The notes under the pieces are model-generated. The model was not told the origin of the DNA, did no database searches, and saw only the letters and a list, made by a program, of their open reading frames with translations. A DNA stretch of 64,000 bases from Candidatus Aegiribacteria sp. MLS_C (GTDB lineage: Bacteria; Fermentibacterota; Fermentibacteria; Fermentibacterales; JCC-6), in the NCBI GenBank assembly GCA_002030045.1, contig LQBI01000005.1, forward strand, positions 1-64,000, given 5' to 3'. Positions 1 to 64,000 of the stretch are shown here, piece by piece; positions within the stretch are counted from its first letter, which is position 1; each line of letters begins with the position of its first letter. The position numbers and the translations under genes were made by a program.

Positions 1-2070
1 ACCATCTCGCCGTATTCCTCCAGCTCGGCGGCTCCCCCGCGCAGGCGGGGATGGACCGGGCGCGGCGCACCTGCGGAAGGGCGAGGCCGTGGCTCCCCCG
101 CGCAGGCGGGGATGGACCTTGATCTGATGATGATGTCAGCGGCACGCGTGCGGCTCCCCCGCGCAGGCGGGGATGGACCGTTCCCGGGGAAGGACACACC
201 GGACGGCTCCGCGGCTCCCCCGCGCAGGCGGGGATGGACCCGGCGGCGGTATCCCCTGGAGCAGATTCAGGCAGGCTCCCCCGCGCAGGCGGGGATGGAC
301 CCAGCAATGCCGCACGATTCCAGTGCTTCGATGAGGCTCCCCCGCGCAGGCGGGGATGGACCGACATTAGTCTTCTACTGGCAACGGCCAAGGAAGGCTC
401 CCCCGCGCAGGCGGGGATGGACCCTGTGGGTACTGTCCGAGGAGATACCGTACCCGGGCTCCCCCGCGCAGGCGGGGATGGACCCAGTATTCCAACTGTA
501 CGAGTTCTTCGGCGAATGGCTCCCCCGCGCAGGCGGGGATGGACCCAGGATACGATGTTTCGTCCTGAGAATCATATAGGCTCCCCCGCGCAGGCGGGGA
601 TGGACCTGGTACCATCTCGCCGTATTCCTCCAGCTCGGCGGCTCCCCCGCGCAGGCGGGGATGGACCTTATCCAAATTATCTCCAGGTCGGATCCTGGAA
701 GGCTCCCCCGCGCAGGCGGGGATGGACCCTCGGTAGCCTCGTCGAAGGCGTAGAGGTCCCGGGCTCCCCCGCGCAGGCGGGGATGGACCCCTAGACTGGC
801 CGCTATGAAAACCGTCGTCGTCGGCTCCCCCGCGCAGGCGGGGATGGACCCCCGGTTTCAGAGCACCCGCCTTCGTAATATATGGCTCCCCCGCGCAGGC
901 GGGGATGGACCCGGCGAAAGCGACACCAAGACTGTCTACCTCAAGGCTCCCCCGCGCAGGCGGGGATGGACCCCGGTGAAGAAATGGTTGAGTGGTGGAT
1001 AAGCGGGCTCCCCCGCGCAGGCGGGGATGGACCCCCGCACATCAAGCGGGGCACAAGTTACCTCCGGGCTCCCCCGCGCAGGCGGGGATGGACCGCATTG
1101 ATGCAGCTATTGCACAGCTTGAACTGGGGCTCCCCCGCGCAGGCGGGGATGGACCCGCGATGCAATCCCCAGGCTTCAAAGATCCGACGGCTCCCCCGCG
1201 CAGGCGGGGATGGACCGTTATCTTGGAGCCATTGGAGGGAATCGGCGGAGGCTCCCCCGCGCAGGCGGGGATGGACCGACAAAGAACCCTGGCACGATAC
1301 GCAAGATACTGGCTCCCCCGCGCAGGCGGGGATGGACCTGCCAAGCCAACGACAAAAGCACATACCTTGTCGGCTCCCCCGCGCAGGCGGGGATGGACCG
1401 GGTGCATGTGGATATGCGACCGCCCGTGGTGGGGCTCCCCCGCGCAGGCGGGGATGGACCGGACGATGACAAAACCACCTGGTATTCGGTCGAGGCTCCC
1501 CCGCGCAGGCGGGGATGGACCTTACACAAGCAAATTTTATCTACATCAAAATAGGGCTCCCCCGCGCAGGCGGGGATGGACCTCCATGGCCAGTGTAGCG
1601 GTCCATACGATGTTGGGCTCCCCCGCGCAGGCGGGGATGGACCCCTGGAACGGCACCGGACGGCGGCATACTCAATGGCTCCCCCGCGCAGGCGGGGATG
1701 GACCGTAGTAAAGCACCAGCTCACGAACTGCCATCGAGGCTCCCCCGCGCAGGCGGGGATGGACCGACGAACTGGCCGGGGCATCTCGATGTTGACCCGG
1801 CTCCCCCGCGCAGGCGGGGATGGACCTTATCAATCCAAATCGGGAAGTGGTGGAATAATGGCTCCCCCGCGCAGGCGGGGATGGACCTTCGGTGAACCAG
1901 ACACTATCCTTGTCAACCTCGGCTCCCCCGCGCAGGCGGGGATGGACCCAAGGTGCCTTATCTCCAGGCCCTTGAGCGTGTGGCTCCCCCGCGCAGGCGG
2001 GGATGGACCCGTAATCCCCGGCCATCGTAGAGCAGTCGAAGGGGCTCCCCCGCGCAGGCGGGGATGGACC
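1..2070 (+). CRISPR. Type I-E-like CRISPR array, 34 repeats, left end cut by window
   Basis: A 28-bp repeat begins at 30 and recurs every 61 bp without exception, the last copy being 2043-2070. That makes 34 repeats, 33 complete 33-nt spacers and a partial spacer at 1-29. Every repeat copy I read is identical. Each contains a 6-bp GC stem (CCCCGC / GCGGGG, loop GCAG) followed by ATGGACC, which matches the layout of E. coli-type I-E repeats (stem, then an 8-nt 5' handle). This predicts plus-strand transcription, leader and cas genes to the left of the window, and 2043-2070 as the oldest, leader-distal end. No cas gene lies in the window. The spacer at 1-29 duplicates part of the one at 607-639. 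Open frames across the array are artefacts of the 61-bp period. Confidence 0.98.
607..639 (+). repeat. CRISPR spacer duplicated at 1-29
   Basis: The last 29 nt of this 33-nt spacer are identical to bases 1-29, the visible part of the spacer preceding the first repeat. The copies lie 610 bp apart, exactly ten repeat-spacer units. The spacers to the right of the two copies differ, so any larger duplicated block must extend to the left of each copy. Confidence 0.95.
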
Positions 2071-2132
2071 GTGGAACTATAAGGATGACAGCTATCCCGC
2101 TGCAGGATACCGAGCACATGTAGGGTATGACA

Positions 2133-2489
2133 TTACCTGACGATGGTCCGGGAGCCGTGTCCGGAGGGGCAGGCGACCGTTATCAGTGCGGGGGTCTCCT
2201 GAACAATGTAGGACTGCTGTGAGAGGGGGCAGACGGGGAGCGTGTCGGGAAGAAGATCGATGACGCTGGTACCGCCGTTCTCCATGGACGCTTCGTAAAT
2301 CAGGCCTTCCAGCTCGAAGGCGAGGGAGTCGAGCCTGGCCCTGCAAGCCTGGACGGCAAGCTCCGTTCGAATGCTCTCCAGCTCATCTTCGCTGATGAGT
2401 CCCCTGCTTGTCTCTCTGGCGCAACTGGCTGGAACAACAAGGACCGTCATCAGCGTAAGCACCACCGGAAGGAAGACAGCCCGTCTCAT
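2133..2489 (-). CDS. Small secreted protein with pilin-like C-terminal Cys-Pro motif
   Basis: A 118-residue protein of unknown function. Residues 1-23 form a hydrophobic signal sequence ending PASC; a lipoprotein is possible, but the -3 residue (Pro) is a poor lipobox. The second half contains CPLSQQSYIV followed by ITVACPSGHGS. This recalls the paired CP...CP.GHG pattern found at the C-termini of some minor pseudopilins and related secreted proteins in diderms. The start overlaps the rpe stop as ATGA, so it is the last gene of the minus-strand train and probably translationally coupled. It ends about 60 bp from the CRISPR array, which converges on it. The family assignment is only a resemblance. 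Confidence 0.7.
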   Translation of the reverse strand: MRRAVFLPVVLTLMTVLVVPASCARETSRGLISEDELESIRTELAVQACRARLDSLAFELEGLIYEASMENGGTSVIDLLPDTLPVCPLSQQSYIVQETPALITVACPSGHGSRTIVR

Positions 2490-3136
2490 CTCAGTCTTCT
2501 GATGGCCTCGGCGGGGTCATGGGAACCTGTTATGAAGGAACCGCTCACCAGGATATCCGCGCCTGCCTGAACCAGAGCCCGGGAGTTTGAGTCGTTAACT
2601 CCCCCGTCCACCGCCACCAGGGCCTCCCCGCCTCCGTGGGAGTCCAGGAGTTCCCTGGCCATCCGCACCTTACCGTGCAGGTGCGCCATGTGCTCCTGGC
2701 CCCCGTACCCGGGATTGACGGTCATAATGAGCACCAGGTCAACGGACTTCGCCTCCCAGCGCAGCATGTCCAGGGGCGTGGAGGGGTTGAAGGCCAGTCC
2801 GGCCAGGCAGCCGGCTTCACGTATCCTGCAGAGCAGGCGGTCCATATGTGGGTCCACCTCGGCATGAACGGTTATGTATCCGCATCCTGCCTCAGCGAAA
2901 GCATCGATTAGGTCTCCGGGCCTGCTCACCATCAGATGGGCGTCCACCGGTATGTCCACCGAGGAGCATACCGCCGCCGCCACTCCGGACCCCACCGTGA
3001 GAACGGGGACGAAGACACCGTCCATCACGTCAAGGTGGATCATGTCCGCGCCTGCGTCCTGCAGACTCCTGGACGCAGGACCCAGCATGCCCTGGTCGCA
3101 TCCAAGTATCGAAGGGGCCACAAGCACCCGGCTCAC
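2486..3136 (-). CDS. rpe: Ribulose-phosphate 3-epimerase
   Basis: Interconverts ribulose 5-phosphate and xylulose 5-phosphate in the pentose phosphate pathway. The 216-residue TIM barrel starts with a GTG that overlaps the upstream PASTA gene stop (GTGA), giving an N-terminus MSRVLVAPSILGCD typical of the family. Visible family motifs are APSIL, DAGADMIHLDVMDGVFVP (phosphate and metal-binding HxD region), DAHLMV, ITVHAE, VLIMTVNPGYGGQ and VAVDGGVN near the end. Length is normal (about 220). The open frame continues upstream through the PASTA gene, but that extension has no homology and is a shadow. Gene order RsmB, PASTA protein, Rpe resembles the conserved rsmB-pknB-rpe neighbourhood. The window also holds a transketolase at 62379. 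Confidence 0.95.
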   Translation of the reverse strand: MSRVLVAPSILGCDQGMLGPASRSLQDAGADMIHLDVMDGVFVPVLTVGSGVAAAVCSSVDIPVDAHLMVSRPGDLIDAFAEAGCGYITVHAEVDPHMDRLLCRIREAGCLAGLAFNPSTPLDMLRWEAKSVDLVLIMTVNPGYGGQEHMAHLHGKVRMARELLDSHGGGEALVAVDGGVNDSNSRALVQAGADILVSGSFITGSHDPAEAIRRLR

Positions 3137-3894
3137 CAGTTGCCCCACTGGCTGTCGGACCTGCCGACCACCACGATGACCGAGTCTCCCGGGGCGTATC
3201 GCGTGCCCGCCGGGGTCATCTGCTCGAGAACCATCCCGTCCTGGACTATGTCGCCCGTGCTCCTCTCCTCTATAACGAGCACCAGGTCGTTGACGGAGGC
3301 TATATCCAGGGCCGCGGACTCGGTCATGCCCACGAACCTGGGCACCCCGTCCCACCCGGTGGAAACCAGGAGCCTCACCGGGACGGTGACCGCCAGGCTG
3401 TCGTACTGCCGGGGACACACGCCGACGACCGTACCCTCGGGAAAAAGCGGATGGGGTATCCAGCTCCTGCCTATTGAGTACAGCTGCCAGTCGGCTATCT
3501 TCTCCTCGGCCTGTACGGCGGACATACCGATGAGTGAATCGGGGTAGTACTGCCTGTAGAGAGGGCCGATGTTCCAGAAGATGCTCACCGGCGCGCCCCT
3601 GGGCGTCATGGAACCGGGAGGCGGGTCCTGCCTGACAACGGTGCCTATGGATTCCATGGGGCCGTACTCTGACCACTGCCCGGCCATCACGAGGCTTGCT
3701 GATTCGATCTCCCTCTGGGCGTCCTGCCTGGTGAGGCCTATGACGTCGGGAACGGTAACGGGAGCGGAGACCGCGCCTATGGATGATATGAACCTGGGGG
3801 TCTCGAAGATCGTCGGCGCGAGTATCAGACCTGTGACAAATGCCAGTAGCGCTCCGGAAACGGCCAGTATGAGGAACCTCACTGCAGGTCTCAA
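3133..3894 (-). CDS. PASTA-domain membrane protein without kinase domain
   Basis: A 253-residue protein with one N-terminal transmembrane segment (about residues 7-27) followed by about three extracytoplasmic PASTA repeats. Signatures are VTVPDVIGLTRQDAQREI near residue 47, VVRQDPPPGS near 85 and a weaker third repeat near 195-245. PASTA domains bind peptidoglycan fragments and usually sit on Ser/Thr kinases (PknB/PrkC) or penicillin-binding proteins. No kinase or transpeptidase domain is present. The gene occupies the place of pknB in the widespread rsmB-pknB-rpe order. It overlaps rsmB by ATGA upstream and rpe by GTGA downstream, so the three are almost certainly cotranslated. A role in sensing or binding cell wall is inferred from the domain only. 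Confidence 0.85.
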   Translation of the reverse strand: MRPAVRFLILAVSGALLAFVTGLILAPTIFETPRFISSIGAVSAPVTVPDVIGLTRQDAQREIESASLVMAGQWSEYGPMESIGTVVRQDPPPGSMTPRGAPVSIFWNIGPLYRQYYPDSLIGMSAVQAEEKIADWQLYSIGRSWIPHPLFPEGTVVGVCPRQYDSLAVTVPVRLLVSTGWDGVPRFVGMTESAALDIASVNDLVLVIEERSTGDIVQDGMVLEQMTPAGTRYAPGDSVIVVVGRSDSQWGNW

Positions 3895-4823
3895 TCCACT
3901 CTCCTCCAGGCGACGGCGAAGAGGCCGTCAATGCCGTGCTCAGGTGGGAATATGCCAATCGCGCCATCGGTGACAAGTTCGGCCGGAGCGTCTAGCGGGA
4001 CCCTGCGGAAGTCATCGCGGCACTCCTCGAACACGCGCACCTGGCCCTGGTTCTCCTCCTCCTCCAGGCTGCATGTGGAGTATACAAGGTACCCTCCCGG
4101 GGCCACAAGCGCGGAAGCCGAGGCAAGCAGCTCCCTCTGGAGGACCGTCATGCCTTCAAGGTAGTCGGCGGACCATTTCCACCTGGCATCGGGGCGCCTG
4201 CGGTAAACGCCTGTATTGGTGCACGGGGCATCGACCAGCACCATTCCGAAGGAACATGCCAGGGGCGGCCGGGTACCGTCGCCTACCAGTGGATGACAGC
4301 CGGTCCAGCCCAGCCTTCGGAAGTTCCCCATCCACCTCTCCATCCTGCCAGGGCTTGAGTCCATGGATACCACTGAGACCGCCGTCTCACCGAGGTGGTG
4401 GGTCTTGCCGCCGGGGGCGGCGCCTATCTCGAGTACATCGAGGCCTGCGGCAAGCCCGGCACATGTCCTGCCCACCAGGGCAGCGGCCTCGTCCTGGAGG
4501 TAGAAGGGGCCGTCAAGCGATTCCAGGGGGCTGGAGCCCGTCCTGGGAAGAATCCTGTAGTCCTGCAGCCAGGACCCCGGCGCCAGGCCTTCTCCTCCTC
4601 CGCCCATGCATGCTCCCAGGTCCGGAATACCGTTGTTCCACCGCATCAGTGCTTCGGTCCTCTCCGGGCCGAACGCTGCGGTCCACCTGTCCACGAGATC
4701 TTCGGGATGGGACCATCTCTCCGCCGGGGAGGCGGAATCCGGGTCGGGCTCCCCTTCCCCGGCGAGTTTCCTGAGAACGGCGTTCACGAGGCCGCCGCCC
4801 CTGTGGCCGAAGAGAGCATCCAC
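3891..4823 (-). CDS. rsmB: 16S rRNA (cytosine-5) methyltransferase RsmB; real N-terminus lies further upstream
   Basis: SAM-dependent enzyme that methylates C967 of 16S rRNA. The catalytic domain is clear: LDVLEIGAAPGGKTHHL (SAM loop), LVDAPCTNTGVYRRRPDARW with the catalytic-region PC motif, and YSTCSLEEEENQ with the second Cys. The only canonical start in frame is the GTG at 4823, but codons upstream still read as the family's NusB-like N-terminal domain: RDRAFALRLLRE, then LRIGAAQLILLDTPPHAAVS running into VNAVLRK. The frame stays open from about 5217 to 4823 with no ATG, GTG or TTG. The true protein is probably about 390-400 residues and begins near 5060-5105, at a non-standard codon (ATA at 5060, or ACG at 5105 preceded by AAGGTGG inside nfu). 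A sequencing or assembly frameshift cannot be excluded. Confidence 0.9.
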   Translation of the reverse strand: MDALFGHRGGGLVNAVLRKLAGEGEPDPDSASPAERWSHPEDLVDRWTAAFGPERTEALMRWNNGIPDLGACMGGGGEGLAPGSWLQDYRILPRTGSSPLESLDGPFYLQDEAAALVGRTCAGLAAGLDVLEIGAAPGGKTHHLGETAVSVVSMDSSPGRMERWMGNFRRLGWTGCHPLVGDGTRPPLACSFGMVLVDAPCTNTGVYRRRPDARWKWSADYLEGMTVLQRELLASASALVAPGGYLVYSTCSLEEEENQGQVRVFEECRDDFRRVPLDAPAELVTDGAIGIFPPEHGIDGLFAVAWRRVD

Positions 4824-5094
4824 CGTCTCTGAGACGGCTGCATGGGGAGGGGTGTCCAGAAGAATGAGCTGCGCGGCGCCTATCCTGAGGGCCGCGAGTA
4901 TGCGGGGGTCCAGGTCCTGCAGGGGTCTGCTGCAGTAGCGGGCCAGGGCCCTGTCGAGCCTTGCCCGCCAGACCGTGGTCTCCCGAAGCAGCCTGAGAGC
5001 GAAGGCCCGGTCCCTACCGTGAAGGCGGAAGACCGTATCCTCACCGGCAAGGGCCCTTATCGCCGCTCTTCTGGACCGCGCTCCGGAAGAACCC

Positions 5095-5343
5095 CTACTC
5101 GACGTTTTCCACCTTCTCCAGTTCGGGGAATATGGACCTGAGGTTCCTCTCCACGGTCCACTGGAGGGTAACCGTGGCCATGGCGCAGCCGGAACAGGCC
5201 CCCTGGAGCCTGACCTTCACCACGTTCCCGTCAAGTTCCACGAACTCTATGTCCCCTCCGTCCCTCTGGAGGAAGGGTCTTATCTTCTCGATCTCTTCCT
5301 TCACGTTCCCGGCGTTGAACTCCTTGGTTTCCACTTTTTCCAT
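5095..5343 (-). CDS. NifU C-terminal (Nfu) iron-sulfur scaffold protein
   Basis: An 82-residue single-domain Nfu protein that assembles and delivers [4Fe-4S] clusters. The family signature is present: [17 protein letters not shown], then [14 protein letters not shown], whose CxxC ligates the cluster in a dimer. Length fits stand-alone Nfu proteins. The start ATG is preceded by GAGGTCC about 16 bp downstream of the pyrophosphatase stop. The 3' end leads directly into the unannotated N-terminal coding of rsmB, so the two are tightly coupled. No other iron-sulfur assembly gene is in the window. Confidence 0.92.
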
Positions 5344-5359
5344 CAGGGACCTCCGATCC

Positions 5360-7426
5360 TCATACCTGTGATATGACCAGGGACACCATGGTCATCAGCT
5401 TTATCAGTATGTTGAGGGCAGGGCCGCTGGTGTCCTTGAAGGGGTCCCCCACCGTATCCCCGATGACAGCGGCCGAGTGCTCCGGCGTGCCCTTACCGCC
5501 GTACTCGCCCTGCTCTATGTACTTCTTCGCGTTGTCCCAGGCGCCTCCCGCGTTGGACATGAAGACCGCGAGCAGGACTCCCGAGGCTATGGATCCCGCG
5601 AGGACGCCCCCCAGCGTCTCGGCCCCGGAATCTCCGAAGGCGAAGTAGACTGCCACGGGTATCACCACAGCCAGTATTCCCGGCAGGATCATCTCCCTCA
5701 GGGCGCCCCTGGTGGATATCTCAACACATCTGGCGGTATCCGGTTCCGCCTCCCTGTCCATGAGCCCCTTTATCTCCAGGAACTGCCGTCTGACCTCCTT
5801 GACCATGTCCATCGCGGTCCTTCCGACAGCCCTCAGGGTCAGGGATGCGAAGATGTAAGGCAGCAGGGCTCCGAACAGGAGACCGGCCACCACGTTGGCC
5901 TTCAGGAGGTCTATGGCCCGAAGACCAGTGGAGGCTGCATAGGCGCTGAAGAGGGCCAGGGCGGTCAGTGCGGCGGACCCTATGGCGAACCCCTTGCCCA
6001 TGGCCGCAGTGGTGTTGCCCAGGGAGTCCAGCTTGTCGGTCTTCTGCCTGACCTCTCCGGGAAGCTCCGACATCTCCGCTATTCCGCCGGCGTTGTCGGC
6101 CACCGGTCCGTAGGCGTCCACGGACATTGTCATGCCAACGTTCATCAGCATGCCCAGTGCGGCCAGCGCGATTCCGTAGAGACCGGCGAAGTGGTAGCTC
6201 ACGAGTATGGCGGCGGATATGAGGAGTATGGGCAGGATCGTGGACTCCATTCCAACCGCGATGCCCTCTATGATGCAGGTGGCGGGTCCCGTCTGAGTGC
6301 TCCTGGATATCCTCCTGACGGGAGCTCCGCTGGTGTAGTACTCGGTTATGAGCCCGATGGCGGTCCCGGAGACGATGCCGCAGACAAGGGCCCAGAAGAT
6401 GCCTATACTGACACCGAATGCCATTATCAGTAACAGGGCCAGCACCAGCGACAGTATCGTGCTGATGAAGGTGGAGTTCCGAAGGACGGTGGCCGGGCTT
6501 CCACTCCTGCTGAGTACCTTTACCGAGACCACCCCGGCGATGCTGGCCAGCGTACCCGCAGCGGCCAGTATCATCGGGAGAGCGATCAGAGTGGCCGATC
6601 CTCCCGAAGCGCCTCCCGAAATAAGCCCGGATGGAACTCCGGTGATGGTGAACCCGAAGGCCAGGACCACCGCGGCAATGATGCTGCCCACGTAGGATTC
6701 GAAGAGGTCGGCCCCCATGCCTGCGACGTCGCCCACGTTGTCGCCCACGTTGTCGGCTATCACCGCGGGGTTCCTCGGGTCGTCCTCGGGTATGCCCGCC
6801 TCCAGTTTGCCTACAAGGTCGGCTCCCACGTCGGCGCTCTTGGTGAAGATGCCGCCCCCCACCCTGGCGAACAGGGCTATGGAGCTTGCACCCATGCCGA
6901 ACCCGGTGATGTTCTCGAGTGAGACCGGGCCGATGACCGATTCCACCAGGTCCCTGAGCATGGGCGAGTTCATGTAGAGCAGGTAGAAGACGGAAACTCC
7001 GAGGAGTCCCAGGGTGGCCACCGCCAAACCCATCACGCTCCCGCCGCTGAAGGCCACGGAGAGGGCGCGGGAAAGACTGTGCCTGGCGGCCTCGGTCGTC
7101 CTCACGTTGCCTATTGTGGCCGCGTTCATGCCTATGTAGCCGGCCAGCATGCTGCAGCCGGCGCCGGCGACGAACGCCAGAGAGGTGCCGGAATCTACAC
7201 CGAGGTACAGCGCCAGTGCCACCACGACCACGAAGGCCAGCAGTATACGGTACTGTGTCTTCAGATAGGTCATGGCGCCGGAATGGATCATCTCCGCCAG
7301 ACGGACCATCCTGTCAGTTCCCGCCGGCTCTCTTTTCAGGCTCCTGAACCTCAGGTATGCCACGATGCCTGTGAGCACCGCGACCAGGATCCCCGCATAT
7401 CGGAAAGCGACCTGAGAGGCAGTCAT
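5360..7426 (-). CDS. hppA: Membrane-bound ion-translocating pyrophosphatase, K+-dependent type
   Basis: Hydrolyses pyrophosphate and pumps H+ and/or Na+ across the cytoplasmic membrane. The 688-residue length and about 16 hydrophobic segments are normal for the family. The catalytic motifs are present: [20 protein letters not shown] (residues 225-244), [16 protein letters not shown] (437-452) and [17 protein letters not shown] near the C-terminus. The residue after GNTT at 470-473 is Ala, with Gly-Lys-Gly following. K+-independent enzymes carry Lys at this site, so this one should need K+. K+-dependent enzymes pump Na+, H+ or both; which applies cannot be read safely here. The start has an AAGGAG site a few bases upstream. 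It follows the heptose adenylyltransferase after a 92-bp gap with a small GC hairpin. Confidence 0.97.
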
Positions 7427-7518
7427 TTACGCTCCTTGCTGCTATTGTCATGCAATGCCGTGAGATATCGACCCTTTGTTCGGAAGTGTGCCTTTTCTAC
7501 TCCCGGGAATGCTCCGGG

Positions 7519-8004
7519 TCAAGGCTCATACCTCTCCGCGAGTCCAGCTATGATGGAGGAGGTCGAGTGGCCGCCCACCAGCGGCACTATCTCCACCCGC
7601 CCCCCCGAGGCCAGGACGGGTTCCGCTCCCACAACGGTATCCACTGTGTAGTCACCGCCCTTGACCAGCACGTCGGGAAGGAGGAGACCGATGAGTTCCG
7701 AAGGAGTGTCCTCGTCGAAGGGGACCAGGTAGTCCACCGACCTGAACTCGGAAAGGACCTCGAGTCTGGAAGGAAGATCGTTGACGGGGCGGCCGTAACC
7801 CTTGAGCCTACTGACGGATCCGTCGGTGTTCACTCCAACCATGAGGGCATCTCCCATGGACCTGGCTGTGCGGAGGATATGGACGTGCCCTGGATGCACG
7901 ATGTCGAAGCAGCCGTTGGTGAACACCAGGACGAGACCCTTCTCGCGAAGCCCCCGGCGAACCCCTTCGGCCTCAGTCCTGGAGAGTACCCTCGCCGCTG
8001 GAAT
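7519..8004 (-). CDS. hldE2 (rfaE2): D-glycero-beta-D-manno-heptose 1-phosphate adenylyltransferase (HldE C-domain type), probable ATT start
   Basis: Transfers AMP to heptose 1-phosphate to make ADP-heptose for the LPS inner core. Nucleotidyltransferase motifs are TNGCFDIVHPGHV (HxGH), VGVNTDGSV, RLEVLSEFRSVDYLVPFDED and VLVKGGDYT. The only canonical start is GTG at 7926, which would begin directly at FTNGCFD and remove the first strand. The frame continues upstream as ARVLSRTEAEGVRRGL, matching the family N-terminus. Starting at ATT (8004-8002) gives 161 residues, the usual family length, and this ATT sits 8-9 nt after a strong GGGAGGTGG site (8011-8020). The gene then overlaps the heptose kinase by 32 bp. 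The start codon is inferred from homology and spacing. Confidence 0.93.
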   Translation of the reverse strand: MPAARVLSRTEAEGVRRGLREKGLVLVFTNGCFDIVHPGHVHILRTARSMGDALMVGVNTDGSVSRLKGYGRPVNDLPSRLEVLSEFRSVDYLVPFDEDTPSELIGLLLPDVLVKGGDYTVDTVVGAEPVLASGGRVEIVPLVGGHSTSSIIAGLAERYEP

Positions 8005-8986
8005 AGCGCTCCACCTCCCTCATGATGTCCTGCGGTCTGACCGCGTAGACCCCCGGCTCGCCGCAGGTGGCAGCTGCGGCGAAGACCGATATCCTGACCC
8101 CGTCCTCCAGAGTCAGGCCCGCCGCCATCGAGAGGGCCATTACGGCTATGACGGTGTCACCGGCTCCGGAGACGTCGAAAACATGCATTGCCGCAGCCGG
8201 TCTGTGGAAGGGCTCCCGGTCCCTCCTGCAGAGAAGGCTGCCCCGGGAACCCAGTGTGATGAGCACCGCTCCCGCCTCGAGCCTCTGAAGGATATCGTTC
8301 CCCGCTCCGGCAGCGTCCTCGACTGAAGAAACCTCCCTTCCCAGTGCCATGGATACCTCGAGCCTGTTGGGCTTGAAAAGGTCGCAGCGCCTGTATTCAA
8401 AGAAATTGATGAACTTGGGGTCCACTGCCACCGGCACTCCACGGCTTCCGGCGATGTCGATGATCCGGGGTATGAGCCCGGGTGTCAGGACGCCCTTGTT
8501 GTAATCCTCCAGGACCACCACGTCCATACCGTCCATCAGCCCGGAGATCCCGCCCAGGATCCTGTCAGCAAGCTCCGCGGACACGGGACGGGTGACCTCC
8601 CTGTCAAGCCTTATCAGCTGATGACCGGATGACATGACCCTGGTCTTGGAGGTGGTGGGTCTCCGGTCGTCCATCACCAGAGCGGTGGTATCGATGCCCT
8701 CTGCGGAGAGGAGGTCCGTCAGGATCTCGCCCTCCCTGTCCAGTCCGGCGGTCCCGGCCATGAAGGGGATCCCTCCCAGGGACAAGATGTTCCGTGCCAC
8801 ATTGGCGGCACCCCCCGGGACCCAGTGGCCCTCGCTGCTCTCCAGTGACACTATCGGCACAGGCGCCTCGGGGGATATCCTGTCAACCCTGCCCTCCAGG
8901 TAGTGGTCCAGAATGAGGTCCCCCACGACTAGAACCCTTTTCCCGCGCAGGCATTCGAGTATGTTTCCAATGTTGTCAGGTATCAC
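7973..8986 (-). CDS. hldE1 (rfaE1): D-glycero-beta-D-manno-heptose 7-phosphate kinase (HldE N-domain type)
   Basis: PfkB-family kinase that phosphorylates heptose 7-phosphate at C1 in ADP-heptose synthesis. Motifs include VLVVGDLILDHYLEG, PGGAANVARN, VVLEDYNKGVL, VDPKFINFFEY, LFKPNRLE and the catalytic DVSGAGDTVIAV near the C-terminus. The GTG at 8986 was chosen because GGAGG lies 7 nt upstream and it gives 337 residues, matching the kinase half of bifunctional HldE; codons further upstream are promoter. In E. coli the kinase and adenylyltransferase are one protein (HldE); here they are two overlapping genes, as in several other phyla. Confidence 0.95.
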   Translation of the reverse strand: MIPDNIGNILECLRGKRVLVVGDLILDHYLEGRVDRISPEAPVPIVSLESSEGHWVPGGAANVARNILSLGGIPFMAGTAGLDREGEILTDLLSAEGIDTTALVMDDRRPTTSKTRVMSSGHQLIRLDREVTRPVSAELADRILGGISGLMDGMDVVVLEDYNKGVLTPGLIPRIIDIAGSRGVPVAVDPKFINFFEYRRCDLFKPNRLEVSMALGREVSSVEDAAGAGNDILQRLEAGAVLITLGSRGSLLCRRDREPFHRPAAAMHVFDVSGAGDTVIAVMALSMAAGLTLEDGVRISVFAAAATCGEPGVYAVRPQDIMREVERYSSGEGTLQD

Positions 8987-9007
8987 AGATACCTCCGTCC
9001 GGGAATC

Positions 9008-9036
9008 AGTATATAACCTGTACGGGCCGCCGACAA
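9008..9036 (-). promoter_or_regulatory. Sigma-70-type promoter for the heptose kinase operon
   Basis: On the minus strand TTGTCG (9036-9031) and TATACT (9013-9008) are separated by exactly 17 bp, about 20 bp upstream of the kinase GTG start. It lies in the 61-bp gap between divergent genes. Confidence 0.55.
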
Positions 9037-9047
9037 AAGGAGAAACC

Positions 9048-9368
9048 GTGAAGCCTAAGATGATGAAACCACCCACCCAAATCAACGCCGATGCGGCTGA
9101 TACCGATGGAGTTTACAGCAACGTCTTCTTCATCGCCGCCTCGAGGGCCGAATTCGTACTGGATTTCGCCAGGGTGGTTCCAGGTGTGAACGGGGCCAGG
9201 CTCAAGTCCAGGGTCATAGTCTCCCCCCACCGTATGAAGGCTCTGGTCAGCGCGCTCCAGGCTCAGGTAGAAACCTACGAGAACAAGTTCGGAAAGCTCG
9301 AGGGCGAGGGGCAGACCTCATTCGGCTTCCAGACCAAGGGCATGGAGGAAGAGGGGATCGATCAATGA
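9048..9368 (+). CDS. DUF3467 family protein
   Basis: A 106-residue protein matching the DUF3467 pattern: VYSNVFFIAASRAEFVLDFA, then a Pro-Gly turn, LKSRVIVSPHRMKALVSAL and a C-terminal helix ending YENKFGKLEG. Members are small soluble proteins of unknown biochemical role. The GTG start at 9048 was chosen for its AAAGGAG site 5-6 nt upstream. It is transcribed away from the heptose kinase and followed 25 bp later by the YbbR-like gene. Confidence 0.85.
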   Translation: MKPKMMKPPTQINADAADTDGVYSNVFFIAASRAEFVLDFARVVPGVNGARLKSRVIVSPHRMKALVSALQAQVETYENKFGKLEGEGQTSFGFQTKGMEEEGIDQ

Positions 9369-9393
9369 GAACAGCCCCCTTCAGGATGGATGA

Positions 9394-10071
9394 ATGCAGC
9401 TGAGATCCCTGGCAACCTTCCAGTGGAGCCTGGCCGTATTCCTCTCGGTCTTTCTCTGGGTAGTCTCCATCGAGGAAAGGAACTTCACTGTGAGGCGTGA
9501 CCTCCCTGTAACCGGACCCTCCCTGCCTTCCGACTTCATTGTCCTCCACCAGTCGGAAGGAGAGGACACCGTGACCGTGACCTTCAGGGGGAACGGCATC
9601 GAAGTGCTCATCGATCAGCTGGCGAGGAGACCCGAGGCGGTCAGGCTGAGCATCACCATTGCGGACCAGTCGCTTGAATTCCCGGTTTCCCTGTCCAGTG
9701 ACTTCACTGCGGAGGATGTGGTCTACTCCGACGGGTCCTATTCACGTCTCGCCCCCGAGTCATTCACTCCAGCCGGCGTAACGCTCACCGTTGACCGCAC
9801 CGTCGGCAGGAACCTCCCTGTGGCGGTCAGGACTGCATCAGGCATCCCCGAGAGGTATTACTGGAGAGTGTCATCGCTGGAGGAGGTGGAGGTCAGGGGC
9901 GCGGTATCCGTCCTTGAAAACCTTGACAGCCTGGTGACCCAGCCGGTTCACCCGGACTCGGGGAGGATTACCGCCTCCATCGTAAGACCGGAGGGTGTGA
10001 TCCACATGAGCCCTTCATCCATCGCACTGGAACTGGTCCCTCCGGTGGATGTGATCTCCAGGATCAGGTAG
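9394..10071 (+). CDS. YbbR/CdaR-like membrane-anchored protein
   Basis: A 225-residue protein with one N-terminal transmembrane helix (about residues 8-25, FQWSLAVFLSVFLWVVSIEE) and an extracytoplasmic beta-rich region with YbbR-like repeats (for example VTGPSLPSDF and ITASIVRPEGVIHMSPSS). In Firmicutes such proteins (CdaR) regulate the diadenylate cyclase CdaA and are encoded between cdaA and glmM. Neither is visible here, so that function is not supported by context. The start ATG lies 26 bp after the DUF3467 stop. The first few codons resemble CdaR N-termini (short cytoplasmic tail, then SxxxAxFLSxxLWxxV). Confidence 0.75.
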   Translation: MQLRSLATFQWSLAVFLSVFLWVVSIEERNFTVRRDLPVTGPSLPSDFIVLHQSEGEDTVTVTFRGNGIEVLIDQLARRPEAVRLSITIADQSLEFPVSLSSDFTAEDVVYSDGSYSRLAPESFTPAGVTLTVDRTVGRNLPVAVRTASGIPERYYWRVSSLEEVEVRGAVSVLENLDSLVTQPVHPDSGRITASIVRPEGVIHMSPSSIALELVPPVDVISRIR

Positions 10072-10082
10072 ACGTGCGCATA

Positions 10083-10112
10083 TTGACAGGTATTAAAGAT
10101 GATGGGTAGATT
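10083..10112 (+). promoter_or_regulatory. Candidate promoter upstream of the 472-residue anchored protein
   Basis: TTGACA at 10083-10088 and TAGATT at 10107-10112 are 18 bp apart in a 111-bp gap. A perfect TATAAT also lies at 10128-10133 but has no good -35 at standard spacing. Confidence 0.35.
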
Positions 10113-10182
10113 CAGTCCGGTGTTCTGTATAATCGACGGCTGGAGAGAACAGCAAATTGTACATATTGTGGAGGATTAGTAT

Positions 10183-11601
10183 ATGAGATCCAAGATTCTT
10201 GTGAGAATTCTGATAGTACTTCTGGCTGCCTTTCTCATATTCAGGATTCATCAGAGAGTCGAGACCTACAGGGTCCCCAGGGACATGTGCCGTTCGCAGG
10301 TCAGCGTCCTGGCGGAAGCGAACATACATCACATGTTCGAACAGGAGGGAATCCCCGCCCCCGATCTCGACAGTCTTCTCACATATTCCAGGTCCAGCGG
10401 CTACTTCGAAACCGCGATGGGCGCCGACAGCATCACGGTCACCTTCGGGGACGATCTCTCCAGGCAGGTCCTCATTCCCGACCAGTGGAAGGACCTCTGG
10501 AACGAGAACGCCATACAGAGCATACAGTCCTCTCTCTCCGACCTCCGGGAGCAGCATTCCGCCGTCGGGAACGAGATCGCTTCCGCCGAATCCGAACTGG
10601 GATACTCACTTGACTCCCTGATATCGCTGAGGGAGATCTACATACTGGAGAACCCGGAGGAGGAAGAGGGCGCGGGCGAGGATGACGAGGAAGTCCTGAC
10701 GCCGGGCGAGTACTTCGACGACTCCGTTGGGTTCAGCGCTCAGGAACTGATCGACCAGGAATCGTCGCTGGCCTCTTCAGTGGATTCCGTGACCGCCGTC
10801 CTGCAGAATTTCAACGACGTGATAGCCCCGGCCCGCAGGGATTCGGTGGCCGCCACGGTGATGGCCGTATGTCCCTCGCTATGGGAAGACGGCTACTTCG
10901 ATTCGCTATACTCCTACGACCCCAAGCTCGCCCTCGGCACCCAGTTCTCCATATCCTGTCCCAACATAGACCGCCACGGCGGCGTGGTCGGGGGCTTCGT
11001 CGAGAAGGACTTCCCTGATTCGGTCTTCTTGGAACCCGACTGGGCCGAGACCCAGCTTGTCTACAGGTTCCCCGAATACGCACAGATGAGACGGCTGCAG
11101 GCTTCCAGGGCCAACCTCGTCAGGGCGGCGGAGGAGGAGGCTGCGTACCTTGCTCAGCGGTATCCCATGATAGTAGCACCCAAGGACCCGCAGAACCTCG
11201 AGGTCGACATAGATGCCCTGATAGATCCCCTGGGCGGGGAGTACGTATTCGAGCTGCAGCCTGATACCACCTATACCTTCTACGAGAACCCCGAGGGCCG
11301 GACCGCACTGGCCCGGGGAGACTCGGTAACGGTGGAGACCGTCAAGTTCATCGGCTACACCACCGCCGATCCTGACACCTCGAGGGTGGAGGTCTTCTTC
11401 TCCCACCCCATGACCTTCCCCAGCAGGGCCGATGGCGCGGATCCGGACAACAGCGACCAGGTCACCCTCATAATGTACTGGGAGAGGTCCGAGTCCGGTT
11501 CACTCAGGATCGACGAGAGGGATATCGACCTCATAGACGCGCCGACCTGGGAATTCATCAGTTCCCACTACGGTTCCCGGGACACCACAGTCACGGAGTG
11601 A
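10183..11601 (+). CDS. Membrane-anchored protein with acidic linker and coiled coil, unknown function
   Basis: 472 residues. Residues 5-20 form an N-terminal membrane anchor or uncleaved signal (ILVRILIVLLAAFLIF). The rest is predicted periplasmic: helical segments around 110-215 with a Glu-rich stretch (NPEEEEGAGEDDEEV), a domain near 245-275 with FSISCPNIDRHGGVVGGFV, and an Ala/Glu-rich helix near 300-325. The ISCP...HGG motif resembles the pilin-like C-terminal motif of the small protein at 2133-2489. The C-terminal third is beta-rich. I recognise no named family. It lies in a forward run before rpoZ and the parvulin lipoprotein, so an envelope role is likely but unproven. Confidence 0.75.
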   Translation: MRSKILVRILIVLLAAFLIFRIHQRVETYRVPRDMCRSQVSVLAEANIHHMFEQEGIPAPDLDSLLTYSRSSGYFETAMGADSITVTFGDDLSRQVLIPDQWKDLWNENAIQSIQSSLSDLREQHSAVGNEIASAESELGYSLDSLISLREIYILENPEEEEGAGEDDEEVLTPGEYFDDSVGFSAQELIDQESSLASSVDSVTAVLQNFNDVIAPARRDSVAATVMAVCPSLWEDGYFDSLYSYDPKLALGTQFSISCPNIDRHGGVVGGFVEKDFPDSVFLEPDWAETQLVYRFPEYAQMRRLQASRANLVRAAEEEAAYLAQRYPMIVAPKDPQNLEVDIDALIDPLGGEYVFELQPDTTYTFYENPEGRTALARGDSVTVETVKFIGYTTADPDTSRVEVFFSHPMTFPSRADGADPDNSDQVTLIMYWERSESGSLRIDERDIDLIDAPTWEFISSHYGSRDTTVTE

Positions 11602-11753
11602 TCGACGGGTATCCCTCCATTATCCCTGGAACCCAGCAGCACAGCAAGGGTATAGGGTTTATGGACAGCGCCGGGCGTACCTCCCCATCGACACGAGCGA
11701 CCCAGCCACGAACCGACGTTAATCAGCAATCAACAGTTTTTCGGAGGTATGGA

Positions 11754-11972
11754 ATGCCGGACGTTTTCATGGAGATAGACAGGACCACTGAAAGGACTGA
11801 TAACCAGTACCTCCTGGCCCTTGCCATAGCAAAGCGTGTCAGGAAGCTCAGGTCGGGAGCCCCGGCCCTCGTTGACGACGTGGATGATCCCAGACGCAAG
11901 CCATTCAAGGCAGCCATGGAGGAATTCGCCAGGGGGAGGATACTCTACGGCCTCGAAGAGGATAGCCAGTAG
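11754..11972 (+). CDS. rpoZ: RNA polymerase omega subunit
   Basis: A 72-residue protein with the omega fold signature: YLLALAIAKRVRKLRSGAPA, then RKPFKAAMEEFARGRILYGL. Omega binds the beta-prime C-terminus and helps polymerase assembly. The internal ATG at 11754 was chosen because GGAGG lies 6 nt upstream and the protein then has family length; the open frame upstream has no homology. It precedes the parvulin lipoprotein by 57 bp. Confidence 0.9.
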   Translation: MPDVFMEIDRTTERTDNQYLLALAIAKRVRKLRSGAPALVDDVDDPRRKPFKAAMEEFARGRILYGLEEDSQ

Positions 11973-12029
11973 GATCGCAGTCGACCTGAAGATGCGGCTG
12001 GCGGAACGAGAGGAAAGGAAGATCCATAA

Positions 12030-13271
12030 ATGAGGTTTGCCATTCTGATAGTATCCACGGTCATGCTCGCTGCGGCAGGCTGCGGGACGCAGGGGACCGC
12101 CGCAGGCAACGAGGCGGATACCTCCCGGGTGTACGCCACCGTGGGTGAAGTTGACATCACAGAGAAGATGATGAACGAGGAACTAGACCTGATACCACCC
12201 TACCAGAGGAGTTCCTTCGAGTCTCCCGAGGGCAGGAGGCTTCTGCTGGACCATCTCGTCGAGCGTGAACTCCTCCTGCAGGAAGCGGAGAAGCTTGGAC
12301 TGGAGGAGGATTCCTTCGTGGTTGCACAGATCGAGCTGGCTATGCAGCAGGTCGAGGCGGCAAGGGAAAGAGCCCTCATACAGACCTACTACCAGCAGTA
12401 CGTGGTGGACCAGGTCGTTGTTCCCGAAGAGGATATACTGGCCTATTACGATGACCACGTCGATGACATCTACCACCAGGAACCACAGGTCAGAGTATCG
12501 CAGATACTCCTGAACTCGCCTGAGGACACCAACGCCGTCGTCGACGCCCTCGATTCAGGCGAGTCTTTCGAGGCACTGGTCGAGCGGATGAGCCAGCACC
12601 AGCCCACCAGGAACGACGGAGGCAACATGGGCTGGATCACCCTTAACTCCCCAATGCCATACCTCGGGGAACAGGCCGAGATCGTCCGCGAACTCTTCCA
12701 GGCCGACACCGGCCAGGTCCTGGGACCTTTCTCCACGACCATGGGGTACCACTTCTTCAGGGTCGACGAGAGGAAGGAAGAGGGGAACCGTCCTCTGGAG
12801 GAGGTCAGGGAGTCCATAGAGAACACCCTGATGCCCACTCTGGTCAACTCCTACTTCGAGGAGACCGTCATCCCGGGTCTGCGGGAATCCTACGGTGTCT
12901 CAATCAACGACGAGGCTTTCCTTCCCGGCGAGAGCGTCCCCGCGGATTCGCTGTTCCAGTCGGCCCAGAACATGATGGAGACGGACCCCCGGACCGCAGT
13001 GGAGTACTACAGGCTCTTCATCCGGAGGTTCCCGGACGACGAGCATGCCCATCAGGCCCAGTTCCTGATAGGCTTCACGCTGTCCGAGTACATGCGGGAC
13101 TACGAGACCGCCGAGGTCGAGTTCCAGAGGCTTATCGACAACTATCCCGAGTCCGATTTCGTCGACGACGCCCAGTGGATGATCGAGAACATGGGCGTTC
13201 CTCCCGAGAGCCTCTTCATAGAGAGCCGGGAAACGATGGATGAGACAGTGGAGGATGCCGGGACAGAATAA
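12030..13271 (+). CDS. Parvulin-type peptidyl-prolyl isomerase lipoprotein with C-terminal TPR-like region
   Basis: 413 residues with a lipoprotein signal (LAAAGC, Cys at 18). A SurA/PrsA-like N-terminal helical region follows (EVDITEKMMNEELDLIP, LLLDHLVERELLLQEAEKLG). The parvulin domain is at about 150-250: VRVSQILLNSPED, NDGGNMGWITLNSP, GPFSTTMGYHFFRVDERKEE. Beyond residue 300 are TPR-like repeats (AVEYYRLFIRRFPDDEHA, AEVEFQRLIDNYPESDFVDD) like those of YbgF/CpoB. It should be a periplasmic, membrane-tethered folding factor for outer-membrane proteins. Its neighbours (lipoprotein, LptD) fit an outer-membrane biogenesis theme. It ends 28 bp before a strong terminator repeat. Confidence 0.88.
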   Translation: MRFAILIVSTVMLAAAGCGTQGTAAGNEADTSRVYATVGEVDITEKMMNEELDLIPPYQRSSFESPEGRRLLLDHLVERELLLQEAEKLGLEEDSFVVAQIELAMQQVEAARERALIQTYYQQYVVDQVVVPEEDILAYYDDHVDDIYHQEPQVRVSQILLNSPEDTNAVVDALDSGESFEALVERMSQHQPTRNDGGNMGWITLNSPMPYLGEQAEIVRELFQADTGQVLGPFSTTMGYHFFRVDERKEEGNRPLEEVRESIENTLMPTLVNSYFEETVIPGLRESYGVSINDEAFLPGESVPADSLFQSAQNMMETDPRTAVEYYRLFIRRFPDDEHAHQAQFLIGFTLSEYMRDYETAEVEFQRLIDNYPESDFVDDAQWMIENMGVPPESLFIESRETMDETVEDAGTE

Positions 13272-13298
13272 TCCCTGCTCCTCCTGCAGCGGAATGCG

Positions 13299-13443
13299 GG
13301 CACCCGGGGCTGCGGCCCCGGGTGCCTTCTTTCAGGCCGGGTCACTATGGACCCGGGGCTGCGGCCCCGGGTGCCTTCTTTCAGGCCGGGGTCACTATGG
13401 ACCCGGGGCTGCGGCCCCGGGTTCCTTCTTTCAGGCCGGGGTC
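13299..13443 (+). terminator. Three tandem copies of a 49-50 bp terminator-like hairpin repeat
   Basis: Copies begin at 13302, 13351 and 13401. Each has a 9-bp perfect GC stem (ACCCGGGGC, loop TGCG, GCCCCGGGT) followed by a pyrimidine-rich CCTTCTTTC tract. In the first copy the stem extends to 12 bp (from GGC at 13299). The copies differ by one inserted G and one G-to-T change. Position after the parvulin gene and before the next lipoprotein fits transcription termination. Confidence 0.8.
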
Positions 13444-13505
13444 TTTCCCCGGTGTTCCGTGTCACCCATATTCGCCCTGTACATACCTGGCACGGGAGGT
13501 GTCGC

Positions 13506-15182
13506 TTGAACGGTAGAAGACTGTCGATCCTTACCGCATCTTCCATCCTGCTCCTTCTCGTTGCGGGATGCGGGCCGGTCAAGGACGAGGATACCCCTGA
13601 GGGTCTCACCGCGCTGGCCGGTCACGCCGAGGAATCGGGCAACGCAGCCGAGGCGCTCCGCTATTACACCATGGCCCTGGACAAGTTCCCCGACAACCCG
13701 CTCCAGGCATCCTGGGACCTGGGCAGGGGCCGCGCCCTGATGTCCCTTGGAAGGCTGGACGAGGCCTCCCAGGCCGCAGCAGGGGCGTTACTGGGTGCTC
13801 CCGACTCCCACACCAAGGCTGCCGCAAGGCTGCTCTCGGCAGAGATAGCCTACAGGAGGGGCGAATTCCGTAACGGTGTCGAGAACCTGGTGATGATGGA
13901 ACAGGAAAGCCTCGACAGCGATGAGGCTCAGCGGGCGGTGGAACTACTCCGCGAACTCCTGGCCAGGATGGAGATGGACTACCTGACGGCCGAACCCGCT
14001 TCCGGCTGGAGCCAGGTCTTCTTCCTCCTTGAGCTGGAGCAGCGTTACGCCGACCAGGGCGAGATGCAGAAGGCGGTGATGGTGGGCATGGAGATAGACA
14101 GGCTCTTTCCGGAAGCACATGAGCGCTACGGAAGGCCTGAGATAATCCCCGACGAGGGAGGGTTCGTCGCCCTCCTACTGCCCCTCTCCGGCGACGGGTC
14201 GGCCTACGCGGAAAGGGTCAGGACCGGAGCGGAGCTGGCCTTCGACAGGCACGCGGACCTCCACATGAGGACACCGGACCTGATCACGTTCGACTGCTCG
14301 GGTGACAGCGCCGGGATTGAGGAGATAATGAGGTCCCTGGGAGCCAATCCTCTATGCATTGGAGTGATAGGCCCGCTCACCAGCAGCGAGGCGCTTCTTG
14401 CCGCCCCGCTGGCACAGGAGCGGGAGCTGCCGATGCTTACCCCTACCGCCACCTCCGTCGACCTGGACGGTTACGGGAGCTACGTGCACAGGCTGGTGGT
14501 CTCGGGAGGTGACGAGGCCGCGGCGGTGGCGGAATACGCGGTCAGGAGGGCGGGATGCCACTCCCTGGCAATCATCCATGAGTTCACTTCGGAATCGGTC
14601 TCCGCCGCGGATCAGTTCTCCACGGTGGTGAGGGAGCTGGGCGGAGAGATAGTGGGCATGGAGGGGTACGAGACGGGTTCCACCGACTACAGGGACCAGA
14701 TAAACGCCATCAAGTACTCCCATCCCGACGGCATCTTCCTCCCCGTTACCGCATGGGACGCCATACAGCTGGCGCCGCAGCTCCGTTTCTACAGGGTGGA
14801 CGCCAGGCTGTTCGGAACATCCGGATGGGACGACGAGATACTCCTGGAACAGGGGAGAGAATACGTGGAGGGAGCCGTCTTCCCGGTCTCCTTCGGCTCC
14901 GGGTCCATGAACCCCGCCACGGCCAGGTTCTCATACTTCTACCAGAGGAAACACGGAGAGCATCCGAACATCCTTGCGGCCCAGGGCTTCGATGCGGCGG
15001 AGATGGTCCTCGAGGCATTGGGCGGGGCCGCACCGTCAAGGGCATCCCTGGAGGAGCACCTTCAGGGCATCCAGGTCTACTTCGGGGCAACGGGCATGTG
15101 CACTCTTGGCAACGTATCCATACCCAGGTCCTCCTACCCGCTGGTCACGGTCACCGACGGAGAGATAGTCAGCATTGAGTAA
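13506..15182 (+). CDS. LpoA/LppC-like lipoprotein: TPR region plus periplasmic-binding-protein fold
   Basis: 558 residues starting at TTG 13506, which has GGGAGGTG 5 nt upstream; the open frame further upstream runs through the terminator repeats and is not coding. A lipobox (LLLVAGC) near residue 20 predicts a lipoprotein. Residues about 35-200 are TPR-like helical repeats (AEEALRYYTMALDKFPD-type). Residues about 215-555 match the type I periplasmic-binding fold of branched-chain amino-acid receptors: FVALLLPLSGDGSAYAERV, IGVIGPLTSSEALLAAPLAQ, PMLTPTAT, DGIFLPVTAWDAIQLAPQ. TPR plus this fold in a lipoprotein is the architecture of LpoA, activator of penicillin-binding protein 1A, but an ordinary ABC receptor is possible. 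No transporter genes are nearby. Confidence 0.82.
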   Translation: MNGRRLSILTASSILLLLVAGCGPVKDEDTPEGLTALAGHAEESGNAAEALRYYTMALDKFPDNPLQASWDLGRGRALMSLGRLDEASQAAAGALLGAPDSHTKAAARLLSAEIAYRRGEFRNGVENLVMMEQESLDSDEAQRAVELLRELLARMEMDYLTAEPASGWSQVFFLLELEQRYADQGEMQKAVMVGMEIDRLFPEAHERYGRPEIIPDEGGFVALLLPLSGDGSAYAERVRTGAELAFDRHADLHMRTPDLITFDCSGDSAGIEEIMRSLGANPLCIGVIGPLTSSEALLAAPLAQERELPMLTPTATSVDLDGYGSYVHRLVVSGGDEAAAVAEYAVRRAGCHSLAIIHEFTSESVSAADQFSTVVRELGGEIVGMEGYETGSTDYRDQINAIKYSHPDGIFLPVTAWDAIQLAPQLRFYRVDARLFGTSGWDDEILLEQGREYVEGAVFPVSFGSGSMNPATARFSYFYQRKHGEHPNILAAQGFDAAEMVLEALGGAAPSRASLEEHLQGIQVYFGATGMCTLGNVSIPRSSYPLVTVTDGEIVSIE

Positions 15183-16089
15183 CCCTCGTGACCGGGGTGC
15201 GTTCTGGGGAGTTGACATTGGCGGAACCACCATCGTCATCGGCTTTCTGGAAAACGGTTTCAGGAGAGTGGCGACCATGGACATGGATATTCGGGAATCC
15301 CCCGAGCGTACCCTCGAGAGGCTGTCTGAAGCTATGGAGGGTACGGGTACCCCGGCGGGGGCCGTGGGTGTCGGCATCGCAGGCCTGGTGGACGCGGGCA
15401 GGGGAATCCTGGTCTCTTCTCCCAACCTCCCGGAATGGCGCGACTACAATGTCAGGGAAAGGCTCTCGCTTCTTCTCCGGTGTCCCGTAATCGTCGACAA
15501 CGACTGCAACGTCTTCGCCATCGGGGCCCTCTCCAGGGGTCTCATACCCGGAAGCGGTCTCTGGCTCATGGTCACACTGGGGACCGGCATAGGCGGGACA
15601 ATCATCCTGGACGGCAGGATAGTGTACGGAACGGGTTTCGCAGGAGAGTTCGGCCACATGACCGTGGAAGCCTACGGAAGGGAATGTCCCTGCGGCTCCA
15701 GGGGATGCTGGGAGAGGTACGCCGCCGCCGGCGCCCTTTCCAGGTACTACTCCGAATTCGGAGGAGAGGAGGGAACGAGGCCCGTTGTAATAGCCGAAAG
15801 GGCGGCGGCGGGTGACGTGAACGCATCCAGCGCATTCACGAGGTTCGGAGAATGGCTCGGCATAGGGCTCGCAAACCTCTACCACTGCCTGAACCCCGAA
15901 GGTGTCTTCCTGGCCGGCGGACTGTCCGGCTCGGCCGATCTCTTCCTGCCTTCGGCAAGGAAGGAGTTCAGTTCCAGATGCGGTTACGAGTGGAACGTGA
16001 TGCAGCTGCCAGCCAGCTCCACGGCAGGCGCCGAGGGGGCCGCCCTCATGGCCGTACGGCGCTTCGACGGGGCTGAAGAGGGAGCCTGA
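15175..16089 (+). CDS. ROK-family sugar kinase (glucokinase-like)
   Basis: 304 residues. An ATP-binding motif lies near the N-terminus (GVDIGGTTIVIGF), then VGVGIAGLVDAGRG, DNDCNVFAIG, LGTGIGGTIILDG and the ROK zinc motif EFGHMTV...CPCGSRGCWERYA near residues 160-185. It lacks the N-terminal winged helix of ROK repressors, so it is the kinase type; glucose or N-acetylated sugars are the usual substrates. The start is TTG at 15175, overlapping the lipoprotein stop by 8 bp. The stop overlaps the lptD start by one base, so the three genes form an operon. Confidence 0.9.
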   Translation: MSNPRDRGAFWGVDIGGTTIVIGFLENGFRRVATMDMDIRESPERTLERLSEAMEGTGTPAGAVGVGIAGLVDAGRGILVSSPNLPEWRDYNVRERLSLLLRCPVIVDNDCNVFAIGALSRGLIPGSGLWLMVTLGTGIGGTIILDGRIVYGTGFAGEFGHMTVEAYGRECPCGSRGCWERYAAAGALSRYYSEFGGEEGTRPVVIAERAAAGDVNASSAFTRFGEWLGIGLANLYHCLNPEGVFLAGGLSGSADLFLPSARKEFSSRCGYEWNVMQLPASSTAGAEGAALMAVRRFDGAEEGA

Positions 16090-18281
16090 TGTCCCTTCTT
16101 ATGATCGTCCTGCTCTCCCTCACGTCGCAGCCGCTCGGGCAGGACAGCCTCGACACCGATTCCGTTTCCGTGCAGGGTTCGCTCGAGACCATAGCCTATT
16201 CGGCTGATTCCCTGGTCTTCAGGCCTGCGGACGGCGATCTCCTGCTTGTGGGAACGGTTACAGTGGACTACAGGGACATGACACTGAGGTCGGATACGGT
16301 AGACTACAGTTCAGATGACGAGGTGATAGTCGCCAGGGGCTCATCGGAACTCATGGACCGGGGGGAATCCATCACCGGTTCCGGAATGATATACAACATG
16401 AGCACCAGGAAGGGACGCATTCTTCAGGCCGCATCCGAATACGACTTCGGCTTCTACAGCGGTGCCTCCATCACCAGGGTCGGCAGGAACGAGTTCAACA
16501 TCGTGGACGCCAGGTTCACCACCTGCGAGGACGACACGGCCCATTACCACTTCTACTGTCCGGTCATGAAGGTCTTCCCCGACGACAAAGCGGTAGCGAG
16601 GCCGGTATACCTCTACGTTGAGGATACGCCGGTCTTCTACTTCCCGTACTGGGTCTTCCCCATCAGGCGCGGAAGGCAGCCCGGCTTCACCATACCGAAG
16701 TTCGGCCAGACGTCCAGGGACGGAAGGTACCTGAGGGAGATGGGTTACTATTTCGTATTCTCCGACTACGCAGACCTCTGGCTCCACGGGGACATCATGG
16801 AGAAGACCAGGTTCGTGGTCGCGGCTGACGAGAGACATCGTGTCAGGTACCTGTGCGACGGAAGTCTCAGGACCGAGTGGAGACGGGAGTTCCAGAACCG
16901 CCGCGACAGGTGGATGGTCTTCGGCCGGCACCTGCACGACTTCCCCGACGGCACCACCGTGAGGGTCCAGGGGGAGTTCCTCAGCGACAGGTCCTACCTG
17001 GAGGAGACTCAGCAGACCCCGGAGGACAGGATGACCGGTGAGGTCAAATCCTGGATAAGCGTGAACAGGTACTTCGGACGGGTCAGCTTCCAGGCCGTAC
17101 TGGACAGGACCAGCTATCTTAATACCGACCCGGACTCGATACCCGGGGAGACCGAATCGGTACAGGAAGCTCCCGATATCAGGATCTCCCTGCCCTCCGC
17201 CCCCCTGTTCAGGACTCCATCTGACCCTGCGCGGATACGCCCGTGGCACTCCGTGTACTGGAACCTGAACACCCATTACCTTTCCAGGGACGTTAGGATG
17301 GAGGAGTCCAGGGCCGCCAATTCCGCCTTCAGGCTCACCTCGGGTCTCTCCGCCTCCAGCAGGTTGTGGGGCTGGCTGTCCCTGTCCCCCTCGATAAAGG
17401 CTACGGGTACCGTCTACGACAGGGACCGGATGGAGGAGGAATACCCGTGGTGGCTCCACGGCTCCGCCACCCTCACGGCTTCAACCGACATCTACGGCAT
17501 CTTCGGAGGAGGACTGCTGGGCATAGACGCGCTGAGGCACACCATCACCCCCAGGGTCTCGCTCCAGTGGGCGCCGGACAGGTACTTCGACGGGGAGAGC
17601 ACGGCCCCTTCGGACTCGGCGGCGGCCAGGTACTACTCCTTCTCCGACTTCGCCCTTCCCTCCTCCAGTAGGACCCTGGGTCTCAGCCTTCTGAACACGC
17701 TGGAAGGCAAACGGTCATTCCGGGACCAGATAACGAGGTTCGACATCGCCTCCCTCAACATGTCCACCTCGCTTGACCTCGAGGCGGAGGAGGAACCCTT
17801 GTCACCCCTCACCGCAACCCTGGACCTCAGTCCCATGGAAGCCGTGGACCTGACCGGTAGCGGAAGCTGGGACTTCTACGACGGGGAATTCACGGACCTC
17901 TCCCTTACATCGACCCTCAGACTGGCTGGATACGACCGCACGCTGCTGCCGGACTCCGGGATCACGGACCTGGGGCTTCCCGTCCGCCTGAACCTCTCGC
18001 ACTTCTACAGGCACGGCCTTCAGGACAGTCCTTCCATAAGCAAGTTCAGGCTGAACGCATCCCTGGAACTCACTCCCGGGTGGTCCCTGGAGTACAGCGC
18101 ATACTACGATGCTCTCGGCGGGAGCTTCATAAGCCAGAACTACACCCTCAGAAGGGACCTGCACTGCTGGGAGGCGGTCTTCGTGAGGCACATATCCGAC
18201 GTGGACAGCGGTTTCTATTTCAAGATCAACATAGTCGAGGTACCTGACATCAAGATCGAACAGCATGTAAGTAATTTCTGA
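16089..18281 (+). CDS. lptD: LPS-assembly outer-membrane protein LptD
   Basis: 730 residues with an N-terminal signal sequence (to about residue 18), an OstA/LptA-like jellyroll domain (residues about 35-190: LVGTVTVDYRDMTLRSDTVD, ITGSGMIYNMSTRKGRI) and a long beta-barrel. The hallmark after the jellyroll is visible: VYLYVEDTPVFYFPYWVFPI, followed by GRQPGFTIPKFG. LptD with the lipoprotein LptE inserts LPS into the outer leaflet. No lptE is recognised nearby. The conserved Cys pairs of E. coli LptD are not obvious: only a few Cys occur (TTCEDD, HFYCPV, RYLCDG, LHCW). It is the last gene of an operon with the lipoprotein and ROK kinase. Confidence 0.9.
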   Translation: MSLLMIVLLSLTSQPLGQDSLDTDSVSVQGSLETIAYSADSLVFRPADGDLLLVGTVTVDYRDMTLRSDTVDYSSDDEVIVARGSSELMDRGESITGSGMIYNMSTRKGRILQAASEYDFGFYSGASITRVGRNEFNIVDARFTTCEDDTAHYHFYCPVMKVFPDDKAVARPVYLYVEDTPVFYFPYWVFPIRRGRQPGFTIPKFGQTSRDGRYLREMGYYFVFSDYADLWLHGDIMEKTRFVVAADERHRVRYLCDGSLRTEWRREFQNRRDRWMVFGRHLHDFPDGTTVRVQGEFLSDRSYLEETQQTPEDRMTGEVKSWISVNRYFGRVSFQAVLDRTSYLNTDPDSIPGETESVQEAPDIRISLPSAPLFRTPSDPARIRPWHSVYWNLNTHYLSRDVRMEESRAANSAFRLTSGLSASSRLWGWLSLSPSIKATGTVYDRDRMEEEYPWWLHGSATLTASTDIYGIFGGGLLGIDALRHTITPRVSLQWAPDRYFDGESTAPSDSAAARYYSFSDFALPSSSRTLGLSLLNTLEGKRSFRDQITRFDIASLNMSTSLDLEAEEEPLSPLTATLDLSPMEAVDLTGSGSWDFYDGEFTDLSLTSTLRLAGYDRTLLPDSGITDLGLPVRLNLSHFYRHGLQDSPSISKFRLNASLELTPGWSLEYSAYYDALGGSFISQNYTLRRDLHCWEAVFVRHISDVDSGFYFKINIVEVPDIKIEQHVSNF

Positions 18282-18467
18282 TCTATTCTAATATTCATCT
18301 ATAAATTTGACATTATTTTGTATTATAAATCCTATATTCCTACTCCGATGTTCAACAATCCTCCGTATAGCTTCAAATACAGCCAAATTTATAAAGACTA
18401 TGAGGGGTTGACATTGAATTTTCTACCTCATAGCTTTGGGCAACAGTCCTTGAGAGGGGGTGAACAA
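18282..18467 (+). promoter_or_regulatory. A+T-rich leader region of the HU gene
   Basis: This 186-bp gap is strikingly A+T-rich beside its G+C-rich neighbours. It contains TTGACA at 18307-18312, followed by TATTAT/TATAAA/TATATT-like boxes but none at ideal spacing, and a second TTGACA at 18408-18413. It is the only place the HU promoter can be. The exact -10 is not decided. Confidence 0.5.
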
Positions 18468-18740
18468 GTGACTAAAAAAGATCTCATCGCCCATGTAGCT
18501 GACAACGCCTCCATCACCAAGAAGGAAGCCGGCATCGCCGTCGATGCAGTCCTCGATGGCATCAAGCGTTCTCTCAAGAAGGGCGACAAAGTCAGCCTTG
18601 TCGGTTTCGGCACTTTCTCCGTGAAGCATCGCAAGAAGAGGACCGGTGTCAACCCCAGCACCAAGAGGAAGATGGAGTACCCGGCAAAAAAGGTCCCTCA
18701 TTTCAAGCCTGGCAAGGGTCTGAAGGACAGCGTCCTCTAG
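18468..18740 (+). CDS. hup: HU-family DNA-binding protein
   Basis: 90 residues, full length for HU/IHF. It begins TKKDLIAHVADNASITKKEA and carries the family signature GFGTFSVKHRKKRTGVNPST in the DNA-binding arm, ending KKVPHFKPGKGLKDSVL. HU bends and compacts DNA as a dimer. The GTG at 18468 is preceded by GAGAGGGGG and gives the canonical N-terminus. It is monocistronic by position, with an A+T-rich promoter region upstream and a terminator hairpin downstream. Confidence 0.96.
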   Translation: MTKKDLIAHVADNASITKKEAGIAVDAVLDGIKRSLKKGDKVSLVGFGTFSVKHRKKRTGVNPSTKRKMEYPAKKVPHFKPGKGLKDSVL

Positions 18741-18756
18741 TCCACCAGCATACGGC

Positions 18757-18780
18757 GGGAGGCGGCTTCGTCCGCCTCCC
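18757..18780 (+). terminator. Hairpin terminator after HU
   Basis: A 9-bp perfect stem GGGAGGCGG (18757-18765) / CCGCCTCCC (18772-18780) with a 6-nt loop lies 17 bp after the stop. Only a short T tract follows (CCATGTTTCCC). Confidence 0.75.
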
Positions 18781-18962
18781 CCATGTTTCCCGCTATCATC
18801 ATCGTTACGGATGCTTCATCAGCAGCCCTTCCATTCCTGTTATGCGGCAGCTCGGACTTCCGGAGCCTTCTGGCCCGTCGGTCCGGGTCCCATTAGATTA
18901 ACCGCCGTATTCACAGGACCGCCCCCGGAGCGGTCGGATCGAGAACCGGATCGGACGGACCC

Positions 18963-20213
18963 ATGAGAAAAGGAACCGGGATCGCACTGGCGGTATGCAT
19001 GGCGGTATCGGCGGCGGTGACCCTGTCCATGCTTCAGACCGAGACCCACACCAACTCCTCCAGCAGGATGGCGACGGTGGAATCCCTCGCTTCCAGGGGC
19101 ACCTTCGTAATAGACGGCTCGCCTTTCTCCGATACCGTGGACAGGGTGGTCATAGACGGCCGAAGCTATTCCTCGAAACCGCCTGTCCTCTCAGTCCTGG
19201 CCGCGGGGGCCTACAGGGTCTTCTCCAGTCTCACCGGCCTCACCTTCCGGACCGATCCCGTCGCGTCCATCGTATTCGTCAACACAGTCACCGGAGCCCT
19301 GCCCTACCTCCTGATGGTCTACTTCTTCTACCGGTTCGTTCTGGAGCTTTTCGGCCCCGGCCGTACGGCGACCCTGGGTCTCGTCGTCTTCTCCTTCAAC
19401 TTCATCGGTCTCGGGTACGCAACGGACATCAACAACCACACCCCCGCCGCCGCCTGCCTGCTGGTCTCCTTCTTCCTCGCCTACAGGTCAAGGCATCGGG
19501 CAGAACCTGTCGCCGGCACCTGTCACTGGCTGATGTCCGGTTTCCTGGCAGGCCTGGCATCCACATTCGAGTTCTGGGGAGGTATCTTCGCGGTCTCGTT
19601 CGCCGTCTACCTCTTCCGGCACGACCCCAGGAGGACGCTGCTCCTGTTCCTTCCGGCGGCCGCTCTTCCGGTTGCCGTCCACTTCCTCCTCAGCCTGATA
19701 TCGACTGGATCTCTCCTTCCCGTCTACCTTAGAGGCGACCTGTACCTCTTCCGGGACGGATACTGGACCGACCCGGTGGGGATCGACGCTCTGAACGAGC
19801 CCAAATACATCTACTTCTTCAATATACTTCTGGGACACCACGGGCTGTTCTCCATGACACCGGTCTTTCTCCTGGCTGCCTGGAGCATCGTGAAGACGGT
19901 ACGGGACCGGGGGAAGAGGATGCCCGAAGCCCTGGCGGTGGGAGTTCCGGTCCTGCTCACCCTTCTCCTGCTGGGCATCCGCACCAGGAACTACGGAGGG
20001 GTCTGCGCAGGCCTGCGCTGGATGATACTGGCAATGCCCCTGCTGTTCCTCTTCGTGGCTGAATGGATCGACCGGCACAGATCCGGAAGGGCCATGGTCC
20101 TCCTTGCCGTCCTGTTCCTGATCGGCCTGGCCATGGCGGCGGACGTTCCATGGGCAAACGCCGGTCCCTGGCACAATTCGGCATGGCACAAATACGTCTT
20201 CGGTCTCTACTGA
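18963..20213 (+). CDS. Polytopic membrane protein, possible lipid-linked glycosyltransferase
   Basis: 416 residues with about nine or ten hydrophobic segments. The N-terminal part after the first helix reads NSSSRMATVESLASRGTFVI, SPFSDTVDRVVIDGRSYSSK and PPVLSVLAAGAYRVF, a pattern I associate with uncharacterised integral membrane proteins related to GT39/ArnT-like glycosyltransferases, where an acidic loop between helices 1 and 2 is catalytic. Assignment to that superfamily is tentative. Its 3' end (GPWHNSAWHKYVFGLY) is repeated as a decayed copy at 21386-21476. It lies near two GT9 genes, which fits surface glycan synthesis. Confidence 0.75.
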   Translation: MRKGTGIALAVCMAVSAAVTLSMLQTETHTNSSSRMATVESLASRGTFVIDGSPFSDTVDRVVIDGRSYSSKPPVLSVLAAGAYRVFSSLTGLTFRTDPVASIVFVNTVTGALPYLLMVYFFYRFVLELFGPGRTATLGLVVFSFNFIGLGYATDINNHTPAAACLLVSFFLAYRSRHRAEPVAGTCHWLMSGFLAGLASTFEFWGGIFAVSFAVYLFRHDPRRTLLLFLPAAALPVAVHFLLSLISTGSLLPVYLRGDLYLFRDGYWTDPVGIDALNEPKYIYFFNILLGHHGLFSMTPVFLLAAWSIVKTVRDRGKRMPEALAVGVPVLLTLLLLGIRTRNYGGVCAGLRWMILAMPLLFLFVAEWIDRHRSGRAMVLLAVLFLIGLAMAADVPWANAGPWHNSAWHKYVFGLY

Positions 20214-20290
20214 CCAGGGGAGAGTGCCACCAGTTCCCGCACCTCCCAACCGACACTTTCCGGTCTGACGGAACCCGGGGCTTCGGCGGA
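20207..20290 (-). pseudogene. Relic of a GT9 glycosyltransferase C-terminus
   Basis: Read on the minus strand, 20290-20207 gives SAEAPGSVRPESVGWEVREL then VALSPGQ-stop. This aligns without gaps to the C-terminus of the intact GT9 gene at 21470 (SAEDLGSIHADGVVSAVREL, VALSLGR-stop), including the stop position. Homology ends just upstream, so only the last 27 codons remain. It converges with and overlaps the end of the membrane protein gene, the same tail-to-tail arrangement as at 21386-21476. Confidence 0.8.
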
Positions 20291-20452
20291 CCTGCCTGTG
20301 CTCCCCGCCTCGCTCCGCACGGCTTCAGCTGCCGCGGTGAATTAGAACGGAGACGCAGCAGGATCACTTTGCAGTTCATCCGGGTTACTTGAAAAGTTGC
20401 CCGCCGGAAGGGTCCAGTGCAGCTTCAGAAACCTGAATCCCAGATCACCTGC

Positions 20453-20481
20453 TTGACAGGCCGCTGTGTTATTCCGATAAT
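20453..20481 (+). promoter_or_regulatory. Sigma-70-type promoter of the small-peptide/DUF4230 operon
   Basis: TTGACA (20453-20458) and GATAAT (20476-20481) are separated by exactly 17 bp, 33 bp upstream of the TTG start of the 23-residue peptide. The surrounding bases are A+T-rich compared with the coding regions. Confidence 0.7.
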
Positions 20482-20513
20482 GATTTGAGAAATAACAAGA
20501 AGGGGTGATCGTT

Positions 20514-20585
20514 TTGAGGCACATAATAACAGCCGTGGTGGTGATCGTTGCAATTATCCTGATACTGAGATTCGTTCAGTGCTGA
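20514..20585 (+). CDS. 23-residue single-span membrane peptide
   Basis: TTG start with AAGGGGTGA about 6-13 nt upstream, then 22 codons giving RHIITAVVVIVAIILILRFV and QC. It is almost entirely one hydrophobic helix with a basic N-terminus and a terminal Cys. A strong promoter stands directly upstream, and the stop overlaps the GTG start of the DUF4230 gene (GTGCTGA). Such a peptide could serve as a leader for coupling or as a membrane partner of the next protein. Coding status rests on promoter, spacing and coupling, not on homology. Confidence 0.55.
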   Translation: MRHIITAVVVIVAIILILRFVQC

Positions 20586-21190
20586 AGCTGCCGATGAGGA
20601 AGCTTCTGGGTTTCACCGCTTTGCTCGTTTTCCTGATGGTCCTTGCCATCCTCCTGTCCATAATGGACATAATCGATCTCAGGGGTATCGTCGGTTTCTC
20701 CAGGAGTTCCACATCCATACTCCAGGTCCTCAGGTCGGAGAGTCTCATGTTCCTTGCCACGGACAGGGTTACCACATACATCTACACTGATATCTGCGAT
20801 AACAGCCTTATCATGGGAAATCGGGAGGGTGTGCTGATCATGAAGGTCACCTACCTTTTCGGTCTTGACCTTTCGGTCCTGACGGTCGATTCCATTCAGC
20901 AGACATCCGGCGGGTACATAATCCATCTGCCGGACCTCGAACTCCTTGAAATGTCCCCTGACCTGACGACGGCGGAGCTATACACCAAGACATCCGGGCT
21001 GGTATGGCTCCACGACAGGATATCAGGCTACGATATGCATGAAGCCCTGCTTTCGCAGATGGATTCCGTGGCCACGGAGTTCCTCTTCTCGGAAGGGCTT
21101 CTTCCGGAGAGGTCCGAGATAGTATCCCGCCTGAACGGTTTCGCACCGGTCCTATCCGAGTATGCGGGAGCGGACGTTGTCTTCCAGTAG
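20579..21190 (+). CDS. DUF4230 family membrane-anchored protein
   Basis: 203 residues. An N-terminal transmembrane helix (residues about 9-30) precedes an extracytoplasmic region fitting DUF4230: ATDRVTTYIYTDICDNSLIM, VLIMKVTYLFGLDLSVLTVD, YIIHLPDLELLEMSPDLTT. Function of the family is unknown. The GTG at 20579 overlaps the preceding peptide's stop; ATG at 20594 is an alternative start. It is followed by a palindromic hairpin and the duplicated relic region, so the two-gene unit stands alone. Confidence 0.8.
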   Translation: MLKLPMRKLLGFTALLVFLMVLAILLSIMDIIDLRGIVGFSRSSTSILQVLRSESLMFLATDRVTTYIYTDICDNSLIMGNREGVLIMKVTYLFGLDLSVLTVDSIQQTSGGYIIHLPDLELLEMSPDLTTAELYTKTSGLVWLHDRISGYDMHEALLSQMDSVATEFLFSEGLLPERSEIVSRLNGFAPVLSEYAGADVVFQ

Positions 21191-21207
21191 GGATACTGCA
21201 GTCCCCG

Positions 21208-21223
21208 GGCAACGATCGTTGCC
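21208..21223 (+). terminator. Perfect 16-bp palindrome after the DUF4230 gene
   Basis: GGCAACGATCGTTGCC is a perfect inverted repeat 18 bp after the stop. It lacks a T tract, so it may be a weak terminator or a binding site. The rest of 21224-21385 shows nothing I recognise. Confidence 0.4.
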
Positions 21224-21385
21224 TGCCGTCGCCTGGGACCGGGGGTTCAGCATTCACATGTGATCTGTTCGCTATTCAGGAAACTCCCGTCAGCGTAGAT
21301 CGGTCATTCACCATATTCGGATCCTTCCGGCTACTCGGGAGAGTATTTTCGAACTGACAGCCTGCCGGAGGCGGAATGGATCCAC

Positions 21386-21476
21386 CGGCCCGGCCATGGC
21401 AGCGGACGTTCCACGGACAAGCGCCGGTCCCCGGCACACCTAGGCATGGCACGAATACGTCTTCGGCCTCTACCGA
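21386..21476 (+). pseudogene. Relic of the membrane-protein gene 3' end
   Basis: This stretch aligns without gaps to 20123-20213. In the parental frame it reads AMAADVPRTSAGPRHT, stop, AWHEYVFGLYR. Three signs of decay are seen: tryptophan TGG codons changed to CGG, an in-frame TAG at 21441-21443, and loss of the terminal stop (TGA to CGA). The homology continues through 21553 into the coding end of the GT9 gene and matches 20214-20290, so both loci derive from one duplicated segment. Confidence 0.85.
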
Positions 21477-22552
21477 CCCAGACTGAGCGCCACCAGTTCC
21501 CTCACCGCCGAAACGACACCGTCCGCATGTATGGAACCCAGGTCTTCGGCGGATTCCGAAGTGATGACGCGGCAGGGCACCTTCCACGGATACCACTCCG
21601 GAAGCGAGGGGTCCCGGGGCAGGTACATGCCCACCACCGGCACGCCCATGGACGCGGCCAGATGAACCACCGACGTGTCGGGACTTATCAGCAGGGCGGT
21701 TCCCCTGAGCAGGGCGGCAAGGTGGAGGATGGTGGGTGTCGGCGGTGATACCAGTGCGCCTACTGCGCGGATACCGATCCCCTCCGCCTTCCTCCTGTCC
21801 GAAGGAGACGACAGGAGCAGCGGGACCAGTCCCATCGCGAGGAGGTCTCGGCAGACCGAGACGTATCTGTCCGTTCCCCAGTCCCTGTCGGGTCCGCCTG
21901 CGGATATGTTCACAACGGCACAGTCTCCCGGGGACGGGTCGGAGGCTTCCCAGAATCTCCTGGCGAATTCCTCCTCCTCCCGGGAGTTCCTGACTTCACG
22001 GTCCAGCCGTTCGAGGGGCAGCTCCCTCCCCAGGCCCGACAGGAGTGCCGAGAAGGCATCCATAATGTGCCCGTCAAAGGGGGCGGTTACTCGGATATTG
22101 AAGGGAAGCCTGTTATGGCGGTCCACGTGAAGCCTCCACCTGGCGCCGGACGCAAGGGCGTAGACGAGTGATGTCGTGGAATCGTGCATGTGCATGTCCA
22201 CAACGGCGTCCGGAGCGTATTCCCTCACCCTGATCAGGGAGGAGACGAAATCGGCAGGAGCCTTCCCGCTGACGAAGAGGTCCACTCCCTCCTCGTGCTT
22301 CAGTACGATGCTGTTGGGCTCCGAGGCCACGACCCCGATGCTTCGCAGCCCGTGCACTTCCCTGAGCTTCCGTATCAGGGGAAGGGTCATGACCATGTCG
22401 CCTATCCTGTCCTGCCTCATCAGCAGGACCCTGTCCAGTCTCTCGCCCTCCGGTACGGAGACCCCGGTCTCCGCGGAGTTCACAGCCCGGTCGAGACTCC
22501 TGTACAGGAGCCGCCTCCCTCCGACCTCGATCCTCTTCAGGAGACCTCTCAT
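21470..22552 (-). CDS. Glycosyltransferase family 9 (heptosyltransferase-like)
   Basis: 360 residues with the GT9/ADP-heptose:LPS heptosyltransferase layout. The N-terminal domain has RLDRVLLMRQDRIGDMVMTL and VVDMHMHDST. The C-terminal nucleotide-binding domain has VVNISAGGPDRDWGTDRYVS and LLISPDTSVVHLAASMGVPV, the conserved D-T-x-x-x-H-x-A-A motif. It probably adds a heptose or similar sugar to the LPS core. It overlaps the second GT9 gene by ATGA and is its paralogue. Its last 28 codons overlap the duplicated segment described at 21386-21553. Substrate cannot be read from sequence. Confidence 0.9.
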   Translation of the reverse strand: MRGLLKRIEVGGRRLLYRSLDRAVNSAETGVSVPEGERLDRVLLMRQDRIGDMVMTLPLIRKLREVHGLRSIGVVASEPNSIVLKHEEGVDLFVSGKAPADFVSSLIRVREYAPDAVVDMHMHDSTTSLVYALASGARWRLHVDRHNRLPFNIRVTAPFDGHIMDAFSALLSGLGRELPLERLDREVRNSREEEEFARRFWEASDPSPGDCAVVNISAGGPDRDWGTDRYVSVCRDLLAMGLVPLLLSSPSDRRKAEGIGIRAVGALVSPPTPTILHLAALLRGTALLISPDTSVVHLAASMGVPVVGMYLPRDPSLPEWYPWKVPCRVITSESAEDLGSIHADGVVSAVRELVALSLGR

Positions 22553-23652
22553 ATTTCCGTCCCCTGTGCGCGGGTCCTGCAGGAGAGCCTCTCCACCGCA
22601 TCCATCACGTCACCGACGGCAATGGACGAAACGGCTCCCTCCCCCATGAGGACCTCGTTCTCCACCCTCCAGGGAAACCACAGCGGAAGGTGCTCCTCGT
22701 TGGGCACGTAGAGCCCGACGGTGGGCACCCCGTAGGAGGATGCCACATGGACAAGTCCCGTGTCCGGCGTCACGAACATGGCCATGTCCCTTATCAGGGC
22801 CGCCGCGTGCAGTATTCCGGGACATGGCGGCGCGGCAAGCGTGCCGGGGACAGCTACCGCCAGCGCGGTAACTTCCGAATGCTCCGAGGGCACGGAGAAC
22901 AGAACCGGCTTCCGCCCGCTCCCCACGAGAAGGGTGCAGAGTTCCCGGACCCCTGCCAGGGGCCACGAATGGAGCGGGTCCCTGGCGGAGATATTGATGC
23001 CTACGGTCCTGCCCCTGTACCGGAGTCCCGCCGTCCGCCAGAATCCGTCTGCGAAATCCAGTTCGGCTGTGGACAGCCTCACTTCCCTGTCCAGGTCGGC
23101 GTCCGGTATGTCCCTCCCCAGGCCGCACAGGAGCAGCCTGGTCATGTCCGAGTTGTGCATCCTGGCAGTCGGCATGGGGACCCTTACGTTGAAGGGAAGC
23201 CTGCGGGTTCGGTTGTCGGCGCTCAGCATCCATTCGGCGCCTGAGACGACCCCGTAGATGAAGCTGGTCGTGGAATCGTAATGCATCCTTGTGTCGACCA
23301 CCGCGTTCGGCCGGAACCGCCTGGCCAGCAGGAGGCTTCGAAGGTACGTCGCCGGTTCGCTGTCGTACAGTATGGCTGTGAACTCCGGCTCGTATTTCAG
23401 AAGGTCCCTGTTGCGCCTGGAGACCACTATTCCGACCCTTGCCCGAGGGAAAACCTCCCTGGTTTTCCGGAACCAGGGAAGGCATACCATGAGGTCGCCG
23501 ACGGCATCCCAGCGCATCAGCAGTATCGAACGAAGCCGGGTCCCGGCGGGAATGGATCCCACCGCATCGCTGCTCCCCCGGATCGAACGCATCGCCCCGG
23601 CGAGAAGCCTCCTGCCCGCACGTTCGATATTCCCGGCCATGTCCATCTTCAA
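22549..23652 (-). CDS. Glycosyltransferase family 9 (heptosyltransferase-like), paralogue
   Basis: 367 residues, same fold as the downstream neighbour: LRSILLMRWDAVGDLMVCLP, VVDTRMHYDSTTSFIYG, VGINISARDPLHSWPLAGV and FVTPDTGLVHVASSYGVPTV. Shared segments such as LPFNVRV and LxGLGRDIPxxxLDREVR show that the pair arose by tandem duplication. The start is TTG at 23652, with GAGGA just upstream. It is the first gene of a two-gene minus-strand unit, divergent from thioredoxin. Confidence 0.9.
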   Translation of the reverse strand: MKMDMAGNIERAGRRLLAGAMRSIRGSSDAVGSIPAGTRLRSILLMRWDAVGDLMVCLPWFRKTREVFPRARVGIVVSRRNRDLLKYEPEFTAILYDSEPATYLRSLLLARRFRPNAVVDTRMHYDSTTSFIYGVVSGAEWMLSADNRTRRLPFNVRVPMPTARMHNSDMTRLLLCGLGRDIPDADLDREVRLSTAELDFADGFWRTAGLRYRGRTVGINISARDPLHSWPLAGVRELCTLLVGSGRKPVLFSVPSEHSEVTALAVAVPGTLAAPPCPGILHAAALIRDMAMFVTPDTGLVHVASSYGVPTVGLYVPNEEHLPLWFPWRVENEVLMGEGAVSSIAVGDVMDAVERLSCRTRAQGTEI

Positions 23653-23885
23653 TCCTCGGTGTGCGTAAGAATGGTAATTCTGTATGTTACGGACTTGACA
23701 ATATAATGGATGAGCCGCGGGGTTCCCCCTGCGCCAGTATGCCTTGTCCGACGGGCTCCGTACGTCCGCTCGGAACTGGATACCCTTGTTAGTCGATGTG
23801 GTACAGTATCTTGAGTACTACGCAGGATTGTGGCAAACAACATGCTTGTGAAAAAGGTAACAATTCTTTTCGGAAGGAGTTCGAT

Positions 23886-24221
23886 ATGGCAGTGAAGCAC
23901 ATAAAAGGGAGCGACCTCAGCTCCGTCACCTCCCCTGGAAACAAGGTATCGCTGGTGGATTTCAGTGCCAACTGGTGCAGCCCATGCAAGATGCTCGACC
24001 CTGTGCTCAAGAAGGTCTCCGAGGACCTGGAAGACAAGGTGGATTTCTATCACATCGATGTCGACGAGAGCCCTGAGACCTCCTCCAGGTTCGGAATAAG
24101 GGGTGTGCCGACAATGATAGTGTTCCATAACGGTCAGGAGATAGACAGGATGGTAGGCTTCCGCGACAGGAACTCCCTGCAGAGGCAGCTGGAATCACTG
24201 ACCGAATCGATTCTGGTATGA
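23886..24221 (+). CDS. trxA: Thioredoxin
   Basis: 111 residues, normal thioredoxin length. The active site reads DFSANWCSPCKMLDPVL, so the usual WCGPC is WCSPC. The cis-Pro loop RGVPTMIVFHNGQE is intact. The internal ATG at 23886 was chosen for its GGAAGGAG site about 8 nt upstream and family length; the open frame starting earlier is leader. It is followed 4 bp later by thioredoxin reductase, so electron donor and acceptor are cotranscribed. A Ser between Cys and Pro occurs in some natural thioredoxins and may shift redox potential. Confidence 0.95.
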   Translation: MAVKHIKGSDLSSVTSPGNKVSLVDFSANWCSPCKMLDPVLKKVSEDLEDKVDFYHIDVDESPETSSRFGIRGVPTMIVFHNGQEIDRMVGFRDRNSLQRQLESLTESILV

Positions 24222-24225
24222 TACG

Positions 24226-25170
24226 ATGGACCTGAGGACCGGACTCGTAGGAGGAAACCCCGGCAAGGGAAGGACCACGGACCTGGTCATAGCCGGCGGA
24301 GGGCCGGCGGCGCTCTCGGCATCTCTCTACGCCGCCCGTTACAGCATCGACCACGTAGTGCTCGAGAGCTATCAGCCCGGAGGACAGGCCGCCCTCACTG
24401 CCTGGATAGAGAACTACCCGGGCATGGGCAGGATATCCGGAGGGGACCTCGCGGCCAGAATGAAGGAGCAGGCCGAGAGATGGGGCGGGTCGTTCGAGAC
24501 AGCCACGGTGACCTCGACCGGACTCAGGGACGACCTCATAGAGGTAAAGGCCGATTCCGCCGTGTACCTTGCCAGGTTCCTGATAATAGCTACCGGCGCG
24601 GCCCCTGCAAAGCTCGGTGTGCCGGGCGAGGACAGGTTCTACGGACGGGGGGTCAGCTACTGCGCCACCTGCGATGCTCCCTTCTTCAAAGGAGCCCACG
24701 TCATGGTCGTGGGTGGCGGCGACAGCGCGGTGAAGGAGGGACTGCACCTATCGGAGTTCGCGGACAGGCTCACCCTTGTCCATAGAAGGGACAGGTTCAG
24801 GGCGGAGCCCTATCTTGCGGAAAAGCTTCTTTCGTGCGACAACTGCAGTGTACGCTGGAATACCACCGTGAGTGCCATCGAGGGCGAGGACGGGGTTGAA
24901 GGCGTACTGCTTGAAACTCCCGAGGGGGAGGAGCGGATAGATGTGGACGGTGTTTTCATCTACGTCGGCCGAAGGCCGGCCACAGAGGCCTTCTCCGGTC
25001 TGGTCGAACTCAATCCCGACGGCACAGTGAAGACCAGGGGCATCGTGGGGACATCGAGGAGCAACGTCTTCGCCGCCGGGGATGTGACCGACAACGAGCT
25101 GCGCCAGGTGGTAACCGCAGCGGCTGACGGCGCGAGGGCGGCTTCGGCGGTGTTCAATCTGATGCAGTGA
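24226..25170 (+). CDS. trxB: Thioredoxin reductase (low molecular weight, FAD)
   Basis: 314 residues. An FAD-binding GGGPAALSASLYAAR motif lies near residue 24, IENYPGM near 65 and the redox centre SYCATCDAPFF near 145. The NADPH-binding VVGGGDSAVKEGLHL follows, then the basic HRRDRFRAE typical of NADPH specificity, and a C-terminal FAD motif VFAAGDVTDNELRQ. It reduces the thioredoxin encoded immediately upstream. The N-terminus has about 15 extra residues before the FAD motif compared with E. coli. The next gene (disulfide oxidoreductase) starts 14 bp downstream. Confidence 0.95.
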   Translation: MDLRTGLVGGNPGKGRTTDLVIAGGGPAALSASLYAARYSIDHVVLESYQPGGQAALTAWIENYPGMGRISGGDLAARMKEQAERWGGSFETATVTSTGLRDDLIEVKADSAVYLARFLIIATGAAPAKLGVPGEDRFYGRGVSYCATCDAPFFKGAHVMVVGGGDSAVKEGLHLSEFADRLTLVHRRDRFRAEPYLAEKLLSCDNCSVRWNTTVSAIEGEDGVEGVLLETPEGEERIDVDGVFIYVGRRPATEAFSGLVELNPDGTVKTRGIVGTSRSNVFAAGDVTDNELRQVVTAAADGARAASAVFNLMQ

Positions 25171-25183
25171 GGAGGTACCTGTA

Positions 25184-25873
25184 ATGGCATTGCTTTCGGA
25201 GAGCGACGCTAACGAGGTCAGGAAGATATTCGGCTCCCTGGAGAGGGACGTGGAGATAAGAGCCTACACGCAGAGGCTGGAATGCCCTACATGTCAGGAC
25301 ACCGAGATGATCCTCCGGGAATTGGACGGGCTCTCGGACAGGATCAGGCTGACAATCCTCAATTTCCAGACAGACCGCGAGGCTGCCGGGAAGGACGGAG
25401 TGGAGAGGGTGCCCGCCATAGTGGTCTCCGACGGGACACACTCAAGGGTAAAGTTCTACGGTACTCCGTCGGGTTACGAGTTCAGCTCTCTCCTTACCGT
25501 AATAGTAGATGCCGGGGGTTCCGGGAAGACCCTCTCGGAGGAGACTCTGGAGTTCCTCGATGGGCTTGATAAGGACCTCAGTCTGCAGGTCTTCGTGACA
25601 CCCGCATGTCCCCACTGTCCCTCCTCCGCTGTTCTGGCCAGCAGGATGGCCCTGCACAGCGACCGGATCACCTCCGAGGTTATCGAGGCCAACGAGTTCC
25701 AGGAACTCTCCCGCAGGTTCAGGGTCCAGGGAGTTCCCAGGACGGTGGTGAACGGACAGTATTACGCCGAGGGCGCGCTGCCGGAGTACATGATGGTCGA
25801 GGCTCTCAGCAGGGGCCTGGAGGAGGGTCCTGAAGGGGAGAAGGACCTGATGGACTACATCAGAACGAGCTGA
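25184..25873 (+). CDS. Protein disulfide oxidoreductase with two thioredoxin-like domains
   Basis: 229 residues made of two thioredoxin/glutaredoxin folds: CPTC near residue 34 and TPACPHCPSS near residue 140, with cis-Pro loops VERVPAIVV and QGVPRTVVNG. This is the layout of the PDO family of thermophiles and of the N-terminal domain of AhpF. PDO proteins are reduced by thioredoxin reductase-like enzymes, which fits its place directly after trxB. The start has GAGGAGG about 10 nt upstream. It makes a three-gene thiol redox operon; the partner substrate is unknown. Confidence 0.88.
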   Translation: MALLSESDANEVRKIFGSLERDVEIRAYTQRLECPTCQDTEMILRELDGLSDRIRLTILNFQTDREAAGKDGVERVPAIVVSDGTHSRVKFYGTPSGYEFSSLLTVIVDAGGSGKTLSEETLEFLDGLDKDLSLQVFVTPACPHCPSSAVLASRMALHSDRITSEVIEANEFQELSRRFRVQGVPRTVVNGQYYAEGALPEYMMVEALSRGLEEGPEGEKDLMDYIRTS

Positions 25874-25890
25874 GGGACCGGAGGCGGCCT

Positions 25891-26658
25891 ATGCTGACAA
25901 TGGCGCTGATCCTCTCGATTGCCGGTTCGGTGGAGTTCCCCATGGAATCCAGCGGAGTGCTCGAGGCTTACAGCTTCTTCGATCAGAGCATAGAGCATTT
26001 CATCTACGGCAATATCGAGGCCGACATCAGGATACTGCAGGCGGGAAGGTTCTCGTGGAACCTCGGCCTGTCCATGGAGACCTACATGGGCGAGAGCTGG
26101 AACAGCCCGGAGATGAAGTTCAACATCTACGGGGGGCACTGGAACCTGAAAACGCAGCTGGGTTACTTCCTGGATCCGCTTCTAATAAGGATCTACACCG
26201 ACCACGAGTGCTTCCACAACATCGACATGGCCGACACCCTGTCCGAGTACATGAACAATGTCAAGCTCGGGGTCCTGCTGGACGAACCCCCTCCGGAGCC
26301 CTCGGAGGATCCTGTCCTGCTCCCCTCGGGACTGCCCGACGGCTGGTTCTCCATAGGCTTCTACCGTCCCAGGGGGGACACCTACCAGAAGGGACACGAC
26401 TTCGACTGGTCGCTACACGGGTACCTTGACTTCGAGGGAGTGGCCTTCAGGTCCTGGACGGGCGGCCTCCGGTACAGGGGCGACCTCTTCATCCACGACG
26501 ACGGGGAGGGATCTTCAAGGCACAGGGCAGAGGTCTACACGGCATACCGGACCACCATGGGTGCCTTCGAGCTGCATCTCACACGCTACCTGCGCGATAC
26601 CCAGCCTTTCAGATCCCTGGACGGAGAGACCTGCTGGGGCATAAGGTTCGTCTGGTAG
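25891..26658 (+). CDS. Putative outer-membrane beta-barrel protein, unknown family
   Basis: 255 residues with an N-terminal signal (MLTMALILSIAGS) and alternating aromatic/hydrophobic strands throughout (FSWNLGLSMETYMGESW, HWNLKTQLGYFLDPLLIR, AFELHLTRYLRDTQPF). It ends in an aromatic residue after a strand (WGIRFVW), a common barrel-insertion signal. I recognise no named family, though such proteins are often annotated as DUF1207-like or generic barrel proteins. It is 17 bp downstream of the PDO gene and may be cotranscribed, with no obvious functional link. Confidence 0.7.
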   Translation: MLTMALILSIAGSVEFPMESSGVLEAYSFFDQSIEHFIYGNIEADIRILQAGRFSWNLGLSMETYMGESWNSPEMKFNIYGGHWNLKTQLGYFLDPLLIRIYTDHECFHNIDMADTLSEYMNNVKLGVLLDEPPPEPSEDPVLLPSGLPDGWFSIGFYRPRGDTYQKGHDFDWSLHGYLDFEGVAFRSWTGGLRYRGDLFIHDDGEGSSRHRAEVYTAYRTTMGAFELHLTRYLRDTQPFRSLDGETCWGIRFVW

Positions 26659-26664
26659 GTCCCT

Positions 26665-27933
26665 TCAGAGTCTGACCGGGCCCAGCAGCATCGGCGGTAC
26701 GCTCAGCTGCCACTTCCTCTCGGGTTGTCCCAGCGCCTCGATCGTCGAAAAGAGATCCAGCGGTTTCCAGTTCCATCTGAAGTCCTTCACCGGATGCACT
26801 ATACGTCCATCCTCGACCAGGAACACCCCGTCCCTTGTCATACCCGTCAGGCTGAGTTCCTTCTGGTCCACGAACCTGATGTACCAGAACCTCCTGAACA
26901 GCAGGGCCCGGCCCTTCACCCCGCGGAGGATACTCTCCACGCTTCCCGGGCCTCCCTTCACAGCCAGCGTCCCGGGTATGAAAAGCGGTTCCCTGCCGCT
27001 CTGTCCGGCCCAGTACCTGGAGCAGGGCTGGGCCACAAGCCTGCCGGAGTCGATCCATACTACATCCCTGGAGGCCAGCCCCTCCTCGTTGAAAGGCATA
27101 CCCTTCAGGGTTCCGTCCACTTCGCTGCCCAGAGTGAAGTCCTCACCTGTGACCCTCTCCCCCAGCTTTCCGGAGAAGACCGTGAGACCCTCGTCGGCCT
27201 GTCTGGCGTTCAGGGACCAGGCTATGTAGGGAACGAGGTCCGCCACCGCCTGAGGTTCGAACAGCAGTCTGTACTCCCCCGGCTCCAGCTCCTCCTGGGC
27301 CTGATCGGCCTGCACCTCCTCAGCCACCCGGTGTACGGTCTCCTCTATGGGCAGGTCAGCCCATGACTCGGAACTCAGCATCCTGAAGCTGGACGCCTTG
27401 CCCCTGTCCATGGTGAGCCTCATGCCGGCCTCCGTGGAGCGGTGAACGGCCAGGTTGCCGGTGGAGGTCCCGATCGCTGTCTTTGTGTAGCTCATCTCCA
27501 CCAGTCCCGACGCCTCCATGTCCCGTCCGGCAGCGGTGGATACCGCCAGGGCAGCCGCCCTGGTCCGGGCTGACGCATCCATCGCAGCCGTTTCCCCGTC
27601 CCAGGCTTCCACGATGGGATAGACCTGTCCTCCCTCCACCGGAGGCATGTACTCCGGGTCGGGCGAAGCAGTCCTGAGCATCTCCATGGCCCTGGACAGT
27701 ATGTCTGGCACCGCGTCGACGTCTATTCTGTGAGTGGTGTAGACACTCCTCCGCTCACCGTCGCCCAGGGTTACCCTGAGCTTCCGCTCGAACCTGTCCA
27801 TGTTCTGCGTTATCCTGTTCTGGCCGAACCTGACCGCAGCGTCGCGGTACTCGGTTATGCTCGCCACCGCGTCCGGAACCCGGGCACTGTCCAGTACGGC
27901 CTCCACTACTCCAAGAAGTTCCTCACCGGTCAT
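26665..27933 (-). CDS. pmbA: TldE/PmbA-type subunit of the TldD-TldE peptidase
   Basis: 422 residues of the TldD/PmbA family, with matching strands such as EYRDAAVRFGQNRITQN near the N-terminus and GLTVFSGKLGERVTGEDFTL and VVWIDSGRLV in the C-terminal half. It lacks the HExxxH zinc motif, as expected for the TldE partner. The TldD/TldE heterodimer degrades unfolded peptides and processes some modified peptides (microcin B17, PQQ-like or RiPP leaders). Its start overlaps the tldD stop by ATGA, so the subunits are made in stoichiometric coupling. Confidence 0.9.
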   Translation of the reverse strand: MTGEELLGVVEAVLDSARVPDAVASITEYRDAAVRFGQNRITQNMDRFERKLRVTLGDGERRSVYTTHRIDVDAVPDILSRAMEMLRTASPDPEYMPPVEGGQVYPIVEAWDGETAAMDASARTRAAALAVSTAAGRDMEASGLVEMSYTKTAIGTSTGNLAVHRSTEAGMRLTMDRGKASSFRMLSSESWADLPIEETVHRVAEEVQADQAQEELEPGEYRLLFEPQAVADLVPYIAWSLNARQADEGLTVFSGKLGERVTGEDFTLGSEVDGTLKGMPFNEEGLASRDVVWIDSGRLVAQPCSRYWAGQSGREPLFIPGTLAVKGGPGSVESILRGVKGRALLFRRFWYIRFVDQKELSLTGMTRDGVFLVEDGRIVHPVKDFRWNWKPLDLFSTIEALGQPERKWQLSVPPMLLGPVRL

Positions 27934-29384
27934 TCCGCACCCCTTCCGACCTCGATGTTCCTGAACCGTGAAGTGCTGGCTCCGTGGGTCATCCTGGCGG
28001 ACTGCATGGGTTCCCCCTTGCCGCAGGTGAGGATACCCATGGTCCTGAAGTACCTATCGTCGGCCATGCCGTCGCAGGCCCTCCAGAAATCCCTGGTCCT
28101 CGATCTGTATATCACCTTTTTGAGTGGCTGGACCTTCCTGCCGTCCCTTATCTCCCAGAACATGTCGCCCCCGAACTGGAAGTTGACCCTCCTCTGGTCG
28201 ATGCTGAAGGAGCCCCGTCCTTCTATGTAGACCCCCTTTTGCACTTCAGAGATGAGGTCTTCCGGAGTCACGGGGCCCGGTCCGGGCTGGAGGTAGAAGT
28301 TCGGCTGGCGGTTGATGGGGAAACTGGAGAAATCCTGCGCCCTGCAGCACCCCGTGCTGTGCTCCCTTCCCACCAGGAGAGCAGTCTCCCTCACCGATCC
28401 GAACTGCTGGAAGATGCCGTTCCTCACGGTATACCACTTCTGGCCCGGCACTCCGTCGTCGTCCCATCCCCATGATGCTACTCCATAGGGCATTGTGTTG
28501 TCCGCAACGAAATTCACCAGTTCCGAACCGTATCTGAGCCTCTCCTGGTCGTCTATGTTCAGGAAGGTCCTGCCGGCCATGCTCGCTTCCCACCCGAGGA
28601 CCCTGTCGCTTTCCGTGGGGTGGCCGACCGACTCGTGCATCGTCAGGCTCAGATGGGTGCCGTCCAGAACAAGGTCCATCTCTCCTGCGGGACCCTCCGG
28701 GGCCCTGACCTTCATGATGGCCTCCTCCCTGGCCTTCTCCGCCCACGCCTGGAGGCCGGCCTCCTCCACCCACTCCCAGCCGGCGATCCTGGCACCGTCC
28801 TGAAAACCCCGGCTCTGCATGTCTCCGTCGTGTACCGCGTAGGCGTTTATAACCGGCATGGTGAATACCAGATCGGAGGACACGAGGGTACCCTGAGTGT
28901 TGCCGAACACCCTCCGCTTCCTCTCGAACCGGAGGCTGGTCCAGCTCATGGTGATGCTGTCGGATTCGTGCATGGTGTCGGCTGCCTTCGCCATCAGGTC
29001 CATCTTTTCGGTCATCGATACCGCGAATGGGTCCTTCAGGCAGGGGCCGTCGTAGTGGCCGACCGAGGGAACTTCCTCAGAGAGCCTGACCGAACCTTCC
29101 ATGACGCCGGCTCCGGCGCGGGCAACCTCGACGGCGCGGTCCACCGTCCTCTCTATCTCCTCTGTATCGAGACCGCTGCAGGAGGCGAAACCCCAGCATC
29201 CACGAACCAGGACCCTGACACCCACTCCTCTCTCCGCGGTGAGTTCAGCCTCCGCCAGCCTCTGCTTGCGGAAGGTAAGGCTCTCCAGGTCGGTGTTCTC
29301 GACCCTGGCGTCCCCGTAGTCGACGCCCCTGTGCCTCAGCTGTTCCACTACGCTGCCGGCAATGTCCCTCATTTCATCGATCAT
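27930..29384 (-). CDS. tldD: TldD zinc metallopeptidase subunit
   Basis: 484 residues. The catalytic zinc motif HESVGHPTESDRVLGWEASM (HExxxH) is present near residue 255, together with LVLDGTHLSLTM upstream and the C-terminal GxCGKGE-type segment ILTCGKGEPMQSARMTHGAS. The N-terminus (GVDYGDARVENTDLESLTFR) is typical. With PmbA it forms a cytosolic peptidase. No RiPP precursor or maturase is seen nearby, so a general proteolytic role is the safer reading. It lies 4 bp downstream of the rseC-like gene. Confidence 0.93.
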   Translation of the reverse strand: MIDEMRDIAGSVVEQLRHRGVDYGDARVENTDLESLTFRKQRLAEAELTAERGVGVRVLVRGCWGFASCSGLDTEEIERTVDRAVEVARAGAGVMEGSVRLSEEVPSVGHYDGPCLKDPFAVSMTEKMDLMAKAADTMHESDSITMSWTSLRFERKRRVFGNTQGTLVSSDLVFTMPVINAYAVHDGDMQSRGFQDGARIAGWEWVEEAGLQAWAEKAREEAIMKVRAPEGPAGEMDLVLDGTHLSLTMHESVGHPTESDRVLGWEASMAGRTFLNIDDQERLRYGSELVNFVADNTMPYGVASWGWDDDGVPGQKWYTVRNGIFQQFGSVRETALLVGREHSTGCCRAQDFSSFPINRQPNFYLQPGPGPVTPEDLISEVQKGVYIEGRGSFSIDQRRVNFQFGGDMFWEIRDGRKVQPLKKVIYRSRTRDFWRACDGMADDRYFRTMGILTCGKGEPMQSARMTHGASTSRFRNIEVGRGAE

Positions 29385-29388
29385 TGGA

Positions 29389-29856
29389 TCATCCTTCCAT
29401 GTTTATCATGGGAACGCTCCCGGGCGCATCTCTGCCGTCGGCCTTCTCCAGTATCCTGACTACGACCATGCTGAAACCGCTCGATCTGCAGAGCCTCCTG
29501 TTCACCAGGAGTGCAAGTGCGATCCCCAGCATCAGTCCCGAGCCGGCGCCCAGGGCCCTTGTCGCGTCTCCGCCGCCGGACATCGCCAGATAGCCTGCAA
29601 AGAGGAGCAGCACGGGTAGAATGAACGTAACTGCTATCATGGTGAGTGAGGCGGAAGACTTCAGCTCCAGCCTGACCCTGTCGCCGGGCGAGACACCGAA
29701 AGGGTCCGCCGCCAGGAACGACCGTTCCTCCCTCCCGCCTCCGGACAGTGAGAGACAGGCGTGTCTCGCCTCGCATGTGTCGCATTCGCCGCCGTCGACG
29801 GGACGGACCAGGGCTATGCCCTCCGATGACTCGAGCACGACGGCTTCTCTGGTCAT
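29389..29856 (-). CDS. RseC/MucC-family membrane protein
   Basis: 155 residues starting at ATG 29856; the longer open frame upstream adds a segment without homology. The N-terminal domain has the RseC pattern: REAVVLESSEGIALVRPV, then CDTCEARHAC (Cys cluster), VSPGDRVRLEL. Two transmembrane helices follow (residues about 78-97 and 107-125). RseC/SoxR-reducing proteins modulate the sigma-E envelope-stress pathway or reduce SoxR with the Rnf-like Rsx complex; neither partner is in the window. The Cys residues could bind an iron-sulfur cluster. It is followed closely by tldD. Confidence 0.82.
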   Translation of the reverse strand: MTREAVVLESSEGIALVRPVDGGECDTCEARHACLSLSGGGREERSFLAADPFGVSPGDRVRLELKSSASLTMIAVTFILPVLLLFAGYLAMSGGGDATRALGAGSGLMLGIALALLVNRRLCRSSGFSMVVVRILEKADGRDAPGSVPMINMEG

Positions 29857-29887
29857 AGGAAACCCAATCACTGAACAGCATCCGGGA

Positions 29888-30082
29888 CTAACCCCGGGAC
29901 GGGGTCGGATCATCCCAGTGACAATAATAAGGGCAGTAACCGAGGTCCACCGACTCCCGACGGTCATGACCGGCAACCGCAGCGCGAAGGTCCATGCCTA
30001 TGGATCGGACCTTCTCCGGACCGCCGCATCCGGTTATCATCATCACAATGAGAAGATGGACCGGCAGGAGCTTTACCGGCAC
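29888..30082 (-). CDS. Possible small Cys-containing lipoprotein
   Basis: A 64-residue frame starting at GTG 30082 (or GTG 30088) with a credible lipoprotein signal: PVKLLPVHLLIVMMITGC, where ITGC is a good lipobox. The mature part is short and ends DLGYCPYYCHWDDPTPSRG, with two further Cys. It reads in the same direction as the rseC-like gene 31 bp downstream. No clear ribosome-binding site is seen, so coding status is uncertain. The rest of the 342-bp gap (29857-30198) shows nothing else I recognise. Confidence 0.4.
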   Translation of the reverse strand: MPVKLLPVHLLIVMMITGCGGPEKVRSIGMDLRAAVAGHDRRESVDLGYCPYYCHWDDPTPSRG

Positions 30083-30198
30083 ATTCACAGGATCCCGCCC
30101 GGTCCCGGGCAGATAATGACACTGGAAGGTATCGAATGACGAAGAATAATGAGTCTCTTTTCGGACCGGAAGACCGTCATCCGGCCGGGTGGTGACCG

Positions 30199-32781
30199 GT
30201 GGGCCCGGCTTCCCTCGTCGTTTCCCTGGTCCTCTCGGTATCCGCCGGTGATTTCGATTCCCTCCTATCCGTGAGGGAGTTCGGTCCCGCACTGGAGCTT
30301 GCGGAGAACGACTCCATGAGGGCTGTGGTGCACATGTGCGCCGGGGAGGACTCCTCGGCCGCCGTCCTGTTCCGCAGGGCCTTCCTGGAAAGTCCCTCCG
30401 CGGCGCTCCTTGCTCTGATGTGGGAGGCTGCAGCTTCCGCAGATGGAGTTGAAGCGGCCGCTACAGATGATGACTCCGCGGCGGCCGCCCGATGGCTGAG
30501 AGAGGATATCCGGCGATGGGAGGACGCCATCGAATGGGGTCCCGAGGATCTGCTTTCACTGGCGGGAAGCGCAATTCTCCTGAATGACACAGCCACCTCG
30601 GACATCCTCACCGAGAAGCTCCTCTCGCTCTTCCCCGGGTCGGAGGAGGCCTACAAGGTCCTGGGCTGGGAGTTCTACGACGGTCTGTACCCGGTATGGT
30701 ACGACGACTCCGCAAGGGTCCCGGTGATCAGGGATTTCATCCTGGAGCGGGGCGGGCTTTCGAATACCTGGAGGTCCGCGGCCTACAGGAGCCTGCTCTC
30801 CGCCACCCTGGGAACGGCGGATTCCTCATCCTGGAGAGAAGTACTGGAGGAATGGACGGTAAGCTGTCCGGAGGATCCACAGGCCTGCCTTTCCGGAGCG
30901 GCTCTGATGATCGAGAGGGATTCCGCCTTCAGTGATGCACTGGAGGAAGCGGAGAGAGGGCTGGCCCTGATGGAGGGAGGCTGGCGGCCGGAGGGAATGC
31001 CCGAGGAGGAATGGGCCCTCACGGGTCCCTCACTGAAGACCGGGCTCCATCTTCGAAGCCTGCAGGCCCTGGCGGGAGCTGGGTACGTCGAAGAGGCTCT
31101 GGCATCCCTTGATCCGGTCATAGACGGTTTCCAGGCTGACGCGGACGATCACGGCACGGCCTCGTCGCTCCACTGGCTGAGGGGTGAGCTTCTCATCGCG
31201 CTCGGTGACACAGCGGCGGCGCTGTCTTCCTACTCGGCATCGGCGGCCCTGGGCGACGTTGTCGACAGGTGGAGCGGAATGTCACTGGAAGCTATGGAGG
31301 GAATACTCCTCCCCGACAGGAGCCCGCTGGACTGGGCAAGGGATGCTGCCGGTTACTCGGGACCGGTGTTCGCCGACCTCACGCCGCTTCTGGGGCCCGA
31401 CAGCCTTCTGAGAGGCAGCCGCGTCTCCTGGTGCGACTGGGACGCCGACGGCTGGCAGGACCTCTACGCCGGAAGACGTCTCTACAGGAACCTGGAAGGA
31501 TCGGGTTTCGTCGATGTGACATCCCGGGCGGGACTGGACAGCTGCAGGGGGAACGGCGGGATCTGGGGCGACCTCGACCGCAACGGGTGGCCCGATCTGG
31601 TCACGGCGGGCAATCCGCCGCAGCTGTTCCTCAACAGTCAGGGAGTGATGGCGGAACACCCTCTTCCCGGGCCGGACAGCGCCGGATCCTCCATCGAGGG
31701 GGTCGGCATACTGGACTGGGACGGGGACGGCTGGCTCGACCTTTACCTCGCCGGTTACGAGCTGCCCGGCCAGCCTGGCACGGGGACGGAGGACTTCTTC
31801 TACTTCGGCGGACCCGACGGCCTGAGAAGGACCGGCGACAGCCTCGGCATGATACCGTTCCTGGGCATCGACCTGTGCGGAAGGGGGGTCAGTCCGTGCG
31901 ACTTCGACAGGGACGGAGACATTGACATCTTCGTCTCCAACTACAGGCTGCAGGAGAACATCCTCTGGGAGAACCGGGATGGGACTGCGGAGAATACCGC
32001 TCTTCGCCGCGGGATCGCTGGAAACGAGACGGACGGCTGGTGGGGGCATACGATAGGGAGCGCCTGGGCCGACTGGGACAACGACGGGGACTGGGACCTG
32101 TTCTCGGCCAACCTCGCCCATCCGCGCTACATCACCTTCTCCGACAGGAGCATGCTCTACCGGAACGACGGCGGTGTCTTCACGGACGTGCGCGCTGAGG
32201 CGGGAATCAAGTTCGAGGAGACCCATTCCAATCCCGTGTGGGGGGACTTCGACAACGACGGCCTGCTGGACCTCTTCATCACATCCGTCTACCCCGACCG
32301 CCGCAGCTTCCTATATCTGAACAGGGGCGACGGTACCTTCGAGGACGTCACCTGGCTGTCCGGCGCCCGAGTAATGAACGGATGGGGAGCGGCAGCCGCC
32401 GACTACAACATGGACGGAAGGCTTGACCTTGCGGTTGGGACGGCTGACGGTCCGGTACTCCTGTCCAACGTCTCCCCGCCGGGGAACTGGGCCCTGGTCA
32501 GGCTGTCCCCTCCTGACTGGTGCAATCCATCTGCCATCGGATGCACCGTCTTCATCGAACAGGGAGACCACCTTCTGATGCGTCAGGTGGAGGGTGGAGG
32601 CGGAACCACCGCACAGAACGGACAGGTGCTGCATTTCGGTCTTCCGGGACCGGGACCGTTCCTTGTGGGAGCATCCTTCAGGGGCTCGAAGGATGCTTCG
32701 GGACTGACAGCTGGAAGCCCCGGCTCCCTTATCGTACTCGGTCCTCTCCCCCCGGATTCGAACGCATTGTCATCTCCCTGA
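30199..32781 (+). CDS. Secreted TPR plus FG-GAP/VCBS beta-propeller protein
   Basis: 860 residues with an N-terminal signal sequence (ASLVVSLVLSVSAGD). Residues about 20-390 are helical, TPR-like (LLSVREFGPALELAEND, VEEALASLDPVIDGFQAD). Residues about 400-760 carry a series of FG-GAP repeats with calcium-binding loops: DWDADGWQDLY, DLDRNGWPDLV, DWDGDGWLDLY, DFDRDGDIDIF, DWDNDGDWDLF, DFDNDGLLDLF. The C-terminal segment resembles ASPIC/UnbV (LVRLSPPDWCNPSAIGCTVF). Such proteins sit at the surface and bind ligands or assemble complexes. The start is GTG at 30199. Its last 53 bp overlap the convergent glycosyltransferase gene. Confidence 0.85.
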   Translation: MGPASLVVSLVLSVSAGDFDSLLSVREFGPALELAENDSMRAVVHMCAGEDSSAAVLFRRAFLESPSAALLALMWEAAASADGVEAAATDDDSAAAARWLREDIRRWEDAIEWGPEDLLSLAGSAILLNDTATSDILTEKLLSLFPGSEEAYKVLGWEFYDGLYPVWYDDSARVPVIRDFILERGGLSNTWRSAAYRSLLSATLGTADSSSWREVLEEWTVSCPEDPQACLSGAALMIERDSAFSDALEEAERGLALMEGGWRPEGMPEEEWALTGPSLKTGLHLRSLQALAGAGYVEEALASLDPVIDGFQADADDHGTASSLHWLRGELLIALGDTAAALSSYSASAALGDVVDRWSGMSLEAMEGILLPDRSPLDWARDAAGYSGPVFADLTPLLGPDSLLRGSRVSWCDWDADGWQDLYAGRRLYRNLEGSGFVDVTSRAGLDSCRGNGGIWGDLDRNGWPDLVTAGNPPQLFLNSQGVMAEHPLPGPDSAGSSIEGVGILDWDGDGWLDLYLAGYELPGQPGTGTEDFFYFGGPDGLRRTGDSLGMIPFLGIDLCGRGVSPCDFDRDGDIDIFVSNYRLQENILWENRDGTAENTALRRGIAGNETDGWWGHTIGSAWADWDNDGDWDLFSANLAHPRYITFSDRSMLYRNDGGVFTDVRAEAGIKFEETHSNPVWGDFDNDGLLDLFITSVYPDRRSFLYLNRGDGTFEDVTWLSGARVMNGWGAAAADYNMDGRLDLAVGTADGPVLLSNVSPPGNWALVRLSPPDWCNPSAIGCTVFIEQGDHLLMRQVEGGGGTTAQNGQVLHFGLPGPGPFLVGASFRGSKDASGLTAGSPGSLIVLGPLPPDSNALSSP

Positions 32782-33508
32782 GCATGGACCATTTGAGGAA
32801 TACGTAGAACGAGGCGACAACGGAAGCGGTAAGACCGGGAACGCCCTCCAGAATACCTCCGCGCAGGATACAGGATGAGAAGAGCCGCCAGAGAGGTCGA
32901 AGGATCATCGGGGAAGGACCCGCACGCCTTCCTGCAGAATGTTCCCCCCGGGCCCACATCGACGCGTAGGCCCTCATCTTATCGATCTGCTCTGAGAGGT
33001 CCTCGTAGGATTCATGGACCACGTGGCCTTTCCGCAAGATACCGGGTCGACCGCTCTCCAGGACGAGCCCCTCGTGAACATGAGATCCGCTGAAGGAAGC
33101 GCTGGCCTTCCTGATGAGTCGCAGGTGGCTCTCGCCGGACCAGGGACCTAATCGCATCAGGCGTCCCATGTAGAGCATTCTGAAGCGGAGCCTGTAACCG
33201 TCCCGATCGGGTCCTTTCAGAAGAAGTGACCGGATCGCACCGGACAGGTCCGGGTCCAGGTACTCGTCGGCGTCCAGGAACAGGACCCAGTCGTACCTTG
33301 CCTGTTCAAGGGCCCACTGCTTCTGGCTGGAGTAGTCCGTGAAGCTATGGTGCATCACCCTGCAGCCAAGGGTACGGGCGATCCCGATCGTGGAATCGGT
33401 GCTCCCGGAATCCACGACCAACACCTCTCCGGCGAAGGGAACGCTTTCGAAGCACCTGGCCAGGTGCTTCTCCTCGTTCCGGGTGACGATCACAAGGGAC
33501 AGGTCCAA
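32729..33508 (-). CDS. Family 2 glycosyltransferase, WaaE/KdtX-like
   Basis: 259 residues beginning at TTG 33508, chosen because AAGGAGG lies 7 nt upstream and the GT2 domain begins immediately: LSLVIVTRNEEKHLARCFES. Other GT2 motifs are VLVVDSGSTDSTIGIARTLG and the catalytic-site DWVLFLDADEYLDPDL. A C-terminal hydrophobic helix lies near 225-245. The closest well-known relatives are LPS core beta-1,4-glucosyltransferases (WaaE/KdtX). The open frame extends over 100 codons upstream without homology. It overlaps the FG-GAP protein gene tail-to-tail by 53 bp. Confidence 0.88.
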   Translation of the reverse strand: MDLSLVIVTRNEEKHLARCFESVPFAGEVLVVDSGSTDSTIGIARTLGCRVMHHSFTDYSSQKQWALEQARYDWVLFLDADEYLDPDLSGAIRSLLLKGPDRDGYRLRFRMLYMGRLMRLGPWSGESHLRLIRKASASFSGSHVHEGLVLESGRPGILRKGHVVHESYEDLSEQIDKMRAYASMWARGEHSAGRRAGPSPMILRPLWRLFSSCILRGGILEGVPGLTASVVASFYVFLKWSMLREMTMRSNPGGEDRVR

Positions 33509-33764
33509 TTGGGCGCCTCCTTCCGGTTGCTGAAGATAAGTGGCCTCACCCGGCGGGGCAAGCATTCCGGGCAGAAGGGCAAAGCAACGGTCCTCCGCTT
33601 CATGATACCATATCCGCTGGAATGCGGTGTCGCTCCCGGCATCGACCTTCACCGGGTCCTTCCTCCCTTGAGTAAATTGTATACTCCCTGGATCGGGCTC
33701 AGAGGAAGCTCCCCGATTGGATGCGCCCGATGGAGCGTCTTCCCGGCTTCCGGAGGAGGGTGTT

Positions 33765-34001
33765 ATGATACTCGAAGCAAGAGGTATCGAGGAAACTGTG
33801 ATAACGATGGGCATCATGCTCATCGGCCTTGTCCTGGCAGTCAGTGCGGCGGTGCAGCTGGCAAGGGGCGGAACATGGGGAGCGACAGGCAGGGGAAGGG
33901 TGTACAGGAATGCCAGTCCGGCCTACTTCTGGTACCTCTTCGTCGCCAGGGTCATCCTCGGGGTGGCCATGATCGCGGTATCGGCGGTTGTATTGACCTG
34001 A
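33765..34001 (+). CDS. Small protein with two transmembrane helices
   Basis: 78 residues with two predicted helices (about residues 8-31 and 57-77) and a short basic loop between them (RGGTWGATGRGRVYRN). The ATG start has GGAGGAGGG about 6 nt upstream. I recognise no family. It is 81 bp upstream of a glycosyltransferase on the same strand and divergent from the WaaE-like gene. Confidence 0.7.
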   Translation: MILEARGIEETVITMGIMLIGLVLAVSAAVQLARGGTWGATGRGRVYRNASPAYFWYLFVARVILGVAMIAVSAVVLT

Positions 34002-34082
34002 GACACCTGCATGCATGACGGGTACATCAGGTGATGTCGGCCGGGAAGGTATGTTCCAGCGATACATCGGAACGGGGGAACA

Positions 34083-34982
34083 ATGAAGGCAAGACCCGGA
34101 GTCTCCGGCTTCACGTTCGTGAGGGACGCAGTGAGACTGGACTATCCCATAGTCGAATCCATAAGGTCCGCCCTGCCCATCGTCGACGAATACGTGGTGA
34201 ACGTCGGGGACTGTACAGATGACACCCTGGAAGTCATCGAGGCCATCGACGATCCCAGGATAAGGATACTGAGGACGGACTGGAATCCCGAGAGATTCGT
34301 AGCCGGGGCTACCAACGCGGACCAGACGAACATAGCACTCCACCAGTGCACCCGCCCCTGGTGCCTCTACCTGCAGGCCGACGAGGTATTGCACGAGGAG
34401 GATCACGAAAGGATCCTGGACGCCATGGAAGAATACGGCCCCCGGGATGAGGTTGACGGCCTCCTTTTCCACTACAACCATTTCTGGGGAAGCTACGACA
34501 GGGTCCACCGGGGACACAACTGGTACGACCGCGACATAAGGGCCATAAAGAACGGCAGGGGTATCAGAAGCTACAGGAGCGCCCAGAGCTTCCGCAGGGA
34601 TGGAAGGAAACTGAGAGTGGCCGACTGCGGCGCCTGGATATACCACTACGGCTGGGTCAGGCACCCGGAGGTCATGCGGCGAAAGCAGATAGCCCTGGAC
34701 AGCCTGCATCACGACCGGGAGTGGGTGAACAGGAAGCACGAGGACCCGGGCAGGCCATGGGACTACGGACCCCTGGACCGGATACCGCTCTTCGGGGGCT
34801 CTCATCCTGAAGTGATGCGGGACAGGATAGCGTCAAAGGACTGGAACGCCGAGGACTACTCGGACCCCGATCATCCGCCCGACCACGAGCACCTTCGACC
34901 CTGGTGCAGGTTCCATTCCTTCCTGGAAAGGCTCATAGGCAGGAAGATAGGCGGCTACTCCAACTGGATCCTGGTCGAATGA
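34083..34982 (+). CDS. Family 2-like glycosyltransferase
   Basis: 299 residues with a GT-A fold: SGFTFVRDAVRLDYPIVESI at the N-terminus, VVNVGDCTDDTLEVIEAIDD, then a metal-site-like LYLQADEVLHEEDHERILDA near residue 100. The C-terminal half is rich in Trp, Tyr, His and Asp (HYNHFWGSYDRVH, DYSDPDHPPDHEH) and lacks membrane segments. It probably transfers a sugar in surface glycan assembly; donor and acceptor are unknown. Confidence 0.82.
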   Translation: MKARPGVSGFTFVRDAVRLDYPIVESIRSALPIVDEYVVNVGDCTDDTLEVIEAIDDPRIRILRTDWNPERFVAGATNADQTNIALHQCTRPWCLYLQADEVLHEEDHERILDAMEEYGPRDEVDGLLFHYNHFWGSYDRVHRGHNWYDRDIRAIKNGRGIRSYRSAQSFRRDGRKLRVADCGAWIYHYGWVRHPEVMRRKQIALDSLHHDREWVNRKHEDPGRPWDYGPLDRIPLFGGSHPEVMRDRIASKDWNAEDYSDPDHPPDHEHLRPWCRFHSFLERLIGRKIGGYSNWILVE

Positions 34983-34988
34983 GCCCGA

Positions 34989-35462
34989 TCACCAGCTGAC
35001 CCGCGACCTGTGTTCCCTCCAGGCCTCCATGAGCCTTCCACGGTTGAGGAGTCTCCAGGTCATGCTGAAGAAGCACGGGCTGCAGGGATAGCTCCTGAAG
35101 TCCATCAGAAGATGCAGGAGGACGCCGGCCCCGGCCCATGCGAGGAAACCGCTTCCGGACAGAAGGCCTCCCAGGATTAGGAGCGCCGCCAGTTCCACGA
35201 AGTGCAACGCCGGGAACAGGATGTTCCCGGGAACTCCGACCCTGACGCTGTACTTTTTGTTGAGCTGGGCCTCGCTGCTGAAGACGCTCCTGAGCATTGG
35301 ACCGGGACCGGCCGGAAGACCGGAGGAGAGGAAACGCGGTACATGATCTATGTCCAGGAAACCTCCGAAGAGAAGGAGACCCAGTGCGGAAGAGGGTTCA
35401 GCCACAGCCGCCAGGACTGCCGAAGCGGCGGCGCTTGCCGTGATGTGCGTTATCGCTCTCAT
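34989..35462 (-). CDS. Membrane protein resembling YdjM-type metal-dependent hydrolases
   Basis: 157 residues with about four hydrophobic segments. It begins MRAITHITASAAASAVLAAV, then LLLFGGFLDIDHVPRFL near residue 30, and LLHLLMDFRSYPC near 118. The D-x-D-H plus membrane-embedded His/Asp pattern resembles the YdjM-like inner-membrane hydrolase family, but identity is low. It converges with the upstream glycosyltransferase (6-bp gap) and diverges from the aminotransferase. Confidence 0.65.
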   Translation of the reverse strand: MRAITHITASAAASAVLAAVAEPSSALGLLLFGGFLDIDHVPRFLSSGLPAGPGPMLRSVFSSEAQLNKKYSVRVGVPGNILFPALHFVELAALLILGGLLSGSGFLAWAGAGVLLHLLMDFRSYPCSPCFFSMTWRLLNRGRLMEAWREHRSRVSW

Positions 35463-35557
35463 CAGCCGAATTTACAGATCAGGGGCTGCCACGGCAAGCC
35501 GCTTGTAGTAGATTCAGCAATCCAATGATACGGACAAATCCGCTCAGGAGGTTTTAA

Positions 35558-36709
35558 ATGACGGTTCCTTTCCTTGACCTGAAAACCCAGTACCTCCAAA
35601 TTAAGGACGAGATAGACAGGGAACTCTCGGAAGTCCTCGACACGTGCCACTACGTGCTCGGGCCTAAGGTTGCGGCTTTCGAGGAAAAGTTCGCCGGAAT
35701 AGCGGGAACCAGGCACTGCATAGCCGTGTCCAGCGGCACCGCGGCGGTGCACCTCATGCTATGGGCTGCCGACCTGGAGCCCGGAAGCGGGATAATATTG
35801 CCCCCCAACACCTTCACGGCCTCAGCCGAAGGCGTTGTCCTGGCCGGCCACGTTCCCGTTTTCGCGGATGTCGACAGGGACACCCTCAATCTCTCTCCTG
35901 ACCGGGTCAACGAACTCCTGAAGGGTTCCGCCGACTCGAAGGGAAGGCCGGTGGACCCGAAGACAGGCGCGGTCATCAGGGGTATCCTGGCGGTCGACCT
36001 TTACGGACAGCCTGCTGCCCTGCCGGAGCTGGAGAGAATAGCCGGTGAGTACGGGCTCCTGCTTTTCGAGGACGCCTGCCAGGCCCACGACGCTTCGAGG
36101 GAGGGCAGGGCCGCCGGAAGCTTCGGGAGCGCCGCAGCCTTCAGCTTCTACCCCGGCAAGAACATGGGAGCCTTCGGAGAGGGAGGCGCCGTCACCACCG
36201 ATTCGGACGACATGGCAGCAAGGGCAAGGTGCCTTCGGGACCACGGCTCCCGTGAGAAGTACTACTACGACTTCATCGGGCACAACTACAGGATGTCGGC
36301 GTTCCAGGGAGCGGTCCTGGGTGTCAAGGCCGACCGTATACACGATTGGAACGACAGGCGAATAAGGGCGGCGTCCGAATACCGTCGTCTTCTGAGCGGC
36401 CTGCCACTGGAACTGCCCGAGGAGTCCGGGGACGTCAGGCACGTCTATCATCTCTTCGCCGTTCACACGCCGGACCGGGACGAACTCCGGGCTTTCCTCG
36501 GAGAAAGAGGCGTGGCATCCGGCCTTCATTACCCGCTACCCCTCCACACGCAGAAGGCGTACGCATATCTGGGGTACGGCAAGGGAGATTTCCCCGTCTC
36601 GGAATGGAACAGCGAATGCAACCTCACGCTGCCCATGTTCCCCGATATCACGGCCGAGCAGCTGCAGACCGTGGCGCAGGGAATCGTGGAATTCTTCTCC
36701 GGGAGGTAG
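35558..36709 (+). CDS. DegT/DnrJ/EryC1/StrS-family sugar aminotransferase
   Basis: 383 residues of the PLP-dependent aminotransferase family that aminates nucleotide-linked ketosugars. It begins PFLDLKTQYLQIKDEIDREL. The PLP lysine lies in FSFYPGKNMGAFGEGGAV near residue 205, with VSSGTAAVHLML and FEDACQAHDA upstream. The start has AGGAGG 8 nt upstream. The next gene, a polyprenyl-phosphate sugar transferase, starts 4 bp downstream. Together they suggest an amino-sugar-containing polysaccharide or O-antigen. Confidence 0.95.
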   Translation: MTVPFLDLKTQYLQIKDEIDRELSEVLDTCHYVLGPKVAAFEEKFAGIAGTRHCIAVSSGTAAVHLMLWAADLEPGSGIILPPNTFTASAEGVVLAGHVPVFADVDRDTLNLSPDRVNELLKGSADSKGRPVDPKTGAVIRGILAVDLYGQPAALPELERIAGEYGLLLFEDACQAHDASREGRAAGSFGSAAAFSFYPGKNMGAFGEGGAVTTDSDDMAARARCLRDHGSREKYYYDFIGHNYRMSAFQGAVLGVKADRIHDWNDRRIRAASEYRRLLSGLPLELPEESGDVRHVYHLFAVHTPDRDELRAFLGERGVASGLHYPLPLHTQKAYAYLGYGKGDFPVSEWNSECNLTLPMFPDITAEQLQTVAQGIVEFFSGR

Positions 36710-36713
36710 ACTC

Positions 36714-38168
36714 TTGCCCCTCAGGCGAAGTCACCAGATCAACAGACTGTATTTCCTGACGCTGCTGTTCTACGATTTCGCCATAATAGCGGCTTCGATC
36801 CTGATCGCCGTCAGGATGAGGTTCGGTCAGTTCGTGTCACCGGAGGTCCCGCTCACTGCCATGGTGGGCACATGGGTCTTCCTGAACTTCTTCCAGATGC
36901 TGGCCATGATGGTGGAGAACCTGTACGTGGTGAGGACCACGGTGAACAGGTCCATGAACATCTTCAGGACGGTGAGGATGATCTTCGCCATCACGGTACT
37001 GTATATACTGTACCTGTTCCTGGCGCATTTCCCCTCGGATTCCTACATATGCAGCAGGCTGACCATCATATATGTGATGTTCTTCTGGATTTCGCTGACG
37101 GCGGTCTCCAGGCTGCTGCTGGTCCCGCGGACCTTCTCGCTGATCGCACGACTGCTGGGTATGAACCGGGTCCCGATCATCATCTTCGGTGATGAGAGAA
37201 TCTCGCAGAGCATCAGGAACTCCATGATGAGGTCCACCGCATATGCAAAACTGCTGGATCTCAGCATCTGCAGCGACCGGCTGCCTGACGATCCCGACGG
37301 GAAGTTCCAGGCATGCATGGATATCATGGAGAAGAGAAGGGCCCGTGAGATCATGATGGTCTTCGGGAACGAGGATTTCGACGACATCGCCAGGTTCTCG
37401 ATGCTCACGAGGCGTGCGGGGGTTCCCTTCGTGATCTTCTCCACCCGAATACTGGAACTGGGATACTTCGATCCCTGGCTCACGACGGGAAACTACGGGG
37501 CGATGACTTTCTGCAGCAGGGGATGGACCGCGAACTTCAGGAGGCTGTGGCGGCTGGTGGACCTGGCGGCTTCCATTACAGGGATCGTCCTGTTCCTGCC
37601 GGTCATCCTTCTTACAGTACCCGCCATAGCTCTCACCAGCAGGGGCGGAGTCCTCTTCAGGCAGACAAGGATCGGCAGGGACAGGAAGCCTTTCACGTTC
37701 TACAAGTTCAGGTCCATGAGGACCGACGCCGAAGACAGGCATACCGATCACAGGAAGTACTTCAGGGAATACGTCAGCGGGAGCGCCGCCTCCGACACAG
37801 GGAACGGCAAGGTCTTCAAATCGGTCAACCCCAGAGCACTCACCCCGGTGGGAAGGATCATAAGGAAGACCTCTCTCGATGAACTTCCTCAGATGCTCAA
37901 CGTGCTCAAGGGTGAAATGAGCATCGTGGGCCCCCGACCCTGCATAGATTACGAGCTGGAGCACTACGACAGGGAATGGCTCCAGCAGAGGTTCACCGTG
38001 AAACCGGGCCTGACGGGCATATGGCAGGTCTACGGCCGGAGCAGGCTCAGCTTCGAGAAATCGCAGTTCCTGGACTTCGTATATGTGATCTCGAGGACGG
38101 ACGGTCTCAACCTGCGCCTGATACTGATGACCTTCCCCATGATGCTCTTCGGGAAGGGCGGACTCTAG
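36714..38168 (+). CDS. Undecaprenyl-phosphate sugar phosphotransferase (bacterial sugar transferase family)
   Basis: 484 residues with the WbaP-like layout: four N-terminal transmembrane helices (residues about 12-130), a Rossmann-like central region (VPIIIFGDERISQSIRNSMM), another helix near 280-305 and the catalytic PF02397 domain. Catalytic-domain motifs are FRQTRIGRDRKPFTFYKFRS, RKTSLDELPQMLNVLKGEMS, IVGPRP and KPGLTGIWQVYGRS. It transfers a sugar phosphate from a nucleotide sugar to undecaprenyl phosphate, the first step of exopolysaccharide, capsule or O-antigen units. The TTG start has GGGAGGT about 6 nt upstream. Its stop overlaps the convergent 130-residue gene by 4 bp. Confidence 0.93.
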   Translation: MPLRRSHQINRLYFLTLLFYDFAIIAASILIAVRMRFGQFVSPEVPLTAMVGTWVFLNFFQMLAMMVENLYVVRTTVNRSMNIFRTVRMIFAITVLYILYLFLAHFPSDSYICSRLTIIYVMFFWISLTAVSRLLLVPRTFSLIARLLGMNRVPIIIFGDERISQSIRNSMMRSTAYAKLLDLSICSDRLPDDPDGKFQACMDIMEKRRAREIMMVFGNEDFDDIARFSMLTRRAGVPFVIFSTRILELGYFDPWLTTGNYGAMTFCSRGWTANFRRLWRLVDLAASITGIVLFLPVILLTVPAIALTSRGGVLFRQTRIGRDRKPFTFYKFRSMRTDAEDRHTDHRKYFREYVSGSAASDTGNGKVFKSVNPRALTPVGRIIRKTSLDELPQMLNVLKGEMSIVGPRPCIDYELEHYDREWLQQRFTVKPGLTGIWQVYGRSRLSFEKSQFLDFVYVISRTDGLNLRLILMTFPMMLFGKGGL

Positions 38169-38557
38169 GGGTCCTGGACCTCCTGCTGTTCCCTGACGAC
38201 CCTTGTATGGTTGAGGACCCAGTCGGCTATCGCTTCATCCCCGGCGCTCTCTGAGATCCAGTCGAGCATTCTGAGCATGTCACTCCTGGGGAAGACCAGG
38301 GTGGCCTCTTCAAGTCTTACGGCGATGCCCATCACATCCCAGCCGGCGATCATGCTGTCCACATAGGTGTAGAAGACCCCGCCGTAGTGCTTGAGGAGGG
38401 AATCACCTTCGGAGAGCGACCCGGACATCTCCACCACAAGCATGGTGTCGAGCATGTATACCGAGTCTGCCGGGACACCTGCGGCTGTCAGGTCGGAAAG
38501 CAGGTCAGCCGCAGCCGGCATGACAGCGGCGGCGAGTAAAGGGTACAGAAGCTTCAA
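38165..38557 (-). CDS. Small secreted protein of unknown function
   Basis: 130 residues with a signal sequence (LLYPLLAAAVMPAAA) and a compact acidic mature domain (VEMSGSLSEGDSLLKHYGGV, WDVMGIAVRLEEATLVF). TTG start with GAAGG just upstream. It converges on the sugar transferase with a 4-bp overlap. No family recognised. Confidence 0.65.
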   Translation of the reverse strand: MKLLYPLLAAAVMPAAADLLSDLTAAGVPADSVYMLDTMLVVEMSGSLSEGDSLLKHYGGVFYTYVDSMIAGWDVMGIAVRLEEATLVFPRSDMLRMLDWISESAGDEAIADWVLNHTRVVREQQEVQDP

Positions 38558-38672
38558 ACCTTCGCCTTTCCCGGATGCAGAGGAATACGGATCGTAATCT
38601 ACAACCGAGGCAGCAGGCTGGAAAGTCCGCAGGATTCTTGAAACTCGTACGGGAAGGACCTATATTCGGTAT

Positions 38673-39146
38673 ATGGGACCAAGGACGATCGCTCTGACAG
38701 TTGTGCTCCTGACCGTGATAGGCGCGGAAGCGGTCGGGAGCGGCCATCTGCAGGTGCTGGCCGATCTGGACAGGGAGGTTTCCGGACTTCTGGACGCCTA
38801 TCTCGAAGCTGTTCCCGAGTGCCCGGTCAGGTCCGATACTCCGATCCGGGTCTGGGTACTCGATCTCGCGTGGCTGCGGGCAGGGGCCGCAATTGACAGT
38901 CTCCTCGGGATGGATGCCGAGGAATTCCTGCCGGACAGCCAGTTGAACGTCTGGAGGGACTTCACGTCGAGTACGGAGAGCATCTTTCGGATCTACAGCG
39001 ATATACAGAGTCTCTATCACACCACCTCCCTGCCCGACAGTCTCACCTGCATCGAGATGGAGGACAGGTTGATAACAGCTGATTCCACCTGGCGTCATGC
39101 TCAGATGACGCTGCTGGACATTCTATCGGAAGAGGGAAACCAATGA
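38673..39146 (+). CDS. Small secreted protein of unknown function
   Basis: 157 residues with an N-terminal signal ([18 protein letters not shown]). The mature part is helical and acidic ([38 protein letters not shown]). Its stop overlaps the pdxS start by ATGA, so it is cotranslated with vitamin B6 synthesis genes. I see no functional reason for this coupling and recognise no family. Confidence 0.65.
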
Positions 39147-40036
39147 ACGATGCCAGGAAAGAAGGAACCTGGGAGGCCAAGAAGGGTCTTGCCCAGATGC
39201 TCAAGGGTGGAGTGATCATGGACGTGGTCAATGCCGACCAGGCCAGGATCGCCCAGGAGGCCGGCGCCGTCGCCGTGATGGCACTGGAGCGTGTACCGGC
39301 TGACATCAGATCACAGGGAGGTGTCGCCCGCATGTCCGATCCCCAGATGATAAGGGGAATACAGGAGGAGGTCGACATCCCAGTGATGGCCAAGTGCAGG
39401 ATCGGGCACTTCGTCGAGGCGCAGATACTGGAAGCGATGGCGGTGGACTTCATCGACGAGTCCGAGGTACTCACTCCCGCCGACGAGAGCAACCACGTGG
39501 ACAAGCACAAGTTCAGCGTCCCATTCGTCTGCGGTGCCACAAACCTCGGAGAAGCTCTCAGGAGGATCGGCGAGGGTGCCGCCATGATAAGGACCAAGGG
39601 AGAAGCCGGAACGGGGAACGTAGTGGAAGCCGTACGTCATGCCAGGTCCGTACTGGGAGCCATAAGGAGGCTTGCCGCGACTCCCGGGGACGAACTCATG
39701 TCCATTGCCAGGGAGATGGGAGCGCCCTTCGACCTGGTGCTATATGTTCACAGCAACGGGCAGCTTCCTGTCGTGAACTTCGCCGCCGGAGGAGTTGCAA
39801 CTCCGGCTGACGCCGCCATGATGATGCAGCTGGGCATGGACGGTGTATTCGTGGGAAGCGGTATCTTCAAGAGCGGCAACCCTGAGAAGAGGGCTAGGGC
39901 CATTGTTGAAGCGGTGAGCCGCTACGACGACCCCGATGTGCTGGCCAGGGTGTCCGAGAACCTGGGCGAGGCAATGGTAGGGATCAACATAACCACCCTT
40001 GGTGAAGAAGAGCGAATGGCTCGCAGGGGATGGTGA
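39143..40036 (+). CDS. pdxS: Pyridoxal 5'-phosphate synthase, lyase subunit PdxS
   Basis: 297 residues, standard length. PdxS condenses ribose 5-phosphate, glyceraldehyde 3-phosphate and ammonia into pyridoxal phosphate. The N-terminus [20 protein letters not shown] holds the catalytic Asp, [20 protein letters not shown] follows, and [14 protein letters not shown] contains the Schiff-base Lys. The second active-site Lys lies in [19 protein letters not shown]. The C-terminal [20 protein letters not shown] is intact. It is followed 3 bp later by pdxT. Confidence 0.98.
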
Positions 40037-40039
40037 CAG

Positions 40040-40651
40040 TTGTCTCCCGTCGGTGTTCTGGCCCTCCAGGGCGGCGTGGCGGAGCATGTACGGATCCTCA
40101 GGTCACTGGGGTGCACCGTAAGGGAGGTGCGTACACCCGAGGAACTGAGCCATGTATCCGCCGTCTTCCTTCCCGGAGGGGAATCAACCACTCTCATATC
40201 CCTCATGAACAGGTGGTCGGTGACTCCCGCTCTCAGGGACCTGTGCAGAAGAGGCCTGCCCGTTTTCGGTACCTGCGCAGGTGCGATCCTTCTAGCAAAG
40301 GAAGTACTCGAGAAGGAACACGACATCAGTCAGGAGAGCCTGGCGCTGGCCGACGTCAGAGCTGTGAGGAACTACTTCGGACGACAGAGGAGCAGCTTCG
40401 TCCAGTCGCTGGACATAAAGGGTCTCTCAAGCCCCTTCAAGGGCATCTTCATCAGAGCTCCCCTGCTTAACCCCCTCTCCGAAAAGGTCAGAGTGCTGAG
40501 CAGCGTGGAGGACGGCCCGGTACTTCTAAGGCAGGACAACCTCTGGCTTTCCTCCTTCCATCCCGAACTCACGGCCGACGGGAGAGTGCACCGTCTGTTC
40601 CTGGAGGAACACGGTCTCATGGAGCCCGCAACCGATAGGAGGGACGGCTGA
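40040..40651 (+). CDS. pdxT: Pyridoxal 5'-phosphate synthase, glutaminase subunit PdxT
   Basis: 203 residues; the class I glutaminase that feeds ammonia to PdxS. Motifs are GVLALQGGVAEHVRILRSLG, LPGGESTTL, the nucleophile motif VFGTCAGAILLAKE, NYFGRQRSSFVQSL and HPELTADGRVHRLF with the catalytic His-x-Glu. TTG start at 40040 directly after pdxS. The next gene starts 2 bp after its stop. Confidence 0.97.
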   Translation: MSPVGVLALQGGVAEHVRILRSLGCTVREVRTPEELSHVSAVFLPGGESTTLISLMNRWSVTPALRDLCRRGLPVFGTCAGAILLAKEVLEKEHDISQESLALADVRAVRNYFGRQRSSFVQSLDIKGLSSPFKGIFIRAPLLNPLSEKVRVLSSVEDGPVLLRQDNLWLSSFHPELTADGRVHRLFLEEHGLMEPATDRRDG

Positions 40652-40653
40652 CC

Positions 40654-41070
40654 ATGCCCATCTACGAATACCTGTGCCGGCGGTGCAACACGATATTCCA
40701 GTTCCTGGTCAGGAATCCCTCGACGGATACCAGCCCCCGCTGCCCCAGATGCCACGAATCAGACATGATGGAGCGCGTGATGAGCACTTTCTCGGTAGGC
40801 AGGGGTTCGGCCTCTTTCGATGACATCGCCGACGATGCGTCCCTTGATGGTCTCGACACGGATGACCCGCGGGCCATGGCCAGGGCCATACGCCACATGG
40901 CCGATGAGATGGGAGAGGATCTGGGTCCTCAGGTCGACGAGGCTCTCACAAGGCTGGAGGCCGGCGAGGACCCCGAAAAGATAGAGAGGGAACTGGAGGA
41001 GTCGGGTCTGGATATCGGAGCCGAGGGTATGTCTCCCCCCTCTAGAGACCCCGGCCTCTACGAAGCCTGA
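40654..41070 (+). CDS. FmdB-family zinc-ribbon protein
   Basis: 138 residues with the FmdB-type N-terminal zinc ribbon: MPIYEYLCRRCNTIFQFLV, then SPRCPRCHES, giving two CxxC knuckles. The remainder is an acidic helical tail (RAMARAIRHMADEMGEDLGP, EDPEKIERELEESG). The family is widespread, small and poorly understood, sometimes annotated as regulatory. It is coupled to pdxT by a 2-bp gap. Confidence 0.85.
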   Translation: MPIYEYLCRRCNTIFQFLVRNPSTDTSPRCPRCHESDMMERVMSTFSVGRGSASFDDIADDASLDGLDTDDPRAMARAIRHMADEMGEDLGPQVDEALTRLEAGEDPEKIERELEESGLDIGAEGMSPPSRDPGLYEA

Positions 41071-41089
41071 GTTCAGGGACGAAGAGTTC

Positions 41090-41237
41090 AGGGACGGACC
41101 TAAAATCATCAAGTTACTGATGCTTGTAACAACCCGATGATTTTGTATTAAGGATCATTCAGGACATTCTGATGATAACTTGATGAATTCAGGTCCGTCC
41201 CTCCAGACAGTAACTTGATGAATTTAGGTCCGTCCCT
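41090..41237. repeat. Inverted-repeat element at the hutH 3' end (REP/MITE-like)
   Basis: A motif of about 28 bp (AGGGACGGACCT, then AATTCATCAAGTTA) occurs three times: forward at 41090-41119, reversed at 41174-41202 and reversed at 41208-41237. The outer copies form a near-perfect inverted pair around an A+T-rich core. A further short direct repeat, GTTCAGGGACG, lies at 41071 and 41085. The last copy abuts the hutH stop codon at 41238. The 148-bp size, palindromic ends and lack of coding capacity fit a non-autonomous mobile element or REP-type repeat. Confidence 0.75.
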
Positions 41238-42746
41238 CTAAACGCTGGCGAGTATATCGGTGAAGGTGCCGCTGGATATCATCGCAGCCACCCTGCGGAT
41301 GTCTTCGGCGAACTGCCTGTCATCCCCCAGCGGCCGGACCTCCTCCCTCACCCTGGAATAGACCATCTCCGTGCCCGCCCCGTGACGTCCCCTGTGAATG
41401 AACTCCGCGGCCTGGGCCGCACAGACCAGCTCCGTGGCAAGGACATACACGGAATTCTCCACCACGGCCATCGCGTGGTAGGCGGACGTCATGCCCATCG
41501 AGACGTGATCCTCCTGCTGTCCGCTGACCGAAATGCTGTCCACGCAGGCCGGGTGCGCCAGCACCTTGTTCTCGCTGACCAGGGCTGCCGCGGTGTACTG
41601 GGCTATCATGAAGCCGGAGTTGAGCCCGGGATCCTGCGTCAGGAATGCGGGAAGACCGCTCAGGTCAGGATTGAGAAGCCTTTCTATGCGTCTCTCCGAG
41701 ATGTTGGCCAGTTCCGCCGCAGCCACCGACAGATGGTCGGCCGCGTAGGCGACGGGCTGACCGTGGAAATTGCCTCCGCTCACGAAGGTACCGTCCTCCA
41801 TCAACAGGGGGTTGTCCGTAACCGACGAGAGTTCGATCTCCAGTATCGAGCCAATGTAACCGAGGGCGTCCCTGGAAGCTCCGTGGACCTGGGGGACGCA
41901 CCTGAGCGAGTAGGCGTCCTGGACCTTGTCGCAGGCTTTGTGCGAGACCAGGATCTCACTGTCCCTCATCATCCTCAGGAGGTTGTCGGCCGTCCTGATC
42001 GCTCCCGGGTGGGGTCTCAGACCGACCAGTTCCGCGCTGAAGGGTTTCACGGTCCCCAGGAGCACTTCCAGGGACATGGCGGCTGCCGCGTCGGCAGCGT
42101 CCGCGAGCCTGCCGGCAAGGATGAAGGCCATCGAGGTGACGGCGGTCATGGCCTGCGTTCCGTTGATTAGGGCAAGTCCCTCCTTGGCTCCCAGTTCAAC
42201 GGGTTCCAGACCCAGTATTCCAAGAGCTTCCGCACCGGTTATGATCCGTTCGCCGTTGACGCACCTTCCCTCGCCTATGAGAGGCAGGCTCAGGTGGGCC
42301 AGAGGGGCCAGGTCCCCGGAAGCGCCGAGAGAACCCTTCAGGGGCACCGCGGGGTACAGGTCGCTGTTGAGTATGGCCAGCATCTGGTCCAGTGTACGCT
42401 CCCTCACGCCGGACCTGCCCCTGGCAAGGGAGGCTATCCTGAGGAACAGCATCACCCGGGTCACCTCCCTGGAGCAGAGAGGACCGGTGCCGCAGGCGTG
42501 ACTAAGAAGCAGGTTCCTCTGAAGGGTCTCCAGCTCGTCCGGAGCAACGATCGTGCCGGCCAGTCTTCCGAAACCGGTGTTGACGCCGTATACCGGCTGA
42601 CCGCTTTTCACCACGCTCTCCGTCAATTCCCTGGCCCTGCGGACCGCCTGTCTCGCCTCACCTGTGAGTTCCGCACCGGCCCCCTCGGCCACTGCGGCCA
42701 CATCCCCTATTACCGTACCGTTATTACCGATCCTGACTCTGTCCAT
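41238..42746 (-). CDS. hutH: Histidine ammonia-lyase
   Basis: 502 residues. Deaminates histidine to urocanate using the self-formed MIO cofactor; the Ala-Ser-Gly that makes it is in LKGSLGASGDLAPLAHLSLP near residue 140. Other signatures are YGVNTGFGRLA, QRNLLLSHACGTG, KEGLALINGTQAMTA and DSISVSGQQEDHVSMG. ATG 42746 was chosen over the upstream frame because GGAGAAG stands just before it and the N-terminus then matches the family. It is the first step of histidine degradation. Urocanase and imidazolonepropionase genes are not in the window, but formiminotransferase-cyclodeaminase is at 60676. Confidence 0.97.
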   Translation of the reverse strand: MDRVRIGNNGTVIGDVAAVAEGAGAELTGEARQAVRRARELTESVVKSGQPVYGVNTGFGRLAGTIVAPDELETLQRNLLLSHACGTGPLCSREVTRVMLFLRIASLARGRSGVRERTLDQMLAILNSDLYPAVPLKGSLGASGDLAPLAHLSLPLIGEGRCVNGERIITGAEALGILGLEPVELGAKEGLALINGTQAMTAVTSMAFILAGRLADAADAAAAMSLEVLLGTVKPFSAELVGLRPHPGAIRTADNLLRMMRDSEILVSHKACDKVQDAYSLRCVPQVHGASRDALGYIGSILEIELSSVTDNPLLMEDGTFVSGGNFHGQPVAYAADHLSVAAAELANISERRIERLLNPDLSGLPAFLTQDPGLNSGFMIAQYTAAALVSENKVLAHPACVDSISVSGQQEDHVSMGMTSAYHAMAVVENSVYVLATELVCAAQAAEFIHRGRHGAGTEMVYSRVREEVRPLGDDRQFAEDIRRVAAMISSGTFTDILASV

Positions 42747-42886
42747 TTCTTCTCCAGCCTCTATCCTTTTTGCGCCTGTTACCCGTAGGTTCTTCCGAGC
42801 CTGCCTCACCTGGAATATAAGACCGGGAAGGAGAGCAAGTTCAACCTGACCGATGTGCCAATATGACTCATGACCCGGTCATCGCA

Positions 42887-42915
42887 CTCCCGGGACCTGC
42901 CCGTCCCCGGGAGTT
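42887..42915 (+). promoter_or_regulatory. GC hairpin in the hutH-groES intergenic region
   Basis: ACTCCCGGGAC and GTCCCCGGGAGT form a stem with one bulged base around a short loop. It lies in the 320-bp gap 42747-43066 between divergent hutH and groES. I found no CIRCE operator (TTAGCACTC-N9-GAGTGCTAA) in this gap. A smaller hairpin (CCTTC / GAAGG) lies at about 42951-42968. Whether either regulates groES is unknown. Confidence 0.4.
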
Positions 42916-43066
42916 GATGCACCTATAACATTGCAATGCATGTGAATCTACCTTCGTTACCGTGAAGGCCCTTCTGTTGGCACCGACCTTGCTCTTCATG
43001 GCAGTGCGTATGCAAACGAACAACCGGACAGACTGTCAACAGATGCAAAGGAAGGGAGAATATCAC

Positions 43067-43369
43067 ATGGGTGATCATAGGATTCGCCCGCTCTTCGATC
43101 GCGTTCTCATAAAGCGTGAAGAGCCAGCGGAGGTAGTCAAGGGCGGCATAGTCATCCCGGACACGGCCAAGGAAAAGCCCCTGGAAGGCGTCGTGGAGGC
43201 CGTTGGAGAAGGCAAGCGGAACGAAGCCGGAGACGGTTTCATTGCTCCTGTGGTAAAGAAGGGCGACCGCGTGCTGATCGGGAAGTATTCGGGCACCGAC
43301 GTCAAGGTGCTGGACGATGAATACGTGATAGTACGGGAGGATGACATCCTCGCCGTGCTCGACAAGTGA
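43067..43369 (+). CDS. groS: Co-chaperonin GroES
   Basis: 100 residues. Family motifs are [38 protein letters not shown] (mobile loop), [19 protein letters not shown] and the C-terminal [16 protein letters not shown] 43067 follows GAAGGGAGAA and gives the family N-terminus. It caps the GroEL ring encoded 17 bp downstream. Confidence 0.97.
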
Positions 43370-43380
43370 TCTGGAGGTAG

Positions 43381-45015
<1,635 letters not shown>

Positions 45016-45055
45016 ACCAGGTAGACAGCTCCGTGAAGCGGGGCTGCACACGAAA

Positions 45056-45088
45056 AGAGCCCCGGGCCGTCAAGGTCCGGGGCTTCTT
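45056..45088 (+). terminator. Rho-independent terminator after groEL
   Basis: Stem AGCCCCGG (45058-45065) pairs with CCGGGGCT (45077-45084), with AAAAG before and TCTTCC after. A second palindrome, CGGAGGGATCCCTCCG, lies just beyond at about 45105-45120, between the convergent groEL and TonB-like genes. Confidence 0.8.
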
Positions 45089-45133
45089 CCATATCCCGGG
45101 GACCGGAGGGATCCCTCCGTCCCTCGAAGGATC

Positions 45134-47017
45134 CTATTCCGGAGGCACCAGGTTTATTGGAACGGTCATCGGTATATTATCGGTCTGCTCACTTGAGGGT
45201 CCGAAGTTGAGCGACTGCACGGCGGCTCTGACAGACGGTTCCAGCGAACCGAGGCTCCCGCCTGCCGAGACGCTTACTCCCGATACCGAACCGCTGGGAG
45301 TGATGGAGAAGCTGACGTTGATGGTCCCGCCGGCGGTGGGGTTGGACCTGAGCAGGTCTTCGTACGCCCTCTTTATCCTCGTGATTATCATGTTGGTCTT
45401 GCGCCTTATGTCGCTCATGGTCCTGCCCTGGACGCCTATCTGGGAGCTGGAGGAATGCGCGGAGAAGGATACCTCCGCCGCTCTGTGGACCGCTTCGACC
45501 TCGCTGGAGGAGACTCCCTCGATGCTGGCGCTGGGACCTCCCCCCTCTCCGATGAGCCCGCTTATTCCGCCGGAGCCTCCCCCGCTTGCGCCTGCAACCA
45601 CCGCCTCGCCTCCGCCGCCGGAAACGAGTCCCGCCCCTGAGGACGCAGCAGCCTGAAGATCGGTGGCAATACCCGCGGAACCTCCCGTGCCTCCCGTGCC
45701 GTAAGCCGCGAAACCAATGCTCTGGAGAACGGCCTGGCCTGCTGCAGCACCATCTGAGGTGCCTCCCTCGGTGCCGCCGCCGCTGCCGGCGGGGCCTCCG
45801 CCGCCCTCTCCTACCGCCACGGTTTCCTCGCCGATGCTCATATCGGTAATGATCTCCTCGCCGATACCCTGGGTCTGGCGGTTCGAGCTTGCCAGTGTGG
45901 CCACCCTGGCGGTGGGAGCGGCCCTGAGCTTCTGCTCCTTCGTCTCGTTCACCACTGTGACGAACCTGTCGAAGACGGCTCCCGTGAGCAGGGCTACGGC
46001 GAGGCCCAGGCCCAGGATTATGGCTATCCTTCCGGATTCCTCCCGCTGGCCCTTCATCGCGATCGCCTCGTGAGGCCTGGTGGCGAAGTTCTCCCAGTCG
46101 TACTCCGGTGCGACGTACTTCTTCCTGGGGATCTCGGGTACCGCCTTCTCCTTCTCATCTTTCCTGCCGGGGACGGCATCCGGTTCGATGAAACTGAAGA
46201 AGATCTCCTTGTCGCCCAGGGTGAATACACCGTTGACACCCCTGTCGAAGACCCATACATAGGGTTCTCCGGGCTTCTCCTGCTGCATCAGGTTACGTTC
46301 GATAAGTGTATGGAAGGGGATCACGCTCCCCTTCACCTCCACCCCACCCTTTATACCGGGAATGAGCCGCATAATGTACTTGCTGCCCTGGGGTTCGAGC
46401 AGCGTATGGATCCTGGGAAGACCTATGCCCTTTGCGGTAACGGTGTTGTACTCGGCTTCGCCTACGGTCATGAGACCTGCATTAGGTACCAGCTCCTGTT
46501 TCCCATCGGGACTTTCCACAACGATCTTCAGAACCCTGTCGTCGCGCTTCTCCCCGGTTTCTGCGGCCGCCTTCTCAGGCTTCTGCTTCCTCTCCTTCTT
46601 CTCGGGAGGTTTCGAAACCATAGGGGGAGCTATGAAACCGAAATGGATGACGAAGGGTCCAGCCATTATCTGGCCCTGGTCCAGGTACTTGACGTTGAGC
46701 ATGTAGAAACCGTCGGGGTCCATGGGGAAGATGCCAAGGTCGCGCAGGTCGGAGAACTTGAGGGTGGTCCCGTCGATGGACTCTATGACAGCGTCCATGC
46801 TCTCCGCCATCCTGAGAAGCCATGTCTCCGAGTCCTCGCCCTGGGTGATGAGCACCATGCTGTCCGGAAGTCCGGATCCCTCGACCACGATGTTGTTGTT
46901 GTAGCCGATCCCCATCCTCACCGGCTCCCTGCCGGGGATGAGCTTGCCCACCACCTTGCCGTCTCGCATTATGGCGATGGCAAGTACTTTCCTCTCTTCG
47001 TTCCTTTCCGGCGTCAT
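45134..47017 (-). CDS. FHA-like/TonB-like envelope-spanning protein (GltG/AgmX-type)
   Basis: 627 residues. The cytoplasmic N-terminal part has two beta-rich, FHA-like segments: one near residues 10-130 (EPVRMGIGYNNNIVVEGSG), another near 162-278 (AGLMTVGEAEYNTVTAKGIG). They are joined by a charged Lys/Glu linker. One transmembrane helix is at about 330-350. The periplasmic part is a long Gly/Ser/Ala-rich flexible stretch (400-500) and a C-terminal TonB/TolA-like domain (535-627: KTNMIITRIKRAYEDLLRSN, VSFSITPSGSVSGVSV, VRAAVQSLNF). This matches GltG/AgmX-type proteins that couple TolQ/TolR motors to outer-membrane partners. It overlaps the ExbD gene upstream by 4 bp. Confidence 0.85.
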   Translation of the reverse strand: MTPERNEERKVLAIAIMRDGKVVGKLIPGREPVRMGIGYNNNIVVEGSGLPDSMVLITQGEDSETWLLRMAESMDAVIESIDGTTLKFSDLRDLGIFPMDPDGFYMLNVKYLDQGQIMAGPFVIHFGFIAPPMVSKPPEKKERKQKPEKAAAETGEKRDDRVLKIVVESPDGKQELVPNAGLMTVGEAEYNTVTAKGIGLPRIHTLLEPQGSKYIMRLIPGIKGGVEVKGSVIPFHTLIERNLMQQEKPGEPYVWVFDRGVNGVFTLGDKEIFFSFIEPDAVPGRKDEKEKAVPEIPRKKYVAPEYDWENFATRPHEAIAMKGQREESGRIAIILGLGLAVALLTGAVFDRFVTVVNETKEQKLRAAPTARVATLASSNRQTQGIGEEIITDMSIGEETVAVGEGGGGPAGSGGGTEGGTSDGAAAGQAVLQSIGFAAYGTGGTGGSAGIATDLQAAASSGAGLVSGGGGEAVVAGASGGGSGGISGLIGEGGGPSASIEGVSSSEVEAVHRAAEVSFSAHSSSSQIGVQGRTMSDIRRKTNMIITRIKRAYEDLLRSNPTAGGTINVSFSITPSGSVSGVSVSAGGSLGSLEPSVRAAVQSLNFGPSSEQTDNIPMTVPINLVPPE

Positions 47018-47556
47018 TCCACTTCGCCGCCTTCCTCGACCTTGATGACCGTGAGGTTCTGAGTGGGATACCCGGCTGCTGCGCAGCTGCTCATGACCCT
47101 CTGAAGGAGTATCGCCTGTATCGCCACGTCACCCTCTATGTTCACCTTCATCTCCTCGCCGTCTGTTATACCCCGCATGAGCCGGGTGTATTCCAGATGG
47201 TCGGAGAGACGGTCAACCAGGACGGGAATCGGATTGCCCCTGCTGAGTACTTCCCGGTCCACGTACACGACGGGTTCACCGTCGACTACGATGGCGTCGC
47301 CGGTAACGACTATCTCGAGGTTGAGCTGGACGCTCCGGTCGGACCTGGATTGCGGGAGCGTAAGAGCGTCGCTTACCGTTACTATCTGTCCCTCGGCGCT
47401 GTAGCTCTTGATCAGGAAGACCACAAGTATTGTGAACATGTCGATCATGGAGGTCAGGTTCAGACTGACCTTCTTGTCCTTGCCCCTGACCATTGCCTTG
47501 CTCTTCTTGTAGCCCAGCAGAAGGGGCAGATGTCTCTTCGAGGGAGCGCTGCTCAC
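47014..47556 (-). CDS. ExbD/TolR-family proton-channel protein with conserved Asp
   Basis: 180 residues with one transmembrane helix near 35-52. The motif KVSLNLTSMIDMFTILVVFL aligns with TolR EINIVPLLDVLLVLLLIF and keeps the proton-carrying Asp (residue 39). The periplasmic domain (VSDALTLPQSRSDRSVQLNL, VQAILLQRVM-like) is typical of the family. It should form the rotor/stator core with the TolQ-like protein. It ends by overlapping the TonB-like gene and lies 3 bp after the other ExbD gene. Confidence 0.9.
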   Translation of the reverse strand: MSSAPSKRHLPLLLGYKKSKAMVRGKDKKVSLNLTSMIDMFTILVVFLIKSYSAEGQIVTVSDALTLPQSRSDRSVQLNLEIVVTGDAIVVDGEPVVYVDREVLSRGNPIPVLVDRLSDHLEYTRLMRGITDGEEMKVNIEGDVAIQAILLQRVMSSCAAAGYPTQNLTVIKVEEGGEVE

Positions 47557-47559
47557 TGT

Positions 47560-48129
47560 CTACTCACCTCCTCCGGCGGAAGCGGCTTCCAGCTGGCTCT
47601 GGAGGACGCTGTAGGCCGCCACCTGAAGCCCGGGCTGGTCGAATCCGTGGTCCGCGCAGACATCTATGACCATGACGATATTGTCGTACCGGACGTTGTC
47701 CTCCGTGAGTATGGTGATCTTGTGGACCGGAATGGAGGCGAACTTCTGCTCCAGCTCCCGCCGGAATTCCGCCAGGGCCTCGGAAAGCGCTTCCAGATCG
47801 TAGGCGTTCACAAGCTGTCCGTCCCGGTATTCCTGCATGACATCGCATACCGGATTAGTACCGAAGACGGTGCCCAGGAACATCTGCCGACCGGTCATTA
47901 TCACCTTCGGCTGCAGCTGCTGCTCCTCCGACTGGGCAAGGCTTGTGGTCCCGGCCCCCGAAGTGCTGATGCCTTCCGTCGGGGCCATTTCGATTATCGC
48001 TATCTCCAGGAAGGAGGCACTGAGCAGCAGGAAGGGTATTATCACGCAGAAGAGGTTCATCACCGGGAGGAGATCGATCTCCGGTACATGCCTGATCCTG
48101 TGACTCCTGCCGGATGCCGGTTTCGCCAT
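47560..48129 (-). CDS. ExbD/TolR-family protein with Asn replacing the catalytic Asp
   Basis: 189 residues. The membrane segment reads VPEIDLLPVMNLFCVIIPFL (residues 15-34). Aligned to TolR EINIVPLLD, the channel Asp is Asn25, while the position normally Asn is Asp19. The rest of the protein has an ExbD-like periplasmic part (QEYRDGQLVNAYDLEALSEA, IPVHKITILTEDNVRYDNIV). It should therefore be unable to carry protons at the standard site and may act as a structural or asymmetric partner of the other ExbD. It overlaps the TolQ-like gene by one base (TGATG). Confidence 0.87.
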   Translation of the reverse strand: MAKPASGRSHRIRHVPEIDLLPVMNLFCVIIPFLLLSASFLEIAIIEMAPTEGISTSGAGTTSLAQSEEQQLQPKVIMTGRQMFLGTVFGTNPVCDVMQEYRDGQLVNAYDLEALSEALAEFRRELEQKFASIPVHKITILTEDNVRYDNIVMVIDVCADHGFDQPGLQVAAYSVLQSQLEAASAGGGE

Positions 48130-48992
48130 CAGGCTTCCTTCCTGGCCTGGGCCAGCATGTTGATGACCATGACCGAGTACCTGTCGATGTCATCCACGAG
48201 ACTGTCAGTCTTGGCGGTGAGGAAGGAATGTACCAGAAGCAGCGGTATCGCCGATATGAGTCCGAAGGCGGTGGTGTTCATTGCCATGGATATACCGTTG
48301 GCCAGCATTATGCTCTTCTCTGCCGGATCAGCTGCTCCCACCGCCTCGAAGGCGGCAATAAGACCAAAGATGGTTCCCAGGAGCCCGACCATTGTGGATA
48401 CGTTGGCAAGGGTGGCGAGGTAACCGGTACGGGCGTTCAGCCTTGGGAGTTCCGCCAGAGCCATCTCGTCCACGGCGTTCTGGATGTCCCTCTCGGTGTT
48501 CCTGTAGTTCCTCAGCGCCGCCTCGATGATACGGGCCAGCGGTGCGCTCCTGTCGGCACAGGATGCTATCGCCCCCTCGATGCTGCCCTTCCTGATCAGC
48601 TCGGCGATCCTGCCCATGAACTTCTCCGGTTTCATGTCCGCTATGCTGAAAAGGAAGATGAAACGCTCCACGGAGATGGCCACTCCCACCGCCAGGAACA
48701 GCAGGATGGCCCACATGGCAGGGCCTCCGTCGCGGAAGAACTTAGCGATATCCGAGAAGAGCCCTCCCTCCTCCATCTCCACTTCCGCTTCCTCACCGGT
48801 GTCCTGCATCGTTCCGGCTGCGTCATCCGGCTCCTGGACGGGTTCGGCCGCAACGGTGTCCTCTACCGCAGTCGCGGTGGTGTCGACTCCAAGGCTGTCA
48901 ACGGCAGTTTCGTCCGGCTGCTGCGCCATGGATGCCGCGCATATGACGAGCAGGGAAACAGTGAGCAGGAACGGAAGTGTGAACCCTTTCAT
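48129..48992 (-). CDS. TolQ/ExbB/MotA-family proton channel with N-terminal periplasmic extension
   Basis: 287 residues. A signal-like hydrophobic N-terminus (FTLPFLLTVSLLVICAASMA) and a long acidic stretch to about residue 88 precede the channel domain. Transmembrane helices are at about 92-115, 190-217 and 235-257. Motifs YLATLANVSTMVGLLGTIFG and MNTTAFGLISAIPLLLVH match ExbB/TolQ, including the Thr residues lining the channel. With the two ExbD proteins it forms a proton-driven motor. The start has GAGGAGAT about 5 nt upstream. Confidence 0.93.
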   Translation of the reverse strand: MKGFTLPFLLTVSLLVICAASMAQQPDETAVDSLGVDTTATAVEDTVAAEPVQEPDDAAGTMQDTGEEAEVEMEEGGLFSDIAKFFRDGGPAMWAILLFLAVGVAISVERFIFLFSIADMKPEKFMGRIAELIRKGSIEGAIASCADRSAPLARIIEAALRNYRNTERDIQNAVDEMALAELPRLNARTGYLATLANVSTMVGLLGTIFGLIAAFEAVGAADPAEKSIMLANGISMAMNTTAFGLISAIPLLLVHSFLTAKTDSLVDDIDRYSVMVINMLAQARKEA

Positions 48993-49024
48993 CTACGATC
49001 TCCTCTCGAGTGTCAGGATCGGCG

Positions 49025-49516
49025 TCATCTGCCGACCAGGTCAAGCACCAGGTTGCCCACCAGGTCGAGACCCGCGGCAACGCCGAATATCAGACCCTGT
49101 TCATCGTCATTCTGATAATATCTATATACCGAGAGACTACCAAGTACCGCCACGGAACCGTACCTTATCCAGGCTGGAAAGACTATCATCTCCCTTCCAG
49201 CACCGATAGGCGGTTCGTCCGAGAAGGCTCCCGGGTATACAGGTCTTATGACATCCTCTATGAAGCTCCTCTCGAGGAGCACGTTGCGAAGACTGGGTGT
49301 AGCCTTCAGCATCATGAAGAGTGCCTGGGGGGTCCTGAGCTCACCCCGGATGGTTATCTCCTCCAGGACCAGCCTGCCCCCCTCCCAGGTCGCTCCGCTC
49401 TCGTCCATGTCCACCTGAGCATGAATAACGGAAGCCATCAGCAGGACCGCGGCGATGACCGGGTTCAGGCGACGGCGGAGGGCAGACCGGAAACCGAAAG
49501 GTGTCAGAACGGCCAT
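49025..49516 (-). CDS. Secreted protein of the motor cluster, unknown family
   Basis: 163 residues with a basic, hydrophobic signal (RRRLNPVIAAVLLMASVIHA). The mature part contains EGGRLVLEEITIRGELRTPQ, recalling a short POTRA- or TonB-box-like strand, and a C-terminal hydrophobic stretch (GLIFGVAAGLDLVGNLVLDL) that may be membrane-associated. It overlaps the TPR gene end by 13 bp and precedes the TolQ-like gene by 32 bp, so it belongs to the same operon. Its role is not known. Confidence 0.7.
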   Translation of the reverse strand: MAVLTPFGFRSALRRRLNPVIAAVLLMASVIHAQVDMDESGATWEGGRLVLEEITIRGELRTPQALFMMLKATPSLRNVLLERSFIEDVIRPVYPGAFSDEPPIGAGREMIVFPAWIRYGSVAVLGSLSVYRYYQNDDEQGLIFGVAAGLDLVGNLVLDLVGR

Positions 49517-52500
49517 AGGAAGCAGCCTCCTCCCCCTTCTTCCTCCTCATCCTCCCGGCGGTAGTAATCCGGATCCATGAGCCCGGTATCGGCTCCCTGA
49601 TCATCGAACCCGGAAGATCCTTCCTCATTCAGCTGGTCTTCCGTACCGACCCCCTCCTCCGGGGATACGGAAGTTGAATCCGTCACCAGGGTCGTGTCTG
49701 AAGAAGCCGGAGAATAGCCGATATCCACGCTGGCTCCCGGCAGGAGCAGGTCAAGGCCTGTGGCTATCGAGTCGGTGTGTTCGGTCCTGATCCCATTTGT
49801 GACCGCAAGCTGGAGACCGTTCTGGTAGGTGGAGGTAGCCCTCTGAATGTAAGTGTCGTAAGCCTCCAGGAGAGTGTTGTAGAAGGCCTCCTCCCCATCC
49901 GGTGTCAGACCCTCCGGTGCATCCATGAATCCCACCGTGTTCGCGAAGTCCTCCTGCAGCTTCCCTATCCTGAGCACCGCCCTGAAGACGTAATCGTCGT
50001 CCAGGTAGGTGAATGTACGGTTGTAGCTGGCAACGGCGCCGTTGAAAAGCTGTGTCTTGACCTCCACGTTATCCGTGTCCACCGGTGTCAGGGCGTAGTA
50101 GTCCCTGGAGGCCAGCTCCCCCATGTGATAGGCAGCCATGGCCGGGTAGGTGACCCTGCCGTCACGGTACTGGTCGTATATCGCCATGCAGCTCTCGAAA
50201 CTGCTCCTGGCGAGATTCAGATTGCCCCGGTCGTAGTTGTACTTACCGATCTTCGCATATGCCTCGGTCACCGCTGCAGCTGTGCCGGCGCCCTCGTCGG
50301 CTATCCTCTGGTATACTCCAATGGCCAGCTCTTCGCTGCCCGCCTCCTCGTAGCTTCCGGCCGCACTGGCCAGGGCGGCGTTAATGTCCGTAGCCCCCGG
50401 GTACCTGTCGTAGGCTTCCAGGTAGAGCTGCGCGGCCCTTGCGTACTGCTGGTCCTCCCTCAGGAGATAGGCTGCCCTGAGCAGTCCCGCGGGAGCGTTC
50501 TCGTAACCGGGATAGGTATCGGCAAGTTCCTGGAAGAGCCTGACCGCGTCATTGATGGAACCGGCTTTGCCGTAGGTCTCCGCAGCGTCGTACATGGCCA
50601 CCGGCGCTACTTCCGTCCCGGCGTGCTCCATGGCGGTCTCCTCCCATCTCCTGGCGGCGGCCATGAGGTCCTCCACGCTCTCGCTCTCAGCCAGCGAAGC
50701 TGCATCGTTGTAGGCGGAGGAAGCCGCCAGGTACTCGATGTCGGCACCCAGGTCCTCTCCGCTTGCAGCTGCGGCGCCGGCGGCGTTCCCGTACCAGTCC
50801 TCCGCCTCTGAGTACATCTCCTCCTGCTGGTAGGAATCGGCTATGAACTTGGCGGCCCTGGCCTCGTACCCGGAACCCCTGTAGTCGTCGTAGATCATGC
50901 CGAAGAGTTCCCTGGCGGCTTCGAACTGCCCGACGTTGTAGAACTTGGGTGCAGCCGCCCAGAGGAAGAAGGCTGCATTCTCGCCGTCCGGGTACAGCTG
51001 ATGGTAGAGCATGGCGGTCTCCCGCAGCTTCTCCCTGGTGCCGAGACTGTCGATCCCCGGTGTCTCCTCGTAGGCTATGAGGTATGACGAGAAGGCGTTG
51101 TTCAGGGCGTCCTCCTGCCTGACGAAGGAAGTGCTGTCCATTGCTACGGCGTAGTATACGTCGCCGGCCCTCATGTACTCACCTGTATGGTAGAGGGCGT
51201 CACCGAGGTAGAACTGGTACTCGTACCTCTTTCCCGAAGCCGGGAACTGCTGGAGGTAGTTCTCTATCCTCTCTATGAGGGCCTCGTTGACCTCTCTGTA
51301 GGCGACCGGGTCCTCCCTTGCGGCAACGGTCTGCTCCAGGTAGTACTGGATGGCCTCCTCGAAGGATGCTCCTCTGAGGGAATCGGCCAGGGACACGGCC
51401 GAGCTGTCCCCCACGTTCATGTACCAGTCGCCGTCCCTTCCGTATGCCGCCACCAGCATGTCCCGGGCGTCGGCGGCCCGGGCGAACTCGCCCAGTTCCT
51501 CGTAAGCCTGGGCTATCCTCAGCTGGTGGACCGGCGCCCTGGTGCTGTAGGGATCCTGATCCAGGAGTGCCTCGTAGGCATCTATGGAGGTGTACCAGTT
51601 GGTCATCTCTCCCGATATCTCGGCCATCATGCCGAGAACGCTGATGGTGGTGACCGAATCGTCAAGGTCCTTCAGGAAATCCACCGCCACCGGTACTGCG
51701 GAGCTTGACATATCGTTCATCTCCAGGAAGTCGTAGGCCATGTATTCCCTTGCCTCGTTGAGGATCCTGATGTCGCCGCGCCTGCGTATCCCGAGACTGT
51801 CGATCCTCATGTTGTCCCTGAGGAGGTAGGCGAAGGTCGCGACGGACCTCTCGAAGTCCTTCTCCAGGTAGAGGGTCCACCCCAGCTTGTAGAGACCGTG
51901 CTGGAAAAGGTTCGGACTGCTGCCCGGGTAGTCCAGTATACGCTCGAAGTAGACCAGGGCCGAATCGTAGGCCAGCATGTCGAAGTAGAAGTTGCCCACC
52001 CTTATGTTGCATTCCGCCGCCAGTTCGCTTCCTGGGTAATCCTGAAGGAGGGTCCTGTAATTATCCACCGCACCCTCGAAATCCATCATTGATTCCAGGC
52101 AGTAGCCCATGGAATAGAGGGCCACATCCTCCACCTCGCTGCCCGGGTATTCCGTCAGTATCTTCTCGTAGAGTTCTATGGACCTGGAATAGTCCTCGGG
52201 CACGTACTCCCCCGTTCCCGCCGCCGCCTGCCGCTGGCTGTGCTGCAGGTTGTCTATGTCGTAATAGAGCTGAGCCAGCCTCACCAGGACGTCGGGTATG
52301 AACCTGGAATCAGGATAGCTGGCAAGGTAGTCCTCGAAGTAGCCGGCGCACTCCAGCGCGGCCTCGTCGATCCTCCTGTTCAGCCCCTGTATCTCCCTGG
52401 ACCTCATCGTGTCCAGCGCCGCGGCGCCCGCGGTGTCACCCTCCGCCAGTGCCTCCTCGATGGCGTTCCTGTAGTAGCCTCCAAGGTACTCTATGGAATC

Positions 52501-54036
52501 CCGCTTCAGTTCCCTCTCCATGAAGGTCGCCACCGCTATTCCGTACTGCGTCTCCTGCACCCAGTTGTGCTGGGTCGTCATGCCTCCCTCGAACTTGGAG
52601 GCGAGGTCCTGCAGTGCCAGGCGTATCCGCTCCACCTCACCCTCCACCCTGGCCAGGTCCTGCCTTTCCTCCTCGGTGCCTGTGGGCCGGGAGGTCTCCA
52701 TCAGGTCTCCCACGGCCAGCGCAAGGACCTCGGTCTGGCTCCGGCTCTGCTGTATCAGGCGGGCAAGCTCCTGCGCCATGGTCTCGGTATCCATCTCCAT
52801 GGGAAGGGAAAGCACAGATTCCAGGTATCCTATCTCCGCGAAGAGTTCCCTGATGAAGGCTTCCTCCTCCTCGATCATCTCCACCAGCTCGAGATCACCC
52901 TGAGTGTAGGCCTCCTCCTTCAGCTCCGACAGACCCAGCCTGATCCGGTCGAGACGCTCACGCTCCAGCTCGAACTCGTCCCTTGTGGTCTCCCCTTCGG
53001 AAAGGAACAGGTCGTAGTAGTCATCCGTCTCGCCGTACTCCCTGAGCAGGTCCTGGTACATCCTCACCGCTATGTCTATGTCCTCGGCGCCGAGGGCGCA
53101 GTTGGCCTGGGCAAGTTCGAACTCCGAAACCAGTTCCGAGTTGGGAACCTCCTCGAGTACCATTTCGGCCAGGTTGTAGGCTTCCTGGTATTCCTCCTGC
53201 ATCATGAGGGTCCATACCTTGCCCAGCATGGCTATGTCGTAATAGGAGCTGAAGGGCGAAACCTTCGAGTAGAGCTGCAGAGCCTCTTCGAGATCGTCTC
53301 TCTCGTCAACGAGTATCTGGGCCAGGGCTATTCGCGCCCTGTCCGCCAGGTCGGTCTCGCTGGAGGAATGTCCCGAGCCCTCTATGATCCCCTCCAGGGC
53401 CGATATGGCCGCGTCCGTGTCCCCCTCCTCCACGTAGGACACCGCTTCCAGATACTCCGATAGAACGTGATAGTCGCTGGACGGGAGCACGTTCCCGTAG
53501 AGGACCCTTGAACCGGCGAACTCCCCCTTGTTGTACGTTGAAAGACCCGCGGCTATGAACGCGAGATCGATGTACTCGTACGCCGGGGCAGCCTGCCGGA
53601 GGTCCTGGAAGTAGCGTAGGGCACCGTCGTAGTCCTGCAGTTCGAAGGATATCAGTTCCAGCCTGAACAGCGCATCCTCGTAATAATCGGATGCGGGGAA
53701 GTTTTCCACCACCGACTGGTACGCGTCCATGGCCCACACTATGGAGCCGGAGTTGTAGAGCTCCTCTCCCAGCAGGTAGGCACTCTCCGCGTTGGAGAGC
53801 ATGGCATGGAGTCTTCTTAGCTGGACCAGCTCGGTCATGAGCGCGTCCAGCCTCTCCTCTTCCCTTTCGATCTGGGTCTCGATCTCCTCCAGCTCGGCGG
53901 CCGCCCTTGCCATCAGATCGCTGGTGAGATCGGAGGGGTCCTCCAGAGCAGTCTCCGGAGCCGCTGCGTCACCGGGCTGGGAATGCGCCGCACCCGACAG
54001 AAGCAGAACCATCAGCGGGATCAGCAGGAGCTTCAT
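49504..54036 (-). CDS. Giant periplasmic TPR protein of the motor cluster
   Basis: 1510 residues with a cleavable signal (LLLIPLMVLLLSGAAHS). A coiled coil spans about residues 40-75 (AAELEEIETQIEREEERLDA), then many TPR repeats in blocks (AMDAYQSVVENFPASDYYED, DFEGAVDNYRTLLQDYPGSE, RLFQELADTYPGYENAPAGL). A second coiled-coil block lies near 365-490. The tail is acidic, then RREDEEEEGGGGCFLWPF, a curious Cys-containing aromatic end. Large TPR proteins accompany TolQ/TolR motors in Myxococcus gliding (GltE/AgmU-type), and this is probably the scaffold here. It lies between the barrel protein gene (20-bp gap) and the small secreted protein gene. Confidence 0.87.
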   Translation of the reverse strand: MKLLLIPLMVLLLSGAAHSQPGDAAAPETALEDPSDLTSDLMARAAAELEEIETQIEREEERLDALMTELVQLRRLHAMLSNAESAYLLGEELYNSGSIVWAMDAYQSVVENFPASDYYEDALFRLELISFELQDYDGALRYFQDLRQAAPAYEYIDLAFIAAGLSTYNKGEFAGSRVLYGNVLPSSDYHVLSEYLEAVSYVEEGDTDAAISALEGIIEGSGHSSSETDLADRARIALAQILVDERDDLEEALQLYSKVSPFSSYYDIAMLGKVWTLMMQEEYQEAYNLAEMVLEEVPNSELVSEFELAQANCALGAEDIDIAVRMYQDLLREYGETDDYYDLFLSEGETTRDEFELERERLDRIRLGLSELKEEAYTQGDLELVEMIEEEEAFIRELFAEIGYLESVLSLPMEMDTETMAQELARLIQQSRSQTEVLALAVGDLMETSRPTGTEEERQDLARVEGEVERIRLALQDLASKFEGGMTTQHNWVQETQYGIAVATFMERELKRDSIEYLGGYYRNAIEEALAEGDTAGAAALDTMRSREIQGLNRRIDEAALECAGYFEDYLASYPDSRFIPDVLVRLAQLYYDIDNLQHSQRQAAAGTGEYVPEDYSRSIELYEKILTEYPGSEVEDVALYSMGYCLESMMDFEGAVDNYRTLLQDYPGSELAAECNIRVGNFYFDMLAYDSALVYFERILDYPGSSPNLFQHGLYKLGWTLYLEKDFERSVATFAYLLRDNMRIDSLGIRRRGDIRILNEAREYMAYDFLEMNDMSSSAVPVAVDFLKDLDDSVTTISVLGMMAEISGEMTNWYTSIDAYEALLDQDPYSTRAPVHQLRIAQAYEELGEFARAADARDMLVAAYGRDGDWYMNVGDSSAVSLADSLRGASFEEAIQYYLEQTVAAREDPVAYREVNEALIERIENYLQQFPASGKRYEYQFYLGDALYHTGEYMRAGDVYYAVAMDSTSFVRQEDALNNAFSSYLIAYEETPGIDSLGTREKLRETAMLYHQLYPDGENAAFFLWAAAPKFYNVGQFEAARELFGMIYDDYRGSGYEARAAKFIADSYQQEEMYSEAEDWYGNAAGAAAASGEDLGADIEYLAASSAYNDAASLAESESVEDLMAAARRWEETAMEHAGTEVAPVAMYDAAETYGKAGSINDAVRLFQELADTYPGYENAPAGLLRAAYLLREDQQYARAAQLYLEAYDRYPGATDINAALASAAGSYEEAGSEELAIGVYQRIADEGAGTAAAVTEAYAKIGKYNYDRGNLNLARSSFESCMAIYDQYRDGRVTYPAMAAYHMGELASRDYYALTPVDTDNVEVKTQLFNGAVASYNRTFTYLDDDYVFRAVLRIGKLQEDFANTVGFMDAPEGLTPDGEEAFYNTLLEAYDTYIQRATSTYQNGLQLAVTNGIRTEHTDSIATGLDLLLPGASVDIGYSPASSDTTLVTDSTSVSPEEGVGTEDQLNEEGSSGFDDQGADTGLMDPDYYRREDEEEEGGGGCFLWPF

Positions 54037-54056
54037 CTCAAAAGGCCTTTTTCTCG

Positions 54057-54998
54057 TCAGCGGTTCTCAAGAAGGTCCCGAAGCCTCTGGAGTTCGGCTT
54101 CGGCCGCCCTCCTGCGGGCCTCAAGCTCCTCCAGACGTTCCCTTGCTCTCTCGATCCTCTGCTGCTCTCTCTCCAGAGCCAGCTGACGGGCCCCGAAGAT
54201 GGGACCGAAGGTTGACCTTATACCGATGGACACCTTGGAGTTCTGCATGATATCTGCCCTGTTCTGGTTCTCGGGAGGGAAGACCGTCATCTCGAACTCC
54301 GCCCATGCCATCTGGAGGGTTATGTACCGGTTCACGTCGTAGGTGGCCCCTAGGTTGAGGTCGCGCCCGTCCTGCTCCAGCACTATGGTGAAGGGTTCCG
54401 AGGGCCTGTAGACCACGGAACCGAAGAGACCGCTGGCGATGGAGCTGCCTATGCCCATGGCACCGTTGTCTATAACTCCCACGAACCGGCCTATGCCGAT
54501 CCCGAGGCTCACGGTGGCGGGTATGCCCATCAGGTAGCTCAGGTCCTTGGAGAGGACGGCGTATGCCGACCAGTTCTGAGCGTGGTCGTAGGGGTAGAAG
54601 ACCTCCACTCCAGCCGAATCGACCTTAAAGCAGTCGATGTATTCCTCTCCGGTGATGTTCTCCAGGCCTACGGCGAAGGCCGGGACCGTGATCCCCTCGA
54701 AGAGGAGACCCACCTTCGCGTTGCCTGCGATGCCGCCTTCCCCGAGGTAGGAGATACCCACCTGGCCGTACCTGAAGAGGCCGACATCCAGGTGGCCGGT
54801 CACCATGAATTCGCTGTTCGACGAGCCGGTTGAATCCTCGATGGTGTAGGCGGAAGCCCCGAGTTCCACCTCGACCTCCGTGTGCTGAAGCAAGTAGGCG
54901 TCGGGAGTATCCAGTACTCCCGAGCGGGAGAACGGAAGTGACCCACCCAGGACCGCCGGAACCAGAAGTGAAAGGGCTATGATCATACATGTCTTCAT
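54057..54998 (-). CDS. Outer-membrane beta-barrel protein with C-terminal coiled coil
   Basis: 313 residues starting at ATG 54998; the upstream open frame has no signal or homology. A signal sequence (MIIALSLLVPAVLGG) precedes amphipathic strands (VEVELGASAYTIEDS, VGLFRYGQVGISYLGEGG, ATVSLGIGIGRFVGVIDNGA). After residue about 270 comes a charged helix, LALEREQQRIERARERLEEL, likely a periplasmic coiled coil. First gene of the motor cluster and a plausible outer-membrane anchor for it. No known family is recognised. Confidence 0.78.
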   Translation of the reverse strand: MKTCMIIALSLLVPAVLGGSLPFSRSGVLDTPDAYLLQHTEVEVELGASAYTIEDSTGSSNSEFMVTGHLDVGLFRYGQVGISYLGEGGIAGNAKVGLLFEGITVPAFAVGLENITGEEYIDCFKVDSAGVEVFYPYDHAQNWSAYAVLSKDLSYLMGIPATVSLGIGIGRFVGVIDNGAMGIGSSIASGLFGSVVYRPSEPFTIVLEQDGRDLNLGATYDVNRYITLQMAWAEFEMTVFPPENQNRADIMQNSKVSIGIRSTFGPIFGARQLALEREQQRIERARERLEELEARRRAAEAELQRLRDLLENR

Positions 54999-55149
54999 AT
55001 AAACCAACTCCAACAATGCCCGGTAATGCTGTCGTCCTGTATGGCTATTGCCCTGCAGACTACAATTATTGACCTGTACCTGTTTCGAGTCAACCTCCGC
55101 GTACTCCAGTCCGCCGGTCCGGTATACCAGGAACAACAACGGGACGGTT

Positions 55150-55178
55150 TTGTTCCTTATCCAGTATAATACTATAAT
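55150..55178 (+). promoter_or_regulatory. Candidate promoter for the propeller/Ig-like surface protein
   Basis: TATAAT at 55173-55178 with TTGTTC at 55150-55155, spacing 17 bp; a second TATAAT is at 55165-55170. The segment is A+T-rich and lies 28 bp upstream of the ATG. The -35 is weak. Confidence 0.45.
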
Positions 55179-55205
55179 TCATCAGAGGAATTTCCGGAGG
55201 TCCAG

Positions 55206-58040
55206 ATGTCCCCTGTGTTCTTGGCAGCATTGGTCCTTTTCTCGCAGGCCGTGGAATGGGAGACGGACATCGGGTACCTTCCCTTCAGCAGCCCTCTGCT
55301 GGTGGACAACGGCAGCGGATCCATGGACATCTTCGTTGCTCTGGGCGACCGGGGTCTGGGCGGCTGGACCGGCACAGGCGAATCCCTCGAGGGCTTCCCC
55401 CTTTCTTCCGAACAGGGGGTTTCCGGAAGACCCGCCGCGTTCTACTCGCCTGAAACGGGCAGTACTCTGGTATACGCCGACAACCGGGGCGCGGTCCACA
55501 TGGTGGACCGTGCAGGCATAGAACTCCCTGGGTGGCCCCTGGAGACCGGAAGCTCGGTGGTGACCGGAATCTCCGTTGTGAACCTGGACGATGACTGCAC
55601 GATGGAGATAGCCTTCGGCACTTCGGACGGCATGGTCCATCTGGTGGACCGTTCGGGAAGACCCGCCGAGGGATGGCCGGTGGAGCTGCCGTCCAGGATG
55701 CAGTGGCAGCCCTCGCAGCTCTCACTCGGAGGGAATTCGGGCTACGGTCTGGTCTGCGGGCTGGCCAACATGAAGCTCTACCTGCTCTCCCGCTCGGGAA
55801 CGGTGCTTCCCGGCTGGCCCGTGAGCACCGGCTTCACGCTGGGCAGCACTCCCGTTTGCGGAGATATCGACGCGGACGGCCTCGGGGACGTGGTGCTCTC
55901 GACGAACAACGACAGGGTATACGCACTGAACTGCAGCGGAGCGGTCATAGACGGATGGCCCTTCTTCCTGGACGACAGGGTCGCCGGAGGAGCGCTGGCG
56001 ATAGGGCACCTGGACCTGACAGGAGGCAACCTCCAGGTTGCCGTTTCTACGATGGACGGCAAGGTCACGCTGCTGAGGGGCAGCGGCAGTCTCGCGGGAA
56101 CCTGGAGATGGCCGAACCTCACCGCCGGTGTTCCGACGTCCCCGGTGATATCCTCCTCGGGAGGGAACCCCGCGGTGATCGCAGGCTGTGACAGCGGGTA
56201 CGTCTATGCGTGGAACGCCCAGGGAGACGGGATACAGGGATTCCCGGTGGCCATGGGCCAGGCCGTCTCCAGGACACCGGCTGCCGGCGACGTCGACGGC
56301 GACGGCAGCATCGAACTGATAGTGCTGGGAAGATCGGGGACAATGGCCTGCATCTCCCTCTCCGGCAGCGGAGGCCGCCTTGAGACATGGCAGCAGATAC
56401 TTTGCGACCAGTTCAACAGCGGCAGCTTCGGAACGTCCCACCTTCCCGGCCTGACCGCCGGTACCGTCGCTTCCGAGGCATCAGGGACCGTGGTACTGCC
56501 GTACACCGTGGAGGGTACCGCCCCGCAGCGGCTGACCCTGGCATACTCCACCAACGCCGGCTACTCCTGGACGGAGACTACCAGTTTCGGCACTACGGCC
56601 GAAAACGTTGAGTGGTACAGTGAAGCCGACCTTCCCGGTCATGACGAGAGGGAATGCGCGCTGAAGGTCACGCCATGGTGCGCGGCGGGTCCCGGCACCA
56701 GCGGGCTTTCCAACGTATTCCACCTGGACAACAACTCACCTCCCACCCTCTCGATCTCTTCGATAGAGGAGGAGTCCAGCGGCCGTTTCCTCATCTTCTA
56801 CTCGGTGGAGGACCCGGAGAGGGACATCATACAGCTGCAGGCGCAGTACTCCTCCGACGGCGGTGAACACTGGCTGAACGCGGACCTTTCGGGAAGCACG
56901 CTCCAGATACCGTCCTGGCTCTACGGCGACCCGGTCAGATGGGACGCCTCCTCCGTGGAAGGACTGAGCGAGGTCGAGGACGTGCTGCTGAGGATGAGGG
57001 CGGCGGACGCGGACCCGGGACCCTGGAGCGCCATCTCCCTGGACGAGGGACTGCGTGACCACTCTGTGGCTCAGATCGTCGTCCCCTCAGAGGAGGTCTC
57101 CGACGAAGTCAGGCTCGGAGTGAGGCTCTCCGATCCCAAGGACGATCCGATGTCCTTCCTGTGGGAGTATTCAACGGACGGCGGAGAAAGCTGGGAGAGG
57201 GCTACGGTGACGGGCAGCAGGGTGCCTGTGACCGGCAACTGCCACTACGAGATAACATGGGACTCATCCGTCGACATACCTGGGCTGGATGCGGCCTCGG
57301 TCAGGTTCAGGGCCTCGGGATCGGAGGACGGGGACGCTTCACTTCACTCATCCCCATTCCACGTGGACAACAACAGACTTCCGGTCCTTGAGATCAGGTC
57401 TCCGGGCAGGTGGGACCACTTCAGCGGATCCGTGCCCATCTCCTTCGATATCTCCGACGCCGAGGGGGATTCCATCTCGATGCTTCTGGAATACAGGATC
57501 GAGGGCACCCCGGCCTGGGTACCTGCCACCGGTCTCATACCCAGCGGCTACTATCCCCACTCGACCTACAGTTCGTCGCTAACATGGAATTCGTCGGAGG
57601 ACCTGCCGGGATCCGACCGGCTGGAACTCCGAATACGCCTGGGGGCGACGGACAGGGATACAGTCTTTACCGGCGAAGTGGGTCCCATTTCTGTTGACAA
57701 TTCCCGCCTCCCCGCCGCGATGCAGGCAGCGGTGAGCCGAGTGTCGCCCCATGCCGGAACGGTGGAGGTCTCCTACGAACTCTCGGATCCCAGGGAACGT
57801 ACGCTCGACCTGATGGTCACATACAGCTCCGACCGGGGCCGGACATGGCGGGACGCCACCGTCACGGGGGACCTGGCATCCAGGAGCGTTTCCGGATACC
57901 AGGGCAGTTTCACCTGGAATTCGGAGCAGGACATGGATGAATGGCCGCCGGATTCGAACCGGGGCGTAATGCTGAAGATCACTCCCGTTTCCAAAGAACT
58001 GCTGGGCGCTCCCAGGATCCTGGAGATAGAGCTGGACTGA
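55206..58040 (+). CDS. Secreted beta-propeller plus Ig-like repeat protein
   Basis: 944 residues with a short signal (PVFLAALVLFSQA). Residues about 20-400 are a beta-propeller of PQQ/FG-GAP-like blades: LVYADNRGAVHMVDRAGIEL, PGWPLETGSSVVTGISVVNL, GDIDADGLGDVVLSTNNDRV, GDVDGDGSIELIVLGRSG. Residues about 420-940 contain about five Ig/fibronectin-like repeats with the recurring pattern YSxDGGExWxxA, then SxxLxWxSxxDxPG (for example QYSSDGGEHWLNADLSG). A surface or extracellular binding role is likely. No C-terminal sorting domain is evident. Confidence 0.82.
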   Translation: MSPVFLAALVLFSQAVEWETDIGYLPFSSPLLVDNGSGSMDIFVALGDRGLGGWTGTGESLEGFPLSSEQGVSGRPAAFYSPETGSTLVYADNRGAVHMVDRAGIELPGWPLETGSSVVTGISVVNLDDDCTMEIAFGTSDGMVHLVDRSGRPAEGWPVELPSRMQWQPSQLSLGGNSGYGLVCGLANMKLYLLSRSGTVLPGWPVSTGFTLGSTPVCGDIDADGLGDVVLSTNNDRVYALNCSGAVIDGWPFFLDDRVAGGALAIGHLDLTGGNLQVAVSTMDGKVTLLRGSGSLAGTWRWPNLTAGVPTSPVISSSGGNPAVIAGCDSGYVYAWNAQGDGIQGFPVAMGQAVSRTPAAGDVDGDGSIELIVLGRSGTMACISLSGSGGRLETWQQILCDQFNSGSFGTSHLPGLTAGTVASEASGTVVLPYTVEGTAPQRLTLAYSTNAGYSWTETTSFGTTAENVEWYSEADLPGHDERECALKVTPWCAAGPGTSGLSNVFHLDNNSPPTLSISSIEEESSGRFLIFYSVEDPERDIIQLQAQYSSDGGEHWLNADLSGSTLQIPSWLYGDPVRWDASSVEGLSEVEDVLLRMRAADADPGPWSAISLDEGLRDHSVAQIVVPSEEVSDEVRLGVRLSDPKDDPMSFLWEYSTDGGESWERATVTGSRVPVTGNCHYEITWDSSVDIPGLDAASVRFRASGSEDGDASLHSSPFHVDNNRLPVLEIRSPGRWDHFSGSVPISFDISDAEGDSISMLLEYRIEGTPAWVPATGLIPSGYYPHSTYSSSLTWNSSEDLPGSDRLELRIRLGATDRDTVFTGEVGPISVDNSRLPAAMQAAVSRVSPHAGTVEVSYELSDPRERTLDLMVTYSSDRGRTWRDATVTGDLASRSVSGYQGSFTWNSEQDMDEWPPDSNRGVMLKITPVSKELLGAPRILEIELD

Positions 58041-58065
58041 CCAAGGATCCGTAAGCCGGAACGGC

Positions 58066-59373
58066 TCAGGAATAACCGAGATCCGATTTTCCCCCGGCAA
58101 GGCTGAAGGTGAGTGGAGCCTTCTCCCTGAGAATGCCCATCATCCTGCGGGCGGTCCCGCGAATGTCCCATTGAGCGTGCTCGTCCTCCCGCAGCCTGGA
58201 GAAGTGGTAGAGTTCCCTGCCGTTCATGCACATGACCACCCTGCGCCTGTGGGCGTTGGTGAGCATATAGGGATAGAGGATACCCAGACCACCCGAGAAT
58301 CCCTCCGCATGTCCCACGGCGGAGAGGAACCTCTTCTCCAGGCCCGCTTCCGCTATGCTGGGAGGAACTGTGACACCCAGGGAGGGATCGTAGACGGAGA
58401 CCAGCCTGGTGCACATCCTGTGCCTCTTCAACTGTGCGTAGGCGCTTGAGGATACCACGAGCTGGAATACGGCCCTGAAGAACTCCCACTCCCTGGGTAC
58501 CTGGTCGTGTATTCCGAGTCCTTCCAGGACCTCCTCGAACAGACCGCGCCTTCCGGTTCCGTCCATTGATGCCCAGAGGTCCTGCGCCCTGTCCAGGGAG
58601 ACGCCGTCCCTCCACTGGAGAAGCAGCGCACCCACCCTGGAATCGCCGTCGCACTCCAGCAGCATCACCTCTTCGGGGGGAACTTCCTCCACAGGCGAGG
58701 GAGAGTGGGCGAATCCGTCCATGGGCGTGGGATCAAGGAAGAGGAAGAGCGAAGGGGCGGCTTCCACGGCGAGTTCCAGGAGTTTTTCCGAGATCAGTCT
58801 GACTTCACCAAGGGGATGACAGGAGAGCCTCCTTATTATGTGCTCCAGCTCCCTGGCGTTGACGGTCATTCCCATCTGGCACGAAGTGGCCAGCGGCAGG
58901 AGGTACCGTGCGTCCTCCCTGGCCCTGTCCCTTCCGAAGCCCTTCCCCTCCAGCGCATCACAGACATCGGCGTAGGACCGGAAGAGACCCCGGGCCGCAC
59001 CGACGAATCCCTCCTCCATTCCCTCCGGAAGGTCCGGAGGCACCACCAGGTCCTCCCCTATCCTTATGTATCTCTGGGATTTCTCGGTGAAACTGGCCAG
59101 CCTGAAGCTCTGCAGTTCCTCAGCCGCAAGCCTTGAGACATCCAGCAGGTCGAAGTTCAGTACGGCGTGCTCGGCGACGGAACCGTGCCCGTAGTCGAAA
59201 ACGATGCGGCGGTTGGAAACCCTTGCCCTGTCCACTTCCCTGCAGGCCTCGGCCCTCAGCTCCGGCACCGGCCGGGGGTCGCGGCTTATCCTGGCGTAGG
59301 CGGCGGACAGGGTCTCGGGAGTGGTCCCCCCGTACTGGACGTCTGTGTTGAATCCGGCAAGGTGTATCTTCAT
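58066..59373 (-). CDS. Tandem-domain ThyX-like protein (flavin-dependent thymidylate synthase family)
   Basis: 435 residues made of two ThyX-type halves. The first has DYGHGSVAEHAVLNFDLLDV, SFRLASFTEKSQRY (89-102) in the place of the RHRxxSxxxxSxRY motif, and LPLATSCQMGMTVNARELEH near 160-180. The second has AQLKRHRMCTRLVSVYD (314-329), which restores RHR but loses the SxRY end, and MCMNGRELYHFSRLREDEHA near 381-400. ThyX normally is one domain of about 220-250 residues forming a homotetramer with FAD and dUMP at domain interfaces. A fused pair could build composite sites, or be a divergent non-thymidylate enzyme. Its start overlaps the GH84 stop by ATGA. Confidence 0.85.
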   Translation of the reverse strand: MKIHLAGFNTDVQYGGTTPETLSAAYARISRDPRPVPELRAEACREVDRARVSNRRIVFDYGHGSVAEHAVLNFDLLDVSRLAAEELQSFRLASFTEKSQRYIRIGEDLVVPPDLPEGMEEGFVGAARGLFRSYADVCDALEGKGFGRDRAREDARYLLPLATSCQMGMTVNARELEHIIRRLSCHPLGEVRLISEKLLELAVEAAPSLFLFLDPTPMDGFAHSPSPVEEVPPEEVMLLECDGDSRVGALLLQWRDGVSLDRAQDLWASMDGTGRRGLFEEVLEGLGIHDQVPREWEFFRAVFQLVVSSSAYAQLKRHRMCTRLVSVYDPSLGVTVPPSIAEAGLEKRFLSAVGHAEGFSGGLGILYPYMLTNAHRRRVVMCMNGRELYHFSRLREDEHAQWDIRGTARRMMGILREKAPLTFSLAGGKSDLGYS

Positions 59374-60557
59374 GCATCGCCTCCGGTGCGTTCCAGGTTA
59401 AGCTCGGCAGCCAGCGCCGCCAGGGGATGCTCGTAGGGGAGTCTCCTGAACACCAGGTGGTCCAGCCTCTCCCTCCTCAGCTCCGGAGAGGCTAACATAA
59501 GTATTTCGCGCCACTGGCCAAACAGCCTGGACAGGTCGCGGACGTATGGGGCCAGCTCGTACCCCCACGCAAGACCCTCCAGCTCCTCCAGGAACCGGGA
59601 CGCCGTTCCGCGGCATCTCTCCAGCAGTGCCAGGGTACCCTTGTCAGGTCCGCGGACCATGCCGCTCCTTATGCCCTCGATGAGCGCGGCAGCATCTCCG
59701 GACACCGACCAGGGAGTATCATGGAACCATCCGAGGACTTCCCAGCCCTCGTGGAAGCTTCCCAGCTCCCCGGGCCATTCCGGTTCGGCACCCGCAGCGG
59801 TCAGCATTCGGTAGAGCCCGTAGAGCGCAACGGGAAAACACTCCGGCGGGTTCAGGAAGTACTCATGGTCCCCGTGCATCCTGTCCTTCAGATCGGCCAG
59901 GTATATGCGCCTCAGGCAGTAATCGTCGGCCAGGAGATTGTCCCAGATGACCGGCCGGCACCCGAGGAGGTCCGCCGCCCGGTCCAGCGAAGGTCCGTAC
60001 AGCTCCCTGGAGACCACGGCATCACCGGTCCAGAAGGACATCCAGCCTCCCGGCATGTTCTGTCTCCAGCCCCGGAGGTACTCCCCGCCATCGTACCTGT
60101 CCAGGAGTTCTCCGCAGTAGACCGTAGGGCAAAGGTATACGGGACAGTCGAACCCCTCCAGGGCGGACGTGGCCAGACGGAGCTGTCTTTCGGCCAGGCC
60201 GCCGTCAACGGGCTGCGGTATGTCGTCGAAGAGGACCGCTATTCCCGATGCTCCCAATCTGAGGGCGTTCTCAGCCTTACGTGAGAGCAGCGAATGCTCG
60301 TAGTCACGGAAACCCCACGGGCTGATCCCGTATATGAACCTCACCCCGGTCCCGGCGGCCAGTTCCATGTCGCGTCGCAGCTCCTCCACCAGTTCGGGGG
60401 GGCTTTCCTCCCTCCACCTGATCCTGTGGAAGGGATCGTTCTTGGGAGCGTAAAGGTATGCGGGTTCATCGAGCGCCGACAGATGCCTTATAAGTTCGGC
60501 CCTGCGGCCCCCGGTGAACGGCCTTCCGTAGAACCCTTCCACTACCCCTCGAACCAT
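59370..60557 (-). CDS. GH84-type glycoside hydrolase (O-GlcNAcase/hyaluronidase-like)
   Basis: 395 residues. The N-terminal catalytic barrel has RGVVEGFYGRPFTGGRRAEL, YLYAPKNDPFHRIRWREE, FIYGISPW and the double-Asp motif AVLFDDIPQP near residue 110, all hallmarks of GH84. PTVYCG, VIWDNLLADDY and HEYFLNPPE follow. It removes N-acetylglucosamine by substrate-assisted catalysis. No signal peptide is seen, so it may act on cytosolic GlcNAc conjugates. A C-terminal helical region follows. It is divergent from the formiminotransferase gene and overlaps the ThyX-like gene. Confidence 0.88.
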   Translation of the reverse strand: MVRGVVEGFYGRPFTGGRRAELIRHLSALDEPAYLYAPKNDPFHRIRWREESPPELVEELRRDMELAAGTGVRFIYGISPWGFRDYEHSLLSRKAENALRLGASGIAVLFDDIPQPVDGGLAERQLRLATSALEGFDCPVYLCPTVYCGELLDRYDGGEYLRGWRQNMPGGWMSFWTGDAVVSRELYGPSLDRAADLLGCRPVIWDNLLADDYCLRRIYLADLKDRMHGDHEYFLNPPECFPVALYGLYRMLTAAGAEPEWPGELGSFHEGWEVLGWFHDTPWSVSGDAAALIEGIRSGMVRGPDKGTLALLERCRGTASRFLEELEGLAWGYELAPYVRDLSRLFGQWREILMLASPELRRERLDHLVFRRLPYEHPLAALAAELNLERTGGDA

Positions 60558-60675
60558 TCCGGACCCGCCTCCGTCGTTGACTTCCAGGCTCCCATTTCCT
60601 AGCTTTGATACTTGAATCTACAGGAGAATACCCATTTCCGGAAATACCATCATTGAAGACCATCAGGAGGGTTCG

Positions 60676-62391
60676 ATGCCTAGGAACATAGTAGAGGCTG
60701 TCCCGAACATCTCAGAGGGACAGAACCGGGAGATAATAGACGAAGTGGCGGCGGCGGCCGGTTCCGTATCCGGATGCAAGGTCCTTGACGTGGACCCCGG
60801 AGCCGCCACCAACAGGACCGTCATCACCATCGCCGGCGAGCCCCAGGCGGTCATCGAGAGCTGCTTCCAGCTGATACGCAGGGCCTCGGAGCTCATCGAC
60901 ATGCGGAAGCACAGGGGCGAGCATCCCAGGCACGGCGCCACCGACGTCTGCCCCTTCGTGCCGGTATCCGGCATAACCATGGAGGACTGCGCCGAGTACG
61001 CCCGCAGCCTTGGAAGACGGGTCGGGGAGGAACTGGGCATTCCGGTCTACCTCTACGAGAAGGCCGCATCCAGGCCCGAGTGGGAGAAGCTTCCAAATAT
61101 ACGGAAAGGCGAGTACGAGGCCCTTCCCGACAAGCTGGGAAAGCCCGAGTGGGAACCGGACTTCGGACCGAACGAGTGGAACGACAGGGTGGCCAGGACC
61201 GGTGTCTGCACCATAGGCGCCAGGAATTTCCTCATCGCCTACAACGTGAACCTCAACACCAGGGACCCCGGCGTCGCCAGGGACATCGGACTGACCATCA
61301 GGGACACCGGCCGGTTCCTCAGGGACGAGAACTGGAAGTTCGTGAGGGACGGAAACGGAAAGAAACTGAAGCAGCCGGGGAAGCTCCAGTGCTGCAAGGC
61401 AACCGGCTGGTTCATCGAGGAGTACCAGACCGCGCAGGTGACCATGAACCTTACGGACATTTCGGTAACTCCGCTCCATATGGGATTCGAGGCGGTCAAG
61501 GAGGAGGCCGAGAAGCTGGGAGCCAGAGTGACCGGCTCGGAGGTGGTGGGTCTCCTGCCCCTGAGCGCAATGCTGGAGGCGGGACGCTTCTACATTGAAA
61601 GGCAGCACAGCGGTCTGTCCGGGACGGGACGGCAGGGCAAGACCACCGGAGTGCCGCAGGCCGAACTCATCGAGACCGCCATCAGGTCCATGGGCCTGAG
61701 GGATGTCGCTCCCTTCGACCCCAGGGAGAAGATCATCGAGTTCATGGTGGAGGAGAAGACTGTCGACCTGTCCGGAATGACATGCAGGGCCTTCGCCGAC
61801 GAACTTTCCACGGATTCTCCAGCGCCCGGAGGAGGCTCCGCGGCGGCCCTGATGGGAGCGCTGGGGGCCTCGCTGGACTCCATGGTGGCGAACCTGTCGG
61901 TCAAGAAGCGCAAGTGCCGGGAGCACTGGGAACTCATGAGGGGAATAGCCCCCGGGGCGCAGGCCATCAAGGACGACCTGCTGAACGCCATGGACGACGA
62001 CACCGAAGCCTTCAACGCCTGGATGGACGCGGCCAGGTCCGGCGGAGACGTGCAGTCGGCGGTCAGGAGAGCCATCGAAGTGCCACTGAGGGTCCTTGCC
62101 CGGTGTCCCGAGATCATCCAGCTGGCTTCGGAACTCGAGGAGAAGGGTCTGCAGGCATCGATATCGGATGCGGGTGTGGCCGCGGCCGCTGCCAGGGCCG
62201 CCGGAGTGGGGGCGTACTACAACGTGCTCATCAACCTGTGCGAGCTGGAGGACCGGGAATACGCCTCAGAGACGATGAAGAAGGCCGAGGAATACCTCGA
62301 GGAGACTGTCGCCAGGGCGGACAGCATCTTCGAGAGGGTACAGGAGAAGCTGGCGGGGAAAGTGGAGGGCGGAGGCTCTTGGGAGGAATAG
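60676..62391 (+). CDS. ftcD: Bifunctional glutamate formiminotransferase / formiminotetrahydrofolate cyclodeaminase
   Basis: 571 residues in two fused parts. Residues 1 to about 330 are the formiminotransferase: IVEAVPNISEGQNREIIDEV, HRGEHPRHGATDVCPFVPVS (active-site His region), ARNFLIAYNVNLNT and VVGLLPLSAMLEAGRFYI. Residues about 370-560 are the cyclodeaminase: FADELSTDSPAPGGGSAAAL, then helical segments. It moves the formimino group of histidine breakdown onto tetrahydrofolate and releases ammonia, giving methenyl-THF. It completes the pathway begun by HutH at 41238. The start has CAGGAGG 4-5 nt upstream. The transketolase start lies inside its last 13 bp. Confidence 0.95.
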   Translation: MPRNIVEAVPNISEGQNREIIDEVAAAAGSVSGCKVLDVDPGAATNRTVITIAGEPQAVIESCFQLIRRASELIDMRKHRGEHPRHGATDVCPFVPVSGITMEDCAEYARSLGRRVGEELGIPVYLYEKAASRPEWEKLPNIRKGEYEALPDKLGKPEWEPDFGPNEWNDRVARTGVCTIGARNFLIAYNVNLNTRDPGVARDIGLTIRDTGRFLRDENWKFVRDGNGKKLKQPGKLQCCKATGWFIEEYQTAQVTMNLTDISVTPLHMGFEAVKEEAEKLGARVTGSEVVGLLPLSAMLEAGRFYIERQHSGLSGTGRQGKTTGVPQAELIETAIRSMGLRDVAPFDPREKIIEFMVEEKTVDLSGMTCRAFADELSTDSPAPGGGSAAALMGALGASLDSMVANLSVKKRKCREHWELMRGIAPGAQAIKDDLLNAMDDDTEAFNAWMDAARSGGDVQSAVRRAIEVPLRVLARCPEIIQLASELEEKGLQASISDAGVAAAAARAAGVGAYYNVLINLCELEDREYASETMKKAEEYLEETVARADSIFERVQEKLAGKVEGGGSWEE

Positions 62392-64000
62392 AACGGACGC
62401 TGTTCGGACCACTGGATCTATCTGCAGAGAACCAGAAGGCCCTCAGGGAGTTCTGCAGGAACGCCAGGGGCGACATCATCCGCATGACCACACTTGCGGG
62501 CAGCGGTCATCCGGGAGGCTCCATGTCCTCCCTGGAAGTGTTCGCCCTGCTGTGGTCCCAGGCGAACGTGAACCCGCGGGAACCGCTCAAGGAGGGCAGG
62601 GACAGGATCGTGGTCAGCCACGGCCATACTTCCCCGGGAGTCTACGCGACACTCGGCGGGCTGGGTTTCTTCGACCTCAGAAGGGCGGTGGCCACCTTCC
62701 GCAGGGCGGGGAGTCCCTTCGAAGGCCACATAGAACGCTCCATTCCGGGGATCGAACTGACAACAGGCAACCTCGGGCAGGGACTGTCGGCGGCGGCGGG
62801 AATGGCCCTGGCCGACAGGAGCAGGGGCATACACAACCGGGTCTGGGTCGTCACCGGCGACGGAGAGCACCAGAAGGGCCAGATAGCTGAGGCAAGGAGG
62901 TTCATTCGCAACTACGGTCTCAACAACATGACGGTTGTGGTGGACTGCAACGGGCTCCAGATATCCGGCCGCACCGACAGGGTGATGTACACCGACATAG
63001 CGGCGGGCTACCGGGCGGACGGCTGGGACGTGACGGAAGTGGATGGCCACAATCTCGCATCCCTGTACAGAGCGCTCCGCCCCGACCAGTCCTCCAGGGC
63101 GCCCAGGCTTGTCCTTGCCATGACAGTTATGGGTAAGGGCGTGTCCTTCATGGAGAACGACCCGAAGTACCACGGCAGCGCCCTGAAGCATGACAGGGCC
63201 GCGGAGGCCCTGCGGGAGCTGGATCTGGAGAACGACCTGGATGAGCTGGAAACACTCCGGAAGGCGAGCTGGAAGGGAAAGGGCGACTTCAACCTGAGGC
63301 ACCCCTACGAGATACTTGACCTTGAGGGGACCCCGATCATCTACGATGCCGACCACCGGGGCGACAACAGGAGCGCCTACGGTGCGGCTCTCATGGACCT
63401 GGCAAGAATGAACGCGGACGACCTCCCCCTGGTCTTCGACTGCGATCTTGCAGGTTCGGTCAAGACCGAGGAGTACGGCGAGGAGTACTCGGACCATTTC
63501 TTCCAGTCGGGCATCATGGAGCACCACACCGCCTCTGCGGCAGGCGGGGCCTCCATCGCCGGAAAGGTGGTCTTCTGGTCCGACTTCGGAGTATTCGCCG
63601 CCGACGAGACCTTCAACCAGCACCGGCTCAACGACATAAACATGACCAACCTCAAGGTGGTGGCCACCCACTGCGGACTGGACGTTGGCCAGGACGGGAA
63701 GACCCACCACTGCATCAACTACATAAGTCTCATGGGAACCCTCTACCACTACAACACCGTGGTCCCCGCCGACCCCAACCAGACGGACAGGGTGGTGAGG
63801 TACGCGGCCACCCATCCCGGCAACTTCTTCATAGCCATGGGCAGGTCGAAGGTGCCGGTGATCACCGACGAGAACGGCGAACCCTTCTTCGGCAGGAACT
63901 ACCGCTTCGTATACGGCATGCACGACCGTATAAGGAATGGCACGGACGTAGCCATTGTCGCCATGGGCGGAATGGTGGCGAAGGCCCTGGAGACCAGGAC
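62379..64000 (+). CDS. tkt: Transketolase, 3' end beyond window
   Basis: About 540 residues visible; no stop before 64000. Thiamine diphosphate enzyme of the pentose phosphate pathway. The N-terminal ThDP domain has AGSGHPGGSMSSLEVFALLW, SHGHTSPGVYATLGGLGFF, TGNLGQGLSAAAGMALADRS and WVVTGDGEHQKGQIAEARRF. The second domain begins near residue 335 (ADHRGDNRSAYGAALMDLAR) and includes FQSGIMEHHTASAAGGASIA. TTG 62379 was chosen because GGAGGG lies 9 nt upstream and the frame closes just before it; it overlaps ftcD by 13 bp. Rpe at 2486 works in the same pathway. Some 2-oxo-acid E1-like enzymes look similar, but the GHPGGS start favours transketolase. Confidence 0.9.
   Translation, partial: MGGIERTLFGPLDLSAENQKALREFCRNARGDIIRMTTLAGSGHPGGSMSSLEVFALLWSQANVNPREPLKEGRDRIVVSHGHTSPGVYATLGGLGFFDLRRAVATFRRAGSPFEGHIERSIPGIELTTGNLGQGLSAAAGMALADRSRGIHNRVWVVTGDGEHQKGQIAEARRFIRNYGLNNMTVVVDCNGLQISGRTDRVMYTDIAAGYRADGWDVTEVDGHNLASLYRALRPDQSSRAPRLVLAMTVMGKGVSFMENDPKYHGSALKHDRAAEALRELDLENDLDELETLRKASWKGKGDFNLRHPYEILDLEGTPIIYDADHRGDNRSAYGAALMDLARMNADDLPLVFDCDLAGSVKTEEYGEEYSDHFFQSGIMEHHTASAAGGASIAGKVVFWSDFGVFAADETFNQHRLNDINMTNLKVVATHCGLDVGQDGKTHHCINYISLMGTLYHYNTVVPADPNQTDRVVRYAATHPGNFFIAMGRSKVPVITDENGEPFFGRNYRFVYGMHDRIRNGTDVAIVAMGGMVAKALETR

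What the first reader, a model, noticed from the sequence alone, without database searches (positions are those of the whole stretch)
1..639. Same CRISPR spacer at two places exactly ten units apart
Bases 1-29 equal bases 611-639, the last 29 nt of the spacer at 607-639. The flanking spacers to the right differ. Either the organism acquired the same protospacer twice, which is unlikely with the same ends, or repeat-mediated recombination copied a block that continues left of the window. An assembly join across repeats would give the same picture.
Basis: partly seen in the sequence, partly recalled or inferred. Interest (0 to 1): 0.6.

Follow-up and report, generated by a model that had tools for sequence, protein, structure and literature searches.

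The report
Duplicated CRISPR spacer at contig end
An ordinary type I-E CRISPR array in an uncultured bacterium carries the same spacer at a contig's broken end and again ten units further in, most likely an ordinary duplication between the repeats, which only sequencing reads could tell from an assembly error.

Summary
Window bases 1-57 (29 nt of spacer plus the whole 28-nt repeat) equal 611-667, offset 610 = 10 x 61, and then diverge. Window base 1 is base 1 of contig C5, so nothing lies to the left. The array is type I-E: 34 identical repeats and 33 complete, all different spacers on C5. A 35th repeat sits at the end of contig C8, beside an A/T-rich leader and a full cas3-cse1-cse2-cas7-cas5-cas6e-cas1-cas2 set. 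The array is therefore broken on its leader side.

The order seen, S10 | S1...S10 | S11, is what a tandem duplication of a ten-unit block between repeats leaves. Spacer duplications are common: 15 of 66 control I-E arrays, 14 of 36 with at least 20 spacers, and 3.3% of spacers in a published survey, where re-acquisition made up 1% of such events. A false join or mixed strains cannot be excluded without reads, and the exact contig start fits no duplication model at one k. No protospacer was found. Ordinary; low interest.

The parts
1..29 (+). truncated copy of spacer S10 (its last 29 nt) at the contig end
   Evidence: identical to 611-639; window base 1 = contig C5 base 1
30..57 (+). first repeat on this contig, GGCTCCCCCGCGCAGGCGGGGATGGACC
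   Evidence: exact repeat; identity with 640-667 ends at base 57
58..606 (+). spacers S1-S9 with their repeats, between the two copies of S10
   Evidence: nine different 33-nt spacers, period 61
607..639 (+). complete copy of spacer S10
30..2070 (+). type I-E CRISPR array on this contig: 34 identical 28-nt repeats, 33 complete different 33-nt spacers; leader side to the left, trailer to the right
   Evidence: 34 exact repeats at spacing 61; leader, 35th repeat and type I-E cas genes on contig C8

Best explanation
A type I-E CRISPR array in a Fermentibacteraceae-like bacterium in which a block of repeat-spacer units was really duplicated by misalignment or unequal recombination between identical repeats. 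In the simplest form the ten-unit block S1-S10 was duplicated in tandem, so S10 of the first copy sits directly before S1 of the second, and then S10 and S11 follow. Short-read assembly could not pass the fork S10-repeat-(S1 or S11), so the contig starts there. Shown: the identity, its limits, the contig end, the array type. Inferred: that the junction is real, that S9 and earlier units are also duplicated, and the recombination step.
For: 57-nt identity ending exactly at a repeat boundary, ten units apart. The order S10-R-S1 followed later by S10-R-S11 loops back; deletions alone cannot produce it, and PMC7968741 (passages) treats reads of the form spl-DR-spm with l>=m as proof of a duplication and describes contigs stopping at exactly this fork. 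Duplicated spacers are common: 15 of 66 arrays and 59 of 2130 spacers in the 80 control loci, 14 of 36 arrays with at least 20 spacers (14 of 66 arrays with the settings). PMC11472070 Table 2 (passages): 805 of 24,090 spacers are duplication candidates, 695 of them duplications and 8 reacquisitions. In a graph built from these spacers, arrays with a duplicate break before S1 (a single extra copy only up to k = 87), whereas an array without one does not break at any of the 11 k values from 39 to 141 tested.
Against: No reads and no sequence left of base 1, so block against single spacer cannot be tested. Shared contig-end stretches elsewhere in the assembly are 95-96 nt, with one of 75 and one of 58 in a 53-nt tandem repeat, while this end lies 57 nt before the divergence. 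In one search that start needs k = 58, and a tandem block at k = 97 would give 96; so the exact start fits no duplication model at one k. At long offsets, control duplicates are mostly single spacers, not blocks: of 15 pairs at offset 6 or more, 12 are single and the 3 block pairs come from one array. The contig also runs through S10 into S11, where a simple graph would split.
Confidence: 0.6

Rival explanations
1. Assembly or population artefact: the S10-R-S1 junction was made by a false join across the 28-nt repeat, a chimeric read, or a mixture of strains with different arrays, at a contig end where evidence is thinnest.
For: The array is broken on both sides: C5 starts inside a spacer and C8 stops 3 nt after the first repeat. 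In the same-genus genome G006 both contigs that hold the repeat end exactly at it, so arrays break here generally. At k = 29 the graph falls into 82 pieces in all four models, the one without a duplicate included.
Against: Of 14 array ends cut by a locus end in the control loci, 9 were long enough to judge and 0 of 9 repeat an internal spacer. The shared stretch is 57 nt, 29 of them beyond the repeat, so the repeat alone is not the overlap. Deletions in other strains cannot put S10 on the leader side of S1.
Confidence: 0.27
2. Independent re-acquisition: the same protospacer was captured again ten acquisitions later.
For: Type I-E capture gives fixed ends, so the copies would look as they do (recalled). 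A single extra S10 also forks the graph up to k = 87. Single duplicates far apart do occur in control arrays.
Against: Only 8 of 805 duplication candidates were reconstructed as reacquisitions (PMC11472070, passages). A single extra copy shares only 89 nt and is fully resolved at k = 97, so it would not by itself stop an assembler at the overlap seen elsewhere in this assembly.
Confidence: 0.11

Closest known systems
Spacer or block duplication by repeat misalignment in CRISPR arrays (SpacerPlacer survey PMC11472070; review PMC8047081; M. tuberculosis examples PMC7968741; passages seen)
   Same: Repeated individual spacers or blocks, boundaries at repeats, usually read as duplication rather than second capture.
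   Different: Here only one truncated copy is visible because the contig ends, so block and single duplication cannot be told apart.
Type I-E CRISPR-Cas (E. coli type)
   Same: All eight cas genes match NCBIfam models for type I-E proteins or Cas3, 28-nt hairpin repeat, 61-nt period.
   Different: Nothing important; the Cas3 is above the cut-off of the core and HD domain models but below that of the full-length PRK09694 model.
Array breaks in the same-genus genome G006 (locus L116, Candidatus Fermentibacteraceae)
   Same: Contigs end at the first repeat and at another repeat copy, as C8 and C5 end in the array here.
   Different: No spacer with this repeat was recovered there at all.

Membership tests
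[quoted passage not shown]
   8 of 8 proteins on C8:125-8935 match above at least one curated cut-off
[quoted passage not shown]
   34 exact repeats on C5 at 61-nt period and one on C8 beside an A/T-rich stretch and cas2; hairpin -14.5 kcal/mol, though 21 of 200 shuffles fold at least as well
Spacer duplication by repeat recombination | identical spacer twice in one array with breakpoints at repeats | tested here: met
   57-nt identity that ends at the repeat edge; the left copy is cut by the contig end
Spacer duplication by repeat recombination | neighbouring spacers duplicated in the same order (block) | not testable with these tools
   no sequence left of window base 1
Spacer duplication by repeat recombination | junction supported by reads | not testable with these tools
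   no reads available

The most novel reading that the evidence does not exclude
C8 ends 3 nt (CTA) into its first spacer and C5 starts 29 nt from the end of a 33-nt spacer. If the two contigs really abut with one base missing, the newest spacer would be CTAn followed by the last 29 nt of S10: a second capture of the same target from a variant changed at the end next to the PAM, that is, memory updated against an escape variant. The lengths may agree by chance, and intervening missing spacers are likelier.
Probability: 0.03. Interest if true: 0.45.

Novelty: already known. Interest (0 to 1): 0.1.

Why it matters
It mostly matters as a caution. A contig end inside a CRISPR array is where duplicated spacers stop short-read assemblies, and the spacer count and order of such arrays should not be taken as complete. 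It bears little on biology beyond one more probable case of repeat-mediated turnover of a type I-E array, in a little-studied lineage.

Tried and rejected
Target of S10: no exact 26-mer in viral contigs, no 25-mer in genome contigs, and no match to two degenerate patterns from the reverse strand read as AELEEYGEMVP. No match for the array that looks like a protospacer in phages: one weak hit (31 nt, 90.3%, E 0.6) in two records of one phage. In plasmids 37 records match, 20 listed; I take them for other arrays with a similar repeat, not checked one by one. No shared spacers in 60 genomes searched, the own one among them (matches in the two others are repeat-sized or at 69-74%). No self-target with up to 7 mismatches in window 2101-64000, C5 64001-87601 and C8 1-20000. 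The repeat is not in viral contigs. Rfam has no match in 1-4000. Chance identity is rejected (29 of 29 nt).

Naming the assembler from contig-end overlaps failed: 95-96, 75, 58 and 57 fit no single k. A wider control on contig-end arrays through other genomes was begun and dropped because its listing was too long. The trailer side in G006 (C10, 4,014 bp) shows no match to the window beyond the repeat, so it does not confirm that C8 and C5 adjoin. Paper searches were read as listings only, except the passages of PMC11472070, PMC7968741, PMC4762764 and PMC8047081; PMC4762764 had nothing on the same spacer captured twice in one array in the passages shown.

Full report
Observation. The window begins inside a CRISPR array. 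Bases 1-57 are identical to 611-667: 29 nt of spacer plus the full 28-nt repeat; 58 and 668 differ. The array on this contig has 34 exact repeats (30-57 to 2043-2070), all spaced 61, and 33 complete spacers of 33 nt, all different; apart from the truncated copy no two share more than 11 nt. The 29-mer occurs twice in the own genome with up to three mismatches allowed, at 1-29 and 611-639. The finding is right and is not chance.

Context. The window is bases 1-64000 of contig C5 (87,601 bp) of a 2.98-Mb, 35-contig genome, so base 1 is the physical end of the contig. The same repeat occurs once more in the genome, at C8:4-31 on the minus strand. Beside it C8 carries an A/T-rich stretch (leader) and then genes matching Cas2e, Cas1e, Cas6e, Cas5e, Cas7 (Cse4), Cse2, Cse1 and Cas3, 8 of 8 proteins above a curated cut-off. 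C8 thus holds the leader end and C5 the rest of what is most likely one array (inference: same repeat, no other copies). C8 stops three bases (CTA, read on the array strand) into the first spacer; 0 of 33 complete C5 spacers start with CTA, so at least one spacer is probably missing. Cas1 is 82% identical to that of a Candidatus Fermentibacteraceae MAG (L116), whose contig is G006:C86 of the same genus. There too the contig ends exactly at the first repeat and a second contig ends at another repeat copy.

Sequencing type. One contig end (C7) starts with 59 G, and contig ends share exact stretches of 95-96 nt (C1/C21/C25, C34/C35, C1/C4), 75 nt (C7/C24) and 58 nt (C3/C17, a 53-nt tandem repeat). 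This looks like a short-read de Bruijn assembly (inference). The ends of C28 and C29 read N.

Base rate. In 80 Cas1e loci from genome contigs (the best 80 of 205 relatives) a script found 66 arrays and 2,130 spacers. 15 of 66 arrays hold at least one duplicated spacer, 14 of 36 with at least 20 spacers, and 59 of 2,130 spacers (2.8%) are involved. Of 31 pairs 10 lie in blocks and 21 stand alone (with slightly different settings one search gives 14 of 66 arrays). Of 15 pairs at offset 6 or more, 12 are single and 3 are one block at offset 57. Of 14 array ends cut by a locus end, 9 could be judged and none repeats an internal spacer. Most of these loci are draft genomes, so some of their duplicates may be assembly errors too. 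A published survey gives 805 of 24,090 spacers (3.3%) as duplication candidates: 695 duplications, 43 rearrangements, 8 reacquisitions, 7 independent insertions, 52 other (PMC11472070, passages seen). A duplicated spacer in a 33-spacer array is ordinary.

Mechanism. Reading from the leader, the order is S10 (cut), S1... S9, S10, S11 ... S33. A tandem duplication of the block S1-S10 leaves exactly this at its inner junction. The review PMC8047081 (passages) says repeated blocks are presumed duplications and that replication misalignment between repeats could underlie them; PMC7968741 (passages) calls a loop-back junction proof of duplication and describes contigs that stop at it. A graph calculation on the window's own spacers (four models, 12 k values each) gives: no break without a duplicate at any of the 11 k values from 39 to 141; with a single extra S10, a fork k-1 bases before S1 from k = 39 to 87 and full resolution from k = 97; with two or ten units duplicated, a fork at every k from 39 to 141. 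The contig starts 57 bases before S1, which fits a fork at k = 58, not at the 95-96-nt overlap seen at other ends. So the fork idea explains why the contig ends in this spacer, but the exact start is unexplained. If the final k was about 97, the failure to extend would favour identity reaching into S9, that is, a block; this is inference only.

Against. There are no reads, no left flank, and a contig end where errors gather. A false join or mixed strains remain possible (0.27). Re-acquisition (0.11) would look the same; it is disfavoured by its rarity, not by the matching ends, which type I-E capture fixes (recalled).

Targets. No protospacer was found for S10 and no spacer of this array in 60 genomes searched, the own one included. 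The one phage hit, for another spacer, is weak (31 nt, 90.3%, E 0.6).

Verdict. A real observation with an ordinary explanation, not resolvable on this assembly: probable repeat-mediated spacer duplication in a type I-E array, interest 0.1.

Noticed in passing
L035 (C8) 1-31 with window 1-29: C8 ends 3 nt into a spacer and C5 starts 29 nt from the end of a 33-nt spacer; 3 + 29 is one short of 33. May be chance; it is the basis of the novel reading.
   Followed up: partly
window 2043-2070: The last repeat before the trailer is identical to all others; PMC8047081 (passages) says terminal repeats often carry changes.
   Followed up: no
window 58-2042: None of the 33 complete spacers begins with A (15 C, 10 G, 8 T).
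   Followed up: no
C7 start (L044), C28 and C29 ends (L064, L065, L097, L098): C7 begins with 59 G, as two-colour Illumina reads can give; the ends of C28 and C29 read N.
   Followed up: no
L133: A 126-repeat I-E array in a Deltaproteobacteria MAG with many duplicated spacers, among them a three-spacer block repeated 57 units away.
   Followed up: no

What the first reader, a model, noticed from the sequence alone, without database searches (positions are those of the whole stretch)
20123..21553. Duplicated gene pair with reciprocal decay
Segments 20123-20290 and 21386-21553 (168 bp each) align without gaps. Each holds the tail of a membrane-protein gene and, on the other strand, the overlapping tail of a GT9 gene. 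In the left copy the membrane gene is intact and the GT9 is a 27-codon relic; in the right copy the GT9 is intact and the membrane gene is a relic with a TAG. An ancestral tail-to-tail pair was duplicated and each copy lost the opposite member.
Basis: seen in the sequence. Interest (0 to 1): 0.7.

Follow-up and report, generated by a model that had tools for sequence, protein, structure and literature searches.

The report
Gene moved in, duplicating convergent gene ends
In a Candidatus Fermentibacterota genome, a short stretch spanning the overlapping ends of two convergent sugar-surface genes is present twice, on either side of a small gene unit that sits elsewhere in the closest relative; this looks like a gene relocation with a long target duplication, a known kind of event, rather than two full gene pairs that each lost one partner.

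Summary
20123-20290 and 21386-21553 match at 136 of 168 bases without gaps. They are the only two copies in the genome. The repeat extends upstream to 20057 / 21370 across a 50-bp deletion in the right copy, so the duplicated unit was about 234 bp.

The tail-to-tail ancestor is supported: relative G004 has the membrane gene (PMT_2-like) and the GT9 gene overlapping in exactly this geometry, with nothing between them.

The 'reciprocal decay' reading is only partly supported. A short duplication across a convergent junction gives 'intact + tail' and 'tail + intact' by geometry alone. Outside the 234-bp unit no trace of a second GT9 or second membrane gene was found, although a neutral relic of this age (about 13% diverged) would be recognisable. 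The fragments have decayed since: 10 of 10 polarisable differences in the membrane part are changes in the right copy.

The unit between the repeats (promoter, 23-aa membrane microprotein, DUF4230) is a vertical ortholog that sits elsewhere in the nearest relative, so it moved here.

Best fit: relocation by 'insertion with long target duplication', already described in bacteria. Ordinary genome plasticity, neatly fossilised. The conserved microprotein paired with DUF4230 is a side observation that may be new.

The parts
18963..20213 (+). Intact PMT_2-like (dolichyl-phosphate-mannose mannosyltransferase-like) membrane glycosyltransferase, 416 aa
   Evidence: ORF; Pfam PMT_2 1.3e-5, 25.9 bits, just under the 26.1 cut-off; orthologs at 56-66% in G003, G004, G005, G019
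20057..20290 (.). Left copy of the duplicated unit (about 234 bp; ungapped core 20123-20290)
20207..20290 (-). GT9 tail relic: 27 codons plus stop TAG, truncated upstream
   Evidence: translation; compared with ortholog tails
20453..20481 (+). Putative sigma-70 promoter TTGACA-17-GATAAT; the same arrangement (16-18 bp spacer, GATAAT/GATACT/TATAGT) lies upstream of the microprotein in seven other genus members
   Evidence: sequence
20514..20585 (+). Microprotein ORF, 23 aa (TTG start), MRHIITAVVVIVAIILILRFVQC; the C-terminus LRF[VA][QS]C* is conserved in all genus DUF4230 loci and in G037
20594..21190 (+). DUF4230 protein (ORF open from GTG 20579; start at ATG 20594 preferred from orthologs)
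   Evidence: Pfam PF14014 5e-6, 27.1 bits vs cut-off 27; 66-79% to genus orthologs
21370..21553 (.). Right copy of the duplicated unit, with an internal 50-bp deletion (relative to 20073-20122)
21370..21476 (+). PMT_2 tail relic: in-frame TAG, stop codon lost, substitutions at invariant residues
   Evidence: 10/10 polarised changes are on this copy
21470..22552 (-). Intact GT9 (heptosyltransferase family) GT9a, 360 aa
   Evidence: Pfam Glyco_transf_9 9.9e-15; orthologs in nearly all genus members
22549..23652 (-). Second GT9 gene (GT9b), conserved neighbour of GT9a

Best explanation
A complete small transcription unit (promoter, 23-aa membrane microprotein, DUF4230) relocated into the convergent, overlapping junction of a PMT_2-like gene and a GT9 gene. 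The event left about 234 bp of the junction duplicated on both sides ('insertion with long target duplication'). Because the duplicated stretch held only the two gene tails, the left copy kept the whole membrane gene plus an orphan GT9 tail, and the right copy kept the whole GT9 gene plus an orphan membrane tail. Both intact genes and the moved unit kept open reading frames; the orphan tails then decayed neutrally. Shown: the duplication, its limits, the ancestral adjacency in a relative, the orthology of the moved unit, its different location in the closest relative, and the direction of decay. Inferred: that insertion and duplication were one event (staggered break with fill-in, or template switching) rather than two.
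For: G004 has GT9 (C2 6309/6690-7766) and PMT_2 (7757-8998) convergent and overlapping, with the GT9 stop TAG antisense to the same Leu-Tyr codons and the same 37-residue GT9 tail after WYPW; it has no DUF4230. Outgroup genus G019 and G003/G005 have PMT_2 - GT4 - GT9, so the position varies by gene gain and loss and none has DUF4230 there. The closest relative G006 carries DUF4230 (79%) after a class V aminotransferase; in the window genome the orthologous block on C32 stops aligning at the end of the aminotransferase and has no DUF4230. DUF4230 is as diverged from G006 (0.635 at 4-fold sites) as LptD (0.601) and TrxR (0.615), hence vertical, while the repeat copies differ by only 13% (membrane part) and 25% (GT9 part), hence much younger than the split. 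10 of 10 polarisable differences in the membrane part fall on the right relic. The left GT9 relic keeps ancestral residues (PES) that the intact GT9 has lost and has lost invariant ones (L to P, A to E), as expected of an independent fossil. No residual gene bodies flank the fragments. The flanks of the insert are unique in the genome, so no IS element is seen.
Against: No strain with the empty site and none with the repeat but no insert is available, so one-step versus two-step cannot be separated. The two ends of the unit share GGC(T/G)GA (20057-20062, 20285-20290; GGCGGA also at 21370-21375), which would equally suit a microhomology-mediated tandem duplication followed by an insertion. A whole-pair duplication with two precise deletions is not strictly excluded.
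Confidence: 0.66

Rival explanations
1. Two steps: a roughly 234-bp tandem duplication of the convergent junction by microhomology (GGCTGA / GGCGGA) or replication slippage, then a separate insertion of the DUF4230 unit exactly at the novel joint, perhaps with a 6-bp target duplication (GGCGGA on both sides).
For: GGCGGA at 20285-20290 and 21370-21375 bounds the insert; GGC(T/G)GA lies at both ends of the unit. Small tandem duplications are common (established knowledge).
Against: Needs a second event to hit the joint precisely. The 6-mer also arises from homology plus one substitution (the left copy has GGCTGA there), and GGCGGA occurs 52 times on one strand of the window.
Confidence: 0.2
2. 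One reading: the whole membrane-GT9 pair was duplicated and each copy later lost the opposite gene (tandem duplication with random loss), a larger duplication possibly having carried DUF4230 in between.
For: Produces the same final order. A large duplication would also explain how DUF4230 came to lie here. The adjacent pair itself is found in G004.
Against: No remnant of the missing about 1 kb of GT9 or about 1.1 kb of PMT_2 in the flanks or elsewhere in the genome, although the surviving relic is only about 13% diverged. Needs at least two clean deletions, each stopping inside or next to the short shared stretch. DUF4230's ancestral neighbourhood was not found in the window; the orthologous aminotransferase block is on another contig.
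Confidence: 0.1
3. Single-crossover (Campbell-type) integration of a circular DNA that carried the DUF4230 unit plus a homologous membrane/GT9 tail segment from a related lineage; the 19% difference would then be partly pre-existing.
For: Gives long direct repeats around an insert without a transposase. Repeat-flanked gene transposition by circular intermediates is proposed in plants (PMC2869330).
Against: The right copy's membrane tail carries a stop, a lost stop codon and changes at invariant residues, so it decayed in place rather than arriving as a foreign functional tail. DUF4230 divergence matches vertical descent.
Confidence: 0.04

Closest known systems
Insertion with long target duplication (Nobusato et al. 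2000, Gene 259:99-108, as described in PMC1643837 and PMC3031569)
   Same: A gene unit without transposase or IS lies between long direct repeats made of target sequence; a related genome has the single-copy target (here G004's adjacent pair).
   Different: Described mainly for restriction-modification genes in Helicobacter pylori; here the cargo is a microprotein-DUF4230 unit in Candidatus Fermentibacterota, the target is the overlap of two convergent genes, and the event is old enough that the repeats have diverged by 19%.
Tandem duplication with random loss (TDRL; e.g. PMC5975268, PMC2576254)
   Same: Duplicated segment, reciprocal loss, changed gene order, remnants left behind.
   Different: TDRL starts from whole duplicated genes; here no trace of whole second copies exists and the duplicated piece is about 234 bp.
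Flanking-repeat gene transposition in Arabidopsis (PMC2869330)
   Same: Moved genes flanked by direct repeats homologous to the target site in a relative, mostly genic sequence.
   Different: Eukaryotic; circle-mediated mechanism proposed there, with no sign of a circle here.

Membership tests
Insertion with long target duplication | Inserted gene(s) flanked by long direct repeats | tested here: met
   234-bp unit (168-bp ungapped core, 81%) on both sides of the insert 20291-21369
Insertion with long target duplication | Repeat corresponds to single-copy target sequence in a relative lacking the insert | tested here: met
   G004 has one copy of the overlapping PMT_2/GT9 junction and no DUF4230 match in its genome (98% complete). 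G004 is not a close relative (PMT_2 about 64-66% aa identity), so this is an orthologous site, not an isogenic empty site
Insertion with long target duplication | No IS or transposase responsible | tested here: met
   Only the microprotein and DUF4230 are coded between the repeats; flanks unique in the genome
Insertion with long target duplication | Insertion and duplication occur in one event | not testable with these tools
   No strain-level comparison available
   Flanks no more similar to the missing gene bodies than shuffles; no other copy in the genome
   G004 arrangement with identical overlap geometry
IS-type or transposon insertion | Terminal inverted repeats and other copies in the genome | tested here: not met
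   No inverted-repeat pair at the insert ends; no second copy of the insert flanks
PF14014 DUF4230 | Match above the family's curated cut-off | tested here: met
   27.1 bits vs 27; orthologs score higher

The most novel reading that the evidence does not exclude
The promoter-microprotein-DUF4230 unit is a small mobile cassette of its own kind that changes position within this genus (several different neighbourhoods among the genomes seen) by insertion with long target duplication, with a conserved 22-23 aa membrane peptide ending in LRF[VA]QC as an obligate partner of DUF4230.
Probability: 0.1. Interest if true: 0.55.

Novelty: new member of a known kind. Interest (0 to 1): 0.28.

Why it matters
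It is a clean sequence fossil of how a bacterial gene can change place without a transposon: the duplicated target and its asymmetric decay record the ancestral gene order, the size of the duplicated piece and a relative date. It also shows a caution: mirror-image gene remnants do not require two whole genes to have been duplicated and lost.

Tried and rejected
Remnants of the missing gene bodies beside the fragments: none. Insert flanks as genomic repeats or IS ends: unique. GNAT gene that follows DUF4230 in G006, sought in the window genome to locate the donor site: not found (no positive control, so weak). Structure of DUF4230 from an 8-sequence alignment: unusable (pLDDT 44, pTM 0.28), so no fold search was made. 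Terminator hairpin after DUF4230 (21188-21262): no more stable than shuffles (z -0.13), not claimed. Literature on DUF4230: three papers in the library, with one or two occurrences each in the two listed, not read further. A PF14014 sweep of 42 genomes of the phylum showed that DUF4230 is patchy; the RF[VA][QS]C microprotein was not seen beside the more distant DUF4230 genes of G036 and G039.

Full report
WHAT IS THERE. The match continues upstream: 20057-20076 and 21370-21389 agree at 18 of 20 positions and abut the main match once a 50-bp deletion in the right copy, bounded by CGGC, is allowed. The duplicated unit is therefore about 234 bp (20057-20290). Neither the sequence before 21370 nor that after 20290/21553 matches.

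THE GENES. The left gene (18963-20213, +) is a PMT_2-like membrane glycosyltransferase (Pfam 25.9 bits, just below the 26.1 cut-off); the right gene (21470-22552, -) is a GT9 heptosyltransferase-family gene followed by a second GT9. Their 3' ends overlap head-on: in both copies the GT9 stop TAG is read antisense from the membrane gene's Leu-Tyr codons. The left copy carries 27 codons of GT9 tail; the right copy carries the membrane tail with an in-frame TAG and with its own stop changed to CGA.

RELATIVES. Named relatives are Candidatus Fermentibacteraceae / Aegiribacteria metagenome bins, so the window belongs to that group. G004 has the two genes adjacent and overlapping in the same geometry, with the same GT9 tail length, and has no DUF4230. 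G003, G005 and the outgroup genus G019 have a GT4-type gene between them. Others lack the membrane gene, and GT9 faces a sugar-transferase-like gene (the 'M477' ORF) or lies beside other GT4-type genes. The place between HU and GT9 is thus a spot of frequent glycosyltransferase turnover, and an adjacent overlapping PMT_2/GT9 pair was the immediate ancestor here. Whether G004 and the window share one loss of the GT4 gene or lost it independently is not settled; the identical overlap and tail length favour a shared event.

TIMING AND DIRECTION. Within the membrane part, 10 of 10 differences that outgroups can polarise are changes in the right copy, mostly at conserved residues: neutral decay of about 13%. 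The GT9 part differs by 25% (21/84), the sum of decay in the left relic (invariant Leu to Pro, Ala to Glu) and drift of the loosely conserved tail of the intact gene; the relic even keeps residues (PES) that the intact gene has lost. Four-fold-site divergence from the closest relative G006 is about 0.60 in LptD and TrxR, so the duplication is far younger than that split.

THE UNIT BETWEEN THE REPEATS. It consists of a good sigma-70-type promoter match (TTGACA-17-GATAAT, 20453-20481), a 23-aa membrane microprotein (20514-20585) and DUF4230 (20594-21190). The microprotein, ending LRF[VA]QC, stands directly upstream of DUF4230 in all eight genus members with an intact gene, and as ...LRFVSC in G037 of another family. 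DUF4230 is as diverged from G006 as vertical genes are (0.635 vs 0.60-0.615), so it is the resident ortholog. In G006 it follows a class V aminotransferase; the window genome keeps that block on contig C32 but without DUF4230, and the alignment stops at the end of the aminotransferase. The unit therefore stands in a new place. Whether the G006 position was the donor site is not known, since other genus members have the unit in still other neighbourhoods; but the repeat shows that the present place was formerly an uninterrupted junction. The flanks of the insert are unique; no IS is seen.

INTERPRETATION. A duplication that spans only the two tails gives the same picture with no loss: the whole membrane gene can only be at the left and the whole GT9 only at the right. 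The flanks of the fragments show no trace of the missing gene bodies, although a relic of this age is easily recognised, and there are no other copies in the genome. The pattern fits 'insertion with long target duplication', known from H. pylori restriction-modification genes (Nobusato et al. 2000 as described in PMC1643837, and PMC3031569; the original paper was not available here). Whether duplication and insertion were one event cannot be shown; shared GGC(T/G)GA at the ends leaves room for a tandem duplication first.

VERDICT. Real, well explained, of a known kind. The decay is of fragments, not of genes. The most interesting loose end is the microprotein-DUF4230 pair.

Noticed in passing
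20514-20585 (and L026, L027, L028, L029-L032, L033 upstream of DUF4230): A 22-23 aa membrane microprotein ending in LRF[VA]QC* (LRFVSC* in G037) is conserved directly upstream of DUF4230 in all eight genus genomes with an intact DUF4230 and in one genome of another family; a promoter-like TTGACA-(16-18)-TATA-type motif accompanies it in the genus. No literature on it was found in the one search made.
   Followed up: partly
L034 (G016:C11:8225-8290): G016 has only a 22-codon match to the C-terminal end of DUF4230 and no full gene: possibly a relic left by loss of the gene, or a contig-end effect.
   Followed up: no
L066:2924-3307 (G006:C9): The closest relative keeps only the last 125 residues of the sugar-transferase-like 'M477' gene (81% to G004) between HU and a different 614-aa ORF: another gene-tail fragment at the same turnover spot.
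   Followed up: partly
window 18740-18963: The GT2 and M477 genes that follow HU in most relatives are missing in the window, with no recognisable remnant.
   Followed up: partly
L081 (G000:C32, just after the aminotransferase 35759-36811 -): Synteny with G006 stops at the end of the aminotransferase, where G006 has DUF4230 and a GNAT gene; the window genome has a repeat-type secreted-protein-like ORF there instead.
   Followed up: partly
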